From NCBI GenBank assembly GCA_944325655.1, contig CALVAW010000014.1, positions 1-44,335 on the forward strand: DNA of 44,335 bases. The letters are read 5' to 3'. Shown one piece after another: positions 1 through 44,335 of this stretch (the first letter of the stretch is position 1; every line of letters starts with the position of its first letter). The notes under the pieces were generated by a model that worked only from the letters and a program-made list of their open reading frames with translations, had not been told where the DNA came from and did not search any database. Made by a program: the position numbers and the translations under genes. Source of the stretch: Candidatus Gastranaerophilales bacterium. Its GTDB lineage: Bacteria; Cyanobacteriota; Vampirovibrionia; Gastranaerophilales; Gastranaerophilaceae.

Positions 1-113
1 TCTTTTTCAACACTTAACAAATTATTGAAATATATTCAAGTTGAAATTTTTAATTAAACTGTATAAATTCTTTACTATAGATAAAAACAATAGATTATAT
101 ATGATTTAACAAT
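1..113. other. AT-rich flank of the integrated element
   Basis: No open reading frame, RNA gene or clear repeat is visible here. It is the chromosomal side to the left of the presumed attachment site, and should be the native sequence downstream of tRNA-Glu before the element inserted. Most of it is A and T, and I see no promoter that I would defend. Confidence 0.4.
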
Positions 114-139
114 AAAAAAACTGCTTAAAAGCAGTTTTT
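114..139 (-). terminator. Original tRNA-Glu terminator, displaced by the insertion
   Basis: Perfect stem AAACTGCT/AGCAGTTT at 118-137 with a four-base loop. It is flanked by an A-run on the left, which reads as a T-run on the minus strand, and by a short T-run on the right. It lies just outside the left copy of the 12-bp repeat. With the 141-6280 element excised it would sit directly behind the CCA end of tRNA-Glu. I infer it is the tRNA's native terminator. Confidence 0.6.
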
Positions 140-140
140 A

Positions 141-152
141 AAATGGTACCCC
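141..152. repeat. Left attachment-site repeat of the tRNA-Glu element
   Basis: AAATGGTACCCC here is identical to 6269-6280, where it forms the 3' acceptor end, CCA and next three bases of tRNA-Glu (minus strand). The identity ends on both sides, except for two further A matches after one mismatch. This is the duplication expected when an element integrates at a tRNA 3' end. Where the recombinase cuts within the 12 bp cannot be decided from one sequence. Confidence 0.7.
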
Positions 153-205
153 AAATAGAAAATAATTGGAACCGAATAGTCTCCGACATCCGCAAGTTTT
201 ATGAG

Positions 206-388
206 TTAAGGAATATTGCGTAAGGTTTTACAATAGTCAGGACTAGCAGTTAATCCGCACTGTAAACAGACATAATCTCCCGTGGTGGTTGCGAGATAAC
301 ATTCTTTGCCCAATGATGGATGATTGCAAGGTTTGTCTCCCCATTCTTTTTGTAATCTTTTTGCGTCTTCAGTTTGAATTTTTATCAT
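206..388 (-). CDS. Small zinc-ribbon protein
   Basis: 60 residues. A CNHP motif near residue 21 and a CLQCG knuckle near residue 41, with one more Cys between them, look like a single zinc-binding ribbon. Short cytosolic proteins of this form (CxHP followed by GDYVCxxCG) are widespread, but I know of no function. A good ribosome site, GAAAGGAG, lies just upstream of the ATG. It is the leftmost gene of the island and is transcribed toward its left end. Its last 18 bp overlap the sequence that would encode the tail of the recombinase in the circular form. Confidence 0.65.
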   Translation of the reverse strand: MIKIQTEDAKRLQKEWGDKPCNHPSLGKECYLATTTGDYVCLQCGLTASPDYCKTLRNIP

Positions 389-506
389 TTTTTATCTCCT
401 TTCAATATATTATACTAGATTTTTTACAAGAGTATTCAATTTGAAATAAGATTGTACAAAATTTTGTTTCTATACTTATTGTATAATTTATTTAAGAGGA
501 ATTGAT

Positions 507-1205
507 ATGGTGCAATGTATCTATTATAAAGACAAAGTTGGTTTGACATTTAACAAACGAGAACATATCTTCCCCAAAGCTATAGGAGGAACAGAAAGGC
601 TTGATACAGGTGTTGTATCCGACCAAGCAAATGAATTTTTTGCAAATAATCTTGAAGTAAAAACTCTTCGTACTTCTGAAATTGTAATCGGTCGTATTGT
701 TAATGGTTATAATAAAAAACCTAGCAAAGAAAACCATAAAAACAGAACATTGCCTAAATATTTATTTAACAGAGAGATTGATTCAAGGACTTTTGGTAAA
801 ATTGCATTTAATACATTAGCGAAATTAAAAGGTAAGGATTATGTTTTAAGACCTGAATTTGATAAGTTTAGATATTGGATAATGAATGGGAACTGTGGAT
901 GGTATCATTGTCAAATGGGCAAAGAAATTTTAACCAGTACAAAAATAGTACCTGCACAGGCTCATTATTGCGTGTTTGTTGATAATGGAGAATACCTAAT
1001 TGCTGATGTTTGCTTATACAACCATTGGCGAAAAATGTTTGGTATGTGTAAAAAGTTTGATGATTCTTTTGTAATTCCACAAGGTTATATATGTGATTGG
1101 AAAAATAAGAAAGAATTTACTTTAATGGAACTTATGCATGAACTTGCGAAATTAGAAGACTTAAAATATCAAAATCCAAAGGGGTTAGGAAATGCTTTGG
1201 GATAA
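507..1205 (+). CDS. HNH-like protein with altered metal ligands
   Basis: 232 residues. The N-terminus (CIYY, then a REHIFPKAIGG segment around residues 18-29, then a DQANEFF segment) follows the pattern of HNH nucleases of the 'EHI.P..GG...C..CN' kind. The usual second Cys of the first knuckle is Tyr, and the Cys pair before the Asn is replaced by Ser/Gln-Ala. It could be a zinc-free active nuclease or a non-catalytic relative. The remaining 180 residues match no family I recognise. The start is supported by AAGAGGAATTG before the ATG, and a TATAAT lies at 482-487. It is the only plus-strand gene in the left half of the island. Nuclease activity is inference. Confidence 0.6.
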   Translation: MVQCIYYKDKVGLTFNKREHIFPKAIGGTERLDTGVVSDQANEFFANNLEVKTLRTSEIVIGRIVNGYNKKPSKENHKNRTLPKYLFNREIDSRTFGKIAFNTLAKLKGKDYVLRPEFDKFRYWIMNGNCGWYHCQMGKEILTSTKIVPAQAHYCVFVDNGEYLIADVCLYNHWRKMFGMCKKFDDSFVIPQGYICDWKNKKEFTLMELMHELAKLEDLKYQNPKGLGNALG

Positions 1206-1272
1206 ACTATCAGCATCCGTAGAAAATGATTATATAGATTTTAAGTTACAACACTCTAGGATGATAACATAA
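1192..1272 (+). CDS. Possible 26-residue overlapping ORF
   Basis: An ATG at 1192, preceded by AAAGGGGTTAGGAA, opens a 26-codon frame (starting MLWDKLSASVEN) that overlaps the last codons of the HNH-like gene and stops at 1272. The ribosome-site-like sequence and the overlap suggest a coupled small gene or the stump of a longer one. No similarity is recognised. It may be chance. Confidence 0.25.
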   Translation: MLWDKLSASVENDYIDFKLQHSRMIT

Positions 1273-1289
1273 AACTACAAGAAATTTAT

Positions 1290-2828
1290 TCAATTTATAA
1301 AATAATATTTCTGCGAAATCACTTTGCTTTTGTATTCTGATATTGGGACTTCTTTAAATTTGTATATCTTACGACTGGCACCTAAGGTATTGGTATAAGT
1401 ATAATAACCTTCAAACACAACTGCCATTGCCGATTGAATAGAAGAGCCGTCCGCAAATTCCTTATTTGTACCTATATAGATTGTCATATTAGTACCAAAA
1501 GTATCGCTATAATAGTTTGCTAGTACACCGCCTTTAACAGATTGAATAACTCTTACTCCTTCAGGGATAGAATACATTCCATTTACTTTAGGTTTCTGAA
1601 CTCCCCATAAAATGTCTCTGAAATCAATTCTATCAACAAAGTATGGTGTGCTTGATTTTACTGTTGTTAATTTTTGCTTTTTTTCATAGGCTATGCTGTA
1701 GTTATAAATTTCTTTTGCATGTTTGTCCCAAATTGAAATACAACTCTCATAAAAAGAAATTTTATCGAGGTAGTAATCTTTATTGTCTATTTCAGAATTT
1801 TTAATATAATTTAAAACTTCTTGTTCGGATGCTGTACTATTTACTTTCCCATAGTAAACAAGTATATTTTTTACAGTTTCTATGTGCCACCATTTTAATT
1901 CTTTATATTGTTTGATGAAGGTATTTAAACCATCATATAAATTTTTGTTGAAAGCTATATCATTCGGATTTGATTTATATTGTAAATAAGGTTCTTCTAT
2001 TTTTTTGATGTCTTCTTCACTAATTTCTTTGTTGGTTTTCTTACTTGTTCTCACGTAATTTGGACTTAAAGTTTGAAAATACTCAAACAACAGATTTTCT
2101 ATAGAATTATACTTTGTAAAACCAAGAATTGCTTTGCTTAATATGCCGTCCTTTTCAACTCTTTTAATATCACTTTGAAAATAATCTTTTCCTTGCAGTG
2201 TATATATTTTGCTATTATTACCTTCCAAATCTGTAATTTCTAGGGTTAAACTTTTACTATTATTAATTATTTTTAAACATTCTTTTTCTGATAATTCTAT
2301 AGTTGAAATACCATTTATTTTTTGAATGATAGAATTTTTATGTATTTCGAAAAGTTCAGCGGGGGAACCATGCTCTATATTAGTTATTAGTATTGGCATA
2401 GATAAATTTAAGGGATATTTATAAATGCTTATTCCTATTCCTTTTCTCTTTGGGACATATTTGACTATATTTGTAAAACCTTCTATATTACTAAGATTTA
2501 CAGATGTTTCATTTAATGCGGTGCTTATTTCTTGCGGAGATATTTTGAGAGTAATTCTATCACTATTATTTAATAATGATAAACACTGCTTTTCTGTTAA
2601 ATCACTTGTGTTTTTACCATTAATACTTATAATATACCAATTTTCAAGAATACCAGCTTTAGCCGCAGGCGAACCTGTTTGAATACTCCTTATTTGCAAA
2701 GGTTTTGATACAAAAAAATCTTCAAAACTACCCTTTCTAATAGCTTCAATTCCAATACCAAAGCTCTTTGCTTCAGCTGTTATTTGAAAAAGCAGTAACG
2801 ACAGAATTATTAAAAAGACTTTTTTCAT
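1290..2828 (-). CDS. Secreted protein with two PDZ domains
   Basis: 512 residues with a clear signal peptide (MKKVFLIILSLLLFQ, cleavage likely after AEA near residue 20). Two PDZ-like domains follow: about residues 22-105 (GSPAAKAGI, ending near the LTLKI strand) and about 125-205 (GSPAELFEI, ISTIELSEKECL). Each carries the peptide-binding loop and a C-terminal repeat of 'LSEKECLxIINNS'. No protease catalytic domain follows. The rest is a helical middle region and a C-terminal part with FRDILWGVQKP near residue 400 that I cannot assign. It probably acts in the periplasm or at the cell surface as an adaptor. The ribosome site is GAGGG before the ATG. It is an unusual cargo for an island this small. 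Confidence 0.75.
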   Translation of the reverse strand: MKKVFLIILSLLLFQITAEAKSFGIGIEAIRKGSFEDFFVSKPLQIRSIQTGSPAAKAGILENWYIISINGKNTSDLTEKQCLSLLNNSDRITLKISPQEISTALNETSVNLSNIEGFTNIVKYVPKRKGIGISIYKYPLNLSMPILITNIEHGSPAELFEIHKNSIIQKINGISTIELSEKECLKIINNSKSLTLEITDLEGNNSKIYTLQGKDYFQSDIKRVEKDGILSKAILGFTKYNSIENLLFEYFQTLSPNYVRTSKKTNKEISEEDIKKIEEPYLQYKSNPNDIAFNKNLYDGLNTFIKQYKELKWWHIETVKNILVYYGKVNSTASEQEVLNYIKNSEIDNKDYYLDKISFYESCISIWDKHAKEIYNYSIAYEKKQKLTTVKSSTPYFVDRIDFRDILWGVQKPKVNGMYSIPEGVRVIQSVKGGVLANYYSDTFGTNMTIYIGTNKEFADGSSIQSAMAVVFEGYYTYTNTLGASRKIYKFKEVPISEYKSKVISQKYYFIN

Positions 2829-3015
2829 GTTTATACCCTCTTATTATATCGTCATATTACAAAGTCAAACTGTATAGTCAAGCAAAAACTATAATTTAAA
2901 ATGATTATATCTCAAGTGAAACAATTTAATCAACTTAAAACTACATTTTGAATTTATGTAAATTAGCGTTTTAATTTAATACCATTATAGTAATGCTTAA
3001 ATTGAGGTATTAATA

Positions 3016-3330
3016 GTGGATAACAGAAAACTTTTAGGTCTGAGAATAAAAGAATTACGCAAAAGGGCTTCGCTAAGTCAGGAAGTTCTTGCAGAAAAAG
3101 CAGGTATTGAGCCAACATCACTCAGTAATATTGAAAATGGCAGAAATTTCCCATCATTTATTACATTAGAAAATATAATGCGGGTATTAGGAGTTGGATA
3201 TTTTGATGTGTTTCAATTTGCACAATATGCACCCGCTGAGGATTTAATCCAAGAAATTACAACAATCTTAAAGGATAATCCTGAACGAGTAAAGGATGCT
3301 TATAGAATTGTTAAAGCTCTTGTTGATTAA
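3016..3330 (+). CDS. XRE-family transcriptional regulator
   Basis: 104 residues starting at GTG, preceded by TTGAGG. Residues 5-62 form a Cro/C1-type helix-turn-helix (LGLRIKELRKRASLSQEVLA, then TSLSNIENGRNFPS). The C-terminal 40 residues resemble a short dimerisation segment. It diverges from the PDZ gene across a 187-bp intergenic region and precedes the MerR-like gene in the same direction. A TATAGT at 2986-2991 may be its -10 box, without a convincing -35. It probably controls the island genes; the target is unknown. Confidence 0.8.
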   Translation: MDNRKLLGLRIKELRKRASLSQEVLAEKAGIEPTSLSNIENGRNFPSFITLENIMRVLGVGYFDVFQFAQYAPAEDLIQEITTILKDNPERVKDAYRIVKALVD

Positions 3331-3423
3331 TTTAACGGTGGCTTACGGTGGAGTTTGTAAAATTTTATTAAATCTCTAAAGAATTATACTTGCATGTATG
3401 ATTTAACTATGTCAATATAAAAC

Positions 3424-3439
3424 TATACATTGGTGTATA
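3424..3439. promoter_or_regulatory. Inverted repeat before the MerR-like gene
   Basis: TATACATTGGTGTATA is a perfect 6+4+6 inverted repeat ending 21 bp before the ATG of the MerR-like gene. A TATAAT at 3436-3441 overlaps its right arm, so a protein bound here would cover the -10 box. A partial copy (ATACTTGCATGTAT) lies at 3387-3400. It is a plausible autoregulatory operator, by inference only. Confidence 0.45.
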
Positions 3440-3460
3440 ATTTTCAAAGAGGTTATTAAT

Positions 3461-4333
3461 ATGACAAGTTCTAAAAAGCTAAGTTCCATAAGTCAAAAAA
3501 CATTTTTACAAATTAATTCCCTTTTGGAATTTGATAACATAGTTGGAACTATAGATTATGAAAAAGTCTTATCCGAAGTTGAAAATGTTAATAAACCTCG
3601 TTACTATCCTCAACAAATTATTAAATTAATACCCGAAATAACATCACGAAAATTAAACGATTGGGATGCTAAGGGATTACTGGTTAAACATCGAGAGAGT
3701 AACAACGGCTGGCGGTTGTTTTCACTTGCTGATGTCGTTCGGTTACGGATTATTCAGGATTTAAAAACTTATGGAATGTCTAATATTCAAATACAAAAAG
3801 CACTGACTGGTATTTTTGAATTAAACGACACGAAACGACAGTATTTATTTGAAACATTTTTAAGTATATGTGCGACAGCAAGAAAAGTCGTTATTATTGT
3901 GGAATTTGATGGGAGTGCATCTTTGTATCTTGAGGACTCTGCTTACGTTAATTTGAAAATGGATAAAAACTGTTGTAAACCTGTTTTAATTCTGCCATTT
4001 TACGACTACTGTATGCCATTTATGCCACATAACGGTTATAAAATGACTGTAACTACCTCTGAGGTTGTAAACGAGCAAGATAGTGTAAGAATTGATGCTG
4101 TGGCTGATAAATTAATTGATGATAGAAATAAAAGTATTAACATAGAAAGAAAAAATAATAGAGGGAAAGAGTATTTAATAATGAAAACAACATCAACGGA
4201 GGTAAATTTAGATTTATCACCCAAAGAGTTGATGGATAGGGTTAAAGGTAGACCTTATACAAAAACAATACCTTTCGTTGATGAAAATGGACTAATGTCT
4301 ATTACAACAGAGGTAACTGATAAAATTAAATAA
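3461..4333 (+). CDS. MerR-like DNA-binding protein
   Basis: 290 residues. Residues 52-110 fit a MerR-type winged helix (SRKLNDWDAKGLLV, RLFSLADVVRLRIIQDLKTYGMS), here preceded by about 50 extra residues. The rest, about residues 115-290, contains no familiar effector domain. It has a Cys-Cys pair (NCCKPV) and ends with a conserved-looking SPKELMDRVKGRPYTK segment. An AAAGAGG ribosome site precedes the ATG. The inverted repeat just upstream suggests autoregulation. Its place between the XRE gene and the recombinase suggests control of element maintenance or excision, which is inferred. Confidence 0.65.
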   Translation: MTSSKKLSSISQKTFLQINSLLEFDNIVGTIDYEKVLSEVENVNKPRYYPQQIIKLIPEITSRKLNDWDAKGLLVKHRESNNGWRLFSLADVVRLRIIQDLKTYGMSNIQIQKALTGIFELNDTKRQYLFETFLSICATARKVVIIVEFDGSASLYLEDSAYVNLKMDKNCCKPVLILPFYDYCMPFMPHNGYKMTVTTSEVVNEQDSVRIDAVADKLIDDRNKSINIERKNNRGKEYLIMKTTSTEVNLDLSPKELMDRVKGRPYTKTIPFVDENGLMSITTEVTDKIK

Positions 4334-4438
4334 TTTCAGTGGCTAAAAAATAGAGCTGGATTATTAGTATAACAAAATATTTTAAGGCGGCAACAAGAGA
4401 CGTTGAACCTTAATACAAAGGCAAAAGGATGGATAACC

Positions 4439-4624
4439 ATGCTTAGTATTAAGGCGTGTAGACGTAGTCTTGGAAAGTATGCCAAAAATTTGGATGATAG
4501 CGAAGTTGAGGCTATCAGGGATTTAATGTACCAATTAGCATTTGTAGTGGTAGAAGATTACCTGAATAAATGCTCTAAAGTTGTGCCGATTACGGCAGAA
4601 AGGAACAAAAATGAAAAACGATGA
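4439..4624 (+). CDS. Small ORF upstream of recombinase
   Basis: 61 residues from the ATG at 4439, with AAAAGG ten bases upstream. A TTG 36 bp earlier is open in frame but has no ribosome site. The protein is helical (LSIKACRRSLGKYAKNLDDS, then EAIRDLMYQLAFVVVEDYL). Short proteins of this general form often lie just before serine recombinases in mobile elements, and a role as excision factor is possible but unproven. It overlaps the next gene by 14 bp. Confidence 0.6.
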   Translation: MLSIKACRRSLGKYAKNLDDSEVEAIRDLMYQLAFVVVEDYLNKCSKVVPITAERNKNEKR

Positions 4625-4790
4625 TTTTATGAAGTTATTACAAGACCCTGAGTTTAAAAACTCTCCCATAGGAGAACTTCAAAATAGTTTACAGGAGGCT
4701 TTTAAAAGGTACGAATGGAGAATGAGAAGTGAACGCATAAAAGCAGGAATTAGAGAAGCAAAATTAAGAAAAGCGGGTAAGGCGGAGTAA
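4611..4790 (+). CDS. Small basic protein upstream of recombinase
   Basis: 59 residues from the ATG at 4611 with AGAAAGGAAC just upstream. The frame is open further upstream, but that start has no ribosome site. The C-terminal half is a highly basic helix (RYEWRMRSERIKAGIREAKL). It overlaps the preceding ORF by 14 bp and ends 28 bp before the recombinase, so the three are probably cotranscribed. It is a candidate recombination directionality factor or DNA-binding accessory; no family is recognised. Confidence 0.6.
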   Translation: MKNDDFMKLLQDPEFKNSPIGELQNSLQEAFKRYEWRMRSERIKAGIREAKLRKAGKAE

Positions 4791-4797
4791 TTCCGCC
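4781..4797 (+). promoter_or_regulatory. Hairpin before the recombinase start
   Basis: GGCGGA and TCCGCC form a perfect six-base, GC-rich stem with a five-base loop. It spans the stop codon of the preceding small ORF and lies 21 bp before the recombinase ATG. There is no T-run, so it is not an intrinsic terminator. It may be an mRNA processing or translation-coupling structure. Confidence 0.35.
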
Positions 4798-4818
4798 TCC
4801 TAATGAAAGGAGAAATTT

Positions 4819-6312
4819 ATGAGTAATGCAATTATTTATACAAGAGTTTCAACGAAAAATCAGGCAGAAGAAGGTTACAGTTTAGCTGGTCAGGAAAAAG
4901 ACTGTAAAGTTTTTGCGGAAGTAAATGGATATAAGGTGTCAAAAGTGTTTGTGGAAAAAGGTGAAAGTGCTAAAACACAGGATAGAACCGAATTGCAAAA
5001 TCTTATGAAATTTTGTATCGCAAACAAAAAGAATATTGATGCAATTATAATTTGGAAAATTGATAGATTAACCAGAGATATCAAGGATTTTTACAAACTA
5101 CAGGAATTTTTTGCAAAGTTGAATATTAAAGTATTATTTGCAAGAGAGAATAATGGGGATTCAGCAACTGATAAATTAACCCGAAATTTGATGGGAGTTT
5201 TAGCTCAATACGAAAATGACCAAAAATCAGAAAGAGTAACCAACGGCATGAAAACCGCTTTTTTACAAGGTCATTGGATGTGGAAAGCACCTATCGGGTA
5301 CATTATGAAAAATGGTAACATTGAACCAGACCCCAAAACTGCACATCATATCAAAAAGATTTTTAAACTTTTTGCAACTGGATTGTATCAGCAGGTGCAA
5401 ATAATTAAAATAATGGCTGATGATGGATTAAAGATTAATACTAATATGCTATGTCGTATGCTGAAAAATCCGCTTTATAACGGTTATATGTACAAAAAGG
5501 AATGGTCTGAGGAACCCATTAGAGGAATTTTCGAACCACTTATATCAGAAGACGAATTTAAAAAAGTTCAAGATATATTGATGGGCAGAAGACCGCTTAT
5601 TACTGCATATAAGCGGAATAATCCCGAGTTTCCACTACGTCAATTCATTACCTGTCCTCATTGCAACCAACCATTAACAGGTAGTAAATCTAAAGGTAGA
5701 AAAGAAAAATATCCATATTATCATTGTCATAATAAAGATTGTTCTATCCATTTTAGGATAAGAAAAGAAAGATTAGAAGAGATGTTTGTTGAGTATTTGA
5801 ATTACATTAAACCTGAACAGAATTTACTTAATTTATTTGAGGCTACCGTAAAAGATATTTATAACGAAAAATTATCAGTAAGATTAAACAGTCAAAAACG
5901 AGTGCAAGACAAACTAATTGAACTTAAAAATAAAAAGAGTAAGTTAATTGATTTTAGAATAGATGGAACAATAAGCGAAGAAGATTATAAGTTCAAAACA
6001 GAGCAATTAGCAGAGGAAATACAAGAGCAGGAGTTCCGCTTACGTGAATTTGAAGTGCATGACGAAGATTTATCAAAGTGTCTTAAATATGCCTGTAGAG
6101 CAATTAGCAATATTGATACATTATGGGAAAATGGTGATTTAGACTTGAAACAAAGATTGCAGAGATTAATTTTCCCTAAAGGTTTGATGTATTTTTCAGA
6201 TGATTTTCGAACCGCTGAAATCTCAAGCCTATTCATTAAAAAAGACACCTTAAAGGTGTCTTATAATCAAATGGTACCCCCAAGCGAATTCGAATCGCTG
6301 TCTACACCGTGA
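4819..6312 (+). CDS. Large serine recombinase (integrase)
   Basis: 497 residues. The N-terminal resolvase domain (about 1-150) begins IIYTRVSTKNQ with catalytic Ser11 and contains the IWKIDRLTRD helix. A recombinase domain follows (about 155-260), then a zinc ribbon (CPHCN near residue 280 with a CHNKDC partner near 308), and a long coiled coil (about 345-415) of the kind that controls directionality. The ribosome site is GAAAGGAG. It probably integrates and excises the 141-6280 element. The last 13 codons and the stop lie antisense in tRNA-Glu, so the C-terminus is supplied by the chromosomal target. In the excised circle the frame would run into the left end and give a different 26-residue tail. 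Confidence 0.93.
   Translation: MSNAIIYTRVSTKNQAEEGYSLAGQEKDCKVFAEVNGYKVSKVFVEKGESAKTQDRTELQNLMKFCIANKKNIDAIIIWKIDRLTRDIKDFYKLQEFFAKLNIKVLFARENNGDSATDKLTRNLMGVLAQYENDQKSERVTNGMKTAFLQGHWMWKAPIGYIMKNGNIEPDPKTAHHIKKIFKLFATGLYQQVQIIKIMADDGLKINTNMLCRMLKNPLYNGYMYKKEWSEEPIRGIFEPLISEDEFKKVQDILMGRRPLITAYKRNNPEFPLRQFITCPHCNQPLTGSKSKGRKEKYPYYHCHNKDCSIHFRIRKERLEEMFVEYLNYIKPEQNLLNLFEATVKDIYNEKLSVRLNSQKRVQDKLIELKNKKSKLIDFRIDGTISEEDYKFKTEQLAEEIQEQEFRLREFEVHDEDLSKCLKYACRAISNIDTLWENGDLDLKQRLQRLIFPKGLMYFSDDFRTAEISSLFIKKDTLKVSYNQMVPPSEFESLSTP
6238..6262 (-). terminator. Element-supplied terminator for tRNA-Glu
   Basis: AAGACACC/GGTGTCTT stem, with an A-run on its left that reads as a T-run on the minus strand, nine bases beyond the CCA end of tRNA-Glu. 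It lies within the recombinase coding sequence near residues 474-482. It would replace the terminator now at 114-139, keeping the tRNA transcript defined after integration. Confidence 0.6.
6269..6280. repeat. Right attachment-site repeat within tRNA-Glu
   Basis: AAATGGTACCCC, identical to 141-152. On the minus strand it reads as part of the acceptor stem, the discriminator base, CCA and TTT. Because the element restores these bases, the tRNA stays intact after integration. Confidence 0.7.
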
Positions 6313-6347
6313 AAGGGTGTTGTCCTAGGCCTCTAGACGATGGGGGC
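6272..6347 (-). tRNA. tRNA-Glu (anticodon UUC)
   Basis: A 76-nt cloverleaf. The acceptor GCCCCCA pairs with TGGGGGT (one G-U pair), then comes discriminator A and an encoded CCA. The anticodon stem is ACACC/GGTGT around the loop CTTTCAC, giving UUC. The T-loop is TTCGAAT. The 'GCCCCCATCGTCTAGAGG' start is typical of cyanobacterial-type tRNA-Glu. It is the integration target of the element on its left, and the recombinase stop codon (TGA, 6310-6312) falls on the anticodon region of the opposite strand. Confidence 0.95.
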
Positions 6348-6356
6348 ATAAAACAA

Positions 6357-6956
6357 TTATTTCTTTTCGCCATATACAAACAAACCGATAATATCATTTA
6401 ATTTATTTAATTGTTTTTGATAGCTTGCAGCTTGTTTTTCCAATGTGCGAATATTGCTTTTGTATTCTTGGATTGTATAATTGCAATCTTTAATTGAACT
6501 GTTTAAACAATCACGAACTCTCTGAGCATCCTGTAAAACAGTTTTCATCGGAATACCCAAAGCTTCAATTGTCTGACGAATAATCTGTGCGCCAGTTTGT
6601 CTTGGAACACCTGTAGGCAATTGAGATATTAATCTTTTTAAGACATTGATGTTGTTTGGCATTTCAAACTCTTCAACATCTTCTTCATTTTCAATGGACA
6701 ATTTTAAATCCGGATTTGCAGCAACTTGTTCTTCATTAACCGAAAATACAGGTTGATAATCCTTTGCACTTCCGCCAAAATCAAACGAACTTTCAGCCAC
6801 AGTATCATCCAAACCTTCAAGAGAAATATCATCGCTTTCATTAAAGCTGTCCATGACATTTTCGGAAGCCATATCTGTTGAATTTTCAAAGTCTTGTTGC
6901 TTAAGTGCATCCACTATTTTTTTACCCATATTTTTTGGTAATTCTCTTTCCTGCAT
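6357..6956 (-). CDS. Conserved-looking hypothetical coiled-coil protein
   Basis: 199 residues, no signal peptide or membrane segment. The first 90 residues are acidic and low complexity (SDDISLEGLDD, EEDVEEFEMP). About residues 100-150 form an ordered helical part (NINVLKRLISQLPTGVPRQT, IRQTIEALGIP). The C-terminal 50 residues look like a coiled coil (IRTLEKQAASYQKQLNKLND). The ribosome site AGAAGGAG supports the start. I do not recognise the family. The layout of a disordered acidic head and coiled-coil tail suggests a cytosolic structural or adaptor protein. It lies just upstream of tRNA-Glu on the same strand. Confidence 0.7.
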   Translation of the reverse strand: MQERELPKNMGKKIVDALKQQDFENSTDMASENVMDSFNESDDISLEGLDDTVAESSFDFGGSAKDYQPVFSVNEEQVAANPDLKLSIENEEDVEEFEMPNNINVLKRLISQLPTGVPRQTGAQIIRQTIEALGIPMKTVLQDAQRVRDCLNSSIKDCNYTIQEYKSNIRTLEKQAASYQKQLNKLNDIIGLFVYGEKK

Positions 6957-7104
6957 TTAGCAACTCCTTCTAAAATCTGTCCGGAACGACACTGTTCACG
7001 TAAGTATATATAACCAAAAAAAAAATTGTTTGTCAAATTCATTTATTTAATTTACTTAAAAAAAATTAATATCGGGTGTATTTTCTACGATTATTATGAA
7101 TTTA

Positions 7105-7392
7105 TTATAAAATTTCAACAAAATCATCCTCTTCGTTATCATCACCTATCAAATCAATTTCTTGCTTAGCATAAGAAAAGTCTACATTTTCATATATTAA
7201 AGCTAAAATATTAGGGTTCAAATATAATTCTTTGCGCCATTTATGTATTAATTTTGAAGCATATTTTTTATCTTTACTTTTCTTATTCAATATATCACTC
7301 GCCTTGATTCCTCTTGCAAATTCAAGAAGAGCCTTTCTTTTGAATGACTTTGAAAAAAATATTCTGTTTTTTTCATCTGATATATTATTCAT
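7105..7392 (-). CDS. Small protein with possible helix-turn-helix
   Basis: 95 residues. Residues 13-55 (SFKRKALLEFARGIKASDIL, then ASKLIHKWRKEL) look like a helix-turn-helix of the transposase or sigma-like 'recruitment' type, followed by an acidic tail (DDNEEDDF). Only a weak ribosome site (GGTAGG) precedes the ATG. No mobile-element ends flank it. The function is unknown. Confidence 0.5.
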   Translation of the reverse strand: MNNISDEKNRIFFSKSFKRKALLEFARGIKASDILNKKSKDKKYASKLIHKWRKELYLNPNILALIYENVDFSYAKQEIDLIGDDNEEDDFVEIL

Positions 7393-7569
7393 AACCTACC
7401 TTATACTCAAACAATTTATTACAAATATTATGACATATAAAAAGTATAACCGATACGTTAAAAGAAATTATTGTTATCTTAATTTTTGTAAAACTAAGTA
7501 AAAAACAATAGTAAAATAAAATATTTAATGATTTAATATTTTTGTGTTGTTAGACAAGAGAGGTTATAT

Positions 7570-8787
7570 ATGAAAGTAAATCCAGTAAAATTCTATGCTC
7601 AATCACCGGCATTTTCATCAGTGTTTGTAACTACTTCATCAAAAAATAACGGTGACTTTGTTGAAAAAGAAGTAATACAACCATTTAGAGCTATTTCTAA
7701 AGAAATTTCAGGCTCGGAAGCTTCCAAGAATTTTAAAAGTTTAATTGATAACACAAATACATTTGTTCTTGCAGCCGGCTCAGGTTCAAGATTCAGAGAG
7801 CTCGCGCAAACTCAAGGTGAACAAGTAAACAAAATAAGTTATGGTATGGTTTTGCTGGATGAAAAAGGATTGCCCACAGGCAAAAGATTGCACATGCTTG
7901 ATTTGCCCATGGCAATGGCTTCACCCTTGATTGACGAAAAAGGATTAATCAGAAAAAATGCAGAAGTTGCAAGAGGCTCTTTTGCTGAAGTTATTGACGA
8001 AGCAAAAAAGCTTAGAGAACAAGGTTTGCCGCAAAAAAATGTTATAGTTATGTGCGGTGATAATTTATTTGATACCAAAAAAGATGATCCTTTTGAACTA
8101 TTAACATTCTGCAAAAATGTAATCAATAACCCTAAACAAGTTTTAGGATTAATTGGCGTGGAAAGAGAACCCGAAGATGTTGTAAAAAGGTTTGGAGTAC
8201 TAAAAGTCGAAAAAACAGATGCAGATAATATAATGAAATTGGATGGTTTTGTCGAAAAACCAAAAACTGTCGATACTGCGCTTGAATTTGCAACCGAAAA
8301 CGGAAAATGTATTGCAAACACAGGAATGTTCGTAATTAAAAAAGAAGCCATGGAATGGCTTTTAGACAGAATTATAGCTCAAGAAAATAAGCCCGAAACA
8401 ATAGCTGATCCTTCAAAAGGTTTTATCGCAAGAAGCGAAAAAGAGCCTTACGATTTTTCGGCAGCATGCGAAAGAGTTCAAGAAAAATACGGAAAAGACA
8501 GATGTTGCGTAAGGGTGGTTGAAACTTGGGAAGATGCAGGAGAGCCTCAAGCGCTATACAGGACACTTGCTGAATATCAAAAAGGTCATTTTTTATCTTG
8601 TTTACCCAAAGATCTGCAAATGCAAATTCGAAATTCTGCCGCAAAAATATATGACGGAAAAACATTACTTGCTTCAGAAGATGCGGTATACGAATATAAA
8701 AATGCAAAAAATGCCACACAAATGTTAAAAGGCATTAAAACAATTGATGGCGTAACAACAGTAACAAAAATCAACCCGACGTTTTAA
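7570..8787 (+). CDS. Sugar-phosphate nucleotidyltransferase family protein
   Basis: 405 residues. After a 60-residue N-terminal extension (NPVKFYAQSPAFSSVFV) comes a nucleotidyltransferase fold: LAAGSGSRF near residue 68 (the nucleotide-binding G-x-G-x-R loop, variant), a CGDNLFD metal-site segment near 160, GFVEKP near 220, and NTGMFVIKKEAMEWLL near 250. These are the hallmarks of NDP-sugar pyrophosphorylases. No left-handed beta-helix repeats follow; the last 60 residues are unassigned. The substrate cannot be told. An AAGAGAGG ribosome site precedes the ATG. It stands alone, followed by a strong bidirectional terminator. Confidence 0.75.
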   Translation: MKVNPVKFYAQSPAFSSVFVTTSSKNNGDFVEKEVIQPFRAISKEISGSEASKNFKSLIDNTNTFVLAAGSGSRFRELAQTQGEQVNKISYGMVLLDEKGLPTGKRLHMLDLPMAMASPLIDEKGLIRKNAEVARGSFAEVIDEAKKLREQGLPQKNVIVMCGDNLFDTKKDDPFELLTFCKNVINNPKQVLGLIGVEREPEDVVKRFGVLKVEKTDADNIMKLDGFVEKPKTVDTALEFATENGKCIANTGMFVIKKEAMEWLLDRIIAQENKPETIADPSKGFIARSEKEPYDFSAACERVQEKYGKDRCCVRVVETWEDAGEPQALYRTLAEYQKGHFLSCLPKDLQMQIRNSAAKIYDGKTLLASEDAVYEYKNAKNATQMLKGIKTIDGVTTVTKINPTF

Positions 8788-8848
8788 TACATTATAAATA
8801 CAAATAAAGTATAAATATAATTTATAAATTTTATATAAATTACATTTT

Positions 8849-8888
8849 AAAAAGAACCAATCAAAATTCATTTTAGTTGGTTCTTTTT
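8849..8888. terminator. Bidirectional terminator
   Basis: AAAAAGAACCAA and TTGGTTCTTTTT form a 12-base stem with a 15-base loop. It ends the nucleotidyltransferase transcript and could also end tRNA-Gln transcription from the other side. Confidence 0.8.
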
Positions 8889-8977
8889 AATAGCAAAACA
8901 TAATTAATTAATATATTAAAAATCTAATATAAATAAAAAGAAATCTGCCAATACTTTTAACCCTAAAAACAATAAAA

Positions 8978-9048
8978 CTCCCGAAGATGGATTCGAACCA
9001 CCGTTAGAAGAGCCAGAATCTTCTGTCCTGCCGCTAGACGATTCGGGA
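8978..9048 (-). tRNA. tRNA-Gln (anticodon CUG)
   Basis: A 71-nt cloverleaf: acceptor TCCCGAA/TTCGGGA, D-arm GTC/GAC, anticodon stem GAAGA/TCTTC with loop TTCTGGC (anticodon CUG), T-arm GGTGG/CCATC with TTCGAAT, and discriminator G. No CCA is encoded, unlike the tRNA-Glu in this window. The D-arm resembles that of tRNA-Glu, as expected where Glu-tRNA(Gln) is amidated, but that route is not shown here. Confidence 0.9.
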
Positions 9049-9144
9049 ATATAGAATAATTATACAAATATTTATATTTTTTTACAATAACGATAAGTCT
9101 TTTGTTTAATTTAAAAATCAAATTTTTTAAGTTAATAAATAATT

Positions 9145-9371
9145 ATGTATAAAATTAACCATATATGGTACAACCATCTTATAAAATCGTCTCTCACTCC
9201 CTCTGTAACATTTTTTCCTATTGCGTGGGGTATAATCTACATTACCATAATTGCTTCTTTTTTAGTTTTTATTATTCAAAAATAGCCGCTTGTTTTTTAA
9301 TTCCGTATTTTTTATGGATAATTTTTGCAAATTATCTGAATTTTGAATTAATCAGATTAAATATGTTTTAA
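9145..9371 (+). pseudogene. tspO: tspO pseudogene (internal deletion and frameshift)
   Basis: The frame from ATG 9145 to 9285 encodes the start of a TspO/MBR protein: WYNHLIKSSLTPS followed by FPIAWGIIYITIIASF, matching the family pattern W-Y-x2-L-x-K ... F-P-x-A-W-x3-Y. After a stop, another frame (9297-9371) encodes the family's C-terminus: LIPYFLWIIFANYLNFE, then LIRLN. The middle three helices, roughly 80 residues, are missing and the frame is shifted. TspO is a five-helix membrane protein binding porphyrins or steroids, so this copy cannot fold normally. A second C-terminal remnant lies at 10326-10388. Confidence 0.8.
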
Positions 9372-9402
9372 AATAAATGCCGGATATATCCGGCATTTAT
9401 TT
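9371..9402. terminator. Bidirectional terminator after the tspO remnant
   Basis: A perfect 32-base palindrome centred on GGATATATCC, with stem AAATAAATGCCGGA and its complement, which gives T-rich tails both ways. It sits between the convergent tspO pseudogene and the displaced acyl-CoA synthetase 3' end. Confidence 0.75.
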
Positions 9403-9412
9403 TGATTAAAAA

Positions 9413-9554
9413 TTAATGGCAGCAACCGGGGCAACTTGAGCAAACACATCCGCCCAATTTATCCAAGGCTTCTTCCAAACGAACTTTTATACGTCCGTCA
9501 ACCGCTATACCTTCACCTGTTTTTTCCGAAATTAATAAAGGATTAATATCCAAT
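9413..9554 (-). pseudogene. 3' fragment of ADP-forming acyl-CoA synthetase
   Basis: 9438-9554 is identical over 117 bp to 10459-10575, the end of the intact synthetase gene. Read on the minus strand it gives DINPLLISEKTGE and onward, then a different but equally Cys-rich end, GGCVCSSCPGCCH, and a stop at 9413-9415. In frame there is a stop just upstream of the repeat and no start. It is a displaced 3' end left by duplication or by recombination with a diverged copy. Confidence 0.85.
9438..9554. repeat. 117-bp perfect direct repeat, copy 1
   Basis: Every base matches 10459-10575, and the offset is 1021 bp. The flanks diverge on both sides, although what lies beyond the left flank (Cys-rich tail, terminator, tspO 3' end) is similar in kind. 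Confidence 0.95.
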
Positions 9555-9660
9555 AACTTCGATTAATATTACAAAGCAAAAATGCAATAATAAAATGATA
9601 ACTTTAAATAGCAAAAAATTTTTTTTAACTGTTTTAAACAAACAAAAGGAGAACAAAAAA

Positions 9661-10149
9661 ATGTTAATTAGAAATTATTGCTTAAGACCAAACATGTCAT
9701 TTAAACCAAATTTTAAAACCCCAAACAAAATTAAAAGCCAACCAAAAAATACCGACAGTATTTCATTCAAAGGTAACAATACAGATGAATTAACTGATTT
9801 TGTTTACAAATATTCTCGTATGATTCATCCTGACAAAACCACCGAAAATGATGTCAATTTAACATTTTTTGGTATTAGAAAGGTAGATGGAACACCCATT
9901 GAGGAATTTAAAAGATTAATTGCACCAATAAAAAATATATTAAATACAACCAATAGAGAATTATCATATATTGAACTTGGCGGTTTATTAGGTGATCAAG
10001 AAGTTGCACTTCGAACAATGGGACTTGGACATATACTAGGTGAATGGAAAGTTTTATCACCGGACATCATGCTTCCCACGCTTCCTAAAAATATAAAAAT
10101 GGATATGGCCGGAATGGGAATGGTAACAATTATAAAAAATAATATTTAA
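9661..10149 (+). CDS. Hypothetical protein with N-terminal ISFKG motif
   Basis: 162 residues from the ATG at 9661, preceded by AAAGGAGA. The frame is open upstream to 9595 without a ribosome site. The N-terminal 45 residues are basic and low complexity and end in DSISFKGNNTDE. The remainder (FGIRKVDGTPIEEFKRLIAP, then LGGLLGDQEVALRTMG, LSPDIMLP) is a compact domain I do not recognise. There is no signal peptide or membrane helix. It is the only intact gene inside the 1-kb segment between the two copies of the synthetase 3' end, so it may have arrived with that rearrangement. Confidence 0.65.
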   Translation: MLIRNYCLRPNMSFKPNFKTPNKIKSQPKNTDSISFKGNNTDELTDFVYKYSRMIHPDKTTENDVNLTFFGIRKVDGTPIEEFKRLIAPIKNILNTTNRELSYIELGGLLGDQEVALRTMGLGHILGEWKVLSPDIMLPTLPKNIKMDMAGMGMVTIIKNNI

Positions 10150-10325
10150 TTTTAAATTATTTAAAAAATGTACAAAAATATCTTAACAGATTTAAGATAA
10201 GCAACTGATTTATATAATTTACAACACAAAATAATTATTATAAATCTTAAAATAAATTATAAATTAAAACTTATAATCAACTAAAATTTGTTAAACGATT
10301 AAAATTTTAAAATACATTCGTGCAT

Positions 10326-10388
10326 TTAATTATAATTTGGATTATTTTTGCTGGTTATCTAAATTTTATAATTTTAAAATCCAATTAA
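10326..10388 (+). pseudogene. Second tspO C-terminal remnant
   Basis: The frame encodes LIIIWIIFAGYLNFIILKSN and a stop, matching the TspO C-terminal helix and its LN(F/Y) motif, and it resembles but is not identical to the end of the tspO pseudogene at 9297-9371. No upstream part of the gene is present. As in the other copy, it runs straight into a terminator and faces a synthetase 3' end. Confidence 0.65.
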
Positions 10389-10418
10389 AAAGCGTCGGAT
10401 TACCGACGCTTTATTTTA
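10388..10418. terminator. Terminator between tspO remnant and acyl-CoA synthetase
   Basis: AAAGCGTCGG-ATTA-CCGACGCTTT is a perfect ten-base stem with A- and T-rich sides. It can end transcription of the synthetase gene on the minus strand. Its sequence is unrelated to the terminator at 9371-9402, though the position is equivalent. Confidence 0.8.
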
Positions 10419-10433
10419 TAAAAAATATCTCTG

Positions 10434-12593
10434 TTATTTGCAACATTCTGAACAACCGGAGCAAACACATCCGCCCAATTTATCCAAGGCTTCTTCCAAA
10501 CGAACTTTTATACGTCCGTCAACCGCTATACCTTCACCTGTTTTTTCCGAAATTAATAAAGGATTAATATCCAATTCATCTATAAACGGATAATCTGAAA
10601 CTAATTGAGATAACCTTAACAACGTTTCCTTAATTTGTTCCATTTGTGCGGGAGTAGTACCTCTTGCGCCTTCTAAAAGCTTATATGCTTTAACTGATTT
10701 TATCATTTCATCCGCATCAATATCAGTTAGAGGAGCAATTCTAAACGTTACATCCTTCATAACCTCAATAAAGACACCGCCAAGACCGAACATCATCATA
10801 GGTCCGTATTGAGGATCTGTTGCAATACCTGCAACCATTTCACGATTACCTTTAACCATTTCTTGAATTATAACGCCTTCAAGACCATCAATTAAGCCTT
10901 TTTCAGTTAATTTCGCAATTAAATCGTTATATTCGTCTCTAAGCTGTTCTTCTGATTGAATGTTGACTCTAACGCCTCCTACATCAGTTTTATGAGAAGT
11001 TGTTTTTGAAGTCATTTTCATAACAACCGGATATCCGATTTTATTCCCTACTTCTACAACTTCATCTATATTTGTTGCAAAACCGGATTTACAAACCCTT
11101 ATTCCGTATGCATCCAATACATCAATTGATTCACGTGTAGTAAGTTGAGCCCTTCCTTCAGATATAGATTGTTTTATTATTTCTTCAGCACGAGTCCTGT
11201 CAACGTTATAAGCAGGAATTTTTCCTTCAGGACGATTTTGCCATAATCTTTGTTGATTTAATCTGTGAAGTCCTTCAGCTGCTTCTTCCGCATACATAAA
11301 GAAAGGCATATTAACTTTCATTTCCGATAATTTAGAGAAAAATTCGGATTTTGTCATAAATACACCAATTATAGGTTTAGTCGGATTTTTTGCTTTAATT
11401 TCCATCAAAGCTTCAGCAACATCAATATCTTTCAATCCTAAGAACGGAAGATAAATAGTAATAACCATATCAACATTTTCATCAGCTAAAACCGTTTCCA
11501 ATGTTTGCTTATAGTGCTCTATAGGAGCAGACGCAATCATATCTATAGGATTTTTTACGGAAGCTGCGGAAGGAAGAAAACTTCTTAATTTTTCTTTAGT
11601 TTCATCTGAAATTTTTGCCATTTGCAAACCATATTCACAAATAGCATCCGTTGCCATAATTCCGGGACCGCCGGAATTTGTAATTATTGCAACTCTATCG
11701 CCTTTTGGAATAGGACTTGTTGCAAAAACTTTAGCTGTTGAAAACAAATTCTTTAAAGAATATTCTCTTATAACTCCCGATTGATTTAACAACGCATTAG
11801 CAGCTTTATCTGCTCCGGCAAGAGAACCTGTATGAGAAGAGGCTGCAGAAGCTCCTGCTGCGGAACGTCCTGCTTTTAAAGCTAAAATAGGTTTTTTCTT
11901 GGATATTCTGGAAGCTAATTTTCTAAAATTAGCCGGATTTTGAATTGATTCCATATATAATAAAATCTGCTCAACATCATCTTCATTTTCCCAATATTCA
12001 AGAGCAGTTTCAGCATTTACATCTGCCTGATTGCCGATTGAAATAAATTGAGCAAAACCCAAGTTTAAATCTTTTAAAATATTCAGTATGCCGCCGCCAA
12101 GAGCTCCGGATTGAGATACAAAACCTATATTTCCTCTCTCCGGCAATGATTCAGCAAAACATCCGTCCATTCTAATGTCAGGATGAGTGTTTACAACACC
12201 CAAGCAATTTGGTCCCACGCATCTCATACCATATTCTCTTATCTTTGAAAGTAATTCACTTTCAAGTTTAGCGCCTTCCGCACCTGTTTCCTTAAATCCT
12301 GCGGTAATTATACACAAGCCTTTAATGCCTTTTTGATGACATTGATCAACAGTTGACAGTACAAATTTAGCATTTACTACTATAATTGCTAAATCAATCT
12401 CATCAGGAATTTCTACAACATTTGTATAAGCCTGCAAACCTTCAATTATTCCCCCTTTAGGATTTACCGGATATATTTTTCCGTTGAATTTATATTCTTG
12501 AAGTCTTTTCATAATATCGGAACCAATTGTATGTTCCTTTGTAGAAGCTCCGATAACCGCAATTGATTTCGGTTTCATAATTTTGTTTAACAT
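10434..12593 (-). CDS. ADP-forming acyl-CoA synthetase (acetate-CoA ligase type)
   Basis: 719 residues with the alpha and beta parts fused. The N-terminal CoA-binding domain has IAVIGASTKE near residue 12. The succinyl-CoA-synthetase-like ligase part carries CVGPNCLGV near 125 and a likely phospho-His in SSHTGSLAGAD near 258. The C-terminal ATP-grasp (about 490-700) has GYPVVMKM and a late DINPLLI segment. It converts acyl-CoA, ADP and phosphate to acid, CoA and ATP (or the reverse), and so would serve fermentative energy conservation. A short linker ends in the Cys-rich tail GGCVCSGCSECCK, not part of the usual enzyme. The ribosome site is GAAAGGAT. It follows the radical SAM gene by 21 bp. 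Acetate as the substrate is only the default guess. Confidence 0.92.
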   Translation of the reverse strand: MLNKIMKPKSIAVIGASTKEHTIGSDIMKRLQEYKFNGKIYPVNPKGGIIEGLQAYTNVVEIPDEIDLAIIVVNAKFVLSTVDQCHQKGIKGLCIITAGFKETGAEGAKLESELLSKIREYGMRCVGPNCLGVVNTHPDIRMDGCFAESLPERGNIGFVSQSGALGGGILNILKDLNLGFAQFISIGNQADVNAETALEYWENEDDVEQILLYMESIQNPANFRKLASRISKKKPILALKAGRSAAGASAASSHTGSLAGADKAANALLNQSGVIREYSLKNLFSTAKVFATSPIPKGDRVAIITNSGGPGIMATDAICEYGLQMAKISDETKEKLRSFLPSAASVKNPIDMIASAPIEHYKQTLETVLADENVDMVITIYLPFLGLKDIDVAEALMEIKAKNPTKPIIGVFMTKSEFFSKLSEMKVNMPFFMYAEEAAEGLHRLNQQRLWQNRPEGKIPAYNVDRTRAEEIIKQSISEGRAQLTTRESIDVLDAYGIRVCKSGFATNIDEVVEVGNKIGYPVVMKMTSKTTSHKTDVGGVRVNIQSEEQLRDEYNDLIAKLTEKGLIDGLEGVIIQEMVKGNREMVAGIATDPQYGPMMMFGLGGVFIEVMKDVTFRIAPLTDIDADEMIKSVKAYKLLEGARGTTPAQMEQIKETLLRLSQLVSDYPFIDELDINPLLISEKTGEGIAVDGRIKVRLEEALDKLGGCVCSGCSECCK
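10459..10575. repeat. 117-bp perfect direct repeat, copy 2
   Basis: The final coding part of the intact acyl-CoA synthetase, identical to 9438-9554. It ends 25 bp before the end of the gene, where the two Cys-rich tails diverge. Confidence 0.95.
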
Positions 12594-12614
12594 TTTTTAT
12601 CCTTTCATCATTTT

Positions 12615-13250
12615 TTAATATCCATTCGGAATAAAATCTCTTGCTCTAAACTTTGCACCAAGAGATTTCGCTATAACTTCACATCTTTCAATATCTACCG
12701 GATAATTCGGTACGTTTGCAACAACCGAGGCTATTGTAAAAATCTTCTCCTCAACGCATGCTCTGATGAATCGTTTAACTTCTTCATAAGCATTTTCTAT
12801 TTTCGGATGTGAAATTTTATTATAAATTTCTTCATTTTCCGCATTTAAACTTATTGAAATAACATCAACATAAGGAGCAAGTTCTGCTGCAACATTTCTT
12901 TTATGTATAGCATTGGCATGCCCGTTTGTATTTATTCTTATTTTGATATTTTTAAAATTTTCCTTAATATATTTTGAAATTTCAACAACTTCATCTATGC
13001 GTATCAGCGGCTCTCCATATCCGCAAAAAACAATCTCGCCGCTATTTTTAATTTTATCTTTATTTAAATCTATTTGTTTTATAGCTTCACTCGAATTTAT
13101 ATCATCTTTATCAAGCCACAATTTCGTACCTTGTACGTCTTCTTTTTGATCTCTAACGCAAAAAACACATGCATTAGTGCATGCGTTTGTCATATTTAAA
13201 TATGGCTTATTATCCAAAAAATATAAAAAATTTTCACTTACTTCTACCAT
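12615..13250 (-). CDS. TatD-associated-type radical SAM protein
   Basis: 211 residues. The radical SAM cluster motif is CTNACVFC near residue 24 (C-x3-C-x2-C), after YLNMTNAC. GYGEPL near 78 is the SAM-binding GGEP-like motif, and RINTNGHAN near 105 is also characteristic. The pattern matches the small radical SAM proteins often encoded next to TatD nucleases; no tatD is visible here. The reaction is unknown. It lies upstream of the acyl-CoA synthetase and is probably cotranscribed (21 bp apart). Confidence 0.8.
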   Translation of the reverse strand: MVEVSENFLYFLDNKPYLNMTNACTNACVFCVRDQKEDVQGTKLWLDKDDINSSEAIKQIDLNKDKIKNSGEIVFCGYGEPLIRIDEVVEISKYIKENFKNIKIRINTNGHANAIHKRNVAAELAPYVDVISISLNAENEEIYNKISHPKIENAYEEVKRFIRACVEEKIFTIASVVANVPNYPVDIERCEVIAKSLGAKFRARDFIPNGY

Positions 13251-13333
13251 ATTCTTATTCTAACTCAACAAGAATCTAAAACAAGAATAAATAAATTTAT
13301 AAATTATGACAATATAAAAATTTAACAATAGAC

Positions 13334-13630
13334 CTAAAATATGGGCAGCATCATAGCATTATTCGGTCTTGTAACATAATCAAGCGCACGTTGATGATTA
13401 ATTTCTCTTGTATCCAGCTTAATTTTAGGTGCTTGATTTTTATTTGCTTCTCTGCGGGCCTTTTCAATATTATCTGTTTTTTTCATATTTGTTGTATTAA
13501 TTAAATTCAAATCTTCTTCAACATAATCTATTGTTGTAATAGGTGTATCCAAAAGCAGAGGAGTTTCTTCTCTTGCATGGACATTTTGCATGATAAAAAA
13601 CAAAAACAAAACAAATAAAACTTTTTTCAT
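13334..13630 (-). CDS. Small exported protein
   Basis: 98 residues with a signal peptide (MKKVLFVLFLFFIMQNVHA, cleavage after HA-R). The mature part is about 79 polar residues with no Cys and no recognised domain (KTDNIEKARREANKNQAPKI). It lies alone between the radical SAM gene and tsaC on the same strand. Confidence 0.6.
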   Translation of the reverse strand: MKKVLFVLFLFFIMQNVHAREETPLLLDTPITTIDYVEEDLNLINTTNMKKTDNIEKARREANKNQAPKIKLDTREINHQRALDYVTRPNNAMMLPIF

Positions 13631-13700
13631 CTTACAACCAATCTCTATATAAAATTACTACTTTTATTTTCTCATATATTGCAATTTTAGCAAGTCTTTA

Positions 13701-14255
13701 TTAGTCAAGTTTAATCGCTCCTTGACGCAAAATTTTATACTTTTCTTTTTCACATAAAACAACGGTAGATGGTGCATTTTTACAATCAACATCCTCAAAA
13801 GGTTCAATTATTGTAGCAACCGAAGAAAATTTTTTAACCGCCTCAAAATAATTCTTAACCGGAGGTTCGGAAGAAATGTTACAAGAAGTTGTAGCTAAAA
13901 CACCGCCTTCAATTCCTTTTGCCAATTCAATAAAATCCAAACTGTCCGGAATTCTTATTCCAACGGTATCAAAAGAAGTTATATGATTCGAACACAAATC
14001 AGTTTTTTTTAAAATTAAAGTTAATCCTCCGGGCAAATATTTTTCAATTAAACCGAAAGCATAATTTGGAATGTCTTTCACATATTTTTTCAAGGGTTCA
14101 AAACTATAGCTCATTAAAATTAACGGTTTTTTTAAATCTCTTTTTTTTATATCGTAAATTTTTTGAATTGCAACTTCATCGCTTGGCAGCGCTCCAAAAC
14201 CCCAAACAGTATCTGTTTTAAAAGCAAGAACTTCTCCTTTTTTAACATTTAACAT
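13701..14255 (-). CDS. tsaC: L-threonylcarbamoyladenylate synthase (Sua5/YrdC family)
   Basis: 184 residues, the short TsaC form without the Sua5 extension. It makes threonylcarbamoyl-AMP from Thr, bicarbonate and ATP for the t6A37 modification of ANN-decoding tRNAs. Visible motifs are AFKTDTVWGFG near residue 11 (usually PTETVYG), KRDLKKPL near 38 (usual KxRP.KPL), LPGGLTLIL near 74, GIRIPDS near 99, and TTSCNISSEPP near 121 (usual SAN.SG). Several positions differ slightly from the consensus but none is lost. It overlaps the end of murJ by 7 bp, so translation is likely coupled. Confidence 0.88.
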   Translation of the reverse strand: MLNVKKGEVLAFKTDTVWGFGALPSDEVAIQKIYDIKKRDLKKPLILMSYSFEPLKKYVKDIPNYAFGLIEKYLPGGLTLILKKTDLCSNHITSFDTVGIRIPDSLDFIELAKGIEGGVLATTSCNISSEPPVKNYFEAVKKFSSVATIIEPFEDVDCKNAPSTVVLCEKEKYKILRQGAIKLD

Positions 14256-15859
14256 TTTTTGCCTTTCAAAAATTTTGCCTTTAATTTCTCTTTCAAATCT
14301 TCAAGATATTCAACTCTAAATATATGTGCAAATAATGCGTATATACCTGCTGTTACAAAAAATACCAATACTACTCTTATTATTTTTGTGACAAAATTTA
14401 ACGGTATAATTTTTCCAAACAAGAAACTGAGCGCAAAACCAAAACAGAAAGCTATGATTGCACAAATCAATATTTTTATAATCTGTTTTGAAAACGCACG
14501 ATATCCGATTGAAATCTTCTTTCTGATTAAAAAAGCTAAAATTGTACCGTTAATTAAAGTAATTATAGCGGTAGAAAGCGCAATTCCGTTAATTCCCATA
14601 GACTTAACCAAAATGGAATTAAAAATTAATTTTAAAGCTATTGAACCGATAGCAATAAAAAACGGTGTTCTTGAATCATTGAAAGAATAATAAAGTCGTG
14701 TAATTGAATCTCTAAACATATAAGGAATAATGGAAAGAGATATAAAAAACAATACTTCAGAAACCATCAAAGTTGCTTCGTGTGAAAACGCACCTCTTTC
14801 CAGAGCTATTGATATCAAATCTTCGCGAGAAATAAAAATAAATATCATCATAAAAGTGCCGGCAAGAATTAAAGAACCAACACCTTTATTAAAATAATAT
14901 CTTACTTCATCAAACTTTTTCTGAGCTACAAGCCTTGAAAAAAGAGGAAATAAAGGCACTAAAAGTGCAGAAAGCATTAAACCCACAGGAAACTGAAAAA
15001 TACGATTTGCATAACCATACGCCGTCCACTGCCCCGCCTGCAATCCCGAAGCAAAGAATATATCAACATATATTCCTATCTGCCCTATAGTAGAAGACAA
15101 AAAAGCAGGCATTAGCAGCTCTAAAATATCATTAAAATTTTTGTTATGAAAAAAGTCAAAAGCAGGTTTAAAAGTATATCCAAGTTTTACAATAACCGGA
15201 GATTGAACAAACAACTGCAAAAGAGCCCCTATTGTCGTACCTAATGCCAGATAAAAACCTGTGTTATCTCCTTTTGAAAAAATTAAAGTCAAAATTATAC
15301 CAAAAGAAAGCATTGAAGGGGCAATATTTGGAAGTAAAAACTTATTATAAGTAACCAAAATACCGTAATAAAGACCCAAAAGCGCACCTACAACAATAAC
15401 AGGAGACATAATTTTAAGATGATAGGCCGCTAAATTAGATAGTTCAGGCGTCGCTTGCGAAATAATTATGTTCATTACCTGTTTGGGAAAGAAAAAACAA
15501 ATTGCGGCAATTGCACCGAAAATCAACATTGAAAAAGTTTCAAACGTATTAAAAAGTCTTTTTGTCAGGTAATCAGGCTTGGCGTCAAAATTCTTTATTA
15601 ATTTTGAAAAAACACTCACCGTTGCGCTATGAAAAGGTCCGCCCATTCCGCCAAGAATAACTATTGCAAGAGCGGGAATTTGATAAGCATAAAAATATGC
15701 ATCTGAAACTATGCTTGCCCCGTAATAATTAGCTACAATGACATCTCTTAAAAATCCCGCAATTTTTGATAATAAAATTACAACAACTATTAATCCTGCG
15801 CTCTTTAACAGTCCTTTAGAATTTGTTGAATCATGTGTTATAAAATGTTCATCCTGCAT
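14249..15859 (-). CDS. murJ: Lipid II flippase MurJ
   Basis: 536 residues with about 14 predicted membrane helices. It moves lipid II across the cytoplasmic membrane for peptidoglycan synthesis. MurJ/MviN features are SKIAGFLRDVIVANYYGAS near residue 30, FHSATVSVFSKL near 80, and YGYANRIFQFPVGLMLSALL near 278. It starts at an ATG that overlaps the stop of the spoIID-like gene (TAATG), and its end overlaps tsaC by 7 bp. Peptidoglycan export and a peptidoglycan-enzyme activator are thus translated in series. Confidence 0.93.
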   Translation of the reverse strand: MQDEHFITHDSTNSKGLLKSAGLIVVVILLSKIAGFLRDVIVANYYGASIVSDAYFYAYQIPALAIVILGGMGGPFHSATVSVFSKLIKNFDAKPDYLTKRLFNTFETFSMLIFGAIAAICFFFPKQVMNIIISQATPELSNLAAYHLKIMSPVIVVGALLGLYYGILVTYNKFLLPNIAPSMLSFGIILTLIFSKGDNTGFYLALGTTIGALLQLFVQSPVIVKLGYTFKPAFDFFHNKNFNDILELLMPAFLSSTIGQIGIYVDIFFASGLQAGQWTAYGYANRIFQFPVGLMLSALLVPLFPLFSRLVAQKKFDEVRYYFNKGVGSLILAGTFMMIFIFISREDLISIALERGAFSHEATLMVSEVLFFISLSIIPYMFRDSITRLYYSFNDSRTPFFIAIGSIALKLIFNSILVKSMGINGIALSTAIITLINGTILAFLIRKKISIGYRAFSKQIIKILICAIIAFCFGFALSFLFGKIIPLNFVTKIIRVVLVFFVTAGIYALFAHIFRVEYLEDLKEKLKAKFLKGKKC

Positions 15860-17547
15860 TAATTAAATTCCACTCTGTATATAATATACTTACCCTTGTT
15901 TTCACGTGTCAAAGGTGCAAAGCTGATAATATTTAAACCATTTTTTAAATATTGTGTAATATTAATTTTTAACACCTTATTATTCGAAATTTCACGTGTG
16001 GAATTAAAATCCAAATCATTTATTTTAAAAGGAAATTCGCTTGCGCCCTTATAATTATTTATATATAAATATGCACTTTTATAGGTGTTTTTATCAAAAT
16101 AAAACTCGGTTTTATACCATACATTATATTCATTAAATAAAACTGTTTTAGGATATGTTGAAATATTTATATCAGTATAGTAATGATTTAAAATCTCGGG
16201 ATATTTTTTACCGGCTTTTGCAAGATTATATGCCCCGAATTGACTCATTCCGACACCATGACCAAAACCGCCTCCGGTAATTTTAAAAGTCTTTGGATAT
16301 TTCTCATCATCAAAAGAACTAAAAAGTTTTAATAAACCTGTTTCTTCTTCAGTTCCCAAAGCTGCCTGTTTTTCTTCTCCGATTGTTTCAACAAAGAAAT
16401 TTGCACTCGGAAGCATTGCATTATTTTTTTTCAAAACACGTCTTATACCCAGTTCTTTTTTAACCTTGTAATTTCCGGTTTTCGAAACAATTTCAAGCTC
16501 TGTAATCTTACCTGATTGTGTTCTTTTAAGCGGTCTTATTTCTTTCAAGCCCTCTATTTTTATATCTCCGTCATAAGAAGGGTTCACAAGTCCCGCTTTT
16601 GACTGTTGTTGCAAAGTATTATGCAATACATTTTCAAGTTCCGCTCTGGTAAATTCATAGCTCCATCTGTATTTAGGAGAATTAATATCTATCCCGCCGT
16701 CTGTTGAAGAATAAAATCTTTTTACGTCTTCTTCTGTTTTTAAAGGTTTTTGACCCTCTTTATCATAACGAGCTTTCAAATAAGGATATTTATTGGAAGG
16801 AGACCCATCTCCAAAAACATCATCCCAATCATCCGTAATTCCGCCTGATGTGGAAAAATATTGAGCCATTATTGGATGTTCCTGATAAAGAGCGTATATT
16901 CCCTTTGTTTCTTCTACTGCTTTATCTGAAATTTCACGATAAGAATTAGCCCCGTAATAGACCTGTGCAGCGGTTGAATCAACCAAATCATAGTTTGAGC
17001 TCATATTAGCATTAGTTGCATAGTTTCTTGCCGCAACAGCTTGAGCTTTTAGAGCTTCAAACCCGAATGAAACAGGCATTTCATTTGGGACAACACCTCT
17101 TAGATAGTTCTGCATATCAACCACATTAACAACATTAAAAGAAGCATTATTTTTAGTATTTTTAAGTTCCAACATTCCTTTATATTTTGCCGGAGTACCC
17201 TTTTTATTTAAGTCCATAACTTCGATTTCAGAATTCGAATTAAACAGTAAAGGTCCTGAAAGCTTTTGATACTTTAATTCACCATCAGTATATACATCAT
17301 AAAATGAATCTTTCATTTTAATTTCAATTATCTTCTCCGGCTCAATTACAGCAATTTGAGAATTTGCCCCGCCGGATGACATATCAATTATGGAAATAGG
17401 ACTTTTGGATGAAATTTTTACATTCGTATATTCAAAACTATTATTTGAAGAAATTGCAACTCTCACAACCGTTTTCTCCGGTGAACAAAAAACCGGATTA
17501 ACTATAAAAAGACTTAAAATCAATAAAAATAAAAACTTAATTCTCAT
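15859..17547 (-). CDS. SpoIID/LytB-domain peptidoglycan protein
   Basis: 562 residues from the ATG at 17547. The frame is open 37 codons further upstream, but only this start gives a signal peptide (MRIKFLFLLILSLFIVNPVF). A SpoIID/LytB domain spans about residues 120-450, with YLRGVVPNEMP, LKAQAVAARNYA, STSGGITDDWDDVFGDGSP and GGGFGHGVGMSQFGAYNLA. SpoIID is a peptidoglycan lytic enzyme or amidase activator, and cyanobacteria and other non-sporulating bacteria keep SpoIID-like proteins for wall turnover. There is no Shine-Dalgarno sequence; a -35/-10 pair at 17555-17583 places the transcript start one base before the ATG. The gene ends within the murJ start. Confidence 0.88.
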   Translation of the reverse strand: MRIKFLFLLILSLFIVNPVFCSPEKTVVRVAISSNNSFEYTNVKISSKSPISIIDMSSGGANSQIAVIEPEKIIEIKMKDSFYDVYTDGELKYQKLSGPLLFNSNSEIEVMDLNKKGTPAKYKGMLELKNTKNNASFNVVNVVDMQNYLRGVVPNEMPVSFGFEALKAQAVAARNYATNANMSSNYDLVDSTAAQVYYGANSYREISDKAVEETKGIYALYQEHPIMAQYFSTSGGITDDWDDVFGDGSPSNKYPYLKARYDKEGQKPLKTEEDVKRFYSSTDGGIDINSPKYRWSYEFTRAELENVLHNTLQQQSKAGLVNPSYDGDIKIEGLKEIRPLKRTQSGKITELEIVSKTGNYKVKKELGIRRVLKKNNAMLPSANFFVETIGEEKQAALGTEEETGLLKLFSSFDDEKYPKTFKITGGGFGHGVGMSQFGAYNLAKAGKKYPEILNHYYTDINISTYPKTVLFNEYNVWYKTEFYFDKNTYKSAYLYINNYKGASEFPFKINDLDFNSTREISNNKVLKINITQYLKNGLNIISFAPLTRENKGKYIIYRVEFN

Positions 17548-17554
17548 ACAAATG

Positions 17555-17583
17555 ATTTTACAATTAAAAATTATTAATGTAAA
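17555..17583 (-). promoter_or_regulatory. Promoter for spoIID-murJ-tsaC, near-leaderless
   Basis: On the minus strand: TTTACA (17578-17583), 17-bp spacer, TAAAAT (17555-17560). Each box differs from consensus by one base. The expected start is at 17548, one base before the ATG of the spoIID-like gene. Confidence 0.6.
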
Positions 17584-17616
17584 ATAATTGTGTTTATGTC
17601 TTTGAGGAGAAACAAG

Positions 17617-19005
17617 ATGGCTTGTGATGATAATCTTAGAAAATTCAGCCCGATTCAACTTTTGAATTTTTGTATAGGTTTTTTTGGTTTACAATTTGCT
17701 TGGCAAATGAGAATAATATTATCAGGACCCCTTACGGAATCTTTGGGTGCAAGTCCGTTGTTATATGGCTTAATATGGCTTGCAGGGCCCGTAACAGGAA
17801 TAGTTGTTCAACCTATAATAGGTGCTTTATCTGATAATACATTTACACGCTTCGGAAGAAGACTTCCATATTTATTTTTCGGCGCGTTATTTGGAGCAAT
17901 AGGTCTGATTTTATTACCGAAAAGTGAATGTTTAAGCAATCTTTTCGGACAAAATCATCCCGAATTTTTAGCACTTTTTATTGCGGCAATTTTTATATGG
18001 ATAATTGATGCTTGCATAAATGCTGCTCAAGGTCCTTATAGAGCGTTAATACCGGACAATATACAAAAAAATCAACACGCTATTGCAAACTCATACTTAA
18101 GCTTTGCAATAGGATTAGGTTCAGTAATTGCAGCAGGAACCGCACCGTTTTTAAAATGGGCATTTAACTATCAAATGTCTGTAGCGGCACAATTCACAAT
18201 GGCAGGACTTGCATTTATACTGGGCATGCTTTGGACTTGTTTAACATTTAAAGAAAACAAAGTAAGCAAAAAATGTCTGGTTGAAAAAAAGCTTGAAGCT
18301 AAAAAAACCGTTTCAAAACCTTTTGTTGAAAATGTAAAAGAATTTTTATCCTCTTCTCCCGAAGTAGGCAAAATTTGCATGGTCCAATTTTTTGCTTGGA
18401 TTGGAATTATGAGTCTTATGATATTTTTCACTCAATATGTTGTACATATACTCTATGGAATTCCAAATACTACCGAATTAACCGATAATATAGTCGATTC
18501 TTTTGCAACAAAACAAACTGAAGCTCAAAATTTTGCCTCGGTATGTTTTGCATTTTTCAACTTAATATGTTTTATAATAGCTATTCCAATTGCAAAAATG
18601 GCTGAAATAAGAGGCAACAAAAGAGTACATGCGGGTTCATTATTTTTAATGGCGTTAGCATACGTTTTAATGTCTTTTATGCCAAATAAGGTAACAATAT
18701 TCGCCGCAATGGGTTTAGCAGGTATAGGCTGGGCTTCAACATTATCTCTTCCTTTTGCAATGCTTTCAAAACACATTAAAGAAGGTACGGAAGGCTCTGC
18801 TATGGGTATATTTAATATATTTATTTCAGCCCCCCAAGTGCTTGTGTGTACTGTTTTAGCTTGGTTTATAAATATATCGACATATAAAAATGCTTGCGGC
18901 TATGAAAACAACCACTGGGATTATGCATTTATGTTTGGTGCGATAATGCTTATTATTTCTGCGATGATAACGCTTTCAGTCAAAGAAAAAGAAGACGTTG
19001 AATAA
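17617..19005 (+). CDS. MFS transporter, SLC45-like sugar transporter
   Basis: 462 residues from the ATG at 17617, preceded by GAGGAGA. A GTG upstream is in frame but unsupported. There are twelve predicted membrane helices. The DNTFTRFGRRLPYLF loop after helix 2 is the RFGRRRP-type signature of the SLC45/GPH-like sugar-proton symporters. A large cytosolic loop lies after helix 6 (KKCLVEKKLEAKKT). It is likely a proton-coupled oligosaccharide importer. It diverges from the spoIID-like gene and ends in a strong terminator. Confidence 0.82.
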   Translation: MACDDNLRKFSPIQLLNFCIGFFGLQFAWQMRIILSGPLTESLGASPLLYGLIWLAGPVTGIVVQPIIGALSDNTFTRFGRRLPYLFFGALFGAIGLILLPKSECLSNLFGQNHPEFLALFIAAIFIWIIDACINAAQGPYRALIPDNIQKNQHAIANSYLSFAIGLGSVIAAGTAPFLKWAFNYQMSVAAQFTMAGLAFILGMLWTCLTFKENKVSKKCLVEKKLEAKKTVSKPFVENVKEFLSSSPEVGKICMVQFFAWIGIMSLMIFFTQYVVHILYGIPNTTELTDNIVDSFATKQTEAQNFASVCFAFFNLICFIIAIPIAKMAEIRGNKRVHAGSLFLMALAYVLMSFMPNKVTIFAAMGLAGIGWASTLSLPFAMLSKHIKEGTEGSAMGIFNIFISAPQVLVCTVLAWFINISTYKNACGYENNHWDYAFMFGAIMLIISAMITLSVKEKEDVE

Positions 19006-19032
19006 AAAAAGCCCTTTAAAAGGGCTTTTTTT
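19004..19032. terminator. Bidirectional terminator
   Basis: AAAAAAAGCCCT and AGGGCTTTTTTT form a GC-rich stem with long A and T tails, between the convergent transporter and exchanger genes. Confidence 0.9.
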
Positions 19033-20056
19033 ATAATACATAAATTAAAAAAGAAAAATAAAACAATCCGCACAATAAAAGTGAAAAAATTGTAATTTTT
19101 TTCTTCAAATAAACATTCATCATAAATAACAGCAAACATAAACAAACCAAAAATGTGTTCAAAAATATTTCAAAATTAAATTTCCAATTTGTGAGCAAAA
19201 TACCGACCGACATTGTAATTGTTGCCTGAAAAATTGTTCCGCCGAGTATATTTGAAACAGCAAGGTCATCCTTTTCTTTTTTTGCCCATATTATACTGTT
19301 CACACATTCAGGCAATTCCGTTGCAAACGGAGTTATTATCAAACTTAAAATTAAAGGACTCACATTTAAAAATGCGGAAAATGTCTCAATTTCAATAACA
19401 AAAAAATGAGAAAATATTATCAAACCAATAAGCGACAAAATAATTTGCAATATTATCAAAAACAAATTAGGATTTTTAAAATTTAAAAATAACTTCAAAA
19501 TAAATAAGCTTTCAAGCTTCTGCTCAGAAAAATTCTCTTTTGATTTTATAATTGTTCGAAACACAAAAACACAATATAAACAAAAAAGATACAAAACAAC
19601 AAACAATTTAAGTTTATAATCAAATAAAAAAGCGGATAAAATTGCGGGTATATATGCAAATACAAAATATTTACAATCTCTGAGAACAATTTCATGATTC
19701 AAATTCAAATATTTGTTTTTTCTTTTTTTAAAAATGTACAAAAATAAAATCGTACATCCCAAAACAAATAAAGCAAAAGTATTTAACATAAAAGGCGAAC
19801 CTATTATTGCACCCATTGCGACATTTTCTCCAATATTAATATCGGTTCCGCACAAAAAGGCACCAAATATAGCAACCAACGGAACAACCGTTTCAGGCAA
19901 AGACGTGCCTATAACCGCCAAGATAGAACCTGTCGCACTGTTATCCAATTTCAATCTTACGCCTAGATGTTCAATTGCATTTGTAAAAAATTTACAAGCG
20001 TAAATTATGGCAAAAATATAAATAAAAACCAAAGCTCCATGTATTAAAAAAAACAT
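19031..20056 (-). CDS. Sodium/calcium exchanger family protein
   Basis: 341 residues with about ten membrane helices. Two inverted repeats have the alpha-repeat signatures of the CaCA superfamily: GTSLPETVVPL near residue 50 with GAIIGSPFMLNT near 80, and ATELPECVNSI near 245 with SNILGGTIFQATI near 266. The conserved acidic residues of both repeats are present. It is likely a cation/proton or Na/Ca exchanger in the cytoplasmic membrane; ion specificity cannot be read. The ribosome site is AGGGGAA. It diverges from nrnA. Confidence 0.83.
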   Translation of the reverse strand: MFFLIHGALVFIYIFAIIYACKFFTNAIEHLGVRLKLDNSATGSILAVIGTSLPETVVPLVAIFGAFLCGTDINIGENVAMGAIIGSPFMLNTFALFVLGCTILFLYIFKKRKNKYLNLNHEIVLRDCKYFVFAYIPAILSAFLFDYKLKLFVVLYLFCLYCVFVFRTIIKSKENFSEQKLESLFILKLFLNFKNPNLFLIILQIILSLIGLIIFSHFFVIEIETFSAFLNVSPLILSLIITPFATELPECVNSIIWAKKEKDDLAVSNILGGTIFQATITMSVGILLTNWKFNFEIFLNTFLVCLCLLLFMMNVYLKKKITIFSLLLCGLFYFSFLIYVL

Positions 20057-20093
20057 TTATTTTTCCCCTGTTTTTATGATATCCTATTTTCAA

Positions 20094-21047
20094 ATGGAAA
20101 AAGAAATTATCAATCTTATAAAAAAATCTTCACGAACATTAATAATAACACATGTTAATCCTGATGGCGATACTTTGGGAACAGCAAGTGCTCTAAAGTC
20201 TTTTGCAAAAGACAAAGCTGATATTCTAATTCAAGTTAAAGATAAATCTCAATATCCGAAAATGTATGAATTTCTGCCGCATATTAACTCTGCACTTAAT
20301 CTGACCAATGTAAAAAATATTTATGACCTTATTATAGCGGTAGATGTTGCCTCAATAGACAGGATTGTTGAAAACGCAAGAAAAATATTCGACGCATCAT
20401 CAAACACAATAGCAATAGACCACCATAAAACAAACAAAGGCTATGCAAAAATCAACTACATAAAAGGCGGGCTTTCATCAGCCTCGGAAGTTCTATGGGG
20501 ATTATTTAAAGAAGCCGATATTAATATCACAAAAGAAATTGCAACAGGACTTTATTGCGGTATTTTAACGGACACAGGCTGTTTCAAATACGAAAATACA
20601 TCCGCTAAAACTCTTGAAATAGCTTCTCAATTAGCTAAAACCGGTATCAACACATCTGAAATTGCAGATTTTTGCTACTCAAACAAACCAAAAAATTTAA
20701 TTCTTTTTCAAAATTACCTTGTTTCTAGCGCAAAATTTTGCTCCAATGATAAAATTGTATATACTCTAATCACAAAAGAAATAATAGAAAAATTCAATGC
20801 AAAAGACGAATATACGGAAGGAATTTGCGAAACACTCCGCTCAATTGAAGGAGTTGAAATAGCCTTTGTTTTAAAAGAAACAGACACCGGCACAAAAGTT
20901 TCAATTAGAACTCAACAACTCGATGCTACAAAAATTACCGATAAATTTAGAGGCGGCGGACATAGACGTGCAGCCGGTTGCACAATTAAACTTGAAATAA
21001 ATGAAGCTTTAAAAAAACTCATAGAACAAGCAGAAACACTGTTATGA
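20094..21047 (+). CDS. nrnA: DHH phosphoesterase, NrnA-like nanoRNase/pAp phosphatase
   Basis: 317 residues if started at ATG 20094; an earlier in-frame ATG lies at 20076. The family N-terminus and the lack of a ribosome site before either favour 20094. DHH motifs: HVNPDGDTLGTA near residue 18, AVDVASIDR near 82, IDHHKTNKG near 108, and TDTGCFKYENTS near 160. DHHA1 carries GGGHRRAAG near 293. It degrades short oligonucleotides and pAp (known for NrnA). It is the first gene of a long plus-strand run and overlaps the next gene by four bases (ATGA). The intergenic region to the divergent exchanger is only 37 bp. Confidence 0.87.
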   Translation: MEKEIINLIKKSSRTLIITHVNPDGDTLGTASALKSFAKDKADILIQVKDKSQYPKMYEFLPHINSALNLTNVKNIYDLIIAVDVASIDRIVENARKIFDASSNTIAIDHHKTNKGYAKINYIKGGLSSASEVLWGLFKEADINITKEIATGLYCGILTDTGCFKYENTSAKTLEIASQLAKTGINTSEIADFCYSNKPKNLILFQNYLVSSAKFCSNDKIVYTLITKEIIEKFNAKDEYTEGICETLRSIEGVEIAFVLKETDTGTKVSIRTQQLDATKITDKFRGGGHRRAAGCTIKLEINEALKKLIEQAETLL

Positions 21048-21931
21048 TTAAGAAAATATATGAAATTTTAAAAGAATATGTACAAAATCTTATAAAATGC
21101 ATAATAAGGGACGATTATGCAAACGCAGCGGGCGAAATGGCATATATGACCGCTCTTGGCATATTTCCGTTTATGCTTTTTACTATGGCAGTTTTTGGAT
21201 GGCTCGGCAAAAAAATTTTTGTAAACAAAATAATATTCGGACTTTCCACTATTGCACCGCAAGGAGTTATTGACCTTATAAACAATGTATTAGCTGAAGT
21301 CGTTTTGTTCCAAAGCGGTGAAATTATGGCAATAGTAGGCTTTTTTATGACACTATTTTTAACTTCAAATGCTATTGCAGTAATAATTAAAGGTCTTAAC
21401 AGGGCAAATACCGTAACTGAAAACAGGAGTTTTTTAAAAGTAAGAGCTCTTGCAATTTTAATGGTATTTGTGAATACATTTTTTCTTTTTATCAGTATAA
21501 ACTTAATCGTTTTGGGCAAAGTTATTTTAAATTTCATAGGAATGTATTTTTCAATTCCGCAGCATATTATTGATACCATACTTATTACACGTTGGCCCGT
21601 TGCTTTTTTAATGCTGTTTTTACTATCATCAATCAATTACTATGTTCTTCCGGCAAGAGATTTTAGCGTCAAAAGAAAAAGTGTAATACCGGGTTCGCTT
21701 TTCTTTTGCGTATTTTGGTTATTGGGCTCTTGGGCATTTTCCCTATATGTCAACGCTTTAGGTACATACAATAAAGTATATGGAACAATAGGTACTTTTG
21801 CCATTCTAATGGTTTGGTTGTATTACTCTTCAATAATTCTTCTGATAGGAGGGCAAGTTAACAACCAGACATTAAGAAAACTGATTATTTTAGACAAGAA
21901 AAAACATAAAAATGAAAAAACTTATAGCTAA
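21044..21931 (+). CDS. YihY/BrkB family membrane protein
   Basis: 295 residues with six predicted membrane helices. The N-terminal AAGEMAYMTALGIFPFMLF is the family's signature first helix, and NALGTYNKVYGTIGTFAILM near residue 240 with YYSSIILLIGGQ is the conserved C-terminal pair of helices. The family is often called ribonuclease BN through a misannotation; its true function is uncertain. It starts inside the nrnA stop codon and overlaps the GH3 gene by 20 bp, so it is a middle gene of an operon. Confidence 0.88.
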   Translation: MIKKIYEILKEYVQNLIKCIIRDDYANAAGEMAYMTALGIFPFMLFTMAVFGWLGKKIFVNKIIFGLSTIAPQGVIDLINNVLAEVVLFQSGEIMAIVGFFMTLFLTSNAIAVIIKGLNRANTVTENRSFLKVRALAILMVFVNTFFLFISINLIVLGKVILNFIGMYFSIPQHIIDTILITRWPVAFLMLFLLSSINYYVLPARDFSVKRKSVIPGSLFFCVFWLLGSWAFSLYVNALGTYNKVYGTIGTFAILMVWLYYSSIILLIGGQVNNQTLRKLIILDKKKHKNEKTYS

Positions 21932-22976
21932 ATTATTACTGATTATAATGATACAACTGTTTTTTACAAACATAATTTTTGCAAAAAACGCAAATGACAA
22001 AATAGGACAGCTTATAATTATAGGTTTTGAAGGAGACAACGTTAATTCTTCAGGTTTCAAAAAAGTCCTGAAACAAATAAAAAATAAAGAAATTTCAGGC
22101 GTTATTCTTTTTTCAAAAAATATAAAAAATAAACAAAATTTAATTTTAATGACGCAGAAAATTAAATCCTCAAGCAATATTCCGGTATTTATTGCAATAG
22201 ATAACGAAGGAGGCAGCGTTCAAAGATTAAATTTTGCTGATTTCAAATCCGCAAAAGAAATTTCAAATATGTCATACGAAAAAGCGAAAGAAGAATATTC
22301 CGCAATGGCAAAAACTTTAGCAGAAACAGGAATAAACGTTAATTTTGCTCCCTGCGTCGATTTATCATTAAATCCTGAATCTATAATCGAAAAAAAGAAA
22401 AGAAGTTACGGACAAAACCCTGAAAAAGTATCAAAATATGCTTCAATTATGATAAAAGAACACAATAAACAAAAAATAATAACATCTATTAAACATTTTC
22501 CCGGCCATGGGTGCGCAAAAGGAGACACGCATAAAGGCCTTGTTGATAACACTATAACATACAATGCAAAAGAACTTGAACCATATAAAATATTAAAAAA
22601 CTGCGATAAATTAAATATGGTAATGGTTTCACATGTTTTTAATTCTAATTTTGATGAAAACTACCCTGCAAGTTTATCTGAAAAAACAATCAATATTTTA
22701 AAAAACGAAATAGGATATAAAGGTGTAATAATTTCTGATGATTATGATATGGGAGCAATCAGAAAAAACTATACATTAGAGCAAATTATTACACAATCAA
22801 TTAATTCAGGTATTAATATTCTTTTATTTTCAAACAATATAACAACAGACGACCCGAAATTGGTTTCAAAAATTCATGAAATAATAAAAAAAGGAATAAA
22901 AAAAGGAACCATAAAAGAAGAAAACTTAAATTATTCATACGAAAAAGTTATGGAATTAAAAAGAAATTTAAAATAA
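21912..22976 (+). CDS. GH3 beta-N-acetylglucosaminidase (NagZ-like), exported
   Basis: 354 residues with a signal peptide (MKKLIAKLLLIIMIQLFFTN, cleavage after FA-K). GH3 fold: GVILFSKNI near residue 60, IAIDNEGGSVQRL near 94, KHFPGHGCAKGDTHKGL near 195 with the catalytic His/Asp dyad of NagZ-type enzymes, and ISDDYDMGAI near 275 with the nucleophile Asp. It removes N-acetylglucosamine from muropeptides or cell wall, here outside the cytoplasm. It overlaps the preceding gene by 20 bp; only a weak ribosome site is visible. Confidence 0.88.
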   Translation: MKKLIAKLLLIIMIQLFFTNIIFAKNANDKIGQLIIIGFEGDNVNSSGFKKVLKQIKNKEISGVILFSKNIKNKQNLILMTQKIKSSSNIPVFIAIDNEGGSVQRLNFADFKSAKEISNMSYEKAKEEYSAMAKTLAETGINVNFAPCVDLSLNPESIIEKKKRSYGQNPEKVSKYASIMIKEHNKQKIITSIKHFPGHGCAKGDTHKGLVDNTITYNAKELEPYKILKNCDKLNMVMVSHVFNSNFDENYPASLSEKTINILKNEIGYKGVIISDDYDMGAIRKNYTLEQIITQSINSGINILLFSNNITTDDPKLVSKIHEIIKKGIKKGTIKEENLNYSYEKVMELKRNLK

Positions 22977-22981
22977 AAATA

Positions 22982-23011
22982 TTGGCACTATTTTCTCAAT
23001 TGTAGTAAAAT
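22982..23011 (+). promoter_or_regulatory. Promoter for yhaM, leaderless
   Basis: TTGGCA (22982-22987), 18-bp spacer, TAAAAT (23006-23011). The predicted start falls on the A of the yhaM ATG at 23018. There is no Shine-Dalgarno sequence. Confidence 0.55.
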
Positions 23012-23017
23012 TAACTT

Positions 23018-23854
23018 ATGTTAGATAAAAATGCTAAATATGAAATACTTTCATACTCTGTCGGAGACACAAAAGCCGGAACCAAAATGGGAAAAATGCA
23101 GATCAAAAATTTGACCGATTCTTCCATTTTAAATTGTGTCCTATGGGAAGAAACCTTAAACAGAACTCCCGATATTGCAACAAGAACAGGCAATATAATA
23201 AAAATAATAACGGCAAGTTTTAATGAAAAATATAATAACTGCCTTTTAAATAATTTTGAAGTTCTTGAAACTGCAAGTTTGGGAATAGATGAAGAAAAAC
23301 GCACAGAAATTTTTAATAAAATTATTGAAATTGTAGACACTTTTAAAAAAGAAAATTTAAAAGAATTTATCTTAAAAATATTAAATGAAAACAAAGAAAA
23401 ATTTATAATTGCGCCCGCAGCAAAACAAATGCATCATAATTATATCGGCGGGCTTGCAATGCATACACTTGAATGTCTTGAATTTGCAAATGTTATTCTG
23501 CCAAAATTAAAAAAATATGTCAATCATGATGAAGTTCTCGCAGCATGTATATTACACGATATTGGAAAAATTTTTGAATATGAAATTAATCTTGAATCAG
23601 GTATTATTGAGTATAATGAACAATTTAGAAAAGATTGGATTTCACATTCTCAATACGGTTTTACGCTCTGCATGTCAAACGGATACCCAAACATCGCAAA
23701 AATGATAGCAGCTCATCATGGAAGAACAGAATGGGGCGCTATGGTTGATTTAGGGGAAAGAGATTTAGAACCGTTTTATTATATAATTCATCATATTGAT
23801 GATTTGAGCGCTAAATTTGGCGCAACAAATGTCGGCGACACAAAAAATTTGTAA
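23018..23854 (+). CDS. yhaM: YhaM-like 3'-5' exoribonuclease (OB fold + HD domain)
   Basis: 278 residues, close to the usual length of about 310. An N-terminal OB-fold (about residues 1-90) is followed by an HD domain: AKQMHHNYIGGLAMHTLE near 136, LHDIGKIFEY near 177, HSQYGF near 209, and AAHHGRTEWGA near 228, giving the metal-binding His and Asp set. YhaM degrades single-stranded RNA or DNA from the 3' end. It begins a second transcription unit within the run, with no ribosome site and a predicted leaderless start. Confidence 0.87.
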   Translation: MLDKNAKYEILSYSVGDTKAGTKMGKMQIKNLTDSSILNCVLWEETLNRTPDIATRTGNIIKIITASFNEKYNNCLLNNFEVLETASLGIDEEKRTEIFNKIIEIVDTFKKENLKEFILKILNENKEKFIIAPAAKQMHHNYIGGLAMHTLECLEFANVILPKLKKYVNHDEVLAACILHDIGKIFEYEINLESGIIEYNEQFRKDWISHSQYGFTLCMSNGYPNIAKMIAAHHGRTEWGAMVDLGERDLEPFYYIIHHIDDLSAKFGATNVGDTKNL

Positions 23855-23870
23855 AATAAGGATAGAAAAA

Positions 23871-24563
23871 ATGATGAAATTATTTCAAATTTTAATTTTA
23901 AGCTTATGTCTGCTTTTTTCGCTAAAAGCAAACGCAGCACACCAACTTTATGCTGATATTGACGGAATCAATATACCTTATGGTACAAAATTAGAGCTTT
24001 CAATGGCAGAAAATCTGACAACAAAAGAAATTGTACAGGGAGATATGTTTCAAGCATATTTAACAAAAGACATTTATGTTAACAATAAACTAATACTCCC
24101 TTCCAGAACAATTTTCAGAGGCAGAGTAACAGATATAAAATACTCAAAAAGTCTATCCCGCCCTGCCGTTTTATATCTTAACTTAGATCATTTGGTGACT
24201 AAAACAGGAGCTCAACTGCCCATAAATTCCGGTATAGCAAGTCATTTTGAATACGTTTTAAAACCAGACGGCGCTCTTACTACAGACGGAAATTATTTTA
24301 AAGCAGTCGGGAGAGATGCGAAAAAAGCAGCTCAAATAGTTCCAAAAACAATCAAATGGGGAGCAACCGCAGGAGATGATCTTTTCAAAGGTGCTAAAAT
24401 ACTTTTTGTTCCGGTTGCGGCGGTTGGCGGGGTTGTAGCATGCACTTGTTCTTGTGTATATAACACAATAGCTAATTTATTCAGACACGGGGATGAAATA
24501 ATAATTAAAAAAGGTACTAATTTCGATATAATTCTTCTTGCAACATTGGAAATACCTTCTTAA
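23871..24563 (+). CDS. Exported envelope protein of unknown function
   Basis: 230 residues from ATG 23871, with AAGGAT eight bases upstream. The frame is open upstream, overlapping yhaM, but that start would hide the signal peptide. Signal peptide MMKLFQILILSLCLLF, cleavage after NAA. The mature part has a beta-rich domain (YGTKLELSMAENLTTKEI, IFRGRVTDIKYSKSLSRPAV) like the C-terminal beta-barrel of TrbI/VirB10-type proteins, then a Gly-rich hydrophobic stretch (VPVAAVGGVVACTCSCV). The role is unknown. It lies between yhaM and pncC, 2 bp before the latter. Confidence 0.65.
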   Translation: MMKLFQILILSLCLLFSLKANAAHQLYADIDGINIPYGTKLELSMAENLTTKEIVQGDMFQAYLTKDIYVNNKLILPSRTIFRGRVTDIKYSKSLSRPAVLYLNLDHLVTKTGAQLPINSGIASHFEYVLKPDGALTTDGNYFKAVGRDAKKAAQIVPKTIKWGATAGDDLFKGAKILFVPVAAVGGVVACTCSCVYNTIANLFRHGDEIIIKKGTNFDIILLATLEIPS

Positions 24564-24565
24564 CA

Positions 24566-25060
24566 ATGAAAAAAGAAAAACTTTTAACTGAAATAAAAGA
24601 AATTTTAACAAAAAACAATTTATCCCTATCCGCAGCAGAAAGCTGCACGGGAGGTTTAGTGAGCTCTTATCTTACCGATATTTCAGGAGCAAGCAAATAT
24701 ATTTTTCAAAATTTTGTAACTTATTCCAATGATGCAAAAATGAAATTTTTGAATGTTAAAAAACAAACTCTTGAAAAATATGGGGCAGTTAGCGAACAAA
24801 CAGCTTTTGAGATGTCCGAGGGGCTTTTAAAATATGCCGATTGCTCTGTAGCAACAACAGGAATATTAGGACCTACGGGAGGAAGCAAAGATAAGCCTAT
24901 AGGTCTTGTTTTTATCTCGGTGGGCTATAAAGATAAAATTAAAGTTGTAAAATATATTTCTAAAAAAGCATCAAGCAACGACAGGTATAAAATCAAAAAA
25001 GATATTGCAAAACGTGCGCTTGAAGAATTTCTTTCATTTATTAAAAATACTCTTAATTAA
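24566..25060 (+). CDS. pncC: PncC-type nicotinamide-nucleotide amidohydrolase (CinA C-domain)
   Basis: 164 residues, a free-standing CinA C-terminal domain. It deamidates NMN to nicotinate mononucleotide in NAD recycling. Visible: SAAESCTGGLVSSYLTDISG near residue 22 (catalytic Ser in AESCTGG), YSNDAKMKFL near 51, YGAVSEQTAFEM near 72, and TTGILGPTGGSKDKPIG near 96. It starts 2 bp after the preceding gene with no clear ribosome site, so coupling is likely. Confidence 0.9.
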   Translation: MKKEKLLTEIKEILTKNNLSLSAAESCTGGLVSSYLTDISGASKYIFQNFVTYSNDAKMKFLNVKKQTLEKYGAVSEQTAFEMSEGLLKYADCSVATTGILGPTGGSKDKPIGLVFISVGYKDKIKVVKYISKKASSNDRYKIKKDIAKRALEEFLSFIKNTLN

Positions 25061-25109
25061 GTATATATAATTTTCGCTTATTAAATATAATGAAAGCGGG
25101 CGGATTTTT

Positions 25110-26300
25110 ATGATTAATTTAGTTATTGCAGATAAATTTCAAAATACAAAAGATTTTTTAATATCTTACCTCAAAAAGTCAGAAGACATTAAAATTTTAA
25201 AAATCTATGACGAACTAAATTCAATTGTTGAACTTAAAGAAAACCTCAAAAAAATTGACATAGTTATTTTTGATATCTCATCTGACAATTCCGAAGAAAT
25301 ACTTTTAACCGTAAAAAAACTGAAGGAAAAATATGAAAATTTAACTTTTCTTGCAGTATCTTATGAAATAAATTCCGAGCTTGTTACTAAAACTCTAAAA
25401 GCAGGGGTGAGAGAATTTCTGCTAAAACCTCTCATACCAAACATATTTGACGCTACGATAAAAAAAATAAGGGATGAAAAAAATAACATCAAAACCAACA
25501 ATTCAAAAACTGTTTGTTTTTTCTCAAACAAAGGCGGCATAGGAAAAACATCCGCAGCAGTTAATATTTCCTATGAAATAGCAAGAAGAACACAAGAAAA
25601 AACTTGTTTATTGGATTTAAATTTTAACAGTGAAGATGTATGCACATTTTTAAATATTAAACCAAAATTCAATATAGATTTTATTTTAAATAATATTGAA
25701 ACCTCGGATGAAAAACTTTTGCTTTCGTTGTTGTGCAAATATCAAAACACCGATTTATATATTTTATCTCCTCAGGACGACTTTAATCTCGGTTTAAAAT
25801 ATACGCCTGCTACAGTTGCAAAAATAATTAACTCCTTAAAGAATATTTTTTCATATATAATTATTGACACCTCAAGCACCATAAATGAAACAACTTTGAC
25901 TATTTTTAGCAATTCTGATTTAATACTTTTAATCGGAATGCTAAACATAACATCAATCAGAAATTTACAAAAATGTTATGAATTATTTGACAATATAGGC
26001 TATAAAGATGATAAAATAAAGCTGGTAATAAACAGATTTATTGAAAATTCGGAAATTACAACGAAAGACATTGAAAAAGCAACAGGCAAAGAAATTTCTT
26101 ACAAAATTCCAAACAATTATCTGACCTTAATAGATGCAATAAACATAGGTAAAACAGTAGGAGAAGTAAATCCGCAATCAAATATTGCAAAAGCTTACAA
26201 TAACATTGCACAGGAAATTATAAACACTGACTTTTTAAATATAACAAAAAAACCATACAACCACGGGGTTTTTAATTTGCTTAGAAGAATGGGAGAATAA
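25110..26300 (+). CDS. cpaE: CpaE/TadZ-like receiver-ATPase
   Basis: 396 residues. The N-terminal receiver domain (about 1-120) keeps the phosphoacceptor Asp (IVIFDISSD near residue 55) and the conserved Lys (FLLKPL near 108). The MinD/ParA-like ATPase (about 130-380) has the deviant Walker A SNKGGIGKTSAA near 142 and YIIIDTSS near 253. CpaE/TadZ proteins place Tad-type pilus machinery at the pole. No pilin, TadB, TadC or secretin gene is here, so its partner may be only the next gene, 2 bp downstream. A TATAAT lies at 25086-25091, ahead of the start. Confidence 0.82.
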   Translation: MINLVIADKFQNTKDFLISYLKKSEDIKILKIYDELNSIVELKENLKKIDIVIFDISSDNSEEILLTVKKLKEKYENLTFLAVSYEINSELVTKTLKAGVREFLLKPLIPNIFDATIKKIRDEKNNIKTNNSKTVCFFSNKGGIGKTSAAVNISYEIARRTQEKTCLLDLNFNSEDVCTFLNIKPKFNIDFILNNIETSDEKLLLSLLCKYQNTDLYILSPQDDFNLGLKYTPATVAKIINSLKNIFSYIIIDTSSTINETTLTIFSNSDLILLIGMLNITSIRNLQKCYELFDNIGYKDDKIKLVINRFIENSEITTKDIEKATGKEISYKIPNNYLTLIDAINIGKTVGEVNPQSNIAKAYNNIAQEIINTDFLNITKKPYNHGVFNLLRRMGE

Positions 26301-26302
26301 AG

Positions 26303-27700
26303 TTGTCATTAAAAGATAGATTAAATACATCAAACAAAATAACCAAAGAAGCTGAAAACAAAAAGGAAGAGCAAACACCCAAATACTATGAATCAAGTGA
26401 AATTGCAAATGTAGATACATTGGGAATTATAGATACGCTGCTTATTGATGATGACTTAAATTCAATACATGTAAGCGGAGCAAAAAATATATACCTCGAA
26501 AGAAACGGTAAAAAAATCAAAAGCAATACTTTTTTTCGCGATAATGTACAACTTGAAAATTTAATAAGAAAAAATGCTTTAAATGTGGGAATAGAGCCCG
26601 ATGAAACAAATCCTTTTATAAGTTTTAATTATAAAGAAGGAATAAATGTCGCAGCTTCTCTGCCGCCATTAAGTACTCCTGCGAATATATTTATAAAATG
26701 TTATAAAGATAAACACGCAACAATTCAAACCCTTGCAGAAAATTTATGTATTTCAAAAGAAATGTCTTTGATTTTGGAAATTCTTGCAACCATAAAAAAC
26801 AACATTATTATAGCCGGAGAAAGAAACACACTTAAAACAACAACTCTCAGCTCTCTTGCAAAATTACTTCCCAGTAATTCACAAGGTATATTAATTGATT
26901 TTCAAGAAGAATTAAAAATTAATTCAAGAAATTTTTCTAACTTTAATTTTTCAAAAATTCAAAACACCAAAACTAAAATTATAAACTCACTTATAAATTC
27001 AAACAGCGATATGCTATTTATAAATGATCCCGATAAAGAAACAATAGCAGATATATGCGAAAAAATATCGGAAGGATTGGAAGGAGTTATAATAACAATT
27101 TGTGCAAAAAATCCAAAAGAAGCCATGAATAAAATAGCTCTTGCTATTTTAAAACAAAATCCTAATTTAGACTATAAAACCGCAGAAAAATTTGCACACA
27201 AAGCTTTTAATCTTATGATTTTTTGCAACAGACAAGAAAGCGGAAAAAGAAAAATATCATCAATTTCTCAAATAACTTTAGATGAAAACGAAAATTGCAA
27301 GATAGAAGACATTTTCTTCTTAAATCATTTACAAGAACACGAATCCACTGGACTTGTTCCTGAATTTTTTGAAGCAACAAAAGTTAATAATCTTCCCATA
27401 AACTCTAACATCTTTGATAAAACATACAAACATACGTATTGTAAAAATCAAAACAATATCACAATAGAACAATTTAGCCAAAAAAACACCAATCAAGATA
27501 TACTAAAAAAATTTAAAAAAGAACTTCCTACAAAAAATATCCCCGAAGAAGAAACTATCAGAAAAGTTCAAGAAAAGTTTGAAGAAATGAAAAAAAATGC
27601 AAAAGCAGAAGAAACAAAAGAAATAACTTTTTTTGAAGAGGATTTAACCGAACAGCCAATCGAAATAAATCAAACTGAAAATGAACAATCAAACATATAA
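26303..27700 (+). CDS. CpaF/TadA-like protein with degenerate nucleotide-binding site
   Basis: 465 residues from a TTG start, with GGGAGA seven bases upstream. The layout is that of CpaF/TadA secretion ATPases: an N-terminal domain (DTLLIDDDLNSIHVSGAKNI near 40-60, INVAASLPPL near 120), then a RecA-like core. The Walker A is AGERNTLKTTTL near 172, where the Gly before Lys-Thr is Leu. The Walker B region reads SDMLFINDPDKET where GEVR would be, and TIHA is replaced by TICAK. A polar C-terminal extension (about 380-465, Lys/Glu-rich) is extra. It is likely a non-hydrolysing paralogue or scaffold. It pairs with the CpaE-like gene and overlaps ribD by 20 bp. Confidence 0.72.
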   Translation: MSLKDRLNTSNKITKEAENKKEEQTPKYYESSEIANVDTLGIIDTLLIDDDLNSIHVSGAKNIYLERNGKKIKSNTFFRDNVQLENLIRKNALNVGIEPDETNPFISFNYKEGINVAASLPPLSTPANIFIKCYKDKHATIQTLAENLCISKEMSLILEILATIKNNIIIAGERNTLKTTTLSSLAKLLPSNSQGILIDFQEELKINSRNFSNFNFSKIQNTKTKIINSLINSNSDMLFINDPDKETIADICEKISEGLEGVIITICAKNPKEAMNKIALAILKQNPNLDYKTAEKFAHKAFNLMIFCNRQESGKRKISSISQITLDENENCKIEDIFFLNHLQEHESTGLVPEFFEATKVNNLPINSNIFDKTYKHTYCKNQNNITIEQFSQKNTNQDILKKFKKELPTKNIPEEETIRKVQEKFEEMKKNAKAEETKEITFFEEDLTEQPIEINQTENEQSNI

Positions 27701-28754
27701 AAAATTAATGAAAAAATGCATTACTTTAGCTAAAAAAGGTGTGGGCAAAGTTGAACCTAATCCATACGTTGGCGCAATTGTATATGATGAAGAAAAAAAA
27801 GAAATATTATCAGTCGGATATCACCAAAAATACGGATTTGAACACGCTGAAGTAAATGCAATAAAAAATTTAAAAGAAAGTGCTAAAAACAAAACAATCA
27901 TTGTAAACCTTGAACCTTGTTCACATTGGGGCAAAACTCCGCCTTGTGCTGATTTAATTATAAAATCAGGATTTAAAAAAGCTGTTATAGGAATGATAGA
28001 TCCAAATCCGAAAGTAAAAGAAAACGGAATAAAAAAACTAAAAGAAGCAGGAATAGAAGTTCTGGTCGGAATATGCGAAGAAGAATGCAAAAAACTAAAT
28101 AAAGTTTTTATAAAAAATGTGACACAAAATAAACCATATATAATGCTAAAAACAGCAACAACTCTGGACGGAAAAATTGCAACGCCGACTCTAAAATCCA
28201 AATGGATTACAAATGAACTGTCAAGAAATGAAGTACAAAAATTAAGAAGTAAATATCAAGCCATAATGACAGGTTCGGGAACAATATTACATGATAACCC
28301 CAAATTAAACGTTAGAATAAAAAACAAAAAAAATCCGATTAGAATAATTTTTGATCCGAACAATAAAATACCTGTTGATACTGAAAAAATAAATGTTTTT
28401 AAAAATGATTCCGCAAAAATTATTTTAATTAACAATGAAGAGATAAAGATTCCAAACCATATTGAACAAATAAAATTCAAGGATTTTAATTCATTGTTTC
28501 TTGAATTATATAAAAAAGGAATAACATCAATAATGATAGAAGCCGGCGCAGGTCTTAATTCCGAACTTATAAAAGCAGGTGAAGTTGATGAAATTAATCA
28601 ATTTATTTCACCAAAAATATTCGGCTGCGGTCTAAATTTTATTCAAAATTTTAATATAGAAAATGTTGACGAGTGTGTTAAACTAAAAGATGTTAATGTG
28701 AGACATTTTAAAGATGATATTTTAGTTAATGCAATTGTTGAAAAAGAGGTTTAA
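27681..28754 (+). CDS. ribD: Bifunctional riboflavin deaminase/reductase RibD
   Basis: 357 residues. An N-terminal cytidine-deaminase-type domain has VEPNPYVGAIV near residue 24, HAEVNAI near 53, and EPCSHWGKTPPCADLI near 75 with the zinc Cys pair. The C-terminal reductase domain (about 150-357) has KTATTLDGKIAT near 155, SKWITNE near 172 and EAGAGLN near 288. It catalyses the second and third steps of riboflavin synthesis. The other rib genes are not in this window. It overlaps the preceding gene by 20 bp and abuts aroQ. Confidence 0.94.
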   Translation: MNNQTYKKLMKKCITLAKKGVGKVEPNPYVGAIVYDEEKKEILSVGYHQKYGFEHAEVNAIKNLKESAKNKTIIVNLEPCSHWGKTPPCADLIIKSGFKKAVIGMIDPNPKVKENGIKKLKEAGIEVLVGICEEECKKLNKVFIKNVTQNKPYIMLKTATTLDGKIATPTLKSKWITNELSRNEVQKLRSKYQAIMTGSGTILHDNPKLNVRIKNKKNPIRIIFDPNNKIPVDTEKINVFKNDSAKIILINNEEIKIPNHIEQIKFKDFNSLFLELYKKGITSIMIEAGAGLNSELIKAGEVDEINQFISPKIFGCGLNFIQNFNIENVDECVKLKDVNVRHFKDDILVNAIVEKEV

Positions 28755-29201
28755 ATGAAAATTTTAATTTTAAACGGACCAAATCTTAATATGCTTGGAA
28801 CAAGAGAACCTGAAATATATGGTTTAGATACGTTGGATAAAATAAATACCGAACTTATCGAATTTAAAAACCATCAAAAACTCGAAGCAGAACTTGATTT
28901 TTTTCAAACAAATCATGAAGGTGAACTTATAGACAAAATCCAAGAAGCTAAAGAAAATTATGACGGAATAATTATAAACCCCGCAGCATATACGCACACC
29001 AGCATTGCAATTGCAGATGCAATTAAAGCGGCAAACATTCCCACCGTAGAAGTACATTTATCCAATATTCATTCAAGAGAAGATTACAGAAACATTTCAT
29101 ATTGCAGCAAAAACTGCATTGCACAAATTGCAGGTTTTTCAAAAAACAGCTACAAATTGGCTCTTTTAGGTTTATATGAATATTTAAAATATAATGAATA
29201 A
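28755..29201 (+). CDS. aroQ: Type II 3-dehydroquinate dehydratase
   Basis: 148 residues, the usual length. It dehydrates 3-dehydroquinate in the shikimate pathway. Family motifs: LNGPNLNMLGTREPEIYG at residues 5-22 with the catalytic Tyr, FFQTNHEGELID near 49, INPAAYTHTSIA near 74, and EVHLSNIHSREDYR near 98 with the catalytic His. The ATG directly follows the ribD stop; its stop lies within the start of thiL. Confidence 0.95.
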   Translation: MKILILNGPNLNMLGTREPEIYGLDTLDKINTELIEFKNHQKLEAELDFFQTNHEGELIDKIQEAKENYDGIIINPAAYTHTSIAIADAIKAANIPTVEVHLSNIHSREDYRNISYCSKNCIAQIAGFSKNSYKLALLGLYEYLKYNE

Positions 29202-30066
29202 AGAATTCAAATTTTTAAAAATAATAAATAACACGCTCTCTCATTCCGAATACATCGGAGATGATTGTGCTTATTTAAAAAAAGAAAATTTAACCATTAC
29301 GGCAGATGCTCTTATTGAAGATGTTCATTTCTCAAAAAAATATATGACAGCGAAAGAAATAGGAAAAAAAGCTCTTATTGTAAATATATCTGACATATTA
29401 GCCTCAGGTGCAAAACCAAAATATGCCCTTGTTACAATAAGCGGTAAATTAGATGAAAATTTTATAACAAATTTTTACGAAGGTATTAACGAAATTGCCG
29501 ACAAATATAAAGTTAAAATAATAGGCGGAGATTTAACCTCAGGCGAAAAAATTTCAATTTCCGTCACCCTAATTGCAGACAGCTGCGGAAGAAGAATCTC
29601 CTCAAGAAAAAATGCAAAAGAAAAATATATAATAGCAGTATGCGGTGAATTCGGTTCAAGTGCGGAAGGATTAAAATGTCTTAAAGCAAACATAAGAAAT
29701 AATTATTTTACAGAATATCATAAAATGCCAAAATTATACCCGAAAATATCAACAAATATAGCAAAAAAAACACTCCATCCATACGCTATGATGGATTCTT
29801 CCGACGGTTTAGTTGATTGCTTGTATCAAATTTCCAAACAAAGCAAAGTTAAAATAAATATAGAATATGATAAAATTCCAAAAAAGACAAAAAATAAAGA
29901 TTTTGTTTTATATGGCGGAGAAGACTACTGTCTTGTCGCCGCACTAAATGAAAACGACTTTAAAAAAATCAAAGGACTTAAGAAAATAGGAACCTGTTCT
30001 TTTGGAGAAGGTGTTTTCATTGATAATCAAAAAATAGAATATAAAGGATTTAAGCACTTTGAATAA
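29194..30066 (+). CDS. thiL: Thiamine-monophosphate kinase
   Basis: 290 residues, somewhat shorter than the usual 310-330. It phosphorylates thiamine phosphate to thiamine diphosphate. The AIR-synthase-like fold shows GDDCAYLK near residue 23, ADALIEDVHFS near 38, SDILASGAKP near 66, IIGGDLTSGEKISISVTL near 110 and MDSSDGLVDCLY near 198, with the metal Asp residues. It overlaps aroQ by 8 bp and ispD by 8 bp. Confidence 0.9.
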   Translation: MNKEFKFLKIINNTLSHSEYIGDDCAYLKKENLTITADALIEDVHFSKKYMTAKEIGKKALIVNISDILASGAKPKYALVTISGKLDENFITNFYEGINEIADKYKVKIIGGDLTSGEKISISVTLIADSCGRRISSRKNAKEKYIIAVCGEFGSSAEGLKCLKANIRNNYFTEYHKMPKLYPKISTNIAKKTLHPYAMMDSSDGLVDCLYQISKQSKVKINIEYDKIPKKTKNKDFVLYGGEDYCLVAALNENDFKKIKGLKKIGTCSFGEGVFIDNQKIEYKGFKHFE

Positions 30067-30697
30067 AAATATCAAAACCACGGCAATAATAACCGCCGGA
30101 GGAAATTCAACAAGATTTGGAAGTAATAAACTTACGAAAAAATTGAAAAATTTAACAGTAATTGAAACAACTGTTTCAAAGTTTATTGATTTAGTTGATG
30201 AAATAGTCATTCCTACACAGAATGAAACAAAAGAAATTATTTTAAATTCAAAAATATATTCAAATAAAATAAAATTCGCACCCGCAGGAGACACTCGCCA
30301 AGAAAGTGTTTATAACGCTATTTTAGCATGCTCCAATCCGGAGATTGTCTTAATACACGACGGCGCAAGACCTTTTATTGAAAAAGAAACAATCAAAGAA
30401 ATAATTAAATTAACAAAAAAGGAAAAAGCAGTAATAGCTGGCATAATGGCAATCGACACCATAAAACAGGTTAAAAACGGCAAAATTATAAAAACATTAG
30501 ACAGAAAAACAATTTTTCAAGCTCAAACACCACAGGCTTTTAACTATAAATTAATAAAACTGGTGCATGAAAAATATAAAAACGACAAAAATTTTACCGA
30601 TGACAGCTCTATGGTAGAAAAATACGGAATTGAACCCGTAATTTTTGAAACTTCACCAAAAAACAAAAAAATAACAACAAAAGAAGATTTAATTTAA
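30059..30697 (+). CDS. ispD: 2-C-methyl-D-erythritol 4-phosphate cytidylyltransferase
   Basis: 212 residues from a TTG start with AAAGGA eleven bases upstream. It is a step of the MEP isoprenoid pathway. Motifs: IITAGGNSTRFGSNKL near residue 10 (the IspD G-x3-R-x-G loop, with Ser for Arg nearby), AGDTRQESVYNAI near 75, LIHDGARPF near 97, and QAQTPQAF near 153. It overlaps thiL by 8 bp and is the last gene of the operon. A weak hairpin AACATCT/AGATGTT at 30734-30756 follows. Confidence 0.9.
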   Translation: MNKNIKTTAIITAGGNSTRFGSNKLTKKLKNLTVIETTVSKFIDLVDEIVIPTQNETKEIILNSKIYSNKIKFAPAGDTRQESVYNAILACSNPEIVLIHDGARPFIEKETIKEIIKLTKKEKAVIAGIMAIDTIKQVKNGKIIKTLDRKTIFQAQTPQAFNYKLIKLVHEKYKNDKNFTDDSSMVEKYGIEPVIFETSPKNKKITTKEDLI

Positions 30698-30771
30698 CAT
30701 TAATTTACATAATATCAATTTTAAATATTCAGCAACATCTAATAATTTAAGATGTTATTGAAAGGTTTTTT

Positions 30772-31095
30772 ATGAATATTATTAATCATGATATCAATCC
30801 AAAAACACAAATAATACATACAACAAGTAAAGGCATTATAAAAGAATTTGAAGGACGATACAGCATACCGCTGGATGAATACGCATCCAAAAGAAATATC
30901 GAACTTGAAGAAGCTATAGAATATGATTTGGATTGTGACGGCAGAATTTCAATAGCAGAAGAGCTTTGCAGACTTTTTGCTCAAAAGTTATTTAAAAGAC
31001 AAGTTAACCCCACTGTAATCTTAGATCTTTTATATAACAAACTTCGTCAGCAACAAGTGCAGTCAAATGATGATAAATTCAATGTAACGGCATAG
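30772..31095 (+). CDS. Small protein with an EF-hand-like loop
   Basis: 107 residues, no signal peptide. Residues 51-65 read DLDCDGRISIAEELC, which fits an EF-hand or dockerin-type calcium loop (D-x-D-x-D-G-x-I-x3-E). Only one loop is evident. The flanking segments are predicted helical (EEAIEYDL, RLFAQKLFKRQV). GAAAGG lies before the ATG. It may be a calcium sensor or simply a stable fold; no family is recognised. Confidence 0.6.
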   Translation: MNIINHDINPKTQIIHTTSKGIIKEFEGRYSIPLDEYASKRNIELEEAIEYDLDCDGRISIAEELCRLFAQKLFKRQVNPTVILDLLYNKLRQQQVQSNDDKFNVTA

Positions 31096-31139
31096 ACTAT
31101 ATCTAAAAAGACAAGCTCTGTTAATACTATTGTATATTT

Positions 31140-31193
31140 AAAAACCCTGTTAAATATTTTAGAGTATTAAAAGATATTTAATGGGGTCTTTTT
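31140..31193 (+). terminator. Long hairpin terminator abutting the next ORF
   Basis: ACCCTGTTAAATATTTT pairs with AAAAGATATTTAATGGGGT over about 17 base pairs, including G-U pairs, then CTTTTT. It should end the EF-hand gene transcript. The GGGG of its right arm is also the best ribosome site for the following ATG at 31195. Confidence 0.65.
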
Positions 31194-31194
31194 C

Positions 31195-31500
31195 ATGTTA
31201 ACCGATAAAAAATTTCAAGATAAACAATACTACTGTATTGAATTTAAAAACGTCTCAAAAGAATTGCTGCCTTGGCTTGAAAATTTAGCTTGGGAATACA
31301 GATGCAAAATTGAAAAAAAAGAATGGAAAAGCAAATATAATAACTATGTAATATACGACTACGAACCGTTTTGTTCGGACGGATTTGAAATAAACATAAC
31401 ATTATCTTCAAGACAAAGCGAATACTTAAATTTTGTAAGATATTTATATGATAACAAAATTCAAACAATTGGCTATCTTAAGAACTGTTTTTTATTATAA
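31195..31500 (+). CDS. Hypothetical protein
   Basis: 101 residues, no signal peptide, aromatic-rich (FKNVSKELLPWLENLAWEYR, YVIYDYEPFCSDGF). No family recognised. Its start lies one base after a terminator-like hairpin, and its ribosome site (GGGG, eight bases upstream) is inside the hairpin's 3' arm. It may be expressed only by read-through or from an unseen promoter, or not at all. It converges with radA, ending 1 bp apart. Confidence 0.5.
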   Translation: MLTDKKFQDKQYYCIEFKNVSKELLPWLENLAWEYRCKIEKKEWKSKYNNYVIYDYEPFCSDGFEINITLSSRQSEYLNFVRYLYDNKIQTIGYLKNCFLL

Positions 31501-31501
31501 A

Positions 31502-32899
31502 TCAGTCCTGTCTTAGCCCTTCTACTATTGCATCGGTTATTTTTTTAACTTGTTTTACTTCAAGCCCGATATCATCAATATTTTTATAAACTTTTTCATT
31601 AACAGCGGGAATTATTGCTCTTTTGAAACCCAATTTTTTTGCTTCCTTCAATCTGCGCTCGATATTATCAACATACCTTATTTCTCCCAAAAGCCCTACT
31701 TCGCCTATTATAAGAGTTGTAGGAGAAATTGGAATATCCCGAATTGAACTTATAATTGCAAGTGACAAACCTAAATCATAGCTCGGCTCAATTATATCCA
31801 ATCCGCCCGCGACATTAACATAAACATCCTGCTTTGACAAATTCAATCCGACTTTTTTCTCTAAAACCGCAATATTTTGCAAAAGCCTGTTATATTCTAT
31901 TCCAACCGCAACTCTTCTTGGGTTTGCATAATTAGTTGAACCTACAAGAGCTTGTATTTCATGCAAGAAAACCCTGCTGCCTTCCAATGTTGCCACTTTT
32001 GCACTTCCGCAAGCGCCATCCGTTTGCTCAATAAGCATCTTTGAAGGAGAATTAATTTCAGTCAAACCATCTTCTTCCATTTTAAAAACCCCCACTTCGG
32101 ATATTGCTCCAAAACGATTTTTAATACAACGAAGAATTCGATAATGTCTATATTTATCACCCTCAAAATTTATAACACAATCAACCATGTGCTCCAAAAC
32201 CTTTGGTCCTGCAATATTTCCTTCTTTTGTCACATGACCTATAATAATTGTTGTTATATTTTTTTGTTTTGCAATTCTTGCCAACACGTTTGTGCATTCT
32301 CTTATTTGTGAAACGCTTCCGGATGAAGAAGCAATTCCTGCACAAAAAACGCTTTGGATACTGTCAACAATTAAAAAATCAGGTTTAAGCCTGTCAATTT
32401 GATTAATAATTTCATCAACACAAGTTTGATTGGTTAAATATAAATTTTCAGGATCCACTCCTAATCTTTTCGCTCTCAATTTAACTTGCAAAGGACTTTC
32501 TTCAGCACATATATATAAAACTTTTAATTTTCTATTGTCTAATTCAATTTCGCAGATGTTTTTTGTAGTCTGTAAAACCAAAGTTGACTTACCAATACCC
32601 GGATCACCCGCTAGCAAAATTAAAGAACCCTGAACAAATCCTCCGCCTATTGTCCTATCCAGTTCATCAATGCCGCTTTTAAATCTTATTTTTTCATCAA
32701 GTTCTATTTCTTTTATGGATGATACTATGCTTTTATCATCTATAATATTAGAAGGTTTGAGAGCTTCTGTTTTCGCCGCAAAAGAAACAATTTCCTCAAC
32801 AAAACTCCCAAAATGACCGCAATCGGGACATCTGCCAAGATATGAAACAGTTTCATACCCGCAATTTTGACAAACCCATTTTGATTTCACTTTAGCCAT
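31502..32899 (-). CDS. radA: DNA repair protein RadA (Sms)
   Basis: 465 residues, the usual length. An N-terminal zinc ribbon (CQNCGYETVSYLGRCPDCG) is followed by a RecA-like ATPase with GDPGIGKSTLVLQ near residue 93, and the KNRFG motif (RCIKNRFGAISEVGVF) near 258 that is specific to RadA. A Lon-like C-terminal domain follows (about 310-465, AGGLDIIEPSYDLGL). It helps branch migration in homologous recombination. No Shine-Dalgarno sequence; see the promoter just upstream. Confidence 0.95.
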   Translation of the reverse strand: MAKVKSKWVCQNCGYETVSYLGRCPDCGHFGSFVEEIVSFAAKTEALKPSNIIDDKSIVSSIKEIELDEKIRFKSGIDELDRTIGGGFVQGSLILLAGDPGIGKSTLVLQTTKNICEIELDNRKLKVLYICAEESPLQVKLRAKRLGVDPENLYLTNQTCVDEIINQIDRLKPDFLIVDSIQSVFCAGIASSSGSVSQIRECTNVLARIAKQKNITTIIIGHVTKEGNIAGPKVLEHMVDCVINFEGDKYRHYRILRCIKNRFGAISEVGVFKMEEDGLTEINSPSKMLIEQTDGACGSAKVATLEGSRVFLHEIQALVGSTNYANPRRVAVGIEYNRLLQNIAVLEKKVGLNLSKQDVYVNVAGGLDIIEPSYDLGLSLAIISSIRDIPISPTTLIIGEVGLLGEIRYVDNIERRLKEAKKLGFKRAIIPAVNEKVYKNIDDIGLEVKQVKKITDAIVEGLRQD

Positions 32900-32910
32900 A
32901 CATTAATTTT

Positions 32911-32938
32911 ATCATAGAAAATTAATAAAAATTAACAA
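32911..32938 (-). promoter_or_regulatory. Promoter for radA, near-leaderless
   Basis: Minus strand: TTGTTA (32933-32938), 16-bp spacer, TATGAT (32911-32916). The expected transcript starts about five bases before the radA ATG, which has no ribosome site. Confidence 0.45.
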
Positions 32939-33001
32939 GTTATATTATTTTCAACAAATTTTATTGTTTAGCACTGTTACAATATTGCAAGGAAAAATAT
33001 T

Positions 33002-34093
33002 ATGTCTGTTCAATTAAACATTAATCAACCGAAAGAACCAAAAACAAGAAATAAAGGAATTATTAGAGCTATATATGTTCCGACATTAGTGGGTATTCCT
33101 GCAAAAGCAATTAATAAACGAGTTCTGAATTTTATGAAGAAATCTTCACTTATATCCCAAAAAGATTCAATAGAACTCTCAAATGCAGCTCAAGAAGGAT
33201 TAAAACAAACAGGATTGTTTGATAAGGGTGTCAAAGTATATAAAATAAAAGAAAACAGTATTTTATCCGATTTAACAAAGCGTCTCAAAAATTATATATT
33301 CAATCTTTTTAAAAGAAAACCTGAAACAGGTAGCACAACAGACTTTATAGACATACTTAAAGAAGCATTAATATTCAGCGAAGGAGATAAAAAAGCGCTA
33401 AATGCATTAACAGAAGAACTAAGATTAAATAAAGAAATGGCAAAATTTGAACAAAAAGAATCGTGCGAAAGCTTAACGGAACTAATAGTTAAATTACAAG
33501 CTATGGTTTTTAAAGAAGGAAACAACGCTTGTTATCTTCCCTATACAAACAAAATAATAACACCGGATAAATCACTTCAAACTTCAGTATTCCACGAAAT
33601 GGGTCATGCGCTAAATAATAACGGCGGATCTATCTTAAAAAATCTCCAAAAATGCCGTCCGTTAGCCTTGATTGCCCCTTCTGTTATTCTAATGATATCT
33701 TTATTTAATAAAAGAAAAACAACAGATAAACCAAAAGAAAATGATTCAAAAATCCAAAAAGGTGCTGATTTTGTTAAGAAAAATGCAAGCGTGTTAACCG
33801 GCTTATCATTCTTGCCTATGTTTTTAGAAGAAGGCATAGCTTCTCTAAGGGGTCAAAAGATAGCGAAAAATCTTATTAAAGACGAAAAATTATCTAAAGA
33901 ATTATTTAAAAAAATTAAATTAACTAATATCGCCGGTTTCTCAACTTATCTTCTTTCAGGTATTATTACTGCTGTCGCTATATATTTATCAATAAAAGCA
34001 AAAGATGCTATTCAGAAAAAATACGAAATTAAAAAAATGCAAAAATATAAAAATCAAGTTCAAACAAACGAATTAAAAGCGCATCAGGGTTAA
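33002..34093 (+). CDS. Membrane protein with HExxH metalloprotease motif
   Basis: 363 residues. FHEMGHALNNNGG near residue 198 is an HExxH zinc motif, and FLEEGIASLRG near 278 supplies a possible third ligand. Two or three hydrophobic segments are visible, one between the motifs (PLALIAPSVILMISLF, about 223-238) and one after them (FSTYLLSGIITAVAIYLSI, about 319-337). The N-terminal 150 residues are polar and helical. It resembles a zincin anchored in the membrane but matches no family I can name. AAGGAAAA precedes the ATG. A terminator follows. Confidence 0.65.
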   Translation: MSVQLNINQPKEPKTRNKGIIRAIYVPTLVGIPAKAINKRVLNFMKKSSLISQKDSIELSNAAQEGLKQTGLFDKGVKVYKIKENSILSDLTKRLKNYIFNLFKRKPETGSTTDFIDILKEALIFSEGDKKALNALTEELRLNKEMAKFEQKESCESLTELIVKLQAMVFKEGNNACYLPYTNKIITPDKSLQTSVFHEMGHALNNNGGSILKNLQKCRPLALIAPSVILMISLFNKRKTTDKPKENDSKIQKGADFVKKNASVLTGLSFLPMFLEEGIASLRGQKIAKNLIKDEKLSKELFKKIKLTNIAGFSTYLLSGIITAVAIYLSIKAKDAIQKKYEIKKMQKYKNQVQTNELKAHQG

Positions 34094-34105
34094 TTTTAAA
34101 ATAAT

Positions 34106-34135
34106 AAAAAAGCGGCTAATTATAGCCGCTTTTTA
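34106..34135. terminator. Bidirectional terminator
   Basis: AAAAAGCGGCTA-ATTA-TAGCCGCTTTTT, a strong stem between the convergent zincin and ahcY genes. Confidence 0.9.
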
Positions 34136-34152
34136 TTTAAAAACTGTAATTA

Positions 34153-35481
<1,329 letters not shown>

Positions 35482-35557
35482 TTATAAACACTTGTAACGG
35501 CGTTTTTTTTGATATAAAATAACCTTGATTAAGCTTGACAACAAAAGGAGTAAAATT

Positions 35558-37216
35558 ATGTCAACAGTAGAGTATTTTACTAATTCGGAAGAATTAAAAA
35601 AATTGATGTCAGCAGCTCGTGCAACCATTACCGCACCTTTCTTCGGCAACAACGTTGAAGAAGTAAAATCGGTATCGGAAGCATATAAGCTTGCTAAAGA
35701 TTCATCAGGAACAATCGAATTAACTGGAATGCCGGTTTACGAACCAGAAAAAATAGGTTTACCAAAAGGTGCTAACCAATTATTATTCAACGACGGAACG
35801 GTTGTAGGTCGTTGTGCGGCAGCAAGAAAAATTGTAGGGGAACCAAACTGCGATTTAGCATACTTATTGCCTATTATTCGTGAAGCAATCTATGGAACAC
35901 GTGACAAATTAATGTATAAAACAGAAGCTGTAGTCGGTCTTGAAGAAGATTTCATGATTAAAGCTCATTTAATGATACCTGCAGGCTTTGAAAATATCAT
36001 GTATTCTTGGATGTTAAACTTCCAATATATAAATGAAGAATATGCAAAAATGTATGATAATTCAAGACAAATTAACGAAGGCGATATTTACGTATTCTCT
36101 GATCCTGATTGGACACATCCTGATTTCCCATACGGATTAACATTCTTTGACCCTGCACACAATTGTGCTGCAATTTTAGGTATGAGATATTTCGGTGAAC
36201 ACAAAAAAGGAACTCTTACTCTTGCTTGGGGTGCAGCTGCAAGAAACGGCTATGCATCTTGCCATGGCGGTATGAAACGTTATAACCTTGCTAACAATCA
36301 ATCATTCCAAGTAGCAGTATTTGGTCTTTCAGGTTCAGGTAAATCAACAATCACACACGCTAAACATGGCGGCAAATATGATATTACGGTTCTTCATGAC
36401 GATGCATTTATCATTAATGTACATGATAAATATACAATTGCTTTAGAACCGGCTTACTTCGATAAAACAGCGGATTATCCGATTGGCTGCGACGACAATA
36501 AATATATCTTAACTCAACAAAATGCCGGCGCTATCCAACTTGCAGACGGTAAAGTTGTTTCGGTTACTGAAGATATCAGAAACGGCAACGGACGTGCAGT
36601 TAAATCAAAACTATGGTCACCAAACAGAGTTGATAGAATTGATCAACCGATAAATGCAATATTCTGGTTAATGAAAGATCCTACAATTCCTCCTGTATTA
36701 AAATTATCGGGAGCTTCACTCGGTTCCGCTATGGGAGCAACATTAGCAACAAAAAGATCATCTGCTGAAAGATTAGCAAAAGGAGTTGATCCTAACGCGC
36801 TGGTTGTTGAACCTTATGCAAACCCATTCAGAGTTTATCCTCTTGCTATGGATTACGAAAGATTTAAACAATTAATCGAAGATGGAGTTGACTGCTATAT
36901 CTTAAATACAGGTGAATTTATGGGAACAAAAGTTAAACCAAGCCACACTCTTGGCATAATTGAAGCTATTGTCTCCGGCGAAGCAAAATTCCACAAATGG
37001 GAAAACTTCTCTGATATTGAAATTATGGATATCGAAGGATTTGATGCTTCATTTAGCAACAAAGAATATGCAGAACAATTCAAAGCTCGTATGTTAGATA
37101 GAATCAACTTTGTTAAATCAAGAGAAACAGAAAAAGCAGGATTAGACAAACTTCCGGCTGATGCACTTGAAGCTCTTGAAAATGTTGTAAGACAAACAGA
37201 AACAGCTAATGTATAA
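35558..37216 (+). CDS. pckA: Phosphoenolpyruvate carboxykinase (ATP), divergent type
   Basis: 552 residues from the ATG at 35558, with AAAGGAG eight bases upstream; an in-frame ATG upstream lacks one. The PEPCK nucleotide loop FGLSGSGKST lies near residue 260, followed by HDDAFIINV where the usual enzyme has GDDEHGW. YFGEHKKGTLTLAWG near 215 matches the kinase-1a region. It interconverts oxaloacetate and PEP with ATP. The family's MHCSAN segment is not recognisable here, so it is a divergent subfamily. A weak TTGTAA/TATAAA promoter lies at 35492-35518 with a short spacer. It diverges from ahcY. Confidence 0.82.
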   Translation: MSTVEYFTNSEELKKLMSAARATITAPFFGNNVEEVKSVSEAYKLAKDSSGTIELTGMPVYEPEKIGLPKGANQLLFNDGTVVGRCAAARKIVGEPNCDLAYLLPIIREAIYGTRDKLMYKTEAVVGLEEDFMIKAHLMIPAGFENIMYSWMLNFQYINEEYAKMYDNSRQINEGDIYVFSDPDWTHPDFPYGLTFFDPAHNCAAILGMRYFGEHKKGTLTLAWGAAARNGYASCHGGMKRYNLANNQSFQVAVFGLSGSGKSTITHAKHGGKYDITVLHDDAFIINVHDKYTIALEPAYFDKTADYPIGCDDNKYILTQQNAGAIQLADGKVVSVTEDIRNGNGRAVKSKLWSPNRVDRIDQPINAIFWLMKDPTIPPVLKLSGASLGSAMGATLATKRSSAERLAKGVDPNALVVEPYANPFRVYPLAMDYERFKQLIEDGVDCYILNTGEFMGTKVKPSHTLGIIEAIVSGEAKFHKWENFSDIEIMDIEGFDASFSNKEYAEQFKARMLDRINFVKSRETEKAGLDKLPADALEALENVVRQTETANV

Positions 37217-37238
37217 GCTAAAAAAATAAATAATATTT

Positions 37239-37268
37239 AAAGGATAGGCAAAATGCCTATCCTTTATA
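37239..37268. terminator. Bidirectional terminator
   Basis: AAAGGATAGGC-AAAAT-GCCTATCCTTT is a perfect 11-base stem between pckA and the convergent grcA. Confidence 0.9.
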
Positions 37269-37304
37269 ATTTAAACGCATTTATGTCAGTCAGTAACTAT
37301 ATAT

Positions 37305-37547
37305 TTAAGCACCCAATTGAGAGTGAAAAGTTCTTGAAATGACATCATCTTGTTGTTCTTTTGTTAATTTAATAAAATTAACCGCATACCCTGAAACTCT
37401 GACTGTAAGCTGCGGATATTTTTCAGGATGTGCTTGAGCATCAAGCAATGTTTCACGATTAAAAACATTAACATTCAAATGATGTCCGCCTTTTTCAACA
37501 TACCCGTCTAAAAGGTTAATTAAATTTTCTTCTTGTTGAGTTGTCAT
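37305..37547 (-). CDS. grcA: Autonomous glycyl radical protein (GrcA/YfiD-like)
   Basis: 80 residues from the ATG at 37547 with GGAGA upstream; the longer open frame begins in unrelated sequence. It is a free-standing copy of the pyruvate formate-lyase C-terminus: [19 protein letters not shown] at 20-38, [17 protein letters not shown] at 45-61 with the radical Gly53, and ISRTFHSQL at the end. E. coli YfiD (127 residues) replaces an oxygen-cleaved PFL end; this one has little more than the radical domain. No pfl gene is in the window. It lies 19 bp downstream of rubredoxin, probably in one operon. Confidence 0.9.
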
Positions 37548-37566
37548 AATATTTTCTCCAATTATC

Positions 37567-37728
37567 TTATTCTTCTTTACTAAATTCATCTTTACCGACT
37601 GAACACAAAGGACAAAGCCAATCAGAAGGTAAATCCTCAAATTTTGTGTTTGCTTTTATATTATTTTCTTCATCACCCAAGTCTTCGTCATATACATAGC
37701 CGCATATATTGCATACATATTTTGCCAT
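37567..37728 (-). CDS. Rubredoxin
   Basis: 53 residues, a full-length rubredoxin. The iron-binding Cys pairs are CNICGYVYD at 6-14 and [12 protein letters not shown] at 38-49, with the conserved aromatic residues Tyr11, Tyr13 and Trp37. It is a small cytosolic electron carrier, often donating to oxygen or superoxide reductases. AAAGGAG precedes the ATG. It is first in a two-gene operon with grcA, read away from the Crp/Fnr gene, and its promoter (-10 TATACT at 37757-37762) lies 41.5 bp from the centre of a palindromic operator. Confidence 0.95.
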
Positions 37729-37756
37729 ATTTTCTCCTTTTCAATTTTATAGTTTT

Positions 37757-37799
37757 AGTATACACTAGTTTTAACAACATTTCTGTTGTAATTACAACA
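37757..37799 (-). promoter_or_regulatory. Rubredoxin-grcA promoter with Crp/Fnr-type operator
   Basis: TGTTGTAATTACAACA at 37784-37799 is a perfect 16-bp palindrome of the Crp/Fnr form (five-base arms TGTTG/CAACA, six-base centre). On the minus strand TATACT (37757-37762) predicts a start near 37750, which puts the palindrome's centre (37791.5) at -41.5, the class II activation position. An extra ACAACA arm lies at 37774-37779. No good -35 box is present, as expected for an activator-dependent promoter. The palindrome ends 14 bp before the regulator's own ATG. Confidence 0.6.
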
Positions 37800-37812
37800 T
37801 TAAGGAAAAATT

Positions 37813-38481
37813 ATGGAAAAATATTATTCAAAAATTAAAAATTCGCCGCTTTTTTGCGGAATAACAGATGCAGAGCTTGAAAAAATGTTAAAATGTTTCG
37901 GCGGATATGTAAAAAAATATGAAGATGGAGATATGATAATTCGTCAAGGTGAAATAATTTCTAAAATATACCTCATTTTAGACGGCGAAGTAAATGTTGA
38001 AAAAGAAACATATTGGGGAAGAAGAATAATAATCCAAAAACTATATGCTAACAATAATATAGGTCTTGCTCTTGTAGCATCCAAAAATATTGAAGCAAAT
38101 ATAAACGCAGTCTGCGTAGGTCATGCTCTAATCTTAATTTTAAATTATGAAAAATGCTCCAGAATGTGTCAAAATGCTTGCATGCACCATGGAGTACTCA
38201 TTAGCAATTTATTTAAAATTATATCTAAAGAAAACATTGAACTGATAGAGAAAATAGAAAATATATCGCAAAAAACAATAAGAGACAAGCTTCTAACCTA
38301 TCTTTCAAACGAAAGTCAAAAACATAAATCAAACATTTTTGAAATCCCCTTTAACAGACAAGACTTAGCGGACTATCTTAATATTGACAGGTCGGCTATG
38401 TCTTTTGAATTATCAAAATTAAAATCCGAAGGTTATATTAATTATAAAAAAAATAAATTTGTTTTAAAAATAGAAGTTTAA
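37813..38481 (+). CDS. Crp/Fnr-family transcriptional regulator
   Basis: 222 residues. An N-terminal cyclic-nucleotide-type beta-roll (about 1-115: FCGITDAELEKML, EDGDMIIRQGEIISKIYLIL) is followed by a long dimerisation helix, then a winged helix (about 150-222: IPFNRQDLADYLNIDRSAMS, LSKLKSEGYINYKK). Four Cys lie in and near the sensor (Cys15, Cys33 and others), but no Fnr-like N-terminal Cys cluster, so an effector such as haem or cAMP cannot be told. AAGGA precedes the ATG. The palindrome just upstream suggests autoregulation and control of rubredoxin-grcA. Confidence 0.88.
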   Translation: MEKYYSKIKNSPLFCGITDAELEKMLKCFGGYVKKYEDGDMIIRQGEIISKIYLILDGEVNVEKETYWGRRIIIQKLYANNNIGLALVASKNIEANINAVCVGHALILILNYEKCSRMCQNACMHHGVLISNLFKIISKENIELIEKIENISQKTIRDKLLTYLSNESQKHKSNIFEIPFNRQDLADYLNIDRSAMSFELSKLKSEGYINYKKNKFVLKIEV

Positions 38482-38592
38482 GAAATATAAATATTTTGAC
38501 AAAAACAAAGACAAATATACTCTATATTGACCATGATTTTTATTTTTGATTTATACTATATTATACGTAAAATATTATAATTGAGAGGTGCC

Positions 38593-39888
38593 ATGACAAA
38601 TACAGTTACAATTGATGAAAAAAATATAGCAACAATTGATATAACAATTGATTCAAATGCTGCAAAAGAAGCATACGAAAGAACATTGAAAGCATTTGGT
38701 GCAAACGTTAACATTGCAGGTTTCAGAAAAGGGAAAGCTCCCAATAGCGTTGTAGAAAAATATATTGGTCAGGAAAGAATAAAGGCGGAAGTTATAGACA
38801 GACTGTTCCCTACTGAATTTCAAAAAGCAGTTGATGAAAATAAACTTAATATCGCATTCCGTCCGACAATTGAAAATGTTGAATTTGAACTTGGTTCAGA
38901 TTTAAAAATCAAAGCTGCGGTTGAACTAAAACCTGAAGTTAAAATAGGAAAATATAAAGACGTCGAAATTAAATATGACGAATTTAAAAACCCTGAAGAC
39001 GCTCTTGAAAAAGAACTTGAAATGACCCAAAAAAGATTTTCGAAACTTGAAAAAGTAGATAGACCATCAACAGATAAAGACACTGTAGTGTTTGATTTTG
39101 AAGGATATATCGGAAAAGTGGGCGAAGAAAAAATAGAGCACGGAGATGCTAAAAATTATTCTCTTGATTTATCAAATTCAAACTTCATCCCCGGTTTTGC
39201 AGAAGGACTGATAGGACATAAAGCAGGAGAAGAATTTGTTATAGATGTAAAATTCCCGAAAGATTATCATGAAGAAAAACTAAAAGATGCTCCGGCTCAA
39301 TTTAAAATAACACTCCACGAAGTTAAAGAAAGAATAATGCCCGAGCTAAATGATGAACTGGCTAAAAAAGCAGGGAAAGACAGCTTGGATGCCCTTAAAG
39401 AAGATATTAAAAAATATCTTGAAACAATGGCAAAAAATCAAAATGAAAGAATTAAATCTGATGCTATTTTTGAAAGCGTTTTAAACGGCACTGAAATCAA
39501 AATTCAAGACACAATGCTGGATAGAGAATATCAAGCAATTATGGAAGAAGCAAAACATCAAGCAACTCAACAAGGACAAAACTTTGATAAACTTGTTGAA
39601 GCTGAAGGTAAAGAAAATGTTGAAAAGCGTTTTCGTGAAGAAGCAGAAAAGAGAATTAAAAATTCTTTAATTGTTGAAAAAATTGCTCAAGAAGCTGATT
39701 TAAAAATTGAACAAAAAGATATAATGGAACATATTAATCAAATGGCAGCAATGTATGGCATGGCACCGGTTCAATTATTTGAAGAATTAAGAAAAAATCC
39801 CAATGCATTCGCAGCAATTTCTCAACAAATAACCGCAAATAAGGTTAACGAATATTTACTCAACAATAATACGTTTATAGCAAAATAA
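38593..39888 (+). CDS. tig: Trigger factor
   Basis: 431 residues from the ATG at 38593, with AGAGGTG upstream; an upstream TTG is open but has no ribosome site. The ribosome-binding N-domain (about 1-115) has the signature GFRKGKAPNSVVEKYIG near residue 39. The FKBP-type PPIase domain (about 150-235: DTVVFDFEGYIG, FIPGFAEGLIGHKAGEE) and the helical C-domain follow. It chaperones nascent chains. It heads tig-clpP-clpX, a classical order. Two candidate -35/-10 pairs (TTGACA at 38496 and TTGACC at 38527) lie upstream with imperfect spacers. Confidence 0.94.
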   Translation: MTNTVTIDEKNIATIDITIDSNAAKEAYERTLKAFGANVNIAGFRKGKAPNSVVEKYIGQERIKAEVIDRLFPTEFQKAVDENKLNIAFRPTIENVEFELGSDLKIKAAVELKPEVKIGKYKDVEIKYDEFKNPEDALEKELEMTQKRFSKLEKVDRPSTDKDTVVFDFEGYIGKVGEEKIEHGDAKNYSLDLSNSNFIPGFAEGLIGHKAGEEFVIDVKFPKDYHEEKLKDAPAQFKITLHEVKERIMPELNDELAKKAGKDSLDALKEDIKKYLETMAKNQNERIKSDAIFESVLNGTEIKIQDTMLDREYQAIMEEAKHQATQQGQNFDKLVEAEGKENVEKRFREEAEKRIKNSLIVEKIAQEADLKIEQKDIMEHINQMAAMYGMAPVQLFEELRKNPNAFAAISQQITANKVNEYLLNNNTFIAK

Positions 39889-39909
39889 TTCAGAGAAAGG
39901 ATAAATTAG

Positions 39910-40500
39910 ATGAGTTTCGTGCCAGTAGTTATAGAACAATCATCCAGAGGTGAAAGGTCTTTTGATATATTTTCAAGACTTTTAAGAGAAAGAATTATAT
40001 TCTTGGGAACACCTATAGATGATATGGTAGCAAATTTAATAGTAGCTCAAATGTTGCTTTTGGATAGTGAAAATTCGGAAAAAGACATTATGCTATATAT
40101 TAATTCTCCCGGAGGTTCAGTAACTGCAGGTTTTGCAATATATGACACGATGCAACATATAAGAGCAGATGTTTCAACGATTTGCTTAGGTCAAGCAGCT
40201 TCAATGGGAGCATTTTTGCTTTCATCAGGTGCAAAAGGGAAACGTCTTGCTTTACCTCATTCCAGAGTTTTAATACACCAACCTTTAGGCGGAGCGCAAG
40301 GTCAAGCAACAGATATTGAAATACAAGCTAACGAAATATTAAGAATTAAAAAATCTCTAAATTCAATACTATCGTCAAACACCGGTCAACCACTGAAAAA
40401 AATAGAAAAAGATACCGATCGTGACTACATTATGACGGCACAAGAAGCAGTTGAATACGGTATGATAGATAAAGTGATAACCTTGGAAGATAATAAATAA
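39910..40500 (+). CDS. clpP: ATP-dependent Clp protease proteolytic subunit
   Basis: 196 residues. The catalytic triad is visible: Ser in [11 protein letters not shown] near residue 97, His in [10 protein letters not shown] near 122, Asp in KDTDRDYIM near 171. The [14 protein letters not shown] region near 69 and the hydrophobic N-terminal axial loop ([20 protein letters not shown]) are intact. It forms the tetradecameric protease with ClpX, encoded 14 bp downstream. The GAGAAAGG ribosome site supports the start. Confidence 0.97.
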
Positions 40501-40514
40501 GAAGGACATCATAA

Positions 40515-41813
40515 ATGGCTAAACCGACAGATCCAAATTTAAAATGTTCATTTTGCGGCAAAACCCAAGATCAGGTAAAAAAACTGATTGCAGGTCCCGA
40601 TGTGTGCATTTGTGATGAATGCATTGAACTGTGCAATGAAATATTAGATGAAGAATTATTTAACTTCAAACAAGAAGAAAAAGAAGCAGCCGACGAAGTT
40701 GCTATAGAATCAATTCCAAAACCCCAAGAAATCAAAGAATATCTTGATCAACATATAGTAGGGCAAGATGATGCTAAAAAAGTTTTATCTGTTGCAGTGT
40801 ATAATCACTACAAAAGAATTGCCCACAATATGGAGCAAGGTGAATCTGATATAGAAATTCAAAAAAGTAATATTCTTTTAGTCGGACCTACCGGTTCGGG
40901 TAAAACTCTTCTGGCGCAAACTTTAGCTAAAATGTTAAATGTGCCTTTCGCAGTTGCAGATGCTACCACATTGACCGAAGCCGGATATGTGGGAGATGAT
41001 GTGGAAAATATTCTGCTCAGACTGTATCAAAGTGCTGATTACGACGTTAAAAAAGCAGAACGAGGAATAATATACATTGATGAGATTGATAAAATTGCAA
41101 GAAAATCAGAAAATCCTTCAATAACAAGAGATGTTTCAGGCGAAGGCGTTCAACAAGCTCTTTTAAAAATGATTGAAGGAACCATTGCAAACGTTCCGCC
41201 TCAAGGTGGCAGAAAACATCCTCATCAAGAATTTATTCAAATCAACACAAATAATATATTATTCATCGTCGGAGGGGCATTTGTTGGTTTAGAAAAAATT
41301 GTCGAAAGAAGAGCGGGCACAACATCAAGCGTTGGATTTGGCTCCGCATCATTGACAAATGAAGAAAAAGAACGCGAAAGCGCTAAAATTTTAAAGAAAT
41401 TACAGCCCGATGATTTATTAAAATTTGGCTTAATACCGGAATTCATAGGAAGAATACCTATTTATACAGTATTAGACCCGCTGGATGAAAAAACACTTAA
41501 GATGATTTTAACTCAACCCAAAAATGCTATAGTTAAGCAATATGCTTGCTTAATGGGTATGGATGGAGTCGAATTAAAATTTGAAGACGATGCTATAGAT
41601 TTAATAGCAAAAGAAGCACTAAAGAGAAAAACAGGAGCTCGTGCATTACGTTCAATAGTGGAAGAAATTATGCTTGATATAATGTATGAAGTTCCTTCGA
41701 AAGAAGATATAAAAGAATTCACCGTAACGAAAGAAATGGTTGAAAAAAAGCAGCAAGGTGCTCAAGGAGAAGTAGTGCAGCTCCCCACAAAGCACCGAGA
41801 AGAAATAGCATAA
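40515..41813 (+). CDS. clpX: ClpX unfoldase subunit
   Basis: 432 residues. The N-terminal zinc domain has [11 protein letters not shown] at 11-21 and a CDECIELC segment at about 34-41. AAA+ motifs are [15 protein letters not shown] near 119 (Walker A), [11 protein letters not shown] near 183 (Walker B), and [10 protein letters not shown] near 230 (substrate-gripping RKH loop). The ClpP-contacting IGF loop (SVGFG near 275 in this protein) and the C-terminal small domain are present. It unfolds substrates for ClpP. A strong terminator follows. Confidence 0.97.
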
Positions 41814-41816
41814 ATT

Positions 41817-41842
41817 AAAACTCCGCTCCGGCGGAGTTTTTT
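41817..41842 (+). terminator. tig-clpPX terminator
   Basis: AAAACTCCGC-TCCG-GCGGAGTTTTTT, a GC-rich stem with a T-run just after the clpX stop. Confidence 0.9.
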
Positions 41843-42005
41843 AATATACAACTTTAGTATAAGAAAATCTATACTTAATTTTAATTTTAATACTCTTTAA
41901 AAAATTATATATTAACAGAGTAATAAGGATATTGACTGCAAGGATGACAAACAAACATTCCCCGTTTTGTCTTTTAGTAGTCAGATGAAATAAAGGAGTA
42001 TTAAA

Positions 42006-42854
42006 ATGGCTGTTATTATTAACACAAACGTGGATTCTATTAAAATCCAAAACTGTCTTACAACTGCTACTGACCAAATGTCAAAAGCAATGGAAAGAAT
42101 GTCAACCGGTTTAAAGGTTAACTCTGCAAAAGACGATGCTGCAGGTACAGTTATCTCTGCTCGTATGGAAGTACAGTTAAACGGTAACAAAGTTGCTCAA
42201 AACAACGTTCAAAACGGTAATGCGCTTTTGGCAACGGCAGAAGGAAACTTGGATGTAATTCAGGACAACTTATCAAGAATTCGTGACTTGACTTTGCAAG
42301 CTAAAAACGGAACTTATTCCGATGAAGAAATTAAAGCTATGCAAGATGAAGTTGCGGAACGTATAGCTGAAATTGATCGTGTATCAACATCATCTAAGTA
42401 TTCACAATTAAGTTTATTTGAAGATGCTACTCTTCAAACTGATGGTATGACATTCCAAGTTGGTGCTAATGCTGCTGATGATAATACAATTTCAGTATCA
42501 AACGCTGTATTTGAAAGTGTTAAATTTGAAGAATTAACAGGCGCTGCAGACTTTGATTTAACAAAAATGAGCGCTGCTGCTCTTAAAACAGCGGTTGAAA
42601 ATCTTGACACAGGTATTGACAACGTTACAAGCAGAAAATCATTAATCGGTTCAGCTCAAAACCGTTTAGAATCTGCTCTGGATACTTTGACAATACAATA
42701 CGAAAACTTGTCAAGCGCTAAATCAATCATTACAGATGCCGATATTGCATCAGAAGCATCGGATTTTACTCAACAATCCATACTTCAACAAGTGTCAACA
42801 TCATTATTGGCACAAGCAAACCAAGCACCTTCGATAGCTTTAAGTTTAGTTTAG
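42006..42854 (+). CDS. fliC: Flagellin
   Basis: 282 residues. The N-terminal D0/D1 domain (MAVIINTNVDSIKIQNCL, then MSKAMERMSTGLKVNSAKDD, RMEVQLNGN) and the C-terminal helix (SIITDADIASEASDFTQQSI, ending in ALSLV) are typical. The central variable region is short (about 145-205), as in other compact flagellins. GGAG precedes the ATG after a long AT-rich leader of about 165 bp, in which I see no convincing sigma-28 or sigma-54 promoter. GACAAA/TTTGTC at 41946-41971 could form a hairpin there. It stands alone; no other flagellar gene is in the window. A terminator follows. Confidence 0.95.
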   Translation: MAVIINTNVDSIKIQNCLTTATDQMSKAMERMSTGLKVNSAKDDAAGTVISARMEVQLNGNKVAQNNVQNGNALLATAEGNLDVIQDNLSRIRDLTLQAKNGTYSDEEIKAMQDEVAERIAEIDRVSTSSKYSQLSLFEDATLQTDGMTFQVGANAADDNTISVSNAVFESVKFEELTGAADFDLTKMSAAALKTAVENLDTGIDNVTSRKSLIGSAQNRLESALDTLTIQYENLSSAKSIITDADIASEASDFTQQSILQQVSTSLLAQANQAPSIALSLV

Positions 42855-42889
42855 TATACAAGAATCTAACTGGTGATGGCAATACAAGT

Positions 42890-42917
42890 GGGTTAAACAT
42901 AGTTTAACCCTTTTTTT
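42890..42917 (+). terminator. Flagellin terminator
   Basis: GGGTTAAAC-ATA-GTTTAACCC followed by TTTTTTT, a canonical intrinsic terminator. Confidence 0.92.
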
Positions 42918-42933
42918 ATGCCTAAATATAAAA

Positions 42934-43152
42934 TTACTTTTCTTGTTTTTTAACTATTTTTATTTCGTAGCCAAGATAATCCAAAATTTGTTGTACCGTT
43001 TCAAATAAAATTCTTTTTTGAGAAAAACAGTATGATAAACCGCTTGCTTTTGGTATTTTATACCCTTGTTCCCTTAAAATAGAGGAAATTTTTCTCATGG
43101 ATAAGCATTTTTTTAATAATAAAATCTGAATTTCTTGCTTAATATCTATCAT
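42934..43152 (-). CDS. Small helix-turn-helix protein
   Basis: 72 residues. Residues 5-62 look like a short XRE-type DNA-binding fold (LLLKKCLSMRKISSILREQG, then LFETVQQILDYLGYEIKIV). The ending 'xIxxILGYEIK' is common in these proteins. No Shine-Dalgarno sequence is visible. It lies between flagellin and the divergent prepilin gene. The target is unknown. Confidence 0.55.
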   Translation of the reverse strand: MIDIKQEIQILLLKKCLSMRKISSILREQGYKIPKASGLSYCFSQKRILFETVQQILDYLGYEIKIVKKQEK

Positions 43153-43180
43153 ATAAAAACTTTATTTTAATTAATTTAAA

Positions 43181-43209
43181 TTGACAAATATATATAACAG
43201 TGATATATA
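43181..43209 (+). promoter_or_regulatory. Promoter for the prepilin gene, near-leaderless
   Basis: TTGACA (43181-43186), a 17-bp spacer and TATATA (43204-43209). The transcript should start about four bases before the ATG at 43220, which has no Shine-Dalgarno sequence. The TTG that would extend the open frame upstream is part of this -35 box. Confidence 0.6.
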
Positions 43210-43219
43210 TATTCGTACA

Positions 43220-44050
43220 ATGAACGAAAATATATATCAAACATTAAGAAAAAACTATAAATTAGCTTTTACTTTAGCTGAAATTATGATTGTTTTAACT
43301 ATAATCGGAATTTTGACTGCAATTCTACTACCTATTGCGATTAATTCCGCACCTGATGAAAATGTTATGAAATTTAAAAAAGGTAATAATACATTGGGGA
43401 CTGTTATAAGAGAACTTGTTAATTCGGATCAATACTATGCTAATGGTGATTTAGGAATAAGAGCAGACGGAACATTAATTGATGGACACCATGAAGGCGA
43501 CATTAAATATTTTTGTCAAACATTTGCGGATATCGTAAGTACAAAAGAAGTTAACTGTTCGGAAAATTCAACAAATACATCTGAAGCATATTCGAGAATT
43601 GATATTGGTTATACAAGTGCAAGCGAAACTGATGATAGAGTAGAAATAGCAAAAACATTAACAGATGATAGATGTAAAGAAACCGGAACTATCATCGGAG
43701 CAGAAATTGTAACATCAGATAACATTATTTATTATCAAACCACTCCAAGAATTACTTTCGGAATAAATTGGGTTGAAGAACTAAAAATGAACGATGAGTA
43801 TGGCGCAACTATTTTTTGCTATGAAAATGATGAAGTTTGTTTAAACGCCCGTTTATTCGGTCCTTCAAATTATCCATATCATAAAGATATATATGGAAAT
43901 GACAGAGTCTATAAAATCTTCTGCATGGATATAGACGGAATTAATAAAGGCGAAGACCCTTTTGGATACGGTATCAGGGCAGACGGAAAAATATTTCTCG
44001 GTGCAAGAGCACAAGAATGGCTTAAAAAATCAATTCAAAAAGGTGAATAA
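43220..44050 (+). CDS. Type IV pilin/type II secretion-like prepilin
   Basis: 276 residues from ATG 43220. The leader MNENIYQTLRKNYKLA is cut by prepilin peptidase before FTLAEIMIVLTIIGILTAIL, the N-methylated helix with the conserved Glu at +5. The residue before the cut is Ala instead of the usual Gly. A large, Cys-containing C-terminal domain (Cys at about 113, 127, 166, 208, 214 and 242, suggesting disulfides) has no match to major pilins. It is likely a minor pilin or pseudopilin with an export or adhesion role. A 45-residue membrane peptide follows 2 bp downstream. Confidence 0.85.
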   Translation: MNENIYQTLRKNYKLAFTLAEIMIVLTIIGILTAILLPIAINSAPDENVMKFKKGNNTLGTVIRELVNSDQYYANGDLGIRADGTLIDGHHEGDIKYFCQTFADIVSTKEVNCSENSTNTSEAYSRIDIGYTSASETDDRVEIAKTLTDDRCKETGTIIGAEIVTSDNIIYYQTTPRITFGINWVEELKMNDEYGATIFCYENDEVCLNARLFGPSNYPYHKDIYGNDRVYKIFCMDIDGINKGEDPFGYGIRADGKIFLGARAQEWLKKSIQKGE

Positions 44051-44052
44051 AT

Positions 44053-44190
44053 ATGAGCAAAAAAGAAAAAATTATTGCAATATGTTTTTCAATATCCATG
44101 GTTTTAATGATATTTTCATCAATTTATACAATAATATCCAATAAATCCGAAGGGTACAGTTTTAGAATTGAAAAAATATTTAATCAATAG
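44053..44190 (+). CDS. Small single-pass membrane protein
   Basis: 45 residues: MSKKEK, then a hydrophobic helix ([19 protein letters not shown]), then a short polar tail. AAGGTG lies nine bases before the ATG, and it begins 2 bp after the prepilin stop, so it is probably cotranslated. No family recognised. Its last 11 bp overlap the end of prfB on the other strand. Confidence 0.6.
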
Positions 44191-44335
44191 AATTTTTTCT
44201 CAAATAACTTTCTATAAAACCATCAATTTCGCCATTCATAACAGCTTCTACATTTGCAGTTTCATAGCCCGTTCTATGATCTTTAACCATTTTATAAGGA
44301 TGAAAAACATAACTTCTTATTTGCGAACCAAAATT
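44180..44335 (-). CDS. prfB: Peptide chain release factor 2, C-terminal end (partial)
   Basis: The 51 C-terminal residues; the gene runs off the right edge. [20 protein letters not shown] and then [18 protein letters not shown] match the strongly conserved C-terminus of RF2, which follows the GGQ domain. RF2 releases peptides at UGA and UAA. The GGQ and anticodon-like motifs and the programmed frameshift site cannot be checked in this window. Its stop codon overlaps the small membrane ORF by 11 bp. Confidence 0.93.

Follow-up and report, generated by a model that had tools for sequence, protein, structure and literature searches.

Archaeal SSV-type integrases are tyrosine enzymes whose gene contains attP and is split by integration. 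The integrase of Myxococcus phage Mx8 we take to be a tyrosine integrase as well. The attP of Mx8 lies inside int, which acquires a new 3′ end when the phage integrates; the altered integrase is reported to be still active with a changed specificity, and a similar principle is described for Mx9 (PMC6070905). In mycobacteriophage BPs, integration shortens the C-terminus of a protein and removes from it an ssrA-like tag that is present on the viral form (PMC4557955). For the large serine integrase LI, the distance of the zinc-domain motif from the centre was found to be 5 bp greater in attP than in attB (PMC3783163). Our search of the open-licence literature found no report of an attP inside the gene, with a 3′ end altered by integration, for a serine recombinase.

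The window analysed here is a stretch of 44,335 nucleotides from a Candidatus Gastranaerophilales bacterium (contig G000:C14 in the genome labels of our comparison set), and it carries an integrated element inserted at a tRNA-Glu gene. The features that matter for this arrangement are as follows.

116–139, reverse strand: hairpin resembling a terminator in the chromosomal flank, which the element has moved away from the tRNA; similar hairpins occur at empty sites
141–152, forward strand: left copy of the 12-bp att repeat AAATGGTACCCC
143–223, forward strand: predicted circle-state C-terminus MVPQIENNWNRIVSDIRKFYELRNIA and stop; the first approx. 10 codons are also attP arm, codons 11–26 are under protein-level selection
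153–6268: body of the integrated element, about 6.1 kb, bounded by the 12-bp repeats
166–172, forward strand: putative attP zinc-domain motif TTGGAAC, at +23 counted from the A of ATGG
4819–6270, forward strand: recombinase, the 484 codons common to both states (PF00239, PF07508, PF13408); relatives are 50–97% identical
5818–6051, forward strand: predicted coiled-coil helices, residues 334–411 (AlphaFold model)
6242–6262, reverse strand: terminator hairpin antisense in the recombinase 3′ end, which would replace the tRNA's own terminator on integration
6269–6280, forward strand: right copy of the att repeat AAATGGTACCCC, taking in the encoded CCA end of the tRNA
6271–6312, forward strand: integrated-state C-terminus MVPPSEFESLSTP and stop, antisense to tRNA-Glu, predicted to be unstructured
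6272–6347, reverse strand: tRNA-Glu(TTC), the attachment target, intact after integration; empty sites are found in relatives
6289–6294, forward strand: TTCGAA, the T-loop read antisense; putative attB zinc-domain motif at offset +18, 5 bp nearer than in attP

The open reading frame at 4819–6312 (forward strand) encodes a large serine recombinase of 497 aa with resolvase catalytic, recombinase and zinc-ribbon domains (PF00239, 2.4e-32; PF07508, 3.4e-10; PF13408, 3.2e-11), and ends inside the tRNA-Glu(TTC) gene of the other strand. The repeat AAATGGTACCCC is present in only two copies in the whole genome, at 141–152 and 6269–6280, in direct orientation. In two related loci (L004 and L005) the tRNA differs at the next bases and the shared core is reduced to AAATGGTAC and to ATGGTAC, respectively, which places the crossover within ATGGTAC. 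In element-free genomes of the same genus, the 3′ end of the tRNA is followed directly by a terminator-like hairpin. The hairpin at the 3′ end of the recombinase gene is kept in relatives with its sequence altered on both arms. Recombinase codons near 474–482 double as an opposite-strand terminator hairpin for the tRNA, and the pN/pS well above 1 in the last 12 codons before the core is probably due to this overlap.

As cargo, the element carries genes for a PDZ-domain protein (1290–2828, reverse strand), a Cro/C1-type regulator (3016–3330, forward strand) and a MerR-type protein (3461–4333, forward strand); a domain search recognised no replication or transfer genes in it. The first 400 bp of the window are AT-rich and contain 5 promoter-like sites against 1.7 expected in shuffled sequences. 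A 60-aa open reading frame with cysteines (206–388, reverse strand) ends antisense inside the last 18 bases of the left-end coding tail; in G094 and G165 there is similar sequence 3′ of the tail, which is absent from other elements, so it is not needed for the tail.

An earlier note on this DNA had proposed that the last 13 codons and the stop of the recombinase lie antisense in tRNA-Glu, and that in an excised circle the frame would instead continue into the left end and give a tail of 26 residues. Both statements held: the coordinates 6271–6312 and 6272–6347 agree with the former, and the arithmetic of the latter is right. Codon 485 begins at 6271, one base ahead of the tRNA, and the 13 codons of MVPPSEFESLSTP and a stop follow. 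The right repeat copy is read in the recombinase frame as ATG GTA CCC, codons 485–487, and the left copy, in the same frame, runs on as CAA ATA GAA ... GCG TAA, encoding MVPQIENNWNRIVSDIRKFYELRNIA with the stop at 221–223. Joining the repeat copies in frame yields a recombinase of 510 aa with a 26-residue tail. The attP is hence placed within the recombinase reading frame and the C-terminus is changed by integration, which confirms the observation of a state-dependent recombinase C-terminus. The same note had put the tail right after the coiled coil, and this was wrong: in the AlphaFold model, which is a prediction only, the coiled coil that follows the zinc ribbon consists of helices 334–381 and 387–411, the residues after it form three helices and three strands up to approx. 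474, and residues 479–497 of the integrated form are of low confidence and lack secondary structure. For the Glu lineage we infer the fused frame of body and tail from the two repeat copies; neither an excised circle nor a fused form was present in viral_contigs or among the tail matches in the family, and searches of plasmids and phages returned distant recombinases only.

The geometry of the attachment sites is consistent with this arrangement. A TTNGAA-type motif was found at offset 23 in 14/14 tails of the Glu set, and in a lineage that uses tRNA-Asp (see below) the motif lies 23 from TGG in 14 of 15 tails versus 18 in tRNA-Asp. This 5-bp difference provides independent support for the start of the tail being the attP arm and the T-arm of the tRNA being the attB arm. 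The shift was seen in one arm; a mirrored zinc motif in the opposite att arms was looked for and not found.

At the threshold used, a relative of the recombinase was detected in 20 of the 383 genomes of the family, with full-length matches down to about 45–50% identity, and no further recombinases of the Glu lineage were found outside the family in an order-level sample. The earlier note had named an unconserved circle-form tail as one of the findings that would overturn its proposal, and the comparison of relatives contradicts this. Among relatives whose recombinases are approx. 50–97% identical, the 26-codon frame was open to the identical stop position, more often than expected by chance, in all 15 distinct left ends analysed (for example, MVPLVKNSWNRIVSDLRSFYELRNIA, MVPQIRNNWNTIVTEIYNFYELRNVA, MVPHIEKNSKQIVLELYQLYELRNVA and MVLHLKKDLNQIIVTLQQFYELRNVA at the far ends of relatives), one of which, in G086, lacks the initial ATG. 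The sequence 3′ of the tail stop is mostly unrelated, with some pairs having common flanks (e.g., G000/G094/G165). In the 15 tails, codons 11–26 have a pN/pS of 0.36 in frame, compared with 0.83 and 1.47 in the other frames, and in the set with known bodies the value for these codons is 0.37 versus 0.36 for the adjacent recombinase body. Beyond the att arm, parsimony changes at the three codon positions number 27, 11 and 45, an excess at third positions (p = 7e-5) and a deficit at second positions (p = 3e-5) if changes are taken as independent. In codons 4–10 the corresponding counts are 7, 9 and 9 with no codon signal, which fits the first approx. 30 bp being the attP arm and the remainder being protein. 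These codon patterns show that the 26-residue tail is maintained by selection in the unintegrated enzyme; this selection speaks for a role of the tail while the element is unintegrated, not for an effect of losing it.

Left ends with an in-frame stop do occur (G148 and G171 in the Glu set, G311 in the Asp set), and no cognate recombinase was found in these three genomes, a small number; some intact tails are also located in genomes where none was found (e.g., G195). The recombinase body of G073 is 97% identical to that of the window, while its tail is only 73% identical. Bodies and tails are thus partly mosaic, and a tail is not necessarily bound closely to one particular body. Tails would be expected to change partners when different elements recombine at their shared core, and elements in position for such an exchange do occur as neighbours in the tandem array of G173 described below. 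Two further ideas about the tail were considered. An amphipathic helix was abandoned as hydrophobic moments were no better than those of shuffled sequences, and a separately translated small peptide is disfavoured by the host-variable flank 5′ of the ATG, the lack of an ATG in G086 and, by eye, no obvious ribosome site upstream of the ATG. In G264 (L063, G264:C64), two identical tails 1042 bp apart enclose one gene that by eye resembles DinD/BRO-type proteins, and what appears to be the start of this same gene is situated 3′ of the stop-bearing tail in G171 (L067, G171:C7); the arrangement may represent a satellite of a single gene that shares these att sites.

A sister group with recombinases about 42–45% identical uses tRNA-His. 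Its tails (MGQVIDFNSNQIFNELKNFYKLKNVK, MGQVIDFNSNRLLNEINKFYELKQLLK and MGRVLSFSSNQLLDDLQRFDELRRIC) equal the Glu tails in length within one residue and match in the F-x-x-L region, but differ in the core; by this comparison they are homologous to the Glu tails. In four tRNA-His loci (L042, L043, L044 and L045) the integrated frame crosses the whole tRNA to variable stops, giving proteins of about 513–537 aa. A survey of PF07508 proteins revealed more recombinases whose ends lie antisense in a tRNA gene, the tRNAs being Asn, Asp, Arg, Leu and Ala; a repeat search found no left end for the Asn, Ala or Arg lineage, nor for G181. The recombinase of the tRNA-Asp lineage is 25.7% identical to that of the window over 393 residues, and a 41-codon tail was found for it in many genomes. 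Fifteen aligned Asp tails show 60, 48 and 83 changes by codon position, with a third-position excess of p = 0.002. In G173 (L159 1–7396, G173:C18), two elements are integrated in tandem in one tRNA-Asp and, because the second element sits between the first recombinase and the tRNA, the first recombinase is fused in frame to the tail of the second element in a single open frame. Body and tail are thus observed as one reading frame, in a tandem array rather than in a free circle, and it is in this distant lineage only that the fused frame was seen directly. The tail of this natural fused protein was modelled as two helices with pLDDT below 50 (AlphaFold). The Glu and Asp tails have no obvious similarity beyond a shared ending, and with two tail families, of 26 and 41 codons, there is no single universal tail.

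The shared ending concerns the last two residues. All 15 Glu tails end in [IV]A, with 0, 0 and 8 changes at the three positions of codon 26, and 14 of the 15 aligned Asp tails, one cut by a contig end being counted, end in [IVA]A after variable preceding residues, with 1, 0 and 4 changes in the last codon. Such an ending is found in only 1.2% of 495 distinct long open reading frame ends. The genome's own tmRNA tag, ANNVVKADFAPRAIAA, ends in AIAA, which suggests that -[IVA]A is a putative ssrA-like turnover signal on the unintegrated enzyme. The His-group tails end in NVK, LLK or RIC.

We consider it probable that the element carries attP inside the 3′ end of its own recombinase gene and that a selected 510-aa form is swapped at integration. 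Joined across the repeat in the unintegrated form, the gene would encode a 510-aa enzyme with the conserved 26-residue tail; a crossover within ATGGTAC of the tRNA-Glu gene would split this tail off the recombinase body, which would then acquire 13 residues encoded antisense in the tRNA gene; the 3′ end of the body would supply the terminator hairpin for the tRNA. With attP inside the recombinase gene, integration would in this way replace the 26-residue end by 13 tRNA-antisense residues. Selection may have favoured the full-length enzyme for performing (or limiting) integration, the tail-less form may differ in activity or stability, and excision would restore the original enzyme. Likely routes are a contribution of the tail to the integration complex and/or a -[IV]A end that makes the unintegrated enzyme short-lived.

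Two explanations would leave the tail without a function as protein. If attP DNA alone were conserved and the open frame incidental, the first approx. 30 bp would be accounted for, since they do behave as a DNA site; codons 11–26, however, lie beyond a 25-bp half-site and carry the third-position excess and second-position deficit given above, and this codon pattern leads us to reject the explanation as barely credible. The earlier note had also allowed for a neutral by-product of landing in the 3′ end of a tRNA gene. The tRNA sets the sequence of the 13-residue integrated tail, for which no selection has to be assumed, but the circle form is under purifying selection as protein, so that a purely neutral by-product is very unlikely for it. 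A third account accepts selection without any switch: the tail would be the normal C-terminus for integration or stability, its loss tolerated and the integrated copy idle until excision. Selection on the tail requires only a role in the circle, and the integrated tail is unstructured in the AlphaFold model, so we regard this account as possible, although not the probable one. The recurrence of attP within the gene in several lineages and tRNA targets counts against it, unless that recurrence is explained by common descent or by the advantage of keeping int and attP together as a compact unit.

Another possibility is that the ssrA-like end renders the unintegrated recombinase short-lived and that integration swaps the signal and stabilises the enzyme. 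It draws on the terminal residues of the Glu and Asp tails, their rarity among other frame ends, the tmRNA tag and the precedent of phage BPs, in which integration within the phage's repressor gene removes such a tag (PMC4557955). The endings of the His group do not conform, conservation reaches well inside the tail, beyond the needs of a degron, and with only two independent origins the terminal match could be coincidence; as a full account it seems to us rather doubtful. Still less likely, in our view, is that the tail touches the coiled coil, the zinc domain or a directionality factor and biases the full-length enzyme towards attP x attB, the tail-less one towards attL x attR. Coiled-coil contacts do set direction in serine integrases (PMC3783163), the tail is conserved internally (FYELRN), and its swap takes place just as attP/attB give way to attL/attR as substrates; against this, no reliable tail structure was obtained (pLDDT below 50), the tail lies some 70 residues past the coiled coil, and no directionality factor was recognised. 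A role of the tail in the integration complex or in direction is as conceivable as a turnover signal, and loss of the tail would be a plausible integrate/excise switch. Returning to the swap of C-termini at integration, we tentatively extend it to a possible self-editing C-terminus in the large serine recombinases of this group, where a selected tail, perhaps with a proteolysis signal, would mark the unintegrated enzyme and the reaction itself would remove and restore it. This extension would cover three tRNA targets and two distantly related recombinase lineages.

What controls the direction of serine integrases is a central issue, with relevance to genome engineering. These elements offer, in several lineages, matched natural pairs of one enzyme that has or lacks a conserved tail depending on whether the element is integrated, so that the role of the C-terminus is directly testable, and they offer compact enzyme-plus-attP units in which the protein changes after integration. 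They also carry a warning that the native C-terminus can be missing from recombinase sequences whose annotation comes from integrated elements. If the self-editing reading is true, the enzyme's own protein records how the reaction has turned out.

Among described systems, phages Mx8 and Mx9 resemble the window element in having attP in the integrase gene and a 3′ end altered by integration. The window enzyme differs in being a large serine recombinase, with serine rather than tyrosine recombinase domains, and the evidence presented here is comparative, drawn from many elements and three tRNA targets. In phage BPs the gene divided is that of the repressor, whereas here it is that of the recombinase; the likeness lies in a C-terminus shortened by site-specific integration. 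A tag on the unintegrated form is only suggested here, by -[IVA]A in two lineages, and is absent in the His group. SSV-type elements likewise have attP inside the integrase gene, but their gene is left in pieces, while the frame of the window element is open in both states. With the A118/LI-type large serine integrases the window enzyme shares the arrangement of domains (catalytic, recombinase, zinc ribbon, coiled coil, in this order) and a zinc motif displaced by 5 bp in attP relative to attB (PMC3783163), and it differs from them in having its att site inside the enzyme's own gene and in a tRNA gene.

Follow-up and report, generated by a model that had tools for sequence, protein, structure and literature searches.

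The locus described here raises the question why a bacterium would keep two neighbouring genes of a Tad pilus operon when no other Tad gene that was searched for is found in its genome, and when one of the two encodes a motor protein whose catalytic residues have been replaced. The window, i.e. the whole stretch of 44,335 nucleotides that was analysed, is contig C14 of a genome of 1.69 Mb that is 98.8% complete. The first gene, of the cpaE/tadZ type (25110..26300, forward strand), encodes 396 amino acids comprising a degenerate receiver domain and a MinD/ParA-type ATPase. After a spacing of 2 bp it is followed by a gene for a CpaF/TadA homologue of 465 amino acids (26303..27700, forward strand) that begins with TTG, a start codon kept in 26 of the 28 genus members examined. 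The sequence GGGAG at 26291..26295 (forward strand), located inside the last cpaE codons, is probably the ribosome-binding site of cpaF; together with the TTG start, its position within the end of cpaE could indicate translational coupling and a low output of CpaF. Upstream lies cinA (24566..25060, forward strand; CinA by Pfam), which is found immediately 5' of the pair in 26/28 genus loci, and downstream lies ribD (27681..28754, forward strand), a landmark of the ancestral tad locus that is directly 3' in 28/28. The first-pass annotation had recognized a CpaE-like protein and a CpaF-like protein with a decayed ATPase site, embedded in a cofactor operon; both reading frames are present as it described, and in view of the conserved cinA and ribD genes its account of the surroundings is fair. 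Elsewhere in the window, positions 33002-34093 encode a 363 amino acid protein with hydrophobic segments and a possible metalloprotease motif (HEMGHALNN), for which no Pfam match was obtained at 0.001.

The search set consisted of 97 genomes, including 28 species of the window genus (g1). The relatives are mostly listed as Candidatus Gastranaerophilales bacterium, with an animal gut as the source wherever one is stated; most genomes are draft metagenome assemblies, and absence is to be understood as absence by search at the thresholds given. The window CpaF found matches in 71 of the 97 genomes at E 0.001, and the CpaE-CpaF pair is present in every one of the 28 sampled species of the genus. 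A TadB query, which represents the platform proteins here, matched 29/97 genomes; within the family these were G038, G042, G043, G049 and G052, and none of the 28 genus members was among them. RcpC was detected in 32/97 genomes and again in 0/28 genus members; four of the five Tad-bearing family genera (all except G052) gave a match, as did G031 below the cut-off. The Flp pilin gave no match in the eight genus members tested, and matches that were all under the curated cut-off in each of the five Tad-bearing family genera. For the window genome, the first impression that no pilin or TadBC gene lies nearby can thus be extended, since TadB, RcpC and Flp are unmatched throughout. Within the family, retention of TadB coincides exactly with intact CpaF motifs, in the same five genera. 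In G029, which has CpaE and no match for CpaF or TadB, a sub-cut-off Flp match at C2:109866-109994 is possibly a leftover pilin. In G043 (L065, 9106-10590) the tad genes adjoin two further genes, which by eye we take to be minD-like and minE-like, in which case CpaE and MinD coexist in this genome.

The relation of the window protein to CpaF is clear from a phmmer match to solved CpaF (E 4e-25), although it remains just under the cut-off of the Pfam T2SSE family (23.6 vs 24.9 bits). Its predicted structure (pLDDT 78.8, pTM 0.72) matches the fold of CpaF 9e24_A over 346 residues with a Z score of 30.3 and an rmsd of 4.2. The three-helix bundle is absent from the genus: 30-55 residues precede the N-terminal domain (NTD) in 28/28 proteins, and 99-121 residues in canonical CpaF copies of the family. 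The window CpaF therefore falls short of the minimum architecture of bundle, NTD and ATPase domain given for CpaF in the excerpted text of PMC12019362.

Sequence alignments revealed that the catalytic motifs are altered throughout the genus. The Walker A segment GERNTLKTT (residues 172-180; 26816..26842, forward strand, as for all following sites) replaces canonical GGTGSGKTT, the Gly before the Lys being Leu in 26 species, Gln in one and Phe in one. In the remnant of the Asp box, D199...E203 (26897..26911), the first Glu has become Asp and the second Glu is kept, both in 28/28. The position of the arginine finger, placed by alignment to R347 of Caulobacter crescentus CpaF after the excerpted PMC12019362 with numbering counted by hand, is occupied by Asn232 (26996..26998), and Arg occurs there in 0/28. 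Asn241-Asp242 (27023..27028) stand for the Gly-Glu of Walker B, each of which is replaced in all 28 species, the Glu by Asp in 17 of them. Finally, Cys267 (27101..27103) takes the place of the catalytic-box His, which is likewise missing from every member, with Glu (10), Cys (9), Asp (4), Ser (2), Asn (2) and Arg (1) as substitutes. The stretch between Asp box and arginine finger counts 25-28 amino acids in 27/28 proteins and 45 in one; canonical copies have 32. All these catalytic positions are canonical in the five Tad-bearing family genomes and in 11 copies that belong to other families within the order.

The three changes on which the first-pass annotation was based (Leu for Gly, Asn-Asp for Gly-Glu and Cys for His) are thus borne out, and the losses go further, as they include the Asp-box Glu, the arginine finger, part of the stretch between these two, and the three-helix bundle. 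Since all 28 genus species share these changes, they are due neither to chance nor to sequencing error, and a recent mutation is ruled out as well. The possibility raised at the outset that relatives carry normal GKT/GE motifs does not apply within the genus (0/28) and does apply at the level of the family, where the normal motifs of the five Tad-bearing genera show the origin of the gene. The interpretation offered in the first-pass annotation, a non-hydrolysing CpaF homologue that forms a localisation or signalling device with a polarity factor, is supported in part: a conserved CpaF homologue with altered catalytic motifs is paired with a polarity-type ATPase where no Tad pilus genes were detected, and a loss of hydrolysis or a role in localisation or signalling would be further steps. 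Invariant in 28/28 proteins are S2, L3, R6, G172, K178, T179, T180, D199, E203 and several C-terminal residues, in an alignment with a mean column identity of 48% and pairs with identity down to 34%. With K178, T179, T180 and other residues fixed in this way, the decay of the site is not random; in part, the site has settled into a new and stable state.

Judging by the invariant Lys-Thr-Thr and D199/E203, CpaF may still be able to bind a nucleotide. The protein might accordingly be regarded as a nucleotide sensor that binds ATP or ADP via the Lys-Thr-Thr without hydrolysis and signals the nucleotide state to CpaE or another machine, for which the conservation of K178, T179, T180, D199 and E203 against a mean column identity of 48%, as well as the retained CpaF ATPase core in the predicted fold, may be cited. 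We nevertheless consider this unlikely: the arginine finger, the Walker B Glu and the Gly before the Lys are all gone, and the related genus g8 (see below) is devoid of the core, so that sensing could at best be specific to some genera.

A canonical cpaF elsewhere in the window genome, which the first-pass annotation had suggested looking for, was not found among the T2SSE matches. These comprise a PilB-size protein (773 amino acid frame), two PilT-size proteins, a GspE-N-terminal-like protein and one sub-cut-off match. The GspE-N-terminal-like protein (468 amino acids; L004 946-2352 on contig C23 of the window genome) adjoins a response-regulator gene (names by eye); it keeps SGKT, and its His-box region is unlike that of typical secretion ATPases. 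T2SSE matches similar to it, at about E 1e-22 to 1e-25, occur in eight of nine genomes searched, with none in G006. It is possibly a second non-motor relative of the secretion ATPases.

The presence of PilB-size and PilT-size homologues allows another explanation, in which CpaE and CpaF now work for the cell's type IV pilus (PilB, PilC, PilT) and determine its polar placement as TadZ does for Tad. T2SSF matches, which are expected for PilC, number two in 24/28 genus genomes, four in one and zero in three, so that 25/28 members have a match of this kind. The three others (G014, G006 and G026), however, keep the pair with neither a T2SSF match nor a T2SSE match of PilB strength. Of these only G014 is more than 90% complete and an assembly gap is possible; taken together, we regard a role in type IV pili as rather improbable.

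It is highly improbable that CpaF is still an ATPase in which Asp for Glu and other substitutes do the work of the canonical residues. The retention of Lys-Thr, the acidic residues at two Asp-box positions in 28/28 and the Asp at the Walker B Glu position in 17/28 are compatible with it, but the Gly before the Lys, the arginine finger, the Walker B Gly and the His are lost in 28/28 proteins, and no TadB platform protein was found that such a motor could drive.

The protein as a whole is under purifying selection. The dN/dS values of CpaF in four close pairs are 0.120, 0.135, 0.129 and 0.124, and those of CpaE in five close pairs are 0.112-0.128, i.e. CpaF evolves as slowly as CpaE; this statement uses close pairs only, as dS is near saturation (0.85-1.06 among the pairs listed). 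More divergent protein pairs gave dN/dS values of 0.25-0.57 among those listed. A recent pseudogene is ruled out by the low dN/dS in combination with the invariant residues.

Judged from its motifs, CpaE is most likely the member of the pair that acts as an ATPase. Pfam assigns the window CpaE to ParA/MinD families, with a weak receiver-domain match in addition, and the protein also matches solved MinD, ParA and CpaE receiver-domain chains. The ATPase domain (AAA_31 match, residues 133-296; 25506..25997, forward strand) contains the P-loop NKGGIGKTS, of which GKT is kept in 28/28 genus members and the signature Lys in 27/28 (both counted by eye). The protein has both the deviant Walker A KGGxGKT and the degenerate receiver domain by which the CpaE/TadZ family is recognized. 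Near its C-terminus the segment GVFNLLRRMGE (26265..26297, forward strand), which is near-constant in the genus, is a candidate membrane-binding amphipathic helix; it has the highest hydrophobic moment within CpaE, a score that is the maximum over several windows and is biased upward.

Comparison across the family indicates where the pair comes from. In G052 (locus L064), CpaE and CpaF are preceded by two genes and followed by two T2SSF-type genes and RibD, with ribD directly 3' of the second T2SSF-type gene, so that a whole tad operon lies beside ribD. In G029 CpaE is found alone between CinA and RibD. The simplest reading of these arrangements would be that the pilus genes around CpaE-CpaF were deleted. 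The Tad genes were lost more than once, as concluded from a CpaE tree in which the Tad-bearing rows of the family are not grouped together (four changes) and from an AU test on a 30-row tree which rejected a single Tad-free clade (p 0.0019) with hand-picked rows and a grouping fixed after the first tree had been seen. The family comprises 31 genera: five Tad-bearing ones, G031, which was left outside the classes because its RcpC match is under the cut-off and its locus ends at a contig end, and 25 others. CpaE is kept in 23 of these 25; G035 and G036 gave MinD-strength matches and none of CpaE strength. Among the 23 Tad-free genera with CpaE, 18 have a CpaF-type or motif-bearing neighbour, four have none (G029, G030, G050, G051) and one locus is at a contig end.

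The partner of CpaE is cut down in different ways. In genus g8, CpaE occurs in 42/46 genomes (matches of E 1e-126 or better), and in 41 of these 42 loci, L169 being the exception, the gene after CpaE encodes a protein of 93-152 amino acids. In their C-terminal part, these small proteins can be aligned to the three-helix bundle of CpaF (hhalign E 9e-9, probability 95.7), an assignment that rests on this profile match since the predicted model is only fair (pTM 0.48) and a fold search returned no PDB match at E 0.001. The g8 proteins are without the motor, whereas genus g1 keeps the opposite part, NTD and core without bundle. A small partner of 126-135 amino acids is also present in all three g20 loci, where its similarity to the CpaF P-loop region is weak (hhalign E 0.007, probability 5.6), and the 315 amino acid neighbour of CpaE at L106 has the N-terminal motif and no profile match. 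At several Tad-free loci (L069, L071, L073, L075, L076, L101, L106) the next gene after CpaE and its partner lies on the opposite strand and encodes roughly 290-400 amino acids. The gene after it is presumably UvrB-like, which would make this a second conserved setting, different from cinA-ribD. That the pair is a decaying relic without function, retained because the loss is recent and essential genes surround it, might explain why CpaF is truncated or absent in several genera, but is the least probable reading given the low dN/dS, residues that do not vary among 28 species whose identity falls to 34%, and an intact small protein in 41/42 g8 loci.

The element of CpaF that is most consistently kept in the cut-down relatives, as far as can be judged from the sequences, is the N-terminal helix starting with MSLKDRL (26303..26323, forward strand). 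In the window protein these residues form the start of a predicted helix (residues 3-15), with S2, L3 and R6 invariant in 28/28. The peptide is common to g1 and g8 (MSLKDRL and MGLAERF), is predicted to be helical in the window CpaF and in one g8 protein, and occurs in other genera as MGLAERF or MTLKDRI. Of the CpaE-adjacent genes in Tad-free family genomes, 34/48 have the strict motif at the first start (3 of the 48 genes are unrelated), as compared to 3/779 control ORFs. In the combined g8 and g20 set (n=45), 33 proteins have the strict motif and 41 a relaxed form within the first 45 residues; the misses include proteins with Lys for Arg (some of g8) and a few with neither residue. Tad-bearing relatives of the order share the motif, as does another family of the same class (L115, L116); several other class members lack it, so that it is not established as a general CpaF feature. 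As it is ancestral to the order, the related genomes do not count as independent samples. A signal at the DNA level as the sole explanation is countered by the varying codons of S2, L3 and L7 and the different residues in other genera; the TTG start in 26/28 and AGA in 27/28 leave this partly open for the window genus.

The explanation that we prefer to the alternatives discussed above, and to which we give about equal credence and doubt, is that the pair outlived the Tad pilus, with CpaE as the working membrane ATPase and CpaF as a non-catalytic partner that acts on it via the N-terminal peptide. The comparisons above show the origin of the pair in a Tad pilus operon, the disappearance of Tad genes, the consistent substitution of catalytic residues, purifying selection, and the persistence of the peptide in partners shortened by different routes. 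Once TadB/C, RcpC and pilin were lost, CpaE would have remained an intact ATPase of the MinD/ParA type whose C-terminus binds the membrane, and CpaF would have given up its motor activity to become its partner. The basic helix MSLKDRL may bind the CpaE dimer and set its ATPase or membrane cycle, possibly by stimulating ATP hydrolysis, and the folded part behind the peptide (the ATPase-dead core here, the three-helix bundle in g8) could link CpaE to another cargo that it would position. With the pilus gone, selection would preserve the contact between the CpaF helix and CpaE. The four Tad-free genera out of 23 that have CpaE and no CpaF-type neighbour count against this explanation, since they imply that the partner is not obligatory. 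The g8 proteins in which the Arg is Lys or missing, the nucleotide binding that CpaF may have kept, and the effect of the CpaF N-terminus on retraction in C. crescentus (see below) count against it as well.

Several reports bear on the proposed contact, all cited here from excerpts. ATPases of the ParA/MinD type dimerize on the membrane or the nucleoid, and their partners act on them via a positively charged disordered N-terminus (PMC10241942). According to PMC13170226, CpaE of C. crescentus is a membrane-associated ATPase of this family that has an amphipathic helix at its C-terminus and is arranged around CpaF, the contacts being predicted ones. Removal of the CpaF N-terminus affected retraction in that organism, a role in the pilus that does not necessarily proceed via CpaE (PMC11300603); this N-terminus matters for pilus dynamics there (PMC11300603, PMC12019362). 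In a wider version of the preferred explanation, which we put forward tentatively and would not yet back, the Tad pilus repeatedly gave rise to a MinD-like spatial organiser of two genes, with CpaF stripped stepwise to an activator peptide and a cargo-binding remnant. The survivors would then be a deletion series from which MSLKDRL emerges as the part that binds CpaE, in functional Tad pili as well.

In Tad pili the CpaE-CpaF interaction rests, in the excerpts consulted, on fitted maps and predicted contacts, and the shortened relatives indicate that a single short peptide is what links the two and has been conserved. If the preferred explanation is true, a pilus motor turned into the non-catalytic partner of a positioning ATPase once the pilus was lost, and one of the many ParA/MinD ATPases lacking known partners would obtain a defined one. 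Among the matches listed for the open-access literature, none described an ATPase-dead or shortened CpaF or the loss of Tad in Gastranaerophilales.

Compared to the Tad motor CpaF/TadA of C. crescentus (PDB 9e24, 8rjf, 8rkd), the window CpaF is alike in the predicted NTD/ATPase fold and the adjacency of cpaE; it differs in that the catalytic residues, arginine finger and three-helix bundle are absent and no TadB was found. The window CpaE shares with CpaE/TadZ of the ParA/MinD family the degenerate receiver domain, the deviant Walker A and an amphipathic-looking C-terminus but, unlike CpaE/TadZ of Tad pili, would work without a Tad apparatus. A role outside pilus assembly is known for Ssd of Mycobacterium tuberculosis, a CpaE-like septum-site protein which, unlike the window CpaE, is encoded in a Flp/tad locus. 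For MinD/MinE, ParA/ParB, FlhG and other pairs of a ParA/MinD ATPase and its partner, the positively charged N-terminus of the partner acts on the ATPase (excerpted text of PMC10241942). The pair described here would follow the same logic, unlike these systems with a former pilus motor as the partner and with a contact predicted from conservation. In this proposed logic there is a further likeness to FlhF.
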